Assembly: GCF_036711975.1 (NCBI RefSeq)
Contig: NC_091975.1
Coordinates: 2,048,501 to 2,112,500, forward strand
Source of the DNA: Onthophagus taurus
Lineage: Eukaryota > Arthropoda > Insecta > Coleoptera > Scarabaeidae
Reading direction: 5' to 3'
DNA: 64,000 nucleotides
Translations under genes and position numbers: made by a program
In this document: one piece after another, positions 1 to 64,000 of the stretch
How the letters are laid out: the number at the start of each line of letters is the position of its first letter
Numbering within the stretch: the first letter of the stretch is position 1
Notes under the pieces: generated by a model
What the model was told of the DNA's origin: nothing
Database searches by the model: none
The model's input: the letters and a program-made list of their open reading frames with translations, nothing else

Positions 1-1083
1 GTTGTTTAAATCATGGGTTTTGAATACAGCTATATCCCATGGGGAAGATAATCGTTGCTCTTTCCCAAATTTTCCACCAATTTTATCATCACCTTGTTGA
101 CCATCACCGGCAATAGTTTCAACAATTTTTAAAATTAAATCTATTCTTCTTATTGCATGATTTTCTGTATCAGCAACATATAAAGTGTTGGCGTCTTTAA
201 ACACCAAACCTTGAGGAGAATTAAAACACGCCTCGTCAAATCCACCATCTTTAAATCCTTTTAAACCACCAACAATCGAATTAATTTCCCCATTTTGCTT
301 TAAAATAATTATTCTATGATTTCCTGAATCAGAGATAGCAATAATTTCATTTTTGTCATCGTCAATAAAGTGAGTAACTTTTCCTGGGAACATTAAAGTA
401 TTTAAGGATGATTTAATACGGAAATCAGGTGAAATCGGCAAAGATAAATTTACAATTTCATTTTTCGATTTAAAAAAATTTAAAGTGATGCTAATGAATC
501 GTTCCAGTTGATCTAAATGAGTTTCGCCCATAAACATAATTAACGGACGTCCTTTTGGGTCAATTAAAAGCAATGTAGGCCAACAAATAATATTACATTT
601 GTTCCACATATCCATAAAAGGGTCGTTAACAACTGGATGTGTAATATTATATCTTTGGATGGCGGATAATACGTTTTTTGAGTGCTTCTCATTGGAAAAT
701 TTAGCACTATGTACTCCAATAACAACCAAACCATCTTCAATTCCAAACTTTTCCTCGATTTTCTTTAATCCAGGTAAAATATGCATGCAATTAATACAAC
801 AATAGGTGAAAAAGTCGAGTAAAACAACCTTTCCTTTTAATTGATGTATGAATGATAAAGGTTCGGAAGTGTTGAACCATTCTAAGCCTAAAAAAGAAAA
901 TTATAAAATCGATCCTAACCTCACTTTGGGGTGGAGTTCAAAATTACCTGGTTTAAAGTCGGTTACGGCGGGGTATTTAATTTGTTTAAGGTATTCTAGG
1001 ATGGATTCGCTCTCGGTTAACCCGCTGTTGTCGATTATATCTGTTAAAACTTGGTGTGAATCGACTAAATCTACAAATTCCAT
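1..1083 (-). CDS. NHLRC2: NHL repeat-containing protein 2 (thioredoxin-like + NHL), 3' end outside window
   Basis: Two exons are visible: 1083..948 and 887..1 (the gene runs off the left edge). They are joined by a phase-1 intron with donor CCAG|GTAATT and acceptor TTTTTTAG|GC. The 341 residues seen hold an N-terminal segment, a thioredoxin-like domain with the NHLRC2 signature CCINC (about residues 75-79, in FFTYCCINCMH), a conserved CWPTLLLIDPKG strand, and then NHL beta-propeller blades (SGNHRIIIL, ADTENHAIRRI, VETIAGDGQQGD). Family knowledge: NHLRC2 is a cytosolic protein tied to redox and cytoskeletal homeostasis, with no firmly assigned enzyme activity. The C-terminal part of the propeller lies outside the window. 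Homology is confident; only the left end is missing. Confidence 0.93.
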
Positions 1084-1203
1084 TTTTGGTTATGTTTCGA
1101 TGACGTATTACAAAAATAAAAATATGTAAAGGTTATGTTATTGATGAAGTTTAAATTAATAAAAAAATTTATTTGTAATAAATTAAGATCAATAATACAA
1201 TAA

Positions 1204-2104
1204 TTAAGATAACTCGTTTGAATACAAACTAATTAATTTATCATACGAATATTTATTATTGATGTATTTCGATAATCGTTGAGATTTGCAAAACATTGAT
1301 TTACAGTTTACTGATTCATTGTTAGGTTGGGAAAATTTCTGTATTGAATCTGCGAGAAATGTAGAAATATTTTCGATTTTTTCGTCACCTAAAAGTCAAT
1401 TTAATGCTTATTTAGATATTGTTTCTTTAGACATAGATTACCCAAATTTTTCGTTTCAAGACTTCGAAACATATCTTCACCTAAATTTCCGCCACCAAGG
1501 AAAAGGTGCTTTTTCTTTAAGGATGGAATAAACAATAACAAACATAATATTCCAATAAATGAGACGATTTTCTTGAAAATAACTAATTTAAGGATTATTT
1601 TACCAATTGTTAACAAATCAATTTTGTATTTTATTTTATCCAACACCGTCAAAAGAGCATGGGGTAAAAATTGGTCTTTAGGCCCGTAGGGTTGTTGTGG
1701 AGGAGGATGTGGGGGATAACTAAAAATAATTTTATCATTATTATAGTGCTAAATATTCCCGAGATAGGCAACCTAAATCGCATCTAAATAATCTAAGTTG
1801 CCTAAATTAAACAAAATTAACGAACTTACTTTGGTTCTGGGTAATATTGTGGTGGTCCATAAACCTTAGGTGGTCCATAATATGGTTTTTCATACTCCTG
1901 ATACCCACTCGGGTGATATCCACTTGGAGAATATCCGTTTGAAGGAAATCCATTTGAAGAAAATCCATACTCACCAGGATCGGATTTTTTATTTAAAACT
2001 TTACTTTGGTCATAGGCTTTTATGTAAGAATCTTTAACATTTGTTGATGTTTCACATTTTAAAAAATGTAGACACAAAAATAACGTTATTAATTTCAAAA
2101 TCAT
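1204..2104 (-). CDS. Secreted Gly/Tyr/Pro-rich protein with a hydrophobic segment, unassigned
   Basis: Three exons, 2104..1830, 1719..1442 and 1388..1204, give a 245-residue protein. All junctions keep frame: phase 2 with donor CCAAA|GTAAGT and acceptor TTTTTAG, then phase 1 with donor TTGG|GTAATC and acceptor CTTTTAG. The start is the ATG at 2104 because it opens directly onto a signal peptide ([17 protein letters not shown]); an upstream in-frame ATG at 2152 would bury it. The middle is low complexity with [22 protein letters not shown] and [13 protein letters not shown] repeats. A hydrophobic stretch ([17 protein letters not shown]) and a polar tail with a few cysteines follow. This looks like an insect cuticle- or matrix-type protein, but I do not recognise a named family. 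The short third exon is supported by its open frame and exact phase match. Confidence 0.75.
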
Positions 2105-2414
2105 GGTGAAGTTAATCGAACGACCACCGAACGTAAAATGATCGATTTCCATCAGTTTAGGCCTATTTTTTAAAACTAAATCTAGATTAAATTACTTAGT
2201 ATTCAAACGGAATTTATCGAAATAATGCGAACGTTCGTTTGGTGAATTTAAATCAATATAAAAGTGGTTATTTAGTTCCTAATTTGAATGCGATAAACAG
2301 TTAGTTTTCAGCGACATCTTGTGAAAGTAATTTTGATTATTCGAAACGTCATCTTGATTTTTTGAGGTTAGTTTTCAAGTTTCCCAAAAAGAATTAATTT
2401 ATTAGTTAAAAACG

Positions 2415-3238
2415 ATGAGTGTATTCGATCGAATGCGGTATATGAACCCATACGATTTCCATAAAGCGCTTATAAACGAGTACGTTTTAAAGAAACCTGG
2501 TGACACAAAATTCTTGCAAAGGGATACATCGAGTGATAAATCAGATTCGGACGTTTTAAAAAGTAATCATAAATTTTTATGGGATGATGATAATGTACCA
2601 GAAACTTGGGAGGAACGCTTTGCAAAAAAATACTATGATAAACTCTTCAAAGAATATTGCATCACAGATTTAACTCTATACAAAGAAAATAAGGTTAGGT
2701 AAAGGTTTTCTTTAATTTAAAATGTATTTAATGGTTTTTTTCCACGAAAGATTGCATTAAGATGGCGTGTTGAAAAAGAAGTTGTTTCTGGTAAAGGTCA
2801 ATTTATTTGTGGAAATAAAAAGTGTGATGAAAAAGAAGGTCTACGATCTTGGGAAGTTAATTTTAGTTATGTGGAAAAGGGTGAAAAGAAAAATGCTTTG
2901 GTAAAAATACGTAAGTGTTTTTTAGTTTTAGTTTCTTTAAAAACAGGTTGGAAAATGTGAAAATTGTTTGAGGGTTATGTGAAAGTTGTTCAAAAAAGTT
3001 AAATTATCATACAAAGAGAAAGGAAGTTAAACGCTTAAAATCAAAGAAGTTTAAAAATACTTCTATGAAAGAAAAGAAAAAATCCCAGAGTTGTAGTAGC
3101 ACTGAAATTGTTGAGGATAATAATGAAATCAATGAAGTTGATAAAGGAGAGACATCTTTATGGGCAAATTTAAAACCAGTAGAGATTAAAAGTCGTGAAG
3201 AGGAAATCGATGAGTATTTAGAAGAGTTATTATTATAA
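2415..3238 (+). CDS. FRA10AC1: FRA10AC1 homolog
   Basis: Three exons, 2415..2693, 2751..2910 and 2973..3238, give 234 residues. Junctions are AAG|GTTAGG to GAAAG|ATT (phase 0) and ATAC|GTAAGT to TGAG|GG (phase 1). The central domain is the diagnostic one: LRWRVEKEVVSGKGQF, then CGNKKCDEKEGLRSWEVNF, and across the second junction LCESCSKKLNYHTKRKE. The four cysteines (CGNKKC, CESC) form a probable zinc-binding module. The tail is Lys-rich, then acidic. Family knowledge: FRA10AC1 is a nuclear protein associated with the spliceosome. It is convergent with the proteasome gene on the other strand, with only 87 bases between stop codons, so the 3' UTRs probably overlap (AATAAATAAATAA runs near 3246). 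Confidence 0.93.
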
Positions 3239-3325
3239 GATTTATTAATAAATAAATAAGTCATAATTGATTATAAGATTTTTATTGAATGCAATTACAT
3301 TAAAAAATAAAAAAGATTCTAATAT

Positions 3326-4086
3326 TTAAGGAATATTTGCCAAATAATCTTTAACATGCGATGGATCTAATCTCCTAAACCCATTCTGATCGCAAATACC
3401 CACTTCAATATTATCGGCGGTCATTTGACCCTCAAAGCTTTCTTTCAAAGTTAAAATAGCGGTATGAACAGCATCATCTAATTCTAAATCTTCACTGTAT
3501 CTTTTTTCCAAAAAAGTTTTCCCATTGACAAAGTTTTTACCCATAGCAGTGGCTTTCCATGCAAAGTACGCCCCAGAAGGATCACATTGGAACAAATATG
3601 GGCGACCTGTATCCCAGCCACAAATCAATAAAGAGACCCCGAATGGACGAACTCCCCCTGATTGAGTATATTCTTGCATAACAGCAGCAACACGTTGAAC
3701 TAATTGAACTGTCGGGATAGGTTCTCTATAAACCAAGAAATATTGTTGGGCCATTTTTCTCGCTTGTTTAACAAGAAGTCGATAATCAGGCCCCATTCCG
3801 GAATAAATCATCCCAATGTGGTTGGTTATCATTTCAACTTTGTTAACACTGTGCTCATCATACAAAATTGATTTGTGTTTATTTTCTGTGGCAATAACAA
3901 CTCCATTTGAAGCTTTGATTCCTACAGAAGGAGCTCCGGCGGCGACTGCTGCTAAAGCGTACTCAATTTGAACTAGTTTACCAGAAGGGCTGTATAAAGA
4001 GAGAGAATTTTTAATTTATTGCTCATTAAAAGCGTTTGAACTCACCTAAAAGTAGTTAAAGAGAAACTATAACGTTCTGTAGCCAT
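3326..4086 (-). CDS. PSMA2: Proteasome subunit alpha type-2
   Basis: Two exons, 4086..4046 and 3989..3326, encode 234 residues, the usual length of PSMA2. The start [19 protein letters not shown] carries the alpha-subunit N-terminal signature, followed by [18 protein letters not shown]. Later landmarks are [37 protein letters not shown] and a C-terminus ending DYLANIP. Family knowledge: this alpha-ring subunit of the 20S core helps gate substrate entry and has no catalytic threonine. The intron donor is TTTTAG|GTGAGT and the acceptor TATACAG|C (phase 2). The gene is head-to-head with ZNF830, with 316 bases between start codons. Confidence 0.97.
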
Positions 4087-4402
4087 GATTACTTTGCAAA
4101 ACACCTCTTAGAATGAATTTTGTAATGTCACTTGTCAACGTCTAAAAGTATTAAGCGTCTTTGTGGTGAGATGGCGCTATAAATATTAATTTAATAATGC
4201 TTTATTTTAATTGTTTAATTTATGAAATTGTTGTAATTAATTAAGAAACGCCATATAAGCGAAACTAATTAAGGAAATTCGATAAATAGAAATTAAATTT
4301 TTATCAAAATATTCCAATGGAAGTATGTATTTTTATAGGTTATGTGAGGTTATGTTAAGTTGTTTACAGATATCAAAAATTAATTTAAAACTTTCAAAAA
4401 TA
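4087..4402. promoter_or_regulatory. Bidirectional promoter PSMA2 / ZNF830
   Basis: This 316-base gap between divergent start codons must hold both promoters. No TATA box is obvious at a useful distance, as expected for housekeeping genes. It contains AGATGGCGCT (4169-4178), an exact match to a CTCF-type core. Confidence 0.6.
4169..4178 (+). promoter_or_regulatory. CTCF-like core motif AGATGGCGCT
   Basis: Exact match to the core AGRKGGCGC known for insect and vertebrate CTCF, in the divergent PSMA2/ZNF830 promoter. Occupancy is not shown by sequence. Confidence 0.4.
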
Positions 4403-5340
4403 ATGTCTGCAACGTTTAAAAATGCGAAGCAAAAGCTTAAACAAAATGAGTTAAGGAAGATAATGAGCGAGCACAAAAATAAGTTGCAAAAATCAGCAAA
4501 GAAGATAGAATCACCTTTAGCAAAATATCCTTTTTTATTGTGTAGTATATCTGTTATTGTAATTTTAGATTTTTTCCTTAATTTTATTATACATACAACG
4601 AATCGGGACAATTAACCTGTATATTATGTAAATCTGTAGTAAGATCGGAAGCGGTGTGGAATGTTCACTTAAATTCAAAACAACACAAAGAAAATGTCGA
4701 AGCGGCAAAGAAATTAAAAGAAAAAACTAATAATTTCACAACGGCAATAAAAAGACCAGCCACACCACCTTTAGAAGTACCAATAAAAAAACTTAAAGGA
4801 ATTTTAAAAAACTCCACTTCAAAAACTGAAAATAATGATACAAATCAAACGGATCAACTTCCCGATGATTTCTTTGACACAAAAAAATCAAACTTAAATC
4901 TTCCACAACTTGGGCAACAAAACCAAGATAAAATTGAGAAAGAACCAGAGAAAATGGATGTAGAACAACCTGATTCCGCTTTACCCGAAGGATTCTTCGA
5001 TGATCCAAAATTAGATGCAAAAGCACGTAATTTAGAGTACAAAGATCCTGTTGAAGAAGAATGGGAAAAATTTCAGAAAGAAATTAGAGACGCTGACTTT
5101 GAATCAGCTGCTATAATAGCAGAAGACCAAGAAGAAGCCACCAATGAACGACAAATCGACGAAATTGATGAGCAAATTAAGAATTGGTCTAGAGTGGTTA
5201 ATTTGGAAAAAAAGAAGGTTGAGGTTATTGGGAACGTAGCGGAAAAAGATGAAAATATGAGTGTTGGGGATGATGAAGAGGTTAACGAAGAGGATTTTGA
5301 TGAATTTTTAGATTGGAGATCGAAAAAATCTTTTGTATGA
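4403..5340 (+). CDS. ZNF830: Zinc finger protein 830 homolog
   Basis: Two exons, 4403..4524 and 4593..5340, give 289 residues. Exon 1 encodes a basic N-terminus ending KIESPLAK. Exon 2 continues YNESGQLTC into one C2H2 finger (C50, C53, H66, H72; CILC then HLNSKQH), the layout of ZNF830, whose human form reads FAKYNRLGQLSC at this point. The rest is Lys/Glu-rich with repeated motifs LPDDFFD and LPEGFFD and a C-terminal acidic coiled region ending FDEFLDWRSKKSFV. Family knowledge: ZNF830 is a nuclear spliceosome-associated protein needed for early development and genome stability. The start is the ATG at 4403; an in-frame upstream ATG at 4325 would add residues unlike the family. The intron is of AT-AC type. 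Confidence 0.92.
4525..4592 (+). other. U12-type AT-AC intron in ZNF830
   Basis: The 68-base intron starts ATATCCTTTT and ends ATAC. A branch-site match TTCCTTAA lies at 4574-4581, 11-12 bases from the 3' end. These are the three hallmarks of a minor-spliceosome AT-AC intron. No AG acceptor can join exon 2 in frame, because the only upstream AG (ATTTTAG) is followed by an in-frame TAA. Confidence 0.85.
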
Positions 5341-7254
5341 AATATCTCTTAGGTTAGTTTTTTTTTTAATTTGATTAATAGATGGCGTGAGTAACTTTTA
5401 ATTTGTAAATATTTTTTGAAATAAATTTTAATAAAGTTATAAAAATAAATTAATATAAATAATTAATCCTTGGAAGATTTTTCGAAATCATTTCCGCTTA
5501 AATCGGATTTTTAAATAATTTTTAATCTTTGTGTTCAGTCTTTTGAAGCATTACAAGAAGCATCCGCTATTTTGTGTGGGAAAATACAAATTATAATAAT
5601 TATCATCTTTTGATTCACTTTAACATTAATATATTAGTTTCTAAATGATTTAAAAAGTAAATAAGTTAAATTAAAAATACACATGTATAACCTAACCAGT
5701 TTTAGTTTGACGTTTATTAATAAAGGGATTTTTAAACCTTTTTAATTGATTTTTAGGAGGGATTTTAGGGCTTGTCCGAACCCAACCCTATTTTATATGT
5801 ATAGAAATCAATATATTTTGAAATTAATGAAGCTGGTTTTAAAATTGCTTTTATTTGATTAATTAAAAATTGTTTATTTTTTTTAAATACTTTTTAGATA
5901 ATTAAATAGTGAAAATAAACGGATCCAATTCTAAATATAACCACACCCTTGACATGAAAGTTTTTTATATTCGTGCCAGATGTTTCCTATTTCCTACCTC
6001 CAGGCCAAACGTTTTAGAACCATACAAAGGAAGAGGAACGGAAAAAAGGTGTGTCTCATCCGTTTATTAAGAAGCAAAAAGAAATTTTTAAAAATAACTC
6101 TGTTGCAACTATTAAATTTGTAGTTTATCAAGATAAGAAATGTTTAAAGCGATAAGAATTATTATATTTGTGATTACAACATTTCTCTTTCGACAAATAA
6201 CCTTTGGATTTGGAGTCGTTTCGGTTATGTTTACATTTTATTGATACGTCGCGAAATTACTAAAACGATTATAAATGGCGACGATAACGTTAGAAATTCT
6301 TTGGTAAATTAAATCGAATGTACGCAAATAGGATTTATTGTTCGTGTTGTTGAGGATGCCGAAGGTCAAATTCCATTGTAAATTATTTCTTGTTTAGTTA
6401 ACACGAAATGACTTTATTGCGATGATTAAATCTAATTATTAACAAATCTGAAGTAATTTATAAAATGTATTTAAAATTTGTTTATATTATATAAAAATTA
6501 GTTTAAACTTGTAAAATTCTTTTATTAGTTATTTTCGAAAATGAATGTTGGTACTTTTGAAGTAATTTAGTCGTTTTGATAAATATCAAAATCATATATC
6601 TTCATTGTTTTCTATCCTTAAAAAACTTGTATGTACCATCCTTGTCTAATCATTCGGTTATGAAGTGTATACTTCTTTGAGAAATCTATGATTACCCCCA
6701 CCCACACTCCCAATCGCATTATGGCGTCCATCTAACCGTGGCAGTTGTGTTTTGGAATTTAGTAAGAAGCGGGGACGCGTTTTGTAAATCTCGTCCCGTT
6801 TATTTACGTTAATATTCCTCGGGAATACGAACTTTACTTCTCCCTAAAACGTTTCGCGAAGTGAATAAAGTTAAAAGTATCCGGGATGCGGAAACAAACC
6901 GCCCGGAAAGAAGAAGAGAAAAAAAATTGTTTTAAAAATAATGTTAAATAACGTTTGGTGGTGTATTTCGAAACATTTACAGCTTTCTTTTTATTACTCC
7001 TAATAATTATTTATTAAAATTTAGTGCTTTTTAACAATTAGTGATTTTTTTTATTATTTTTTTTCTCGGTCGGTAACAAGTAAAAAAAAAGAAAGTAAAC
7101 AAAGTTTTTTTAATGACAGCTGTCAAATAGGATTCGGTAAAAAAATGTGTCACAAAGATTAGAAAATTGAGCAAGAATTGCGGTTATTTTGAACGGAAGA
7201 TGTTTTTAATTATTTAATGCGAAAAGAAAAACGTGAAATAGTGATTTTATTTGA
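5341..7254. other. Intergenic, 5' flank of PI4KB
   Basis: No open frame with recognisable coding content. AGATGGCGTGAG (5380-5391) is a near match to the CTCF-type core just after ZNF830. A G+C-richer stretch at about 6700-6920 (GCGGGGACGCG, CTCGTCCCG, TTTCGCGAAG) is the best candidate for the PI4KB promoter or a noncoding first exon. Confidence 0.4.
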
Positions 7255-14179
<6,925 letters not shown>

Positions 14180-16209
14180 CCTTAAATGAATCTGATTTTT
14201 TTTATGATAACATAAACAAATTAAGAGTGTATTTGTGATTCGAGATTTTTTTGTTTTTTTGGTGATATTACAGTTTTCTTTTTTTAATTTAAAGGTATAA
14301 TATAAATATGTATTTAATAATAAGGAGGTAGGTTTTTTTGTTTAATTATCATTTATTTTTTTAAATAATGAATGCTCAAATTCGATCGGAAACGTAAATT
14401 AATTAATTGGATCGATTAATTAATCGTAGTTTTCCCTTAATTATTAAGATCTGAAGAGTTAAATGAAAGAAGGATTTAAAATTGTTGCCATCAAAAATCT
14501 TTAAACACTTTGTAATTTGTAAATAATGAGATTTTGTAAATAATTAACTTTTTTGGTTACCATGGTTTTAATCATTCCATATTTAAAAAAATTAAATTAG
14601 AAAGAAATCATTCCAAGAAATTTAAAAAAAAATTAAAAATACATCCTTGTATATAATAATTATAAACAAAATTTCTGTTTAATATTAAAATTTAGGTTAT
14701 ATTTTTTACTTATTAATATAACCTAAACAATATCATAGGATTCGTAACAATCTTCATAATAATTAATGTAAATAAATACTCTTTGATAATAAGTTGTATA
14801 TATTAAAGAACATTTCTTTTTCAACTAAAGACGATATCCATCCATTAAATAAAGAAACAAATGTAGCCAATTAGGTGAATTGTAAGTAAATGTAAGTCGA
14901 GAGGAAAGAAATACAGAGTGAAAGATGAGTTTTAGGTTAAAAATAATTAAAATATACCGACTGAAAATTAAGAAGAAAATGTGGAAACAAAAATGCAAAA
15001 AGACTGATTGATTCTTAACAAAAAAATAAATAAATAAACGAAAAATAAAAAAATACAAGAACGTAGGCTTTTTGCAAAAAGAAAATTAAGAAAATGTAGT
15101 TTTTGTGGATTTTTAATGTTTGTAATCTTGTTTTCGTCAAAATCCATAAATTAGTTCTTTTTTTACAAACAATGTACTTCTTTTATTATAAAGAAAACAA
15201 TCGTAATGTACATAACGAAGATAAATGATTGTAAACGTTATTTCTAATTATTCTAATTGTGCATGAGGTTTTTTTTAATCATTTTTTTTTCATAACAAAT
15301 TTAGTACGTATTTTTATTATATTTATGATGTGTATTTATCTTAAATTCTTAATTAAAAAAGAAATTGTAATTCTATACGTAAATTCTCTTTTCACTATTT
15401 ATGATTATTTTAATATAAAAAAAATAGTGCTGCCATCTCTATTATATATCTTTATTATCATCTTAATTAGGTTTATTTAAAAAAGTTTAAATTAATACAC
15501 ATATATCCCAATTTAATCAAAAATATAATTTTGCAATAAATAAAAAGTATTAATTTAAATTTTATACTTTATTAATAGTGGTGCCACCTGTTGTCATATT
15601 TTTTTATAAACATTCAAATTGTCAAGTTAGAAACGCCAGCTTTCGATCATAATTAATTTTCCTCACTTTGTCAATTTAAATATTTCATTTATAACTAAAT
15701 ATATTTATCGTGATGCAACGTATAAAAAAATATTTAGATTAATTTTAAACTTAGATTTTGATAATTGATGAAAATATAATCTTTTGTTTTTATTGTTAAT
15801 TTTATCAACGGTGGTGCCAACTATTGTCATATCTTTTATGAATATTCAAAATGTCAAATTAGAAACGTCACTATTAATAATTAATTTAATTGATAAACAC
15901 CGTGATATATCGTTTAAGATAAAAGGTAAGTAATTAATTACCTCGAAAATTCTAATCTAAAATGATTTTTCTTAGAATCTTAAGATAAAAACTTAAAAAA
16001 AAGAAAAGTGAGGTTATGTAATTTATTTTTATAGTTAAAAAAAAACAAATTGGTATAAAATTAAAAAGAAAAATTTATTTATAATAACAGTTATATAAAC
16101 CTCTTCTTTTATTTATTTTTTTTTTATCATAATTTATTTTAAGATTTAATTAAAAAATATACATTTTATACATATTTCCTCATTTTAAAAATAACAAAAG
16201 GAAAGAAAC
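14180..16209. other. PI4KB 3' flank and intergenic DNA
   Basis: A+T-rich with many homopolymers. The PI4KB 3' UTR must start here. A diverged direct duplication lies at about 15560-15915. TMUB 3' UTR sequence is expected just above 16,200 on its left side. No convincing coding frame. Confidence 0.5.
15560..15915. repeat. Diverged direct duplication, offset 233 bases
   Basis: The block GTGGTGCCACCTGTTGTCAT at 15578 recurs as GTGGTGCCAACTATTGTCAT at 15811. In each copy it is followed by a similar run (ATTCAAATTGTCAAGTTAGAAACG against ATTCAAAATGTCAAATTAGAAACG, quoted in part). The copies are clearly related but diverged. Confidence 0.7.
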
Positions 16210-17297
16210 TCAACGTAAATGTACTTCAATATTGGGTACATTTTGATCAGGAAAGAACATACCCAAAGATATGATACCAAAAAGTAACGTAATAATAACC
16301 AAACCAACCGTTGAAGTAATCGTGAATAATTGGGGATAATTATATCTCGTGTACCACGCCAAAGATAATAAAACACTTACAAGTACCAATAAAAGATTAC
16401 CTAAATCCCAATCGCGTTCACCATTTCTCCGTCCTGATCTTGAAGAATTTGTATCCGATCCAGTCTCTAATATGGGTCTTGTTTGATGAATCAAACAATG
16501 AACGACGCAATTATCAAATAAACCGAATTGTTCTAAAGTTTCTTCTTCACGTTGCAATAAGTGACCATTAAAAATCAATTTAATCCGTTTGTTTTCAGCC
16601 ATTTCCGTTGAGAAGTGCCTTTGTTTAAAATCCTTTAAGGACTCATTTAATTTTGCATCGACCGATTTTAATTCATCATTTAAATATTTCAGTTTTATTT
16701 TAATGTTGTTTGAGTCAACATTGGGGAGATTAAAACCGTACGTTGGGGGTGCTTGTTGAGTTTCATTTATAAACGGGGCGCTAGGTTCCGGATCTGAAGT
16801 TGTTTGATTTGAACTACTCGCTCCATCTTGACTTATTTCTCGATTTGTTTCCGCGTTTGTTTTATTAAAGAAAGCTAACCTTCTTTGCCTAATTACATTA
16901 TTATCCGCATCCATTTTTTTAATTAAATTTTGTCGATCGTCTTGAAATGTGTTTTCGACAGTTTGGGTTGATATCGTTTCTCTATTATTATTTTGGGGGG
17001 TTTCTACAGTTTCTTGAGTACTCTCAACTAAAGTAGTTGCTACTGTGTGGTTTGTAAGTCTAGGAATGTGTCTGTTCCTTCGAAATCGCCTATCGAAAAC
17101 GTAAACGGCTCTTATTTGACGATTATCCGGTGTATTTGTGGATCGCCAAGCTACTAAAACTACGAAGAAATACTTTAATTTAATCTTTTTTTATTATTAA
17201 GAAGGGTTGTACTTGCCTACAGAAACGATTATAATCGCTACGAATAAGTGGGTGAATTCGGTAAAAAACTCATCAATGCACAGAAGTTTATAGAACC
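16210..17297 (-). CDS. TMUB: Transmembrane and ubiquitin-like domain protein (TMUB1/2 type), first codon unresolved
   Basis: Exons 17297..17217 and 17159..16210 give about 343 residues. The N-terminal span (HLFVAIIIVSVVLVAW) leads into a disordered Ser/Thr/Asn-rich linker. A ubiquitin-like domain follows (IKIKLKYLNDELKSVDAKL through RIKLIFNGHLLQ and FDNCVVHCLI), then two C-terminal spans (LLLVLVSVLLSLAWYTRY, STVGLVIITLLFGIISLGMF). This order matches TMUB1/TMUB2, ER and endosomal membrane proteins linked to ER-associated degradation. The intron is best read as GC-AG: donor GTAG|GCAAGT, acceptor TTCTTCGTAG|TT. A 48-base GT-AG alternative (TCT|GTAGGC to ATTAAAG|TAT) also stays open but has weaker sites. 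Exon 17297 begins after TTTTTTTAG; the upstream exon with the ATG could not be settled. Confidence 0.88.
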
Positions 17298-17723
17298 TAA
17301 AAAAACCAACCAATCAGCTGATCACCCCTTTCTTTTTTTGTGGCTATTTTGTTAATAAATAAGACACGTACATTTTACCACCTAACCACTGTGTTTTTTT
17401 TTTGTATTGTTGTGTAACGTTACGAATAATCGTGACATTTATTTTGCAACATTTCCTCTTTATTACTTTTTGACGTATGATTTGACATATTTGACAATGT
17501 CAATGTCGAACAAAACATAAACTGACATCTATGATGTAATAGTTGTATATTCTTAAATTAATTTATTATTTATTTATTAATTTAATTAATTAAAAATTAA
17601 TTTTAAGTGATTATTTAAACTTTACTTTAAAACTTATTAAACTTATTAATAAAAAAAAATGAGTGTTATTTGGGTTGCCTATAATAAAATTAAAAGAAAC
17701 CAATCAATTTTATTTAAATTGTT
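17298..17723. other. TMUB 5' region and gap to the Spätzle-like gene
   Basis: It must contain the TMUB first exon and promoter on the minus strand. Candidate ATGs lie at about 17370-17520, but none joins exon 17297 with a good donor in the required phase. Nothing else is seen. Confidence 0.4.
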
Positions 17724-18345
17724 TTAATTTTCACAAGCGCAATAACAAGTTGTATGATAACGAAAATTTTCAGTCGTCAACTGTCCATTTTCCGTTACAG
17801 CAATTAACGGCAGTTCAATGTATTCTTTATCACATCTTGTATTCATGGTGCTAACTGTGATTTCACCACAATTATCTCTGCAATCAAAAATAACCTTCAG
17901 ATTTGGGGTTCATTAAATCATTTTTGATTAATTTACTTGCCTGCATTTAACTACTTCTATTTCTTGTCTTAGACTTTCAACGTTAACGATAAACATAGTT
18001 TGATCGTTGTTGTTCATAGCAGCTTGAGGCAACAATTTTCTTTTGGTTTCAACGCAGTAATTTTCAAATTCTTCAGCAAAACGTGTCTGTACTTGTAGAT
18101 ATGCTGTATTGTTTAATTTAGTAATTAATTCCTCGATTTTTTTATAAGGATAATTTGTGACATTGAACCAGAAATTTTCAGAATTTTCTGCGCCATTTAA
18201 ATCTGGTGTGAAAATGCCTTTAAAAGTTTCATAAAATTAATTTCAAATTATGAAAAAAAAGAAAATTATTACCTTCACAGATTGAGGTGGATGTTAACAT
18301 CATTAACATCATATAAATACTTAATATCGAAGATGAATTAATCAT
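17724..18345 (-). CDS. Spätzle-like cystine-knot cytokine A
   Basis: Three exons, 18345..18273, 18202..17941 and 17877..17724, give 162 residues. It opens with a hydrophobic signal peptide (residues 1 to about 24, MMLMMLTSTSIC). The mature part has the Spätzle layout: FNVTNYPYKKIEELITKL (pro-region, NYP motif), YCVETKRKLLPQAAMN, the strand MFIVNVESLRQEIEVVKC, then CGEI, TRCDKEYIELPLIAV and a terminal YCAC. Family knowledge: Spätzle proteins are secreted, cut by a clip protease, and bind Toll receptors as disulfide-linked dimers. No basic clip-protease site is obvious, so processing is uncertain. Intron 2 reads as GC-AG (TGCAG|GCAAGT to GATTGCAG|A). It is head-to-head with Spätzle-like gene B, with 232 bases between start codons. 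It is too diverged to assign to a named Spätzle subtype. Confidence 0.8.
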
Positions 18346-18373
18346 TGTTGATGGAGTTGATTCTAAATTGAAC

Positions 18374-18405
18374 TGTGAAAGAATTAATTTTTATCACTAT
18401 TTATA
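18374..18405 (-). promoter_or_regulatory. TATA box and initiator of Spätzle-like gene A
   Basis: TATAAAT at 18405..18399 and an initiator-like CACAGTT whose A is at 18374 are 31 bases apart, the canonical arthropod spacing. This gives a 5' UTR of about 29 bases. Confidence 0.65.
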
Positions 18406-18577
18406 CCTTGCTCTATTTTATATTAACGATAAGAACAAGCGCTGACCTTTTAATTATTATCATTTAACATTTTAAATTCTAAATAAAACCACAAAACCAC
18501 ATATAAAAACGTCACCTAATAAACATGGATATAAATATAAGCGAAAAGTTACTTTATTTTTTATAAACCGCTGAAAA

Positions 18578-19299
18578 ATGTTCGTTAATAACTTCATCTT
18601 CGCCTTTTTTGTAACAACTTTGGTAAGCTCAACAAATTTAAAGTTTCTTTTTTGGGTTAATTTTTTTCTTTTTTTAGATTAACTTTGCTTCTACATCATC
18701 ATTAACCATCTCAAAAGAAGAATTAGATCGATTAAAAAGTAAATGCAATAAAATTAATGAAGTTTATGATTAAAAAAAGAAACTTTTTAGGTAGCTGCAA
18801 GGAAGATTTTTGTGAATCGGTGGAAAATTACCCAGAAATTTTAATTAATCAACTTTTAAAACAAAATGATGCCATTGCAAAAGAATATTTCAACGGATCA
18901 TTACCGCCGAATATTACTAATCGGGACAACATCGAATTTACTAATATGTGTGAAGTTTCCGAATATATCGTTGGTCCAAAAATCTTTAAGGATACCGGAA
19001 ATATTCCCAGGATTATAGTTAATACCGAAGAGTATCATCAATATGTTCTATTAAAAACTTGTGGGTGAGTTTTTATTTTATTCTTTTTTACTATTTTATT
19101 TTAATTTGATTATTATTTAAGATCTAAAGATGGTGATTGTACAAAGACACCAATTCCTGGCCACGAAGTTCGATGTATTCCAGAAAAAATAAATATTAAG
19201 TTAATTTTTTTGGATGAAGGGCCAAGTTTTGGAGTTGGAAGCTTTGATATGTATGGGGGTTGTGCTTGTGCTTATAAATCAATTACACATAATAAATAA
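18578..19299 (+). CDS. Spätzle-like cystine-knot cytokine B
   Basis: Four exons, 18578-18622, 18678-18738, 18791-19064 and 19122-19299, give 185 residues; all are GT-AG and in phase. A signal peptide (MFVNNFIFAFFVTTLINFAS) is followed by a short pro-region. The Spätzle hallmarks come next: CKEDFCESVENYPEILINQL, NMCEVSEYIVGPKIF, IIVNTEEYHQYVLLKTC and a final CACAYK. The MCE...YIVGPK and IVNT.EYHQ blocks are the strongest family match. Family knowledge: a secreted Toll ligand precursor active as a dimer in immunity or development. The protein is shorter than classical Spätzle, with little pro-domain, and the last part of the knot is reduced. TATAAATA lies at 18530, but I see no good initiator 30 bases on. 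It shares its promoter region with gene A and may be co-regulated. Confidence 0.88.
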
Positions 19300-19879
19300 C
19301 TTTATTTTTAATAAAACAATATTTAAAGTGGCGCCATCTCTTGATTCATTCTTAATACCTAATTTAATTAATTTTTCTAGATTGCCTAATAAAGTTGCTA
19401 AAACAATGGTTTCTCAAATACTAAATAGTCGTCGCCATTAACGCACGTAAAATTTGAATTTATTAATGTTTAAAATTAAATGAAGTGAATTTATGGTTTT
19501 TAACGGTGTAAAATGAAATTCGGTGTTCTTTTTTATCAACAACGTAAGTTTTTTTTAGTAATCAATATTAATCGAAATAGATTTCTATCAATTTTATTCT
19601 TATTTTTTAATCTAACGATTTTAACAAAAAAAAAATTCTAAATCATGTATTTATTAATAACTAATTGTTTTATTACAGTTTGATTTATTTAAAAATTCGT
19701 TTGTGTTTGTGTCGTGTTTAGTTGCTTAGCAACCAAAACTTGTCACTTTTTCTTTAATCAGTTGTCACTATATTTTAATAATTGTATTGCATTGAAATGT
19801 GCAATTAATATCGTTTTTTAAAGATTAAAAAGATAAAATCGAAGAAAAAATTAATTTATCTCAGGTAAGTACACAAAAA
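19300..19879. other. Gap after Spätzle-like gene B
   Basis: It contains GGCGCCATCT (19330-19339) just past the stop codon, a CTCF-type core on the minus strand. No coding frame of note. Confidence 0.5.
19331..19339 (-). promoter_or_regulatory. CTCF-like core motif AGATGGCGC
   Basis: Exact match on the minus strand, 32 bases after the stop codon of Spätzle-like gene B. Confidence 0.4.
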
Positions 19880-20390
19880 GAACGATGGTGGAAAAGCACA
19901 CTATGTCTGTAAATCTTAAAAAGACTGATATTGTTCTTTTCACCAAACAGTTTCCTGGGACACTTAACATCACTCCATTTCTGCATCAGTCCATTAATCT
20001 TTGGTCTAGAGGTAAAATATCTTGGACAAAGGATTGATTTGGAAATCACAGTACTTGGAAAACCAAAAAAACAACAATTGTACTCACCCAATGTCAAAGG
20101 GCAGAATCCCCATATAGTCCTACGACACTGCAGGTTATGTAAGCATATGTTCTATATAAAGCTGGCAAACACATCCCTTTGTGAAGGGTGTGAAATGGAA
20201 GATCAGACGGTAAGGCATATTGTTTGTGACTGTGTCCCAACCTCAATTTTGGACATAAAGAACATACCCTTCTGTTCTATATTAATGTTCATTAAAATCT
20301 TAGGCTGGTTTTCATATCCCTGAATGAACTGTACATTGTGGGGAAGTACAAAGGGCCCGCTGGGGCCTAAGTGCTGTGAAAGAATGCATA
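19880..20390 (+). mobile_element. Jockey-like LINE remnant (RT end joined to Cys-rich tail)
   Basis: The plus strand reads LKKTDIVLFTKQFPGT and, in a shifted frame, LEVKYLGQRIDL. These are the degenerate TEIVLFTR and VKYLGV motifs at the end of a LINE reverse transcriptase. Soon after comes the C-terminal zinc-knuckle region (RHCRLCKHM, LANTSLCEGCEMEDQTVRHI, VCDC). The RNase H domain normally between them is missing, so the copy is internally deleted as well as frameshifted. Confidence 0.8.
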
Positions 20391-23164
20391 AAAGTACACA
20401 AAAATAAAATTATTTTGATTAATAAATTTTATAATTTACCTTGTATTTCACTGTAAAGCAACAAAAATGACTTGATAGTTATTAGGGTTGCATATCTTAT
20501 TGGGTTAAATATTAATATTTTTTTAATTTAATTAAATCCCTACAACTTTTGAACACGCTAAAATTAATATGAAATTAATAAAGCTCGAATTAAACGAAAC
20601 TTTATGGCACGAATTCGTCTCAAATTTAAACGAAATAATGAACTCTAGCTTTTAGTTATTAGTCACGTTATTATGACGGAAATATCATTTCCTTTCACCA
20701 TAAACTTTATTAAAACGTTTTAATAAAACGATATTTTCCGAAATTATTTAAATTATAAATATTTATCCCTTTAAGTCATAAATCATAAAAGTAGTTATGC
20801 GAAAGATATGATAATTCAAAATTAGAGCGGAAGCGATTAAAAACTCTTTTATGAACGAATCGTGACTGATTTACCTAATTTGCAATGCAAATTATTCTGA
20901 TTATGTAATTTATGATTATTTTGAATGCATTATGCTATTTTGGTCTAAAAAACTTATTTATTTACTTAATCAAAAGTGTATTTGGAACGAAGGGGTGCAT
21001 AGTGGAAAACGCAGACTCAAACGTGCTGTAATAATTGATCATAAATCACTGGGAAATCTCATGGAGCTGAGCAATTAATGTCCTGACCCGAACACAATGT
21101 GAATAAACACGTGTGCACTCTCTATGTTACAACCAGATATTTCATATTTCAAATTTGTCATTTATATCACTCTATTTAAGTTAATTTATTTTTATTCAAA
21201 AATGTGTTAAATTTGTTTGATATTGAGTGATGCATGTTAATTTAGTACGACGTTTGTGTGTTTTGGATCCATCAATATTAAACCTTGAGGGTATTATACT
21301 CATACATGTATTCAAGATATCTGTCATAACGTGTATGTACTAAATTTCCTGTGTCAAATTAAACATCTTTTTTTGAGATTTTCGGTTAAGCTGTATAAAC
21401 CTATTTTAGTATGCCCTATTAATTTCGAAATACCAGAGAGGTTTAGAGAAAAACGAAGAAGCTTCCCGGGCGCGTACTGAATGAAAGGGCATTTGTTTAA
21501 ACGTTCCCCTTTCCGGATATTCCCTCGAAATCTTGGCGTTTAATTGTGTAGTGAAATTTATCTTCATCTTTACGAGAAAACGGTTTCATTTAATCTTTGT
21601 TGGTTTGGAGTACATCATTTTATTATTAAAAGTAAATTTTATGCTGTTTGTATTTCTTGCTGTACACGAAATTGCAAACTAAACAGAATTAAAAAAGGTT
21701 TTTAAAACGTTTATTTTTAATATATTAAAAGCGTCAATGCGAAAAAATCCTGTGAAAGGCAATTTTCTGGGTGTCTGGTTTTTCGATTTTATCACAGTTT
21801 AAGAATTTGTTTTCCATCAAATTTCACCTTTTTGTCACTGTGAAAATGTTTTAAATCTAGGGAGACGTTTAGATGTCCTTGGTTGTAATTAATAGCTTCA
21901 GGGGATATCTTGTAGACCTGAAATTTTATTACATTCGACGTCCAACTCTTATTGGTTCTAACATCCTCATAAAGTTTCAAGTTTCTCTCTAATTTATCTT
22001 TCAAGATTAAATTTTTTAATTAACCCTAACATTTTCACGGTACGTTTCGTTTAATCGTAATATCGCCAATTATTCTCTAAACAGTTTTGATTGAGGATTT
22101 ATGAAAGTTTTCTGACGTAATCTTCTATATTATAAACGAGTTCAAAGTTCTAAATATTTTTCTGGAATGTACAGGCGACGATTTATATGGTAATGGTGAA
22201 GTAATTTAGATCCTTAATGTGGGTTTCTAGAATTTAATTCCGGAAAATATTAGAAAATCAATAATAAAGACAAATTTGATAACAATTTTAATTTTTATGT
22301 TTTGGGCCGGTTGATCAATATAGATCTGCCAGTTAACTATCCGGCCGGATAAACTTATCGGGAGGATATAGATATAGAATAGACACTTCGTTATTTTGTG
22401 GAGATTTTTGTGGTATACACAAGTCAACTACAAATTTGAAAATGGGATTTCCTTCATTCTATAGGAAGTAAAGATAAGTTAAAAACATTGATTTCAACAT
22501 TTACAACATTTCTTATTTACAATTTTGATATATTTATTTTATCTCGGACTAAATTACAAGTTTTTAGAGCTAAAATTAATTATGATTTAATTCTAAACAT
22601 TTTAAAAGAATGACTGTTATCATTAAAAAAATAATTGTGAAAAAGAAATAAATATTTTGTGATTAAAAAAGTGGGATGAAATGGATTTATTTACAAATGG
22701 GCGCAATAAATAATTTCTAAATTTTAATTTACACATTTATTTTATAAACTGGATATTTTTATGTTTAAATTGAGAATTCTCCAGCCTTCATATTGATTTC
22801 AGAAGACAGCGTTTGTATTTCCCCATTTTTTTATGTTGAAATTGTTTAACTACATTAACAGGATAGATATTGCTTGCTAATTAATATCTTTTTTTACAAT
22901 ATTTATTTTTCTCCTACAAATTTAGCATATTTTACAATATTTTTTAATAATATTAATATAGTTGGTTAATTTCTTTAAAATTCTTCGCAGTCTTCCGTTT
23001 GTTTATTTAATTCTTTTGATCTTTGTCTTTACAAAATCGAGCCTTACCCTGTTTATAATCAACAAAAAAAGTTTTTCTTCAATCATTGACTAGATTAAGA
23101 CTTTGATTTAGGTACAATCTTTTTATTTTGGAATTGGTCCTTATTTAATTTTACGAAATTAACA
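20391..23164. other. Intergenic, gene poor
   Basis: A+T-rich with no recognised gene. One 70-codon minus-strand frame (21792-22004) is described separately. A short G+C-rich patch (CTTCCCGGGCGCG) is at about 21463. Confidence 0.5.
21792..22004 (-). CDS. Possible Cys-loop receptor-like exon or fragment
   Basis: An open frame of about 70 codons contains LERNLKLYEDVR, then VIKFQVYKISPEAINYN and LNVSLDLKHFHSDKKVKFD. The spacing resembles the N-terminal ligand-binding part of an insect nicotinic receptor subunit (L..L...Y...VR, then a strand pair ending near W.D..L.W), but the usual tryptophans are absent. No partner exons were found nearby. It may be a fragment, a divergent exon or chance. Confidence 0.22.
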   Translation of the reverse strand: MKDKLERNLKLYEDVRTNKSWTSNVIKFQVYKISPEAINYNQGHLNVSLDLKHFHSDKKVKFDGKQILKL

Positions 23165-25540
23165 TTAAAAAATGGTAGTGGTCGTAGTAGAAGTACTATT
23201 TCCATCCCATTCATTCATCGGAATTGAAATTTGAGTGCTATATCCAACGGTACTCACTTTAGCAGGATAATAAACACACGGAGCGGGACTTTTTCTATTA
23301 CTACCACTACCACCAATACCATCCTTTTCGCTTCTACATCGTCGACTACCATTAAAAGACATCCCATTATGTCTGATCGTAGTGCTACCATTTCTTATAC
23401 TCGCGTTATTATGCCGATGGAGTCTTAAACTTTGTCTGTCTCCGTTCGAGATGAAGCTGTCGTCGTGATTTGCGCCATCCGCGGATTCATTAAATCGGCC
23501 GCAGATCCTATTCGAACAATATAAAACCAGAAATAACCGTTTAAATTTTTCGCCGAACGTCACGTAAATAATAAAATTAACGCTCGAATTAACGGTAACC
23601 AAAAAATTCGACGTTTTTATCATCCGCCCGAACAATACCTCATCAATGTCCAGATGAAAAACCTCGATTATATTAATCACCAACGGGAGAAGATTGCAAA
23701 CGAAAAAAACGATTACCACGCAAAGTAACATTGTTGCTAAACCGATTTCGCGTTTTTGATTTCTTGATAAACGAGCTCGTTCCCTATTCGCTATTCTAAC
23801 CTGTAAATTCAAAAACAATTCATTAAAATTATGTTGATAATTAAACATATTAAGTTTAAAATTGTTGGATTTGAACAAATTTATTATAATTATAATTTGA
23901 ATGTTACACTTTTATGTTTTAATGCGAATTAATCACGTTACAGGTCAATACATCGCACAAAAACTAAATTATAACGTTAATTTGCATAGATCCCATAGGC
24001 ATATTTTACGCTTTACGAATTTGAATTAAATTACGTGTTGGTTGTAATGTAACTTTTTACGCTTTATGCATGGTATATGTATATCCGGAAGTAGAGTTAT
24101 GTTTACAACTTTATTAAATTATCAATAAGAGTAGAACTGTACGTCTCTTAAGACAGTTAAGCCCGAATTTTCTCGAAATCTTCAAGAACCCACGTTTAAA
24201 CCACTTGATTGAAATTAAAACGAACCTTATACCGATAAAATAATTTCGACCAGCCGTATAAGGTCATATTCAGAAGCAGGGATGAGCCTCAACTTAAAAG
24301 AGTTAGAAAGAAGAAAGATCAGAGAGTGTACCGACAATCTGAGAGATCTCGCTAAGGGCAATGATGTTACTTTATGGGGGGTTCCAGATCACAAAGACAT
24401 TGAGAGCAATGAAAAGACAGACAAGCCGAATGTTTCTAGTTCCAGGTTTAGTTTTAGTTCTAGTGCTAGTGTTTATTCTAGTTTTAAGTGTTATTCAGCG
24501 TTAGACTGTTGTATAAATTTGAATTAAATTACACGTTGGTTGTAATATTCCTTCCTTTTACGCTTTATACATGGCATATATCCAGAGGCAAGTTTCATTT
24601 TCAACTTTAAGTTCCCACCCCCGAGCTAGCAAAATTAGACGTCTTCCTTTAAGATGCCCCGCTTTCCGTTAAACCCACTACTTATGTTTTAGTCTTATTT
24701 TACGCGGTTACATTCAACGTCTAACCCACACAAATTCTGGTTTCTGTAAATACCAGAGACGAATTTCGGGTTTACAGTTGTAATAAGATTAAATTATTCT
24801 AATCCAACAATTTCATCGATTTCCATGAGTCTTACCTGTATATAAATACAGATGTTCAAATAAGCTAACGCCAAAAACGGTATTAAATAAATAAAAATTA
24901 AATAACACCAATTAATATAAACCGATTTGTAAACGTTATTATTTCTAAATTCGGATGGTCTGATACAATAAACGGTCATATTGGCCTCTTCGTGAAAATC
25001 ACTTCGAATTTGACTCTCCCATAATTTAGGTAAATTATATAAAATCGAAAAAATCACGATGCATATCACGTAAATCCTTGCTCGACCATAAGTACACAAA
25101 GATCTTGCTCTCAAAGGTTTACAAACGGCGATATATCGATCAAAAGAGACAGTTACGGTTAAATAAACTGAAGCTGTTTGTGCAACTGTTGCTATCGGGA
25201 ATAAATACGGAGCAATATGTGGCATAACGACGAAAAAATAATTAAAAAGACATCCTGTATATGGATAAATTCCAACCAAGCCGAAAATTAGGATGCTCGT
25301 TATGATTAAAACGGTGTCGATACGTGCTAAGCCGATTAAAAGATAGTTTATGCTTGATCTCATCTGCGGACGCGAGAGAATGATCATCGAAATGATGTTG
25401 CCCAGGATGCCGAAGAAGCCGATTACGTTCAATAGGATACCGTTTACGATGAACCAATAGAAATCTGACGGTTCGTAATCTAAACAAGAAGTTCCATTAT
25501 CATCGATAATTTCTAAAAGCGTTTCGTTATTATAATTCAT
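23165..25540 (-). CDS. FMRFaR: FMRFamide-type neuropeptide receptor (class A GPCR)
   Basis: Two coding exons, 25540..24836 and 23800..23165, give 446 residues, joined by a phase-0 intron (ATACAG|GTAAGA to TTTACAG|GTT). Seven spans are visible. Span 1-2 (FGILGNIISMIILSRPQMRS, INYLLIGLARIDTVL) is close to the insect FMRFamide receptor. D75 is in span 2, DRY at 134-136, and CKPLRARSLCTYGRARIY follows. Span 6 has VVIVFFVCNLLPLV and span 7 NSSVNFIIYVTFG, a variant of NPxxY. N-glycosylation sites (NET, NGT) lie in the extracellular N-terminus. The cytosolic tail is long and Ser/Asn-rich, ending in a Thr run. Family knowledge: such receptors couple FMRFamide-related peptides to intracellular calcium. 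A splice acceptor at 25681 (GTTTGTTGCAG) in the 5' UTR shows that a noncoding exon lies further right. Confidence 0.93.
24282..24430 (+). mobile_element. LINE RNase H domain scrap
   Basis: The plus-strand frame reads IRECTDNLRDLAKGNDVTLW then GVPDHKDIESNEKTDK. This is a decayed version of the NRVTLLWVPGHSGIEGNEKADE motif that ends LINE RNase H domains. It is antisense inside the FMRFaR intron. Confidence 0.7.
24430..24520 (-). repeat. Dispersed CTAGTTCTAG repeat, copy 1
   Basis: Contains TTTCTAGTTCCAGGTTTAG and, at the other end, TATTCAGCGTTAGACTGTTG, the reverse complement of the CAACAATCTAGCGCTGAATA end seen in other copies. Confidence 0.65.
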
Positions 25541-26262
25541 CGTGGTCAATGTTAATGTGATTTATTTTTTTAGATTTATATTTTCTTCTTTTTCCCGGAA
25601 TGCTCCCAGCTTAGGAATAATGTTTGTTGTTGGAATTTTTGGGTTGTTAGTTCCATTTTCTCGTTTCGCAATGAAAATCTCTGCAACAAACAAAGAAAAT
25701 GATTAATTAGGTATGTATCTCGAATTAATTAAATTGTTCTTATTGGTTTGAGGAGATGTTGTGCAATTTGCTTGCGGTCGTGAAATTGTAAAGGGATTTG
25801 ACTCGGTAAATTGGTTATTGATTGGATGGGTTATGTAAACAAGGTGTAATCTAGAGATTTCATGGACCAAATAAGAACAATTTGGTACAATTTACATTTA
25901 TAACTTAAAAATAGTTTTTTTTATTTCTAATATTTTTCGTTTAAAGAAATTTTTTTGTTTTGTTTTAGTAGATCCTTGTATCAGCAAAACGCAATTTCAG
26001 CTATGGGGGGTAACTCTATACACCTATATTATTAACGGGTTTAGAGCGTTTCGCGTCGCACCGCGGGTCACCAATTGTTCTGAATACGACCGTTGCGGTC
26101 GGAAAATACTCGCCCTCCAACCTCAACAATAACATTTAACCCCTATACGGAGTTTTACGTCGAAAAATCGATGCTTTATTCTATATTTTTGTTGAACTAT
26201 TCAGTTTAATAATAAAAATTTTAATATATTAGCCGTCTTAAGAGACGTGTGGCTAAACCCAA
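25541..26262. other. FMRFaR 5' UTR exon and flank
   Basis: 25541-25680 is a 5' UTR exon of FMRFaR by the acceptor at 25681. Beyond that no gene is seen. A G+C-rich patch at about 26045-26130 (GCGTCGCACCGCGGGTC) is unexplained. Confidence 0.5.
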
Positions 26263-26650
26263 ATGATTCTAGTTCTAGGTCTAGGTGTTAGTTCTAGTTT
26301 TACATTAGCACTGTTACTATGTAGAACTAACACTATACGTAGAACTAGAATTTAGCCGTCTTTAGAGACGTGCGTCTATTGTTAGTTGTACATAGTAACT
26401 TTGCTAGTGTCAAATTTGAACTAATACTAGGTCTAGTGTTAATTGTACACTTAGGCCCACTTTTACCACCTCTTGATAAATTTAACCGATAGATAATTAC
26501 CATGGTTACAACGGTTTTAAGCGCTCTCATTGGCTAAGAGCGCCAATTTATCAATCGGATAAATTTATCAAGAGGTGGTAAAAGTGGGCCTTAGTTCAAT
26601 AAAAATATATAACAATCGAGCGCTGAATAACAAAACTAGAAAGTTTCGAA
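26263..26650 (+). repeat. Dispersed CTAGTTCTAG repeat, copies 2a and 2b, interrupted by a MITE
   Basis: GATTCTAGTTCTAGGTCTAG begins one unit; a second follows after TTTAGCCGTCTTTAGAGACG (26352). The second resumes after the MITE with GTTCAATAAAAATATATAAC, then AGCGCTGAATAACAAAACTA. AGCCGTCTTAAGAGACG precedes the first unit. Confidence 0.7.
26454..26590. mobile_element. Harbinger-type MITE, 137 bp, TSD TTA
   Basis: Terminal inverted repeats of about 30 bases (GGCCCACTTTTACCACCTCT plus TGATAAATTTA) mirror each other. A second inverted pair lies inside (AGCGCTCTCATTGGCTAAGAGCGC). The element is flanked by TTA on both sides (26451-26453 and 26591-26593). The 3-base TTA duplication and GGCC-type ends fit the PIF/Harbinger superfamily. 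It has no coding capacity. Confidence 0.85.
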
Positions 26651-26809
26651 TTTAGCCGTGCGCTTACAGACTTTTTAGGCTTTTATTTACTTGTTTTTTA
26701 TACACAACATTTCACAAACATCAATATTTATTAAAAGTGTTGTTGTTGCCTGTCAACAATATCGAATGTTTGTATTCATTTAAATGTTGTGATTTAAAAC
26801 AGCTACAAA

Positions 26810-26818
26810 AGATGGCGC
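26810..26818 (+). promoter_or_regulatory. CTCF-like core motif AGATGGCGC
   Basis: Exact match that overlaps the left Transib target duplication and the first base of the element. It may simply mark the preferred insertion target. Confidence 0.3.
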
Positions 26819-28812
26819 ACAGTGGTCCGAGCGGCAAGAAAACCCGATCGAAAATATTATTTTGGTGTTAGCAATTAGCTAGCTTTATGAAACTTGGCAT
26901 ATGATTATAAGACCAAAAGGGTAATGTTGTGTCAAAATTTGAATTAAATTCGTCAACCGGAAGTAGTACTACGCAAGCAGTACTTTATTTAAATTCATAC
27001 TCATTTTCTTTTCATATAAATTAGGACTTTAAAGGAGAATATTACTATAAAATTTTGTGCAGAACATTAGACGTATATTACTTCACATTTTTTTGTGTAA
27101 TTACGTGATCGCAAATTCCTATCGAAATTGTTTTATAGAGGACCTATACCGGATGTCTCACGTAACTGGTTCGTCAGAACTTTTTTAGGTACCACTATTC
27201 GTAGCGGTTTGAAATTTTGACAACATGGGTTGTTCATTCGAAGCTTTCGATATAAAATACTTTCAAGATGGCCGCCACTTCCGGTCTACCGGATGTAGAC
27301 CACAACTTCGTTATTTTAAATGGAATGCTATATTTTTTAATGCACCTTTTAATTATATTCGACAAAATAAGTTGACTTTGATAAAAGTTATTGGTACCTA
27401 CCATTTTTCGTTTTCGAGTTATTTTGTTTTTAAGTTTTTCTTTGGCAAATTACTTTATGCTCTTTAAAACCTTATATCTCAGCCAACGTTCATTCAAAAA
27501 AGCTCTAAATTGGCACGATTACTCTTGAGATGTTGTCAAACAGATTGTCATTTGTTGTATTAAAGTATCTTATACAGGGTGGTCAAAAATTGAATTATCG
27601 TTTCTCCATATTCAATGGTAAGAAAGTCGAAAATTTTAAATGGAACGCCCCATATTTTTTTACCCTATCAGAAATGGAATTTGATAAAAATGTGGCAAAA
27701 TTAATTGGCAGAATTAGTTGGTTAGATAGCTCAATTTTACTTAGCTTTTACTAAAAATGTTTTAAGAACTATTCGAGAATAAACTCATCGCTCTTAATTT
27801 GAAGTGATATTGGAGACCATAATACGTAAGTTTGAAGCCACTTATAGTAGAATTTTCCCATGATACTGAGATAGTCCACATACATTTCAAATTATTCGAG
27901 ATCATATAAAATATTTTGTTATATTCACCAACATAACAAAATTTATCTCAATTTGTTGGAGTCTTCTTCATCATTATTGTCTTCTTCTTCACTTTCTTCA
28001 TCATCATCATCTTCTTCTTTACCTTCCTTTTCTTCTAGAGACTTGTCCAGTATAAGTAAATTTTTCATGTCTTCATTCATATTTTTATATCTTTCTGAAC
28101 ATTCTTTATAAAAGTTACTAATAAATGGATCGGAGCTCAGTAATAGTCTTTTAAATAAATCTTCATTTGTTTGAAGTCTACCCAAAATAGAAAAGATAAA
28201 AACCAAAACATAGCAACAAAATAACGAAAATCATAACAAGGATAAATAAGATCCACAATTATGTGTTAAGTAATCTTTGACTGCCAATTTTTTGGTTAAG
28301 GCGCACGTTGGCGCAAGATTTCTTTCTTATGCTATGTACACCATACCTTCAGCAATAAAAAAATTTTAGCTACAATTGTTCGATTTTGTTCGCTCGGAAG
28401 ATATTTAATTTAAAAGATTGAATGGTCAAAAAATATAAGTATTTATTGACGTCAATAGAAATGGTTGTAATTTTTTTCAACAAACATCTTTTGAAATTTG
28501 GAAAGTCGTAAAATGAAGACCTTTCTGTACTTTATAAGAAACCAACGACACAATATTTTCAAGTAGTGGTACACCATCTTTTTTGTTTTCTAAAGTTGTG
28601 TCGTTTTCTAAAAAATTTCCTTATACAAAATAAGGTAATTGTAATAGCAATTTATTTCGCGCAGTAGCTATTATAAAACACCAAAGACTGCATAAACTTC
28701 ACTAAGAGTCTATTAATAGTTAAAATATATGTAACATTTAAAAAAACAACACTATAAAATTTTTTTTTTAATTGATTTTCGATCGGGTTTTGAGTGTTTT
28801 CGGACCACTGTG
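26818..28812. mobile_element. Transib-type DNA transposon, non-autonomous, 1995 bp
   Basis: Both ends read CACAGTGGTCCG inward, then 10 variable bases, then AAACCCGATCGAAAAT, making 38-base inverted repeats. Direct repeats TGGCG flank it (26813-26817 and 28813-28817), the 5-bp G+C-rich target duplication typical of Transib. No long transposase frame is present. Inside are a minus-strand 79-codon frame with an acidic tail and a CAGGGTGG terminus (27575) of another element, so the copy is probably decayed and compound. Confidence 0.8.
27943..28203 (-). CDS. Short acidic-tailed frame inside the Transib element
   Basis: After a possible acceptor (TTTTGGGTAG) the frame reads LQTNEDLFKRLLLSSDPFIS then FYKECSERYKNMNEDMKNL and a very acidic end (EEDDDDEESEEEDNNDEED). 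I do not recognise it. It could be a terminal exon relic of an element protein. No neighbouring exon supports it. Confidence 0.2.
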   Translation of the reverse strand, partial: VFIFSILGRLQTNEDLFKRLLLSSDPFISNFYKECSERYKNMNEDMKNLLILDKSLEEKEGKEEDDDDEESEEEDNNDEEDSNKLR

Positions 28813-28947
28813 TGGCGTCAGTACGAAATTAGAAATTTAAGAGGGTATTTTGTTTTGTTTGATAATTAATTAAAAATTTTTTTTTTGATCAGCTCCATTT
28901 ATATTAATACCTTATCTTTGTATTGTTATATTATCGTCAATATTACC

Positions 28948-29225
28948 TCATCTTGTAATGGTAGCAATAATAACTGAATTTACAAACTTGTAATCCCATT
29001 GTGAAAGCTGTTGTAATCCTGGAATATAACCAAAATGGATGAAACCTGCTAGTGGTTTCACCTGCTTGGAAAACAGGGAGATTTACGAGGATCGTTGCTA
29101 AAATATCGTGTTTCGTATAACTCGTCATCGCTTTTTGGCCGTAATAATCGCCGTATAACGTTAATTTATGATTTATTGAGGTCACGTTGTTAATAGGAAT
29201 GCAAATACCGAACAAATTCAGATTT
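28948..29225 (-). CDS. Candidate two-exon coding fragment, unassigned
   Basis: Exon 29225..29062 reads INNVTSINHKLTLYGDYYGQ, then KAMTSYTKHDILATILVN and LPVFQAG. A donor AG|GTGAAA and an acceptor ATATTCCAG|GATT (43-base intron, phase 1) lead to LQQLSQWDYKFVNSVIIATI and a TGA at 28948. Reading across the junction looks protein-like, but the intron is very short, no start exon was found and the family is unknown. Confidence 0.3.
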
Positions 29226-31374
29226 GAAACCAAATTTTGATTAATTACTTAAATAATTTAATATCAAATGGTGCGGAGTCAACAAAAAATTTTTACCAAG
29301 GATAGAAAGTGAGGGTTGGAAAAGTTCTTATTTAAGAATTCGAGTCGCGTCGTTTGTACGAAGTCTCGATGTTGGTTCGGGGAGAATCTCGAGCGAAAAG
29401 CAATCTTTTCTTGCAAATTTCTCCGAGAAAAATCAGTGCGAGAAACAATTCGGCCAACGTCCAAGAAACGCCCCTAAGATATTCACCGTGTATGAACTTT
29501 ATCTCATTTCCCAAGATTGAGTCTTTCGATTTTTCTCAATTTGGTCTCAATTTAACTTGGCTTTATATTAAATTTATTGAGGGTAATATGTGAGTTAGCT
29601 TAATAACTGGGATGTTGTTTAGCATATTCTATTTGGAATTCTGAGCAGATGAAATCGAGTTTTAAAGTTAAGTCCACCGTGAAATTTAATCTAAGAACTC
29701 TTAAAATTCTCTTGGGGTTCTCTAAATCCATCTTGAAAAGTTTCGATCCAAGATTATTTATGATTTAAAAAAATCTTTTTGTTGTAAATATAATGTTTCA
29801 AAACGAAAAAGAAATGTTTATGGGTTTTATCGAGATAAATCCGTTAATTATTGGTTTTGGATTTGTGAGGATTTGATCCTACGAGAATTAATATCGGGCA
29901 ATTTTCAGACTCGTAACTTTCATTTCGGCCGCTATAACGAACTTATGGGAGCTGGTCTCGTTTGGCCAATCAGATAAAACTCGATTTTGCTTTGACGAGA
30001 GAGAGACTGTCCACTCTCAGTACGGTTTCATTAATGAAACGAATTGGGTTGTTGAGATGGGTCAATTCTTTTGTTATATTCTTTTTAGCTTGACCAACAG
30101 AAATTTTGGTCGTAATTAACTTTACAAATGCGTCAAAAATCGAGATAAAAAGGAATTTTATGCTTTGAATTTTAAAACGCAACATTTAAAAAGAAATATT
30201 TTATTCAAAGCTTTAAATTTTTCGTTTCAACCTATTTATGCGGCAAACATCAATTTTAATTCTAAACGAACTGGTTTTGTTCGAACCGAAGACTGAAAAC
30301 GGATTGATTCCTGTCCATCAATCGCAGATCGACGGCAGAGCGCATTTTTTCCTAGTTTTTACCACCCTTGAACCCGATTACTATTGATCCAACAAATTTT
30401 CTCGTTCAAACAAGTCTAATCACAACTATTATTAACTTTAAGAATCGATTTTTTTATCAATCTCAACTAAAGGAAATCAAATCAATAAAAAAAAACAGAT
30501 CTTTCTTACCTTTTTCATGAATAAAAATATAAAACCCTTCTTTCGTTTTATCCTTTTCGGGTAAACCATTTCAAATTTATAGAGTATCTTTACGACTTGA
30601 GCGTTTTGGGGGAAAAAGGTAGAATAGATAAAAAGGATTCTTTGAAATAAACACAAAATCGAAAAGAATAAATAAAAAATAATGTTATTAATAACATTCA
30701 ATTTTCTTTTTTTTTAGGAATTGAGAGAGAAACGACGAAGTAACAATTTTTCGCTTAAAACGAAACTTGGCGGAGTAAGAAAGAAATAAATCTCGGCCGT
30801 ATCTTTCGAGTTCCGGACCTCCCGGAACGTCCGGATAAGAAACTGTTCTTATATACGTCGAAAACGGTACATTTACCGCGTTTTGGGGTTTTCGGGATGA
30901 ATAAGTTTGAAGCAATCGAAGTTTTGCGTTAAGAGAGAAGAATGTAAGAAAGAAATTTTGAAATTGAGTTTGAAGAAATGTCTAAATTTGTGTTAACGCG
31001 ATACAACTTCGTTTTATATTTTCATTTTGGAGCTTTATTTGTCGCGAACAAACACGTTAAATGAACGTAATTAAATGTGTACCGTTTGTTTGCATACAAA
31101 TAATGTAAATTACATTTTATTTGTGAACAAAAATTGTAAATATTTTCAAAAACCGTCGCAGAAGCGATCGTGCAATAACTCTCTTCATGTTAAATTCATT
31201 CGATTGAATGTCCGCAATCTTACGCGGAGTATCTTGAAGTGGTGGAACAGAAAAATTACGAAATAAAATAAAATGACCTTTCAGAATTTTGTTTCTTCGT
31301 CTAAGAATATCACCAGAACATGACATTCAAGACAATATCTGAACTGCTATCGGTATCCTGTGATATCTGGGAAC

Positions 31375-31455
31375 TTCTAGTTCTTGGTCTAGCATTGCAT
31401 AACAGTTAAAACTAGTTTCATTTGTTATTCAGCGCATTGTTGTATATTTTTATTG
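31375..31455 (-). repeat. Dispersed CTAGTTCTAG repeat, copy 3
   Basis: CTTCTAGTTCTTGGTCTAGC at one end and TATTCAGCGCATTGTTGTAT at the other, as in copy 1. Confidence 0.6.
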
Positions 31456-31479
31456 AGTTATAACTATTTATAAGTAATA

Positions 31480-31690
31480 TTTAGTCTTCTACCAGTACTA
31501 TTTAGTCTTTTGCGACAAGTATATAGTTTCATTAGTAGTCTTCTGCCTGTAATGTTTAGTGTTGTGGAAGCAGTATATAGTGTTCTGCAAGCTATAAAAA
31601 ATATATTATTCTTCTGCCGGCAATATTTAACATTATTCAAGCAATATATAGTCTTTTTTTATCAGTATCCAGTCTTCAATAAGTAGATAA
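31480..31690 (+). repeat. Degenerate short-period repeat (about 21 bases)
   Basis: ATTTAGTCTTCTACC, ATTTAGTCTTTTGCG, AGTAGTCTTCTGCC, TTTAGTGTTGTGG and ATATAGTCTT recur at irregular spacing of about 20-40 bases. Confidence 0.5.
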
Positions 31691-34600
31691 CTGTTTAATT
31701 ATGTTGTAAAAGGATTACTTAAAACCAATCGATTTAAAGGTTTTGAATTGAAAGATTTATTTTGTGTTGAAAAGGTTTATTTAGAGTACAATTAACCGTT
31801 TACAGAGACATTCGATAATGGACTTTACGATGACGTCGCGAAATCCCGCGGGAATTTAACCAAACGCGTTCAGTCCTATTTGCCAATCCCCTAAGTGCGT
31901 TCGATATCCCATTGTAAATATCCTATTAGCGACCGGATAATTTCGATCTCGAGTACGTACAGGGCCAAAATAGAGATGCCATTGTTGGTTAATCTTGATG
32001 TATTACTGCCATGTACCATCCGGATGTCTCGTTTATACAATAATTACTAAATCTTCTAAACTTATTTATCAACAAGGTTAATGGTTTTCTATTATCATAA
32101 AGATCTTTGTTTTAGTTTATCTAGGAAGGATGTTGTAATCAACTCCACCTGGTTACCAAGCGGGTTAATTTTCGTATAAATTTCTCTGAACTTAAATGTT
32201 CCTGTAATATATGCTTACAGAAAAAACAAGAAATTGTGGTGATAAATTTATTATGGATATATATTTGCGACGGTTATAAAACTTGTCTCGTAAAGTAAAT
32301 CAACGACTTCAACAACAATAGAGTTGTAAAATTGTGAGAAAAACGACCCCGAATCGTATTTCGGAACTCCTCTGGGTGCAATACAATCAATTTCCGGAAA
32401 ATCTTTCAAAAACTTTTCTTTTCTTACAGAACAGATTTAAACTTTTATAACACAAGTTTTTTGACTACGCCGATTAAAAAAAAATTTTTTTTGTTGTAAA
32501 ACAAATTCAAAAACATCCCATTATTTGAATAAGATTTCAACTCGTTACCCCCAGAATATAAATCCCTTAATACTCTACTTTTATGGACTGCCGCTGACAG
32601 CTGCATAGATCCTTCTCCACCAGGTGCTTCACCAAGCGTGATTTAGAATCTTTTTTATTTGCTGATGATGTTAAACTGACATTTTTTACACAAAGTTATC
32701 TACTAAAAATATGATATAAAAGAATATCGCAGAATGAAAGAAATTATATTGACGAAAATAGACTACATTCCAAGCTCTATTGACGAATATACATCGTTTC
32801 AGAATCATTCTGAGTAATAAGACTTTGTTACTTCGTCCAAATTGGGGTTGTATGCTGTACAAGCAGAGAAAAAGGTTGTGTTAACAACGAAGGGAATCCT
32901 GAAAGAGGATTTATTTTTTATATACCCGCTTTTATGACGAAAGAAAGGGAATGAAATCTGTTGAAGAAGCTTTTCCTTTTTTTCTTTTTGGGTAAATCAA
33001 AAAATTAATCACAATAAATAATTTTATTAAAATCACCTTGAAATCTCCCGTTGTATTTCAACAATGACTCAAATCACAGTGGTTTCGAATTCCACACGCT
33101 GTCCAACTTCCGGAATACGAAATTCCTCGGATTCAAATATTCGAATCCTCGAATTTAAAACTCAATTGATTTTCCATATTATCAAGTTCCGATCGAGTTT
33201 CCACATTTGTATTTCCCTTCCTACTAATCCGTTTTAACGGATTAAATTGAGAATGAAGCAATTTGTTTTAGTTATCTTAACACGATTAACATCTTGTTGT
33301 TGAAACTCATCTCACCTTGATTGTGGACAATAACCGCAAATTAGTAATGATTCATTTGAATTGCAGGTGCTAGAACTAAACTAGTAACGCGAACTATCTT
33401 TACTGCTTGAATTCTAACTGGTTAACGAGTAAACTTTGTCTCTTATTTAGCATTCGAATCGCATCCATTTCTATCTTCATTCAATCGAGAAAAAGTGACC
33501 TTTAAAATATAAGAAAAACTATTTTCTATTGAAAATAATGATTTTGTGATGAATAATATAAAAATCATTCTTTTCCACTCTAGATATTCAAATGGATTTA
33601 GAAGAAACTTTGAGAAAATCGTAATAAATCCCGATGTGAAATATAGGGATTTTGTGGGATTGCAATTTTTCGCAGAATGATTAATCTTTTTCTATGGAGA
33701 AAGATGCATTATAGAGCGAACTTTGGTTTTTCACGCTTTCGCGAGTTTTCCCCAGCGTGGAAAACATGCACCGTCAATTATTCAAAGTCGATCAGTCAAC
33801 AATAAATTGACTTCACTGAAACATGAATCGTATTGATCTAATTTGTACAAAAATATTTTTATATTAAATGAGAAACAAAATCCGCTGAGATTATCTGGGA
33901 ATATGTCGATGCTATAAAAGAGAAAGTGAATCTACTAGAGTAGTAAGTTATTAAATACGTATAGTTTGTTTGATTTTAGTTGTTACAACAGATATCTCGA
34001 CTGCTGTTGGAGATATGACAAAATTTTATAGAGGGAAAGCTGATTGTGTCTTGATATCTACTGCTATAGCTAAAATTAAACACATTGTAAACAAGAACAA
34101 CAGATTTGATTAGGTTTTGAAATAATTCTGGCAAAAACTGTGGAGGTTGATTTTTTACAAACACAAATTGAAAAAATTGTACCATTAAATTTCAAAACTT
34201 TATATCTTCCATTAACTGCTATAAATTTTCCCCCAGTATTAATAATAACACAAAAAAACACATATTGCACACCGGAGTCGCAACAAATAGTTGCCAACAT
34301 TTCAAAATTATTATTCTTCCGAATATAATTTAATTAACCAAATTACAATCCGAACAATCCAGGGAAATACACGATACCAAATTCCAATTTTTAAATCCCG
34401 AGTTTAAACCTGCAGCAAACTGATTTTGTGGTGGTGAGGTACCCAACAGCAGCCGCTGGGCGATATCCGGAAATAATTGGAAGTTAGCCAGCGTCGATCC
34501 GATAAATCGTTTAACTCGCGCAAGAGTTTACAGTCACCAACCTAATCGCAATGTAATTCCTTCCAAAATCACGACTTTTTATTGAAATTGAATCTGGTTA

Positions 34601-35409
34601 AGGGAAATTGAAGGCGCTTTTAGATCTCTTTTAATTCGGATTGCTCATTTCATATGCATGAGACTGCAACGACTTCTCAAAGGAAATTTTCTTGACGACT
34701 TAATAAGAAAACTTTACTTAGATTAGTTTAGATTATTAATCAAAAAAAAATATATATAAAGAAAACAGAGATAAAGTTAGTGTGAAATATTAACTGTTCC
34801 TGAAAGGTTTGGAAGAGGAAGATTTATTTTATCGCCACAACGTGGAGTATCAATACTGGAAACGGTGCGGTCTTGCGCGAAACTTCTTTATCTGTAGAGA
34901 TCGCGAACGAAGAAGATGTATACTCGAAAACTCGTGGAGATTTGTTACCACGCCAACGATTTCAAGCTTTCAACCCGAACGATCAAACGTAAACGATCGT
35001 TGATTTAAAAAAAATGATTTAAATTTGTTAATTCAATCCGGAAGTTTGTATTCAGGTGAATAACATAATAAAATAGCTGCAAAGCCATTTTCGGCATGGA
35101 GACGAGCTTTGAAGTGAGCACGCCCGGCTCAAAGTTCGTGTAAAGCCCTTTCTTAGTGCGACATAACAGCTACACCTCCAAGTGAATAATTCACGAGAAG
35201 CAGCAGAAACGTTAAGGAAAGCACCACTAAAGTTATTCCTTTGTATGTATTCGATAAGGAAAGGTGGTGGGTTTGTTTAAAGCTGAAATGCTCCCTCGAT
35301 TTTGACATAAAAGAGAAGACAATGTCGAGTACCTTCATTGTCCTAAAGTTAACTGTAATAATTCATTTTCGTAAACAATTTAGTTAAAAAAGATAATGTT
35401 TAGACTCAC

Positions 35410-35490
35410 TTTCTAGTTCTAGGACTTGTGTTAGTTCAATAAAAATAGACAACAATCTAACACTGAGTAACAATTAAAACTATAACTACC
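35410..35490 (+). repeat. Dispersed CTAGTTCTAG repeat, copy 4
   Basis: TTTCTAGTTCTAGGACTTGT then GTTAGTTCAATAAAAATAGA and CAACAATCTAACACTGAGTA. This copy keeps the empty version of the site where the MITE sits in copy 2. Confidence 0.65.
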
Positions 35491-36080
35491 GTTCTTTATT
35501 TATACATCGTATAGACAACTTGGGGAACATTCGAAGTTGGATTCTATACTTTACATTAATTTTGCTGTACTTTTCATTCCGACAAAGAGCTTAATACATC
35601 AAAATGATTCTCCTAACATATGTTGGTTGAGGTATTAGCATTATGACCATGGGATATGCATAACAAACGAAACCTCGGATTCGCACACGCTAATCCCATA
35701 GGAGATGTGCGTGCTGTTCGTTACGCGAACATCATGTTTAAACTTGCACGTGCAAAACCGCGCGATCTTCGTGAAACCACGATTTCAACGAGAACGGATA
35801 TTATTCGAAGCTCTGACTTTGTAACTAAACGACAAAAGCTTTTAAGCCCGCCGAATTGATTAATCATCAATTATCTTGAAGTTTTAATTAATTATTTTCC
35901 TCGTAAATTGTTTTTGTTGAATTTCTAAACTAAAGGTGATTCATCATAAGTTTTCTACCTCTATGAATATACGAGTTTTCTTTATTAATTTACGTCCGGG
36001 TGATATACAGTGGTCATCTATCTTTCTGTATCTGAAAATTTATGTTTTTACTCTTTTCCTTGATGTATTTTTTATTTTAG

Positions 36081-36198
36081 GTGTCGTACAGATGTAAAAC
36101 TTGCGCCGGAAGTGATGAATCAATCAAGAAAACCTTGTCGAGTGGTTTTCTCGGTGGTGATAAATGATCTCGACATCATCCGTGTTATTTTCTCGTAA
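36081..36198 (+). CDS. Possible orphan terminal exon
   Basis: After a good acceptor (TTTATTTTAG) the frame reads CRTDVKLAPEVMNQSRKPCR then VVFSVVINDLDIIRVIFS and a TAA. The codon content looks protein-like and richer in G+C than its surroundings. No upstream exon or family was recognised, so chance is quite possible. Confidence 0.2.
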
Positions 36199-36690
36199 TT
36201 TAATAGTTCCACTTCTTGTTTTCTTATTTTTTCTCCCCAATTTTTTTTTTAGTTAATGACCTTTCTCGCCTCTCAACGAAAACCTTTCCTTTTCTTATTT
36301 TCTGATAATTTCCAACTGTCAAAAGAACAGTAATAATTCATTGTAAAAAGGAATAAAATTTAAAATTCATGTTTTATTTAAGTGCATCACATCAAATTAG
36401 TTCCAGTTGCTCGTGAAATAACAACAATTTAAATTTTTTTTTATTATATTTGGGTATTTCCTTTAACCTTAACGTTGGATAATAAATTATTATAAAAATT
36501 CTATTAAACATAACACTTATTATTCGCATTTACAATTTATATTCATACTCAACAACAATGGATGTAACCGGGACAATTTCCAATGACAAATCTAATTGTA
36601 ATAATGGTATAAATTCAGGTAGAACGCACCATAAATTTAGTCGTCACGATGTTTTTCAACAACTCACATCAAACTCTTATTAAAACGAAC

Positions 36691-37756
36691 ATGTTGTTAA
36701 TAACATTTTTGATATCTCTTTTATTTCAAAATATATCTGGACAACTTGCAACAGCTCTTCCTTACGTTTGCGTTCCAATAGGAACCTGTACAACACCCAC
36801 CAGTAGTCCTAATGTAATTGATCCAAGAATTGTAACTCCAACAACGTCGCCTTGTCCAGCGGGACAAGAAGCTTGTTTCATAACATCCCCAACTGGTCAA
36901 TGTGGAAGAAGGTATGTTCAAAATGTGAATACCGCTGATGGTGCAGCCACCTTAGGAGCTTTCCCATGGTTGGCATATATCACGAATCAAACTGGTTACA
37001 CAGGAGTTGGTGTTTTGATAAATCCTCAAACTGTTTTGACAGCAGCTCATAAAGTTTGCTTAAACGAACAAACTCCAAGCAATGTAAGAGTTAGTTTAGG
37101 GGTTTATTCACCAAGTAATATGGCAACTGCACAAAATTCAACAGCTTCATCTATAGCGATTCATCCAAATTTTAATTGTGCTCAACCATGGACATTAATT
37201 AATGATATTGCTGTTATTAGACTATCCACACCAATTTCAATTGGTAGTAAAAGCTAATTTTTGATTAATTTCTTTTTACTTAATACATCTTTTTGTAGGT
37301 ATTCAAACGAACGTTGGAACAGCTTGTCTTCCACCAGCTGCAGCTCCTGGTACATCACCGTACGTGGGCAGATCTTGTACTGTTGCTGGATGGGGCCAAA
37401 CTGGTTTCGGTACAAACGACGCACCAACAAATCCCCAAAAACAAGTAACAGTACCAATAGTAACATATCAAGAATGTAGAGCTTCAATGAGTAGAGCAGA
37501 TCTTCTGGGTAGTGCTGTCGATAGATTCTTAGATCCTAACGGAGAGATTTGCGCTGGAGGATTAGCCCAAAGGGATGCTTGCACTCAAGATGGCGGAGCT
37601 CCTTTGGTTTGTGCAGATACAACAACTGGCCAATTTTATATTGCTGGGTTGGTTATTTGGGGAAAAAGATGTGGATTACCTGGAGTATATGGGGTTTATG
37701 TTAATGTTCCCGTTTATAGACAATGGATTGATACGGTTATAGCTAGTTTTGGTTAA
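36691..37756 (+). CDS. Clip-type serine protease homolog (catalytic Ser replaced by Gly)
   Basis: Two exons, 36691-37246 and 37299-37756 (phase 1, donor GGTA|GTAAAA, acceptor TTTTGTAG|GT), give 337 residues. The ATG at 36691 opens directly on a signal peptide (MLLITFLISLLFQNISG); an in-frame ATG at 36649 is the alternative. A reduced clip-like domain follows (CVPIGTC, IDPRIV, CPAGQEACF). The S1 domain then starts after CGRRYV. The histidine (LTAAHK) and aspartate (NDIAVI) are kept, but the serine motif GDSGGP reads QDGGAP, so it should be inactive. Family knowledge: such homologs act as cofactors in prophenoloxidase activation and related haemolymph cascades. The last Cys pair of the clip is altered (CF instead of CC). 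Confidence 0.92.
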
Positions 37757-40079
37757 GCATTGTTTAGTTAATGATGTGACCCCGAAAATTGTTCTAAAAA
37801 TATATTTTTGTATATTTAGTAATTCAAAATCGATTTGATACCATCATAATTTATGTACAATTCTAATTAATCTATAAATTTCAACAAACTGTCCGAGTGT
37901 TTAACCTTCTCCAACAAATCATTTGGTGACCAACAGACCTGTATATCTAAATTACTCGGTAATTTAACGTTTTAGTACAAAGTTACATACTCTCGTGAGA
38001 GGGAAATTCAAATTTGTCCGGAGGTATTATTTACGACGATGTATTCGCGTCGAGTGTGTCCATTCATTCTAGGACTATATAATTTTCGAACCACGGAAAA
38101 TTTTAGCGGTATCTGAAATTTTGGTGGATTGTATACGTAGACCATAACGTCCTGCTAATGACGTACTATGCGAGGTATATGGTCCGGGGATGATTAATGG
38201 TTTTGAATAGAACGAGGAGTTGCACTTTCTATGGAAATTTTGCAACATAATGCGAAATAATTACAAATTTCGTTGATGTATGAAATTACAAATTACAAGA
38301 GCTCCAATTTCAAAACATCCAAAATGACTACTTAAGTAATTAAGAGGTTGTGTTTGAAGATGTTTGAGTTGTACCCATCCCAAATTTATCCGATTACACA
38401 GCGAAGTTTGAGTTAAACAAGCCGATACCTTCTTGATTATCCTTTAAGTTTAAATAAGTAATTATACAAGTTTAAATTTTGCTGAAATCAAAATAATTCA
38501 TAATCAAATCCATTAAACTTTATTAATAACAACTTTAGCAGTCTCGACCTATTTTAAGATAGGAAACATGAAACAATACCAAACACAACAAACTTTAATT
38601 ATTTATTTAAATTAATCGGAAATTGAATCGTAGATAATCGAAAAATATTTACCTACCCCTTTAGGTAGTCGTTGGCTTATTGGCATGCTAATCACGGGAA
38701 CGACATTACTGTTAGTAAACAAGGACAAGTTCGCTAATTACGAACTTGGCGAGTTGTCGCCTTGTAAACGGGTTCCCGATTTCGTAGGCGATTCCTGAAG
38801 ATGTCTTCACGCTTCCATGGACATTTCGTATGACGTCAATTGCTAAACGATCGATTTTTCTTTCTTTAAACTCTGCTAAATTCAAATATTTACAAAAAAA
38901 TTTAAATAAATAAATCAATGCAAAGTTTTATCTATAAAAATAAAAAATTTTGTGTTATCGAAATTATTAATTTCTGAATTTATTAAAGTTTTATTTACTC
39001 ACGATATTTATATAAAGCTTGTTTTACATTTTTAACTTAAATTAACATTTAATTAAGCTGTAATTATATAATTATCTTCAGATAATTAGTAAATGGATTC
39101 AACAAATTGTTGTGGTGCTTTATTCAATTAATTAGAACAATAAGGGAATCACTAAACAATGGTATTCAAGTTCCACATTTAGGCACAAAACAAAACAAAA
39201 ATTAAGGAAATAATAGTTAGTTTTAAGTATTTTTAAATTAATTTGAAACGTAACTGAAAGCGGAAATTGTGTCGCGTGGAGCGAAATCTCCGAGTTTCTA
39301 ACGGAGTTTCCGAAAGAATTAAAAATCGTAAAGTTTAAACGCGCCAGAACGCTGTCACGTCTTTTTTTAAAAGAGTTACAGTTTGCGAAACTAAAACCTT
39401 CAACCTCGTTTTTGCAATATAAAAACTTACAAAAAGAAAAAAATATAATAAATAATTTTAAATTTACGATTTCAGTTCACGCCTTCAATATCGATCGAAA
39501 ACCCCTCAATTCCCAAAATACCACTTACCCTCATTAGAAATAATGGTACTTTACGTCCGGAACATCTAATATAGTACCCACATATATGTAATGTACTGTT
39601 CCCCGAATCCCTTAGAAATATTCTTAGGGCTAAACGACTCCTTTTTTATACCGAGAATAATGTTAAAAACGAAAAAAGGCTTTTTTGCTCTTAATTACGA
39701 AGGTTTCAGAATTTAGGGAATTTAGAGTGTTACTTAACCCGAAGGTTAAGTGTAAATTCGTGTTAGTTAATTTCGTCTTAAACAAATTTTTTTTTCAGTT
39801 TTAATTAAATGGAGTGATCTACACTCAACTTTTTCGGGTTTATATAACATTTTCGTTTATTTTTTAGTTTCCCATCCAAACTATAATTAGATAGTAATAC
39901 AGAAGTCAAGAAATCGCGAAATGTCTTGCTCTAATAGATGGAATTGAAATGGAGTAAGTAAGCTGTAATATGCTCATTAAAGTGAAAATATTACTAACTA
40001 AAGTGGAAGGAATTACTCCGCACAATGAATGAGTCAATTTAAAACTGGTCTTTTTAAATTACATGCACTAAGAATTATA
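37757..40079. other. Intergenic, nothing recognised
   Basis: A+T-rich. A 68-codon minus-strand frame at 38712-38918 has a somewhat coding-like look (IDRLAIDVIRNVHGSVKTSS) but no family, start exon or splice support. Confidence 0.45.
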
Positions 40080-41992
40080 CAGGGTGCCCATTATGTATGG
40101 AATATTGTATATATCTTGGCAAGTATCAACTTTATAAAAAAACATTTTATACAAAAGTTGGTTAGTATTTTATTTGCCATAATAAGACACCATTCAATTG
40201 TTTTTATTTCAGAAAACAAATGAGCAACGAATAACATTTAATTTTTTTTAAATGGCAATGTACCCTTTTATTAGGCTTATTTGATAGAGATTTCTTTTCT
40301 CTTTATGATGACGTAAAATTTTTGTACCCTTACATCAGAAAATTTTTGCATAAAATGTAAAAATTGTTTATTAAGAAAATTTAACCAATAACATTAATCT
40401 AGATATCCGAGATCGTCAACTACCTCGAATTATTACCGTAAATTAAATCTACATACAAAATAAAACAAATAAACTAAAAATTAGTGTAAATGCAAAATTA
40501 TTAAACTTTGAAGACAAAACGAAATTAGCACTAAAATGGTTTTCACGACAATAAATGTTCAAAATGTTCACCATTAACTGCAAGGCAGTGGCCCAATCTA
40601 TCATAAAAGGCTTGAAAAGAATTTCTTAGCGATCTGGGAGAAACAGCTGCAGCTTCATCTTTTATTCGTTGCTCTAATTATGTCAGATTTTGAGGTCGGT
40701 TTACATAAACTTTAGATTTTAAATATTCCCAGAAGAAGAAATCGCAAGGTGTAAGATCCGGAGATCGGGGTGGCCACTCTACAGACCCTCTTCTGCCTAT
40801 CCAACGGGCCGGAAATACCGTATCTAAATATCGGCGTACATCTAAATGATAGTGGGGCGGTGCCCCATCTTGTTGAAACCAAAGATCATCAAGATTTTCT
40901 TGGCAAGCTGGGATAATTTGCTGTTGCAATAATTGTAAATAACGGTGACCAGTTAGAGTACCTCGAATAAAGAAAGGTCCAATTATGTGATCTGCACAAA
41001 TTTCCATCCATACGTTTAATTTCTGTGGTGTTTGAGTATGATTTTGAATCATCCAATTTGGGATTTTTAGCGGCCCAATATCGAGAATTTTGCTTATTTA
41101 CATTACCATTTAAACAAAACGTAGCCTCGTCAGAGAAAACCATATTATTGAGAAAATTTGGATTGCTGTTGATTCGCTCCATCATAAATTCACAAAATTC
41201 AACACGTCGACCGTAGTCATCTTCGGATAATTCTTGCAATAAAGTCGGTTTGTACGGATGTAAATTTTCTGCATGTAATATTTTGTGTATTGAACCTTTA
41301 CTTAGAGCATGGTTTAAACATAACTGACGAGTTGAAATGTTTGGATTTTCTTCGATTTCTATGAGAATATCGATCTTTTTATCTTCATCTGTTGCAGATC
41401 TCTGCGGACCAGTCTTTGGCAGATCTTTAACGTTACTAGTTTCCCTAAAACGTTTCGAAGTTTTGCTAACTACTGATTGAGTGATTGGTTCTCGATGTGG
41501 ATAACGCTCATTGAAAATTTCATATACTTCTAATTGTGTTCGTTTGCGATCCCCATAACCGACCATAATTAAAATTTCTATGCGTTCAGTTTCTGTTAAA
41601 TGAACCATTTTTCTTTTTTGATCTACCAACTTATTTAAATAAACAAGATTCTGTCACATTCAATAGCTTACATTCAATTGTTAGGACAAATAAGATTTCG
41701 GATATCTAGATTCACATTTTTTTCAAAAATTTTCTAGTATAAGGGTACTAAAATTTTACGTCATCGTAAAGAGAAAAAAAATCTCTATCAAATGAGCCTA
41801 ACGAAAGGGTACATTGCCATTTAAAAAAAATTAAATGTTATTCGTTGCTCATTTGTTTTCTGAAATAAAAACAATTGAATGGTGTCTTATTATGGCAAAT
41901 CAAATATTAAACAACTTTTGTATAAAATGTTTTTTTGTAAAGTTGATACTTACCAAGATATATACTATATTCCATACATAATGGGCATCCTG
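40080..41992 (-). mobile_element. Mariner-like transposon with long inverted repeats, TSD TA
   Basis: Left end CAGGGTGCCCATTATGTATG and right end CAGGATGCCCATTATGTATG (reverse complement) are flanked by TA (40078-40079 and 41993-41994). The inverted repeats extend about 260 bases on each side, including TGACGTAAAATTTT and the GGGTACATTGCCATTT block. The copy carries a decayed transposase on the minus strand. Confidence 0.92.
40543..41608 (-). pseudogene. Mariner-family transposase, frameshift and stop
   Basis: The first part has HTH segments (TETERIEILIMVGYGDR, STRQLCLNHALSKGSIHKIL) and the first catalytic Asp (VFSDEATF). A frameshift near 41030 then moves to the frame with MIQNHTQTPQKLNVWMEI and the second Asp (LWFQQDGAPPHYH). 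The third Asp follows (RSPDLTPCDFFFW), with 36 residues between Asp 2 and Asp 3. An in-frame TAA near 40680 interrupts the tail, which continues as EQRIKDEAAAVSPRSLRNSF to a TGA at 40543. It is non-functional as it stands. Confidence 0.92.
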
Positions 41993-41994
41993 TA

Positions 41995-43446
41995 TACTCT
42001 CTTCAAATACAAGAGATGGAGGCTCAAGATGACGACAGGGGCGAGCAAGATGAGATGTCAACGTGACTAAACACACTCAGGAGATTCTCGGGATGAGAAG
42101 TTGGAAGAGCCTTGGAAGTGATCTCTTCTGGATCATTAGGGTTGGAGGCGAAACATTGAGGAGACCAAAGCTTGATTTGATAAAGGACCATTCTAGAAGA
42201 AGAAGCAAAGTATGTGGTAATTTCTGGGATAATTTACACAATTTATACTAACATGCTATTTGGAGTTCTTTTTGAAGCAGTTCTTTACTTGAAGAACATA
42301 ACTGGATTTCAAATTTTTCTTCTAAGCCTCCGTGTTCTGAGTTTTTCATCGATATATTAAAAGAATGTCTTAAGACGATTTGAGTACATTCTTGGAAAAA
42401 TTATTACTAAAGATGTTTATTAAGTCCTTTAATACATATGAATCGTTTTGGTCCAATTCTATGTTACGAGTAGATTCAAATTGAGATGATTATATCAGTA
42501 GCAAGTAAAAAAAAATAAAATTGTTGGGAGTAGAAGATGATGAATAATTTAACACGCAAGAAATATATTAAATATTTTATACTTGACCCGAAACGTGACT
42601 TCATACCATTTTTATTAACCGTAAAACTTATACGATATCCTTGTAAAGCCCTTGTAATCCTCGTTTTCTTAAGTTTCTCTAAGTTTCACTAAGTTGTACT
42701 AAGTTTCGTTAAGTTTAAATCTTAATCATATATATAGTACAACGCATTTAGTTTATTTCGATGAAATTATTTTCACAAACTTCAAACAAAACTTCGCTTT
42801 ACATGAATCCTACATCACGGGGTGGTTTCGAAAGTTCGGCTACTTCGGGATAAAGAGAAATCGATTTCGTTGGATTATAAAGGATGCACGAAATAGTTTG
42901 GTGTGCTGTTTTAGTGTCTTAGCATCGTAAAAACACATTAAGTAGTACTTTGTGGACGTGTTTGGGTCACAACTTAACAGAAAATAAGTTAGGACAGTTA
43001 GGTTATAAAGCTTAATGTAAAATATAGTGTTATTAATCACGTTAGTATTATTTGGAAAATTAGGTCGCGGACAAATTAAAAGCGTAAAAGTTTCATTCAT
43101 AACGGATTTCTTGAATGAAACCTTTTTTTTTGTTGGTATTACAAAATTGTCGATTAATTCTGGTTAATAAAGCGTAGCATTTTAAGTAATAAAAATTCTT
43201 TTTAGTTTTAATATAAATATATATTATCTATATATATATACATATATTTCTTTTAGTTGATATTAATTAAATTAATCGAGAATGTGTTTAATTTAACAAA
43301 AATCTTTAATAAGAACGTAAACAAAATTTAAAAAAATTTATTCATTGTCATTGAAGAGAATGTAATGAGATTATTCACGGTGTTGCAATTACATCCTGTC
43401 CGTTAACAAACCATTTAATTCCTTGATACTTTCCTCTTTAAGAAGC
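41995..43446. other. Intergenic between mariner and DUF4779-like gene
   Basis: Contains a 10-bp minisatellite (42669-42718) and a TA microsatellite near 43215-43250. No gene recognised. Confidence 0.5.
42669..42718 (+). repeat. 10-bp minisatellite, five units
   Basis: TTAAGTTTCT, CTAAGTTTCA, CTAAGTTGTA, CTAAGTTTCG and TTAAGTTTAA run head to tail. Confidence 0.8.
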
Positions 43447-43482
43447 TATATAAATCTTGTCTCCAATAAAAAATCGTTCAGT
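43447..43482 (+). promoter_or_regulatory. TATA box and TCAGT initiator of the DUF4779-like gene
   Basis: TATATAAA at 43447-43454 and TTCAGTTT with the initiator A at 43480 are 33 bases apart. This places the start of transcription 49 bases before the ATG. Confidence 0.75.
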
Positions 43483-43528
43483 TTCACCAAGAAAACGATT
43501 TAAACGACCCAAAAAATAATTTGAAATA

Positions 43529-44877
43529 ATGTTTTTCACGATTATCTCGTTCATTTTAATTACAAGTGTGAACCCACAAAGATACACTCACCCCTTTTTT
43601 CAAAATCACCCTAATTACGAAGTTAATGAAGGCCCAAAAAGCATCTTTCTATCTGGGGATAATTTGCGATTCGGGTTAAACCCAAAATTGGGGGATCCAA
43701 ATGGATTTTTAAACGGGAATCATTTTAAATCAATATTTGAAGATTTCAACCAAAATAACTTTTTCAACCCCAAATTAACACCTTTCGGGGGATTAAACAA
43801 TTTCCCAAGTCATTTTCATAATCATCAACAACACCCCTTAATTTATAAAGAAAAAGGATTCGATGAAAATAAGAAATTGGCCGATTCTTCCTTTAAACGC
43901 GAACAAGGTCAACAAGGAGTCGAAGGCGAAGCTGGAATTAAGAAAGTAAACGAAGACGTCGAAAGCAAAAAAGAAGCCGAGAAAAATTCTGCCGCTTTTG
44001 CAGCCCAAGAAGGAGTTAAGAAGGTGGTGGAGGATTCCAAAGAATATGATGGGAAAAAGATGCATGAAAAAAAAGGTAAACATTTGTTCAAATAATAAAT
44101 TAAATTGCGCAAGAGAAGCGTGAAATCAAATCGTAGAAATTTCGAAACGATTATGTAAGTAAAATCTCGATATAACGGATTAATACGCAGAAGTGGAGTT
44201 GTTCTTTTGTACAAATATTGTTAGGTTTTAAGTTAGGTTTATTGTTAATATTGTTGGTTTTAATACTTAATAAAGTAAAATTTCTTTTAATACAACTACA
44301 TTTAAAATAACGTTTAGCCGTCTTATAAATCCAAGTGTTTCTAGTTCTAGGCCTAGTGTAAGTTCTACTTTTAGTTCAAGAAAACTATACAATAATCTAG
44401 CGCTGAATAGAAATTTAATTAAATTTTTTTTTAGGTTCAAATGAACACGAAGAAAAAAATAAATCCTCCCATAAAAAAGGTCACGTAATTAAACATTTTA
44501 AGAATTCTCATCATAAAGATGAAACGGGCCGAGATGAACAATATTATGATGAAGAGCACGACGAAGGCGGTAGTTTTAAATACGATTCGAGTAAAGGCAA
44601 ATTCGGCGAGAACGAGTCGTCTCAACATAAAGAACTGCAAGAAAACAAAGAGTTGGCGAGCAGCGAAAAAGAGCAAAAAGCCGGTCACGAAAACTCGGAG
44701 TTTTCCGGTCGAAATTCAGGACATTCCGAACAATTTAAAGAGGAGAAGAAATTGTCGGATGCCGCCGAACACGGAAACGGTAATTTGCATAATGAGGAGT
44801 CGATTTTAAACCATCAAGAAGCCGAAAAAGTTTTGTTAAAACAACCGTTGCACGATGGGTTCGATAAAGACACATAA
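43529..44877 (+). CDS. DUF4779-like secreted Lys/Glu/His-rich protein
   Basis: Two exons, 43529-44075 and 44435-44877 (phase 1, donor AAAAG|GTAAAC, acceptor TTTTTTTAG|GT), give 329 residues. A signal peptide (MFFTIISFILITSVNP) leads to an Asn/Phe/Pro-rich section. A long charged low-complexity region follows (AAQEGVKKVVEDSKEYDGKK, HVIKHFKNSHHKDETGRDEQ, YYDEEHDEGGSFKY). The last part resembles the YHKDE..FYD..HD.G.F.KY pattern of insect DUF4779 proteins, which are secreted and thought structural or cuticle linked. It has no enzyme motif. The promoter has a clear TATA and initiator. The intron contains a dispersed-repeat copy. Confidence 0.85.
44328..44412 (+). repeat. Dispersed CTAGTTCTAG repeat, copy 5 (in intron)
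   Basis: TTTCTAGTTCTAGGCCTAGT then TTTAGTTCAAGAAAACTATA and CAATAATCTAGCGCTGAATA. TTTAGCCGTCTTATAAATCC precedes it. Confidence 0.7.
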
Positions 44878-47800
44878 ATTGTTATAAATGTGTATTAATT
44901 TTTAATTATTAATTAAATTCTTTAATAAAATATTTTATTTTCAGAGCGAAACAAATTTCTTGTTATAATTAGACCTTAATTACGACATAGTTGAACGTGT
45001 AAAAATCAAGCCCCTTAATTAAATTTCGTGATAATCGAGTCAGGGAAGGTGCCTTTCGCTTGTTCAGGGAAGAATTTTAAACTCCATTAAAAGATTATTG
45101 GGGCGGAAGGACCGAAAAAAGTTTTGGGTTTTGTTGGGTTGGGGTCAAAAGGGACGTTAAAGGGAAAACAGCAAGGACAGGGAAATTCAATTTACTATTT
45201 TAGAGATAAGATATCGAAACACACAAAAAGTTTTACTCCTAACCATCTCTAATTTATAAAAAAAAAACATTTTTTACATTTTAAATAACATTTTGACCAT
45301 GCTCTTGATATTATCACTATTAGAGATGATCAGAGAGATCTGTTTTGATTTTGAGCATTTCAAAGTACCAATATCTTTTACTTTTATAATTATTAATCAA
45401 GATGCATGTATAATTTAATGATTTCTGCAACTCAGCTTTACAAAGGATATTGTTTTGTTTGAAAATTCGATATTGATTGTAGAAAAATAATAGTATCAAT
45501 CGAAAATTTTCGTAGAGAAATTCTTGTTATCCCCTCAAGGGTGTGCACAAGCGAGAACTATTTCCCGAGGAACCCATATTTGTTCGGTAACCGGCGAATG
45601 CAAATAAAGATATCCCGCAGGAATTTTGGGTTCAAATCCCTACGGGGTAGTAAACCCTTTCCCCTTCAAGTCCATTTTCGTTGGTATAATAAATTATTAT
45701 TAGGAAAAAATTAATTAGCAATAAAATTATTATTGTGGAATTTTAATGTAAACTTTTGAAATTGGTAATGACATGTTAATCTTGATACAAAATCCCCTTT
45801 ACAAAGTTAACAACGTAGGCAAGTCGTTAAGCTTTAGTAAATTAAAGAGCTTTTAGTCAAAAGCAAACAAGGAACGACACCAAATAGTGGTAAAATCGGT
45901 TTCCATAAAATTGAATAAGAAATAAACTTTTAATGATAACAATTTTCCGTTTCCATCGAGTTTTAAAAAGTTAAATACGAATTAAAAAGTTTTAATTCAA
46001 TTCTTAATGCATCAATCTTATTTACTAATCTAACGAAAAGAAGCATTTTCTTACCCATTTATTCATTTACTCTTGCTTGATTGAATTACCTTTAAAGTTT
46101 ATTATTTTATTTACTGAATTAGTTCTGTATATCAAGTTGTGTTCCAATTACTTCATTATTTTATCTAATTAAGTCGAGACTGCTTTCGGCCGAGGCATTA
46201 CAAATAATATAATTCTTTTTTAACAAAATGTTGGAATGATAAGAATACAACCCTTCGTTGTAGTTATGTACTTTTTTTAATTCATGTGTATGATAAATTA
46301 AACATTAATTATAAACAGGAGCCCTTTATGAAAAGGTCCTCAGAGAAATTTTTATACCGGTCGCCTTCTATGCAAATATCTTCGTATTCTATTCTTTAAA
46401 ATGTGATAAATGACTTTGTAAATTACCTACTAATTTTTTTATTTCTATTTAGCGCTTTACTGTTTTAATTCGTTGTCTGTAAACATTTTATAGCGGTTGG
46501 TAAACTTTAAAATTTTCAATAAGCAAATTGGCACTGAAAAAATTTTCCATGTATATTTAGCTTTCAGCTGTTTTGAGCTAAAAATAGTTAACTGTTCCAC
46601 AGGTGCTTTGCCAATTGAAGTTATCCACCAATAAATGAATTTCTTTCTTTAATTAATTCTACAAAAATATTATATATTACACAATAAAAAAATATTAAGA
46701 AATAAGGTGACAAAACCTCATTGGCGTTTAGGAAATTAGGATTCCATTAGTCTATTTACAGTTCCATTGGTAATTATCGTAAATCAATTGTATTCGATAC
46801 TCGAAACTGATTAACAACACCTATCCGTTTCCATGACATGAGCCCCACATCCAAAATGCCATTTAAATCAGACATAAAGAGATAATCACAAATTTACGTT
46901 ATTCAACAACATAGAGGCACTTATTGCCCGTTAAAATTTAAACTTTATTACTTGGTACTTTCAGCAACAATTAACCCACTTTTTCTCTTTCTCTCTTTTT
47001 TCAATTTTAAGTCCCACATAAAATCCCCTCGTTTTATCGATTTCAATTTTAAACGAAACAAATATGTTTTACTTTTAATTCGTTATACGTTTATTTGATT
47101 AAATTTATATGAAACAGTTAATTTAATCGTTTTCGGGCCCTCTCAATCTTCTCTCAATATATTTTTTTTAGGGGGTTGGAGAAAAAATATTAACCAAGGT
47201 CCATCGTAAAACGTAAAAATTGTTTTTAGCAAAACCCATATTTTCGTTATCAGCAACTTGGTGAAACGATGAAGAACGTCAAAAACACCTTCGACGAAGC
47301 CCTTGAAACCCCTTTTATTACCGATATAATCCGAGTCATTCCAGAACCTTTCAGATCACGATAAATTTATTAAGTATTAAGAGCTTTTTTTAACATTCGT
47401 AATCGATCTAAAAATATTTGAGTTAGCTGTACCTTTTTTTTTCGAGCACGAAAAAATCGCTCCCTAAAATATATTAACTATCACGAACGTGAAGGTTTTC
47501 GAGACGAAAAAAGCTTCTAAAACGTGGGAAGTAGGGCGTGCACCAAAATGAGTTTCATTCAAAAGAATTTTTTAAAAACTCCGTTAATTTAATGTTTAAT
47601 AAATTCTCATTTAAAATGTAAATTGTTAAAAGGGTTCAATTACAATCCTTTTAATCAACTACATTACAAACTGCAATTTCGTTGTAATTACCAATAATCA
47701 ACAATAATTACCAATTATTATGAAAGTTCAATAATTTATTGAAAACTCAAACACAATTTAATTTAATTATGTTTTAACGTTTCATTTTTAAAATGTTTCT

Positions 47801-48710
47801 CCTCATAAACACGAGCATTAAATTCGGATCTTCCCAGAATTCCCATATTGCCCAATAAAAAGCTTTAACGCAACAATAAAATTTGTGTAAACTACAATTT
47901 ACGCACGCAAAACCGTTTCGGCGAAGTTATTTCGCGATGTCGCCGAAAGTCATAAGCACAACGATAAATTACGGAGAATTACGGAGGAAGAACTTGTCAT
48001 ATGCATCAAATGGAACATGGGAGAGATGGTTTAAACCAAAACGAGATCGATCTGGTTGTATACCGAGTCATAAAAAAATTCACACCAAAACGTTTATATT
48101 TTCCAAATTTAATTCAATCAAATTAAATTTAATCAAAAAAAAATCAAATTCATTGAATACCAAAAATTAAGCTTGTTATGTTTGTTTAAACATTGATTTT
48201 TAGTCGACACATTACTTTTCAAACACTCTGTATGGACGAGAAAGATAACGACCGGATAAAAGGGAACTGATGTCGCGTGGAGAAATGCGTCGAATTTGAA
48301 ATGGACCGTTTGAGAGAGGAAATGGACGTGAAGGAGTAAAATTACAATGACCGGTAATCGCGTTGTTGCGCCTAAAAATGTACTTAGCACCAGCGAGAGA
48401 ATATTAGTATCATAATTCTTATGTCAGGAATAAACGAGAAAAAGCAAAACTTGGATGATAAATAAATAATGCCACAAAAATTTTATAAGCTATTTTAAAA
48501 ATATCACGAATTAAATATGGAACGATGAACAATTTAATGGATAATTGGAAAATATGGTTGAATTGTTGTGTTTAAAATGTATTCCCCAATAATTGGTGGT
48601 GAAAAAATCCACCTTACTAAAGAATAAATTATAAAGTGGTACCATGCATTAAAAAAGTTTAGAACATAAACGACCTCAGCTTTGTAATATTGGAATTAAT
48701 TCTTTTTTGC
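44878..48710. other. Intergenic, nothing recognised
   Basis: A+T-rich DNA without supported genes. GGGTTCAAATCCC at 45630 looks like a tRNA B box but lacks the rest of a tRNA. Confidence 0.45.
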
Positions 48711-50988
48711 AAAGTTATTTTTCAAAATGTGTTGGTTCATTGGAACAAGGACACTTTTATTAACATTTTGGGAAATTTTCATATTCATATTCCAAGAAAT
48801 CGATTTATTACGAATTTTTAAAACTTAATCGGCGAAAATTGCAAAATTCGAAAAAATTGTCGATTATTTCAAAAATTTATCTCTCAAGAACTAAAAGTGA
48901 ATTTTCAGAACGGCTTTTTGCATTAAAAAGAGGATACTTTAATTAGTAATTGGTGATATTTCCACAAGGATCCTTCAAGAAATTAATTTTATAGCGAATT
49001 TTGCAAGTTATTGATGAAAATTACAACATCGAAAATTTTCTCAAAATTTCAAATATTGTTTTCTCAAAAACTAAAAGTTATTTTTCAAAACGTGTTGGTT
49101 CATTGGAACAAGGACACTTTTATTAACATTTTGGGAAATTTTCATATTCATATTCCAAGAAATCGATTTATTACGAATTTTTAAAACTTAATCGGCGAAA
49201 ATTGCAAAATTCGAAAAAATTGTCGATTATTTCAAAAATTTTTTCTCAAGAACTAAAAGTGAATTTTCAGAACGGCTTTTTGCATTAAAAAGAGGATACT
49301 TTAATTAGTAATTGGTGATATTTCCACAAGGATCCTTCAAGAAATTAATTTTATAGCGAATTTTGCAAGTTATTGATGAAAATTACAACATCGAAAATTT
49401 TCTCAAAACTTCAAATATTGTTTTCTCAAAAACTAAAAGTTATTTTTCAAAACATGTTTGTTCATTGGAAAGAGGACACTTTTATTAACACTTTGGGAAA
49501 TTTTCATACTCATGTTCCAAGAAATCGATTTATTACGAATTTTTAAAACTTAATCGGCGAAAATTGCAAAATTTGAAAAAATTGTCGATTATTTCAAAAA
49601 TTTATCTCTCAAGAACTAAAAGTGAATTTTCAGAACGGCTTTTTGCATTAAAAAGAGGATACTTTAATTAGTAATTGGTGATATATCCACAAGGATCCTT
49701 CAAGAAATTAATTTTATAGCGAATTTTGCAAGTTATTGATGAAAATTACAACATCGAAAATTTTCTCAAAACTTCAAATATTGTTTTCTCAAAAACTAAA
49801 AGTTATTTTTCAAAACATGTTTGTTCATTGGAAAGAGGACACTTTTATTAACACTTTGGGAAATTTTCATACTCATGTTCCAAGAAATCGATTTATTACG
49901 AATTTTTAAAACTTAATCGGCGAAAACTGCAAAATTCGAAAAAATTGTCGATTATTTCAAAAATTTATCTCTCAAGAACTAAAAGTGAATTTTCAGAACG
50001 GCTTTTTGCATTAAAAAGAGGATACTTTAATTAGTAATTGGTGATATTTCCACAAGGATCCTTCAAGAAATTAATTTTATAGCGAATTTTGCAAGTTATT
50101 GATGAAAATTACAACATCGAAAATTTTCTCAAAACTTCAAATATTCTTTTCTCAAAAACTAAAAGTTATTTTTCAAAACGTGTTGATTCATTGGAAAGAG
50201 GACACTTTTATTAACATTTTGGGAAATTTTCATATTCATATTCCAAGAAATCGATTTATTACGAATTTTTAAAACTTAATCGGCGAAAATTGCAAAATTC
50301 GAAAAAATTGTCGATTATTTCAAAAATTTATCTCTCAAGAACTAAAAGTGAATTTTCAGAACGGCTTTTTGCATTAAAAAGAGGATGCTTTAATTAGTAA
50401 TTGGTGATATATCCACAAGGATCCTTCAAGAAATCAATTTTATAGCGAATTTTGCAAGTTATTGATGAAAATTACAACATCGAAAATTTTCTCAAAACTT
50501 CAAATATTGTTTTCTCAAAAACTAAAAGTTATTTTTCAAAACGTGTTGGTTCATTGGAAAGAGGACACTTTTATTAACACTTTGGGAAATTTTCATATTC
50601 ATATTCCAAGAAATCGATTTATTACGAATTTTTAAAACTTAATCGGCGAAAATGGCAAAATTCGAAAAAATTGTCGATTATTTCAAAAATTTATCTCTCA
50701 AGAACTAAAAGTGAATTTTCAGAACGGCTTTTTGCATTAAAAAGAGGATACTTTAATTAGTAATTGGTGATATTTCCACAAGGATCCTTCAAGAAATTAA
50801 TTTTTTAGCGAATTTTGCAAGTTATTGATGAAAATTTTCTCAAAACTTCAAATATTCTTTTCTCAAAAACTAAAAGTTATTTTTCAAAACGTGTTGGTTC
50901 ATTGGAAAGAGGACACTTTTATTAACACTTTGGGAAATTTTCATACTCATATTCCAAGAAATCGATTTTATACGAATTTTTAAAACTT
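48711..50988 (+). repeat. 363-bp satellite array, dimeric higher-order repeat, about 6.3 units
   Basis: The phrase GTTATTTTTCAAAA recurs at 48714, 49077, 49439, 49802, 50165, 50528 and 50877. This is a period of 362-363 bases, except for a last unit shortened by 14. Each unit has two related halves of about 180 bases, one starting AAAAGTTATTTTTCAAAACG and one AAAAGTGAATTTTCAGAACG. Both halves end in a CTCAA(A)GAACT-like string. A single GGATCC lies in each unit. Confidence 0.95.
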
Positions 50989-53900
50989 AATATTTAATAT
51001 AATTTTGTCCTTTTTTTTAATTTATGACAATTATTTTTTTTTTTTGATTTAATAGGGACATCTTTTAGTCATGATTGTAAAGAGCTTTTGGTTTCAGAGC
51101 AATTTCGAAACGCGCTTCAATAATAGATTCCATGAATTTGAATACGTTATGAGGTTCGAACTCGAACCAGTTATTAACTAAATCCCTATTCGTGTTGATG
51201 TTGAATTAAAAATGAACTTTATTTGTTAGTTAAATCGGGTTTTAAAAATGTTTTGATGTAAACATTCTTTGTTTTTATTTTAATTATTTAAACTCTAATT
51301 AAAAGTTATTGCAACTTGGTGTCGTTGCAACTCTGATTTGCTAATTAAACTTTTAAAATGTAAATGATACTAAAACGAACGCTTCTGTTTGGGTAAGATT
51401 TCGTTTTTTTAATTATTTTATTCTATTAATTCATTCAGGTTTAATTACGAACTCTGATTACAACCGTGTTCTAACAAAGTAATCATCTACACACTCCGAT
51501 GTCCTTAAACCAGCAGAATTTCTAGTAATTTGCATGTTAACGATTTTTTTGTGTATCTCTCGCATACCAATTGAAGCTTTGCTTGTTTTTTTTTTAATCC
51601 AAAAATAGATTTCATTAATTTTTAAAGAAACGCTCATTTATACTCATTTAAACCATCCTTTCTTATTATAGACACCAAGGTTGTTGATTAATTATTACAT
51701 AAACGATCACAAGGCATTTTTAATTACTCAAATTGCGTCCTAGTAAAATATTTTTAAAAAGAACTTTGTATTTGCTGGTTATAAATTATAATCATTAATC
51801 AATAAATACTTAGATGTTCTCGTACAAATTGGGGTTCCGCAACAGTGACTTATCGGTTTCAAAGTTCGTGTATTAATTTAGCATCTTGAGCATTACGGGG
51901 TGATTAATGATTATTAAATAATTTGCGATGTAGATTTTGAATCAACGTTAAAATTCACATTTCCACTCAAATTGTTCTCCGCAATTTTCTCCAGCCATTA
52001 TTGAAAATATCGTAGACCGTTGGAAAGTATTGCAGGTAATATGCGTTCCATTAGGATCGATACATCTCTTGCATACACGGGAAGCTTTCTAGCGATGAAA
52101 GCTCCTTTATTGGAACGGACCTATAGTAAAACGTTCAAAGTTATCCAAAAAAATGTTGGTTAAATTTATTTGTAACAATGAAGTTTAGACACTAACTTAG
52201 AGGTTTATGCAGGTGACGTTAAGAAAAAGGGGCATCAAGAGTTGCTCGTTAAAGAAGAACTCGTAGTAAATTCGAACGAATGACGCGAAACTCGTACCTA
52301 CATTTACGTGATCCAACAAAACCCAAAAATAGAGACTTTCATTGTTACAATTTTTTACTTTATAAAGATAAAATTTTCCGAGTATAAGAAAAGATATTGT
52401 TCACACGTATGGTATCGATAATCCCATAAAATACAAAGGGCGAAAAACAAAAAGAGGTTAAAACACCAAGCCATTTTTCAAATGGATTTTGTCGGAGGAA
52501 GGACAAACAACAGCAACAGCCGGAAATAACGGCCACTATTTATCATCGGGTAGTAATTTCTGGTCCCATTGATTTAATTTTCGAACAAAGCTTTTATTCT
52601 CCCGCATCCTCAACTATCATGAATAAAATGGTCCAGCTTTTCTTTCAAACTTATTTAAGAAAATTCAAAAAACAAAATTTCAAGAGAAATTTTATTCAAT
52701 ACAACACTTCTAACCAACAAATAGTTACAATCAAGCTGAATCAAATGATGGATTATGTATTTTAGGTTCATAATAAACAATTTATTTCAAATACATTTTC
52801 CTCCAACTCGTTTAGTTTCGGAGTTATGGACGATTTTAATAATGAAAATCATCAATTTTGACATTTTGCATTTTTCAAGAAATTCTTTACGAAATTTCTT
52901 TTGTAAAAACGTAATCAAATCACGTAACCAAATCGTTTTATTCTTAGCAAAAGCCGATCTAAAAATAATAACATCCGAAAAATCTAGTGGAGATGTCAAG
53001 ATCATATCAAAAATAGAACTTAGCTGTTGTACTAGTTACAACATTCCTGCTGGTTCTCATAACATATGTGTGTAGAGATCATGAGAAATGTTAACTTTGT
53101 TAAGAGTAACGAAAATACAATTGGATATCTTAAATTGAAACACAAATGGATACTTAAATGGATACGTAAATGAATACTTAAACGAATACTTAAAGAAAAA
53201 GGTTAAAGTTGAGTTGTTGAGTCATCTACAATAAGTTGATTAAATTCTTTTTAAAACACAATATCAAACTGCGAGTTATACCTACACGTAATAATGGTTT
53301 AAAAAAACATTCATTCAGTGCCAAAACGAGAAAACCTAAATTTATTTACTGAAATAACGACAAGTGTTTTCGAGAATCGTCGTTGGAAGTTAATTTTAGA
53401 ACAATATTTTTCGAGGTGCCTGCAAAAATTTTAATTTAAGATGACAATAAATAAGCAAATTAAATAAAAAAATGAAGAAGTAATGAAGCGAGGAAACTTC
53501 GCATGCTTTCAAGCTTTTCTATATAAATGACGAGAAAAGCTCTGTGACATTAAGAGGATGGATCTCTACTCCGTATAACGATGTTTAATGGTAAAACGCA
53601 AAGCTTTTAGATGTAGAAATAACCTTTGAACATTTTTATGTACAAGGAGCACGTTGAAAAGGGAGATTAAATAATTCAATGGATTTTTCGCTATATAATT
53701 TATACCAAAAAGTAACCACAAAAAGAAACATTTATATAAGCCAAATTTAAACACTTAATATTAATATATGTAAATGTATTATTAAATCACACCCATTAAT
53801 GCTTCACATCACACAATTTGCATTTAATTAACATACCATATCTCAATAGAACACGAACTAAACAAGAACATAATTCACAGATGGAAACAAGAAGATTCGA

Positions 53901-54760
53901 CTAAATGTAACAACACACAACGGAATTAACTGCGTTTTGAGTTCACAAAAGCATTTTCGCAAGTTTATTATCTTTTTCCTTGCGCTTTCATTTCATAAAT
54001 TCAGGTTTAAAAAAAATGATTAATTTGGTGACAAAAATAGTATGTTATCCATCCACATAAAAAAGTTGTTGGATTAAAAAGGTTTATGTTCCAGCTTTTG
54101 GTTATAACGAAGCTGAATCTGATTATCGATAATATCTCGAACATTTTTACTCAGTGTAAAAGGTAATATTTCCGTTTTTGGGTAGGTAGTAAGTTATTAT
54201 TAAAGTTTTTGAACTCGAGATAGAAAAGTTTGCCGCGATTTTTTGAAAAGAAAAACTTTTATTATTGAATCCTCTCCAATAAAGTATTGAACTATAAACA
54301 CCCCGTAATATTTCGCAATACGTGATCGAAAAGAAGTTAGTTGTTGGTTTGAAAAGAAGTGTGTAGGATTTATTCTAACAAATATTAATTGGAGCGGGTC
54401 AACTTTTTCTAAACCTAGATCACAACTTTTTTCAACGAAAATAAACTCCTTCCACATTAAAAACAATTAACGCATTAAATTAATTGTGTCTTTATTGTCA
54501 ATATAAATTATTTTAGAATTGTTTCAATATGTTAATTTGTTCCACATTATTTTTCTACAAGAAATGCGATGATACGAAATATGTAGGTGAATTAAATTGT
54601 TACACACTTTATCGTTTAATTAAGTATTCAAACGTTAATTTTTTTTTATTTTCGTCTCATTTCCTTAATTGGACTGGGCGTAATAAAATAATTAATTAAT
54701 TGTAAAGTTTTAATTGGAAATAAAACCGAAGATAATAAAAAATTCTTAACCTAACAAAAA
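50989..54760. other. Intergenic between the two satellite arrays
   Basis: No gene recognised. It includes a 12-bp minisatellite at 53143-53194. Confidence 0.5.
53143..53194 (+). repeat. 12-bp minisatellite, four units
   Basis: AAATGGATACTT, AAATGGATACGT, AAATGAATACTT and AAACGAATACTT run head to tail. Confidence 0.8.
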
Positions 54761-56022
54761 AAGATTGAGAGATCTTATTTTTGAGAGTTAGGAAATAAAT
54801 TATGTCTCAAATTAAAGCTGAAACATTCTATTTTATGAATTTAATATAGAACGAATAAGCTTGATAATAAAAATTTTAAGAAAAACATATTTGAACCTAA
54901 TTGGGGTTTGTTCGATTATGTCAAAAATTGTGGAAATTTAAAAAAATCACTGAGATCTTATTTTTAGGAGTTAAAAAATAAATTATGTCTCAAATTAAAG
55001 CTGAAACATTCTATTTTATGAATTTAATATAGAACGAATAAGCTTGATAATAAAAATTTTAAGAAAAACATATTTGAACCTAAACTTGTAAAATTGGGGT
55101 TTGTTCGATTATGTCAAAAATTGTGGAAATTTAAAAAAATCATTGAGATCTTATTTTTGGGAGTTAAGAAATAAATTATGTCTCAAATTAAAGCTGAAAC
55201 ATTCTATTTTATGAATTTAATATAGAACGAATAAGCTTGATAATAAAAATTTTAAGAAAAACATATTTGAACCTAAACTTGTAAAATTGGGGTTTGTTCG
55301 ATTATGTCAAAAATTGTGGAGATTTAAAAAAATCACTGAGATCTTATTTTTGGGAGTTAAGAAATAAATTATGTCTCAAATTAAAGCTGAAACATTCTAT
55401 TTTATGAATTTAATATAGAACGAATAAGCTTGATAATAAAAATTTTAAGAAAAACATATTTGAACCTAAACTTGTAAAATTGGGGTTTGTTCGATTATGT
55501 CAAAAATTGTGGAGATTTAAAAAAATCACTGAGATCTTATTTTTGGGAGTTAAGAAATAAATTATGTCTCAAATTAAAGCTGAAACATTCTATTTTATGA
55601 ATTTAATATAGAACGAATAAGCTTGATAATAAAAATTTTAAGAAAAACATATTTGAACCTAAACTTGTAAAATTGGGGTTTGTTCGATTATGTCAAAAAT
55701 TGTGGAGATTTAAAAAAATCACTGAGATCTTATTTTTGGGAGTTAAGAAATAAATTATGTCTCAAATTAAAGCTGAAACATTCTATTTTATGAATTTAAT
55801 ATAGAATAAATAAATTTGATAATAAAAATTTTAAGAAAAACATATTTGAACTTAAACTTGTAAAATTGGGGTTTGTTCGATTATGTCAAAAATTGTGGAG
55901 ATTTAAAAAAATCACTGAGATCTTATTTTTGGAAGTTAAAAAATAAATTATGTCTCGAATTAAAGCTGAAACATTGTATTTTATGAAAATGATATGAAAT
56001 AAATAAGTTTGATAATAAAAAT
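54761..56022 (+). repeat. 193-bp satellite array, about 6.5 units
   Basis: GATCTTATTTTT recurs at 54771, 54954, 55147, 55340, 55533, 55726 and 55919. The spacing is 193 bases except for the first, which lacks about 10 bases. Central units are nearly identical and the edge units diverge, as expected for unequal exchange. Each central unit has one AAGCTT and one AGATCT. Confidence 0.95.
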
Positions 56023-57985
56023 TTGTAGAAATTTATAAAATTATTATTCGTTTTTTTTTATAGAAAGATATTTTCGTGTGATTTCCAATAAAAACGATTT
56101 GTAAAGTGTATTTTCCACGAAAACATCCTTGAAATAAACTAGGATTAATTTACGATATCTACTTGTGTATTGAGACTAAAAAAAAATAACTTCAGAATTA
56201 TTGCCAACGAAAAAGCTTTCAAAGATTTATTAGAATTTCTTGGAGATTGACCTCATTTACTAGAAATTTTGTTATAATCTAATAAGATATTCAAAAATTA
56301 AGTTAACGATGATTTATGAAGGTGAAAAATGTGGTAAACAATAATCCATTTAAAAATGAAACTGTGGTTTGGTTCGTTAACGTGCAAGAAAATTACGTTA
56401 CTACAAAACGTGTTTATTACTCCACCCGGGGATTTAAACTCTTTTAAATTCTTCTTTTAAAAAACTGGAGAATTTTTAATTAAAAAGTTCGTTTCGATCC
56501 CTTTGTTATAACTTTTATTCCTTTTTTAATTTTTAACTATCTCAAAAATAGTCGAAAACAAAGAAAGATTACTCGCTATCCTTTTCAACTACAAAGTTAA
56601 TAGCAGGTATGAAATGTTAGAACATAAAAGAACAACATATCAAAGCATCGATTCCTTTGAAAGGATTTTTCATTGAACAGCAATAACGTGCCATTGGAAG
56701 ACTTTTACATGGCACATCTTTTATAGTATACGAACATAGTCTTCTTTTATATAAAACTAAAAATAGTTGAAGTAGTCTCTAATAAACTCATACCCTTATA
56801 ATAAATTCTTTTTTAACGTTTTATAAACGTCATGGAGTATAAAACGCGTTTTACATATGTTTGTAAACGAACACGTTTTAAAAGAGATATGTTTGGTGAT
56901 AAAAGTACTTTACAACTTTACTATACATTTTATCAAATGACGTTGATGGAACGAAACTTGTGGTAAATTATTTCTAAACAAAGCAGCATATATCATTATT
57001 ATAATAATTAATATCAAAATTTGTCATAATAATAAATTTTTAAACGTCACGTTTGACAACTAATCAGAATGAAGAATGGTGTTACCACACATTTAAAATA
57101 AAAATCACAAGTTGACCAACTAATTTTGAACAAATTTAACAAATACATAATAATATAATGAAATATACAATAAATAAATATATTAATACGTTATTTTTAT
57201 ATTTTTGAATCATAAAATTATGTTATACTTAAAAATCGAGCTGATCAGATGTTGTTGTAAAGAAATTGTATTTGTAAATAAAAACTTGGAAAACAAAAAT
57301 CAATAAGAAAGTTATCTTCAGAAACATATATTACAGGATTTAACAGGACTCAGCTTCGGGAGCTATTATGAAGTTAATTATTATTACAAACAGCTTCTTT
57401 TAGTTATGAAGTTTAGTTTCATTTATGAACAAAGTCAAAACAAGGAATTAATTTATTAAGGTTCTGGGCAAAAAAAAGGAAATTAAATTAGGTTAATAAA
57501 AACTTTTTAAACCCATAAAATTCATCCCGACAATAATAAAACAAGGAAATAAAAAGAGATAAAGAAAATGAGGGTTTTTCTTAAAAGGTTTTTCGTTAAA
57601 TACCATTTTTTGAATGAGAAACAATTAAAATTAACAACTAAAACACGTTAATGTACTTTAAACTCTTAAAGTAAAGAAATTAAATACAAAGAAATGCCAT
57701 AAAAGTGTTGAAAAATGTGTTTGTAAATTGAAGAGTGTAGTAAGTGTGTTAACATCGTTCTTGTGATGTCACAACTACCCAAAAATAAACAGAATAACGA
57801 AACTTGGAGTACATAAAATACCGTCTATTATTAACATAATGGAAAATTAAAATAAAAATAACTCACCAGTTTAATCTGAAGAGTTTATCCCATCTTTGTT
57901 ATAAAAAAAGAAACACAAACAAAAAGAACTAAATCAAAATAAAAATTTGTTTTAGAAAAATTTATTTGGGCACTTAAAGTTAACT
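56023..57985. other. Intergenic, nothing recognised
   Basis: A+T-rich. A minus-strand donor-like AACTG|GTGAGTTAT lies at about 57865, possibly tied to the candidate exon at 57986-58250. Confidence 0.4.
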
Positions 57986-58250
57986 CACAGCACTTTCTTA
58001 TTTAATTTATAACGAAAGTTTTTAATTAATCAACTTAATTAATTGTTATTTTTGTTTTGCGCGTTTCCTCTCGAAAGATTTCAGTTTCAGGAGTCGTTTT
58101 CGAGGCTGTAGTTTGCGGACGACTGCGTGTCGATTTGGTTGGTGGCGTCGCGACGCCGGTGACGTACGCCTCTGACCTGAGGACGCGCACAATTCAGAAC
58201 AATCAGGGAAAAAAGAAATGAAAAAGGGATCTCCCAAAAACACTTTATTG
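57986..58250 (-). other. G+C-rich candidate 5' exon or promoter on the minus strand
   Basis: 58066-58200 is much richer in CpG than its surroundings (GGCGTCGCGACGCCGGTGAC). Going left on the minus strand a donor-like GCT|GTGAGTTAAC lies at about 57985. The short frame in it (58243..58046, Arg/Lys-rich) has no family. It would suit a noncoding first exon of a gene further left, perhaps FMRFaR, but nothing proves that. Confidence 0.3.
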
Positions 58251-58322
58251 GAATCAAAATATTTTTTTCTATTAATTTAGCAAGAAAAAAATATAGTAAT
58301 AAAAAACGATGGAAAATATTCC

Positions 58323-58808
58323 ATGTTGGAGAATTTACGAGATGAGCTCCTTTTTATGGGTGGTTCAACGTACGAAACGGGGTTAAAACAAGGAAATGAG
58401 GACGTCTCGTATGAAAAGGAAAATATTTTGAAGCAATTTTCAAAGTTTTACGATAATATTGAAAGTGTCTACTCGAAATTTTATTACCACATATTATTTT
58501 ATGTTTATCTATCGTCTTATTACAATATTGAGCGGGTTAAAAAGGAAAAAGAGGGCATGAAAGGACTCAAACACAATAAAATTCATTTCACATGTTCTTT
58601 TTTTAAAGCTGATTGTTTTGAATATGGGAATTTGCTGAGAAAAGAATTCTGTGAAATGAAAAAGCCCTTTTATTTTATATTCATTAAACGTCGTCGACGT
58701 GGAAAAACCAAAACCTTTTGTGTTGGCATTAATCAATTAATTTTCATTCTTGGGTGTGTTAAAGTAAGGAGCTTAGTTTCCATAGTTTGTGTTAAAACCT
58801 TAAAATAA
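58323..58808 (+). CDS. Unassigned 161-codon frame
   Basis: An ATG-started frame with a Lys/Phe/Tyr-rich product (FYDNIESVYSKFYYHILFYV, then FIKRRRRGKTKTF). No family, signal or splice support. Composition matches A+T-rich noncoding DNA, so it is probably chance. Confidence 0.12.
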   Translation: MLENLRDELLFMGGSTYETGLKQGNEDVSYEKENILKQFSKFYDNIESVYSKFYYHILFYVYLSSYYNIERVKKEKEGMKGLKHNKIHFTCSFFKADCFEYGNLLRKEFCEMKKPFYFIFIKRRRRGKTKTFCVGINQLIFILGCVKVRSLVSIVCVKTLK

Positions 58809-59666
58809 TTAATTAATAATTTGTAAAAATGAGATGTAGAGATGAATTTAAATAGGGAGTTCCTCAACTTTTAACTAACATAATTTACACCATATTTCCG
58901 GAATATGAAGTTCTAATCATATTCAAAATTATTTAAATTCGTTAAAAACTTTTCAAACTCTTTTTTTTATAAAATATTACATTAATACATTTAAATTTAT
59001 CACTTACATTAAATTCGTTTTCGATAATCCCATGAAATGAAATATTTTAAAGTAGAAATATTTAGAAGCAAATAAATAACGTTTTGTGTTGATGTAAATA
59101 TATATTTCGATAAATTTAAACCGCTAATATTAAAAATTGTAATGAAATTCTTTAACAAAATACAAATTTAATGTTATTTTCGTTTTAAAATTGTTTTTAG
59201 AGATGAAATTATGACTCTGTTAAGTAAGTAAGTGATTTAGTTGTTATGGAGGAGTGAAAAGACAGGAAGACACCGATTTCAATCATTTTATTGCATTACT
59301 TTATTTTTTTAATAAAGACTCGGAATTAATACTTTATGATAATGAACCGGAAATTTATGTGTGAACTTAAAAAAAAATTGGAGCTTATCCAACTCATTAT
59401 CCGAATTCTAACCTACAACTAGTTAAGCTAGGTCAAACTTTGTTTTATTTGCCGGTTTTAAATAGGTTTAAATTGGAGTTTGTTTCTAACGATTTTATTT
59501 TTATTCATTGTCATTAATTCCAATTGTTCAAGTATAGTATATCGATTAATTTAATATTTAAACTTTAAATTTATTTTGACAACTTGTCAAAATTGTTGTC
59601 ACAATTGAAAGGCAGTGTTACCACCATACATTTACCAACCAACCTTGACTTCAACGATCTATTGTA
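58809..59666. other. Intergenic, nothing recognised
   Basis: A+T-rich up to the foldback element. Confidence 0.5.
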
Positions 59667-61064
59667 CAGGGTGGTTCAAATTCGATGTCCGAATAGGCTA
59701 ACTCGAAAACTATAAGAGTTAGAAGAAAAGTAGCTTACATGTCATGATCTCGTTTTTCGAGAAACTGCTAATGCCGAAAATCTCATACCGCTATCGTCTT
59801 TTGTTTTTCCGCTAGAGGCCAAAATTGAAAATATCGTAAAACCCGCAAATGTAACTATCTTGGTTATTACTATAGGTGGAGTATTATAACTAAAACATTA
59901 TATGGACACTTTTTTACAGAGAATTTGATGACGTAGTCAAAAAAATTTTGTCGGTTTTAGATTTTGAGATATTATCACAATTTTCGTTTTTTTAAATGGA
60001 AACAAGCACTGATTATTCGCTTAATAAGTTCGTTATTTTTTTCTGATTACAAAAATATAGGGTTTGACAGGCCTATTTCTTATTGTTTTAGAATAAAACT
60101 AAAAATAAACTTTTCTTTTAGTGTCGTCGAAGAAATTAAATTTACAGTTTCCTGTAAATTATAACTAAAAATTAAAAAAACATATTTCTGATATTTGAAA
60201 CAAATATATTTGTTGAACTGTTTAATTTATATATGTTTTACACAAAAGTTGGAATAGATTGCATTATTTCACATTTTTTATTACGATTTAATATTATTTT
60301 TAAATGACTTAATAAATTATCGATAGATGGCGCTGATATGTTTTTTTTTTTATTCAAATAAACATAGCAACATTTGTTTGTATTCGAAAATTTTCTGTAG
60401 TGTCACTTTAAAAATCCTGTTTTTAAGATCAATTACGAAAATTTTGAAAAGTTTGACATGTTAGAATGTTACATATTAAAAAATTATTTGTTTTTAAATA
60501 CTAGAAGTTATCTTCGTATTTAATTGTTAACTTTTTAGATTTTACCTACCGCCCCGTAACTTACAGGAAACTGTAAATTTAATTTCCTCGACGACACTAG
60601 ATGGAAATTTTATAAAAAAACTTTATTTTTAGCTTTATTCTAAAACAATAAGAAATAGACCTGTCGAACCCTATATTTTTGTAATCAGAAAAAAATAACG
60701 AATTTAATAAGCTAATAATCAGTGGTTGTTTCCATTTAAAAAAACGAAAATTCTCATTATATCTCAAAATCTAAAAACGAAATTTTTTTTTTGACTATGT
60801 CATGAAATTCTCTGTAAAAAAGTGTCCATATAATGTCGTAGTTAAAATACTCCACCTATAATAATAACCAAGATAATTGCACTTATTGGTTTTACGGTAT
60901 TTTCAATTTTGGCCTCTAGGGGAAAAACAAAAGACGATAGCGCTATGAGGTTTTCGGCATTAGCAGTTTCTCGAAAAACGAGATCATGACATGTCAGCTA
61001 CTTTTTTTCTAACTCTTATAGTTTTCGAGTTAGCCTATTCGGACATCGAGTTTGAACCACCCTG
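59667..61064. mobile_element. Foldback / long-TIR non-autonomous element, 1398 bp, TSD TA
   Basis: 59667-60163 and 60558-61064 are inverted copies of each other. They start CAGGGTGGTTCAAATTCGAT at the left, with CAGGGTGGTTCAAACTCGAT as the mirrored right end, and reach inward to the TTTACAGTTTCCTGTAAATT block. TA flanks both ends. The roughly 395-base loop has no transposase; it holds AGATGGCGCT (60325). Ends and TSD fit the Tc1/mariner superfamily. The arms differ by scattered substitutions and small indels. Confidence 0.93.
60325..60334 (+). promoter_or_regulatory. CTCF-like core motif AGATGGCGCT
   Basis: Exact match in the loop of the foldback element (context TCGATAGATGGCGCTGAT). Confidence 0.35.
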
Positions 61065-61964
61065 TACACTTGTAAGATCTATTAATTTTTCTGTCGATGA
61101 TCTCTCCATCAGCATGTATTCGAGTGCGTGGAGTGAAGAACCTGGAGGGAAGAAAATCAAATTGTCTGATGATGTTGTACAAGATATAAATGAATAGTAA
61201 AGTATAATCCAAATTGAAATAAATATTAAAGTAGCATTTCATGTCACAAAGTCGTTAAAATGTTAACTGTTAAAAAGACAATTTATCATTGACCGAACAA
61301 ACCTTTTTTTAGTTATGTAGATTAGTTTCATTTAACACCAATTTGTTGAATCCGATTTATATCCGAACATGAAATATTTTTTAAAGGTTAAGTGAACAAT
61401 TTGTCAAATGGATGAAGATAAAAATGCTTTTGACAAACGTTTTCGAACAAAACGCACAGTTTCCTCTTGAAACGTAAACTGGAGAGTGCTTCCAGTCGAA
61501 CGTTGTCCAACTTTAAGCGGAATTTATCGACGCGAGAGACACTAGAAATTGATATTAACGGCCATTTCCTTTGCGTCACAAAATACACCAGGTTAACACC
61601 GCTTTCAAAACTAAGCACAAATGTTCAACAACAACCAAAAAGATTAAATTTAAATTAACGTTGTTAATTAATTATTACGATTGTATTATTCGTAGTTAGA
61701 GAATTTAGAACGCTTTGGGTGAATCCAATTATGTTCTAGAAACTGCAAAGTTATCCAAACATTTCACACTTCGAAAATTGATTTATTGGCGTTAAAGGAG
61801 TTAGCTTTGAATTCCAGATTCGCGACAAACTAAAGTCTCCCACTGAATTTGTAAATCCGATTCGTTGTGCAAACAACCGCTTTACTATTCATTAATTAAT
61901 CAAAGGATATAAAAAATAACAAAATTTAAATGTCAAAGAAAAGTCAAAAATAATCAAAAATAAA
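61065..61964. other. Gap with a possible orphan exon
   Basis: At about 61459-61592 a plus-strand frame reads LLKRKLESASSRTLSNFKRN then LSTRETLEIDINGHFLCVTK. It lies between an acceptor-like CGCACAG and a donor-like CACCAG|GTTAAC, and is richer in G+C than its flanks. No family or partner exon was recognised. Confidence 0.25.
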
Positions 61965-63077
61965 ATGAATTTTGCTAATTTAGAAGGTGCATCAGTCGAA
62001 TTAGATAATTTAAACCGCCAAAATCCTCATTTACGCTGCTCATTATACGTAGAATTCGCAAATACTCGTTCACTTCAAAATTTATACGCTGACATAATAA
62101 TGAAATTCAAAAAATTCGTAGAAGAAAATTTTATACTTCCAGCTTTCGACCAAGACATTCTTTACTCCCTCTTCGAAACGTTCGAATTTAACCCGGCGTT
62201 TGGAGAACATCAAGAATTACACGTCGATTGCCAAATAATCTCGTACCCCTTATTTCCAACGATAAACGTCGCCCCTTCATTAAGATTATCGCACCAAACA
62301 ACCACGAAAATGACGAAAATTGGTTATCAACACCTTTACGTTTTATCTTCACCTGGAGAAACCTCCGAATCATCCGCTTCTACAGATTCAGATAACAACG
62401 AAGTCGGTGATACGATTACGTTAAATAAAAAATTAAAATCTAACAACAAAACCATTGAAGATGACACCACCGCGATGTTACAATACCATTTTGAAAACAT
62501 GTCGAAAGTGAATGATTCAATCGTCCACGTTGATTTATTAATATTTATGGATAAAGTTTATTGTAAAATCTTATCGAAATATCTTGGTTTGATTTACATC
62601 GAGGAACTGCTTGAGGATTCCGAGGAGCGAGATTTAAACGAAGTTTTATATCGATTGAGTAACAATAAAAACGGAAAACTATTTCGGACTGTGCAAAAAT
62701 TCATCAACAAAAAGCTCATCCGTGGGTTCAATAACGTTTGCTTAACCCACAGTTTACCACTCTGGAAAAACTTTAACGCTAACGCGAGGGCTGTTATAAG
62801 TAACGATAACAACAAGTTGCTTTATGTGGAACCTGTTGAAGCGACAAACTTTTTAGTTGAATTAGGGAAAGATCCAACGATTTTAGATTACGTCGATGCT
62901 ATTTCCGTGATCACCGATAATGCTTTAAAACACAAAACTCATATCATCGGGAGATATCTTTGTGGTAAAGATACTTATCGGAATGTTAAGTTGCCATTAA
63001 TCGCTCTTATCCCTTTATATGTTTTGCGTTATTGTACTCAGTGTGAAATTGTTGAAAATGTACTTAAAATAAATTAA
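61965..63077 (+). CDS. Unrecognised 370-residue intracellular protein, single exon
   Basis: A clean ATG frame with coding-like codon use. The start context is AAAAATAAAATGAAT, and in-frame stops lie upstream. There is no signal peptide or membrane span. A middle Ser/Asp/Asn-rich linker (about 130-160: SSPGETSESSASTDSDNNE) separates two ordered-looking parts. The second contains MDKVYCKILSKYLGLIYIEE, VCLTHSLPLWKNFNANARAV and LVELGKDPTILDYVDAISVI, and ends near ALIPLYVLRYC. I cannot assign a family and will not guess a function. A CTCF-type core lies about 30 bases past the stop. Its neighbour on the right is a HAUS7-like gene on the same strand. Confidence 0.8.
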   Translation: MNFANLEGASVELDNLNRQNPHLRCSLYVEFANTRSLQNLYADIIMKFKKFVEENFILPAFDQDILYSLFETFEFNPAFGEHQELHVDCQIISYPLFPTINVAPSLRLSHQTTTKMTKIGYQHLYVLSSPGETSESSASTDSDNNEVGDTITLNKKLKSNNKTIEDDTTAMLQYHFENMSKVNDSIVHVDLLIFMDKVYCKILSKYLGLIYIEELLEDSEERDLNEVLYRLSNNKNGKLFRTVQKFINKKLIRGFNNVCLTHSLPLWKNFNANARAVISNDNNKLLYVEPVEATNFLVELGKDPTILDYVDAISVITDNALKHKTHIIGRYLCGKDTYRNVKLPLIALIPLYVLRYCTQCEIVENVLKIN

Positions 63078-63107
63078 TTTTTTATTTATAATAATATTGT
63101 TTAATTA

Positions 63108-63116
63108 GCGCCCTCT
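63108..63116 (-). promoter_or_regulatory. CTCF-like core motif AGAGGGCGC
   Basis: Exact core on the minus strand (plus strand TTAGCGCCCTCTATTAG), 31 bases after the stop of the 370-residue protein. Confidence 0.4.
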
Positions 63117-63342
63117 ATTAGAATTGTGGTGATACTACTTTATTACTTGTTTCAGAAAAAATATGTTTTAAAAAATTATCAATAATTAATTACTGCATGG
63201 CACTTTAAGAAGAAGAATTTATTATCGATTACAAAAAAAATTAATAAATATTAAGAAAAGTTAAATATTATTAAGCTTACAGAATCCACCGAAAGATGGC
63301 GATTTTATTTAAACATCTGTCAAAGTCAAACAGAAAAAGTAA

Positions 63343-63796
63343 ATGTGTGATTTAGAAGAAATTAACGAGAGTTTAATAACTCTCGATTATCCAGGGATAA
63401 ATTCGATGAAAACTGAAAAAGATATCCTTAATATAATAAGCCCAGAGAATCGAAAAACATTTTTAAAATGGGTTTTTGTCAAATTGGATCCTCAAGTTTT
63501 TATTAATCTTGACGAAGAAAACATTATTAAAGAATTACCTGAATTAATTGAAAACCATGGATTTTGTCCAGATGAAGAAACAACAAAATTAATCGATGGT
63601 AGTCTCGATTTTGAATCACAGGTTAATAAAAAAAATCGTAGTTTGTTAAATAAAAATTAATTTTTCTAATTTGGAACCAAACCTGGATGAATTACAAAAA
63701 AAAATGGATCAATTTCAAATTAAATGCGCTTCGATTAAAGATAAACCGAAAAAGGAAATTTTTGAAAATCAATCCGTTAAGGTTTTCCTTAAATAA
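63343..63796 (+). CDS. HAUS7: Augmin subunit HAUS7-like, with a one-base frame break
   Basis: The first frame (63343-63660) reads INESLITLDYPGINSMKTEK, then DILNIISPENRKTFLKWVFV and KLDPQVF. This matches the N-terminal fold of HAUS7 (short helix, LDYPGI..MKTE.DIL, then R..FL.W...KLDP). After 63657 coding sense continues one frame over (NLEPNLDELQKKMDQFQIKC, ASIKDKPKKEIF) to a TAA at 63794-63796. No AG acceptor exists to make this an intron. The break sits at an A run (63650-63654), so it is a real frameshift or an assembly error. Family knowledge: HAUS7 belongs to the augmin complex that recruits gamma-tubulin to spindle microtubules. The product is short for the family, so more exons may lie outside the window. 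Confidence 0.6.
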
Positions 63797-63855
63797 ATAC
63801 TTATCATTTTTTTTATCATTATTATATTTTTCTATATCATTTTATGTTAAGAGTG

Positions 63856-63864
63856 GCGCCCTCT
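63856..63864 (-). promoter_or_regulatory. CTCF-like core motif AGAGGGCGC
   Basis: Exact core on the minus strand (plus strand GTGGCGCCCTCTATTATA), about 60 bases after the HAUS7-like frame. The flanks resemble those of the site at 63108, sharing GCGCCCTCTATTA and a nearby GGTGGT or GTGGTG. Confidence 0.4.
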
Positions 63865-64000
63865 ATTATACGGTGGTCCTACTACATTCGGTTTATTTAG
63901 ATAACAAATATTACTGTTTCTAAAAAAGAAATTAAAAATAATAAATTATCACTAATTTGTTATCACTGTTATGATTTATTACTAATTTTTAAAACAATAA

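Follow-up and report, generated by a model that had tools for sequence, protein, structure and literature searches.

Two compact Spätzle-family genes, arranged head to head and lacking a cysteine at the canonical dimer position, in Onthophagus taurus

The stretch of Onthophagus taurus DNA analysed here (64,000 nucleotides, C10:2048501-2112500, hereafter the window) contains what, judged from its sequence, is an intact pair of compact Spätzle-family genes, A and B. The reading we favour, with a probability of roughly 0.7, is that both encode intact, fast-diverging Spätzle cytokine precursors which are most likely protease-activated Toll ligands in an enlarged family. The feature that gives A and B their interest, the absent dimer cysteine, is seen in other genes of the same genome and has a precedent in a beetle, the Spz7 protein of Tribolium castaneum (PMC9861120). 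Because of these family relatives and this published precedent, and with both proteins falling within the Pfam family PF16077, the pair does not represent the undescribed system that an earlier note on this DNA had suspected. A search of the titles and opening lines of abstracts in the open-licence PubMed Central literature revealed no head-to-head Spätzle pair among the matches listed.

The Spätzle-like identity that the note had proposed is borne out by the PF16077 (Spaetzle) profile, which has a curated cut-off of 27 bits and which matches A over residues 87-177 with 41 bits (E 3e-10) and B over residues 77-165 with 44.3 bits (E 2.9e-11). The Spätzle reading is right for both proteins since both scores lie above the cut-off, and the profile comparison that had been named beforehand as a possible refutation thus found similarity instead. 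In knot alignments, A scores a z of 9.4 against B, and Drosophila Spätzle gives 7.0 with A and 11.8 with B; in no case did any of 2000 shuffles reach the score. The knot-like cysteine layout likewise stands, with six knot cysteines at conserved spacing in each protein (37-7-12-29-2 in A and 37-4-12-29-2-2 in B, compared with 37-7-14-30-1-2 in Drosophila), although the interval between Cys2 and Cys3 is short in B, at 4 residues where Drosophila, Aedes and most relatives have 6-9. The short motifs by which the pair was originally recognized all recur in the spliced products, MCE, IVGPK, IVNTEEYHQ and NYP in A and NYP, MFIVNV, LRQEIEVVKC and CYCAC in B. Both N-termini are hydrophobic, the best 12-residue Kyte-Doolittle means being 2.09 and 2.10. 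A single-sequence search of the PDB matched B to Drosophila Spätzle C-106 (E 0.0032); the same kind of search gave no Spätzle match in the PDB for A, which counts against the favoured reading, while NCBIfam returned no families and added nothing. Comparison of 1947 open frames of at least 20 aa in the window with a four-sequence knot profile revealed no further Spätzle exon, only four exons, all belonging to A and B, passing the inclusion threshold; since A and B are themselves members of that profile their match is built in, and a strongly diverged copy might escape it.

The gene models derived from the sequence are given in Table 1. They confirm two spliced genes arranged head to head on opposite strands, and the limits of the pair as first reported, 17724 and 19299, are exact, these being the final bases of the stop codons of B and A respectively. 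The roughly 230 bases said to separate the genes amount to 232 bp from start codon to start codon, the promoter role of this interval being presumed. Every exon of both genes is open with the six knot cysteines retained, AATAAA occurs a short way past each stop codon, and the five introns measure 52 to 63 nt, four of them being GT-AG while the GC donor of the fifth sits in a strong context. The interval between the genes contains five TATA-like 7-mers, counting both strands, against 1.9 expected from block shuffles. No strict kappa-B consensus occurs in these 232 bp, which carries little weight in so short a stretch, and a bacterial promoter scan, a method not suited to insects, gained nothing; by its motif content, immune induction is neither shown nor excluded.

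Table 1. Features of the Spätzle-like gene pair in window coordinates.
Feature	Position or size	Strand	Remarks
Gene A, 185 aa Spätzle-like precursor	18578..19299	+	PF16077 41 bits; model from sequence
Gene A exons	18578-18622, 18678-18738, 18791-19064, 19122-19299	+	model from sequence
Gene A introns	55, 52, 57 nt	+	all GT-AG; phases 0, 1, 2
A exon 3	18791..19064	+	FCESVENYP pro-region motif; Arg80 candidate cleavage site (C1-9); knot Cys1-Cys2
A exon 4, coding part	19122..19296	+	knot Cys3-Cys6; end YGGCAC; Gly at canonical dimer-cysteine position
Interval between A and B start codons, presumed to contain both promoters	18346..18577		232 bp
Gene B, 167 aa Spätzle-like precursor	17724..18345	-	PF16077 44.3 bits; model from sequence
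Gene B exons	18345-18273, 18217-17941, 17877-17724	-	model from sequence
Gene B introns	55 nt (GT-AG, phase 1), 63 nt (GC-AG, phase 2)	-	
B exon 2	17941..18217	-	NYP motif; Arg70 candidate cleavage site (C1-9); knot Cys1-Cys2
B intron 2	17878..17940	-	GC donor CAG/GCAAGT; 2 bases past Cys2 codon; phase 2
B exon 3	17724..17877	-	knot Cys3 onward; end TTCYCACEN; Thr at canonical dimer-cysteine position

A search of the genome (290.8 Mb in 33 contigs) with PF16077 gave 15 matches, all above the cut-off, which group by exon into 12 knots including that of B; A is absent from this list and was recovered with its own protein as the query. The genome holds at least 13 complete Spätzle knots and one first half, L023d, the figure of 13 being a minimum, since scoring was confined to the best candidates. 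Published counts of Spätzle sequences are 16 for Tribolium and 20 for Onthophagus (PMC8296651), while seven spz genes have been studied in Tribolium (PMC9861120) and nine in Tenebrio (PMC8509142). Two of the 13 knots, similar to each other and on one strand of L024 (C5:5768500+, 4680-5009 and 5128-5418), are separated by 142 bp and might serve a single gene as alternative last exons. A knot in L028 (C3:7893000+, 4500-5033) scores above the Pfam cut-offs of two families, Spaetzle with 33.1 bits and NGF with 28.6 bits. The half-copy L023d (L023, C10:6373000+, minus strand, 4863-4567) has RRKR ahead of Cys1 and a splice donor at the usual family site; no second exon is recognizable in the approximately 1.3 kb downstream, and L023d is probably broken.

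A second divergent Spätzle pair is found at L022 (C10:259000+), 1.8 Mb from A and B on the same contig, and consists of S1 (minus strand, 4149-3661; C10:262663-263112) and a Spz1-like gene (plus strand, 6413-7059), with 2.3 kb between the knot-bearing open frames. S1 is the best genome match, self aside, of both A (35%) and B (28%). It shares with A and B an arginine nine residues ahead of the first knot cysteine and ends in GCYCAC, sharing the terminal CYCAC of B, but differs from them in that its knot lies in one open frame without the family intron and in an upstream open stretch which suggests a longer pro-region.

The position of the intron within the knot ties A and B to this family. An intron two bases past the Cys2 codon, in phase 2, interrupts seven of 12 knots (A, B, L023a, L023b, L023c, L027 and L026), the Spz1-like gene has one of 50 nt and equal phase that lies one codon further on, and the knot is uninterrupted in S1, both L024 knots and L025. 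This common place and phase supports the gene models of A and B, the GC-AG intron 2 of B coinciding with the family intron in both respects. An alternative intron 2 for B, 42 nt long, GT-AG and in phase 0, would leave the frame open too, but it departs from the family intron in both place and phase, and the modelled family introns are longer, at 50-63 nt; the comparison suggests that it is the 63-nt GC-AG form which fits the family. A characteristic intron-exon structure has been described in the knots of Spz, Spz2, Spz3 and Spz5, its exact place not being given (PMC8296651).

Kinship among the knots is poorly resolved. A maximum-likelihood tree with ultrafast bootstrap was computed for 14 knots, comprising 12 of the 13 from the genome and two PDB sequences, L028 (weak, and matching NGF too) and L023d (a first half only) being left out; the tree is unrooted and its supports span 40 to 100. 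B joins S1 (support 76) and L023a, L023b and L023c join L027 (82), while A remains unplaced on a long branch, the branch lengths of A and B being 2.6 and 2.0. One split (63) separates L024, L025, L026, the Spz1-like gene and the two references from the other seven knots, while another (66) places B and S1 on the side of the canonical genes, away from A and L023. Knot identity between A and B is 22-24%, no closer than that of either to other members, and since the two are not sisters in the tree, B joining S1 and A being unplaced, a recent inverted duplication is unlikely to have produced the pair. That it is a copy of the divergent pair of S1 and the Spz1-like gene would be a guess, A and the Spz1-like gene being only 25% identical.

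Twelve of the 13 complete knots were aligned with Drosophila Spätzle and Aedes Spz1C. The canonical dimer column was taken as the first C of the CCxC motif, corresponding by PDB chain numbering to Cys-94 of Spz1C, the central interchain cysteine, which is conserved in Drosophila (PMC9427763). Only four of the 12 knots (both L024 knots, L025 and L026) have a cysteine here, whereas the other eight, which are A, B and six of the remaining ten, present glycine (A, S1, L023a, L023b, L023c and L027), threonine (B) or alanine (the Spz1-like gene). Exactly six knot cysteines are found in A, L023a, L023b, L023c and L027; B and S1 have in common an extra cysteine two residues past the last knot cysteine (CYCAC), and the Spz1-like gene has an additional one between its final two knot cysteines. 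Neither a wrong splice nor a frameshift can explain the situation in A, since the dimer site lies within a single exon with in-frame cysteines 3' of it. The idea that B retains the usual dimer cysteine, displaced by one residue, was dropped after more knots had been aligned; because Cys4 is followed by the same 29-residue spacing in A and B, the first two of the terminal cysteines of B are knot cysteines and the last is the extra one.

The seven knots with glycine or threonine at the dimer site (A, B, S1, L023a, L023b, L023c and L027), five of which have no spare cysteine, do not represent seven independent losses, some of them being closely related to each other, and as the tree is unrooted they may or may not form one clade. 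The new subfamily envisaged in the earlier note stands in part: A and B do fall among the knots in which the canonical dimer cysteine is missing, but the tree does not establish these as one clade, and a beetle Spätzle reported to lack it has already been published (PMC9861120). Selective constraint was measured on the six-cysteine relatives rather than on A or B and with dS near saturation, giving dN 0.13 and dS 1.6 for L023b and L027 (95 codons) and dN 0.27 and dS 1.17 for L027 and L023c (93 codons); in the last of the three comparisons, L023b with L023c, no dS was estimable. On these values L023b, L023c and L027 look to be under constraint.

The closest published parallel is Tribolium spz7, which is reported to lack the dimer cysteine as A and B do (PMC9861120). 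The full set of seven cysteines is not present in Tc-spz2, 4, 6 and 7 according to the same report, so that the seventh, interchain cysteine is not a strict family criterion. Tc-spz7 keeps its cleavage arginine, only Tc-spz6 being said to be without one, just as A and B have a candidate arginine. Tribolium pupae left with spz7 alone and challenged with Ml retained as much Cec2 as controls and more Cec3 than the all-knockdown, which was seen for none of the other six spz genes, and knockdown of spz7 lowered both Cec2 and Cec3 (PMC9861120). Knockdown produced no significant change in survival (PMC9861120), which counts against the favoured reading. The authors did not decide between a spz7 that acts without dimerizing and an error in the sequence as the cause of the missing cysteine (PMC9861120). 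Sequencing error is unlikely as a general account, given seven knots of another genome with glycine or threonine at this position, and the dN/dS values of the relatives together with Tribolium spz7 suggest, by analogy, that knots without the dimer cysteine may be functional as a type.

A and B had been thought to have no obvious cleavage site, a view contradicted by the arginine found nine residues ahead of the first knot cysteine in both (C1-9), which is the sole arginine of the pro-region in B and one of two in A. The argument that they might be constitutively active ligands rested on the absence of such a site and loses its support. Cleavage here would release mature chains of 105 aa (A) and 97 aa (B), and neither protein contains an RX[KR]R furin motif. 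Their pro-regions are indeed small, with 62 (A) and 46 (B) residues ahead of the candidate arginine if the signals are assumed to end at residues 18 and 24. The Drosophila Spätzle precursor is much longer than A or B. Both pro-regions include the stretch E-[DN]-F-x3-V-x-NYP, but on their own they align weakly, with a score reached by 41 of 2000 shuffles, which counts against the favoured reading. Among seven other genes checked, the likely basic residue is at -9 in S1 (Arg) and L023a (Lys), at -10 in the Spz1-like gene, L023b and L026 (all Arg), at -12 in L027 (Arg) and at -13 in L023c (Arg), with an additional lysine closer to the knot in L023b, L023c and L027; furin-like runs occur in L026 and in the half-copy L023d. 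The predicted cleavage sites of Tribolium Spätzle proteins were taken as arginines too (PMC9861120).

Of the structurally characterized proteins, Drosophila Spätzle C-106 (PDB 4bv4, 3e07) has a similar cysteine spacing and a mature length of about 100 aa, and Cys1 is residue 10 or 11 of its PDB chains, which places the cut some ten residues ahead of Cys1; its knot is 24% identical to A and 20% to B, and its interchain cysteine has no counterpart in either. Aedes aegypti Spz1C (PDB 7b1b, 7b1c) shares the same knot, with identities of 34% (A) and 22% (B) in pairwise global alignment and 24% and 23% in the multiple alignment. Its chains are joined by two interchain disulphides (PMC9427763), whereas A has no spare cysteine.

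From the known Toll pathway we infer that A and B would be secreted as zymogens and cut after the C1-9 arginine by a trypsin-like, SPE/Easter-type clip-domain protease, and that the freed knot of about 100 residues would act on a Toll receptor. A would be active as a monomer or a non-covalent dimer, while B might form a dimer linked via its extra C-terminal cysteine, and the most likely role of the two would be to increase the specificity or dose of Toll signalling rather than to constitute a separate system. Against this, dimerization is indispensable for signalling by Drosophila Spätzle in structural work cited in PMC9861120, and A is without a spare cysteine. A bolder proposal, which we consider unlikely, is that the covalent dimer was given up in an expanded branch, that A and its six-cysteine relatives are monomeric or non-covalent Toll ligands, that B and S1 were relinked by a new C-terminal cysteine, and that A and B are a matched pair of ligands co-transcribed from one short interval. 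The seven knots with glycine or threonine at the dimer site make non-covalent Spätzle signalling testable with small natural proteins; in other respects A and B are a further example of the rapid turnover of Spätzle genes outside the flies.

The lack of a cysteine at the canonical dimer position in both proteins also fits inhibitory or decoy ligands, whose knots would occupy Toll without bringing receptors together, but both keep the candidate cleavage arginine and Tribolium spz7, likewise reported without the dimer cysteine, promotes antimicrobial gene induction (PMC9861120), an analogy that contributes to making such a role unlikely. Decay of one or both genes, to which the long branches, the GC splice donor of B and the related half-copy L023d might point, appears very unlikely with all exons open, six knot cysteines in each protein and AATAAA soon after both stops. 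Least probable of these is a heterodimeric ligand of A and B co-expressed from the common promoter interval: the start codons lie 232 bp apart on opposite strands and the dimer position is altered in both, but A and B are not joined in the tree, where B joins S1, and the divergent neighbour of S1 is the Spz1-like gene rather than an A-like one. Protease-activated Toll ligands thus remain the reading we prefer for A and B.

Elsewhere in the window, a serine protease-like gene with its Trypsin domain in two pieces is present at 36613-37756, 17.3 kb from the Spätzle pair. It shows a sub-threshold match to the PPAF-2-type CLIP domain (20.6 bits against a cut-off of 26) and looks like a non-catalytic homologue, as the region of the active-site serine reads QDGGAPL. 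Adjoining B, a ubiquitin-domain gene on the minus strand (16210-16914; PF00240, 39.1 bits) is a possible synteny marker. Two further features were recognized by eye: overlapping minus-strand frames in two registers at 40678-41653, which look like a frameshift-broken mariner-type transposase, and an open frame on the plus strand downstream of A (19913-20323), which resembles the tail of a retroelement protein.
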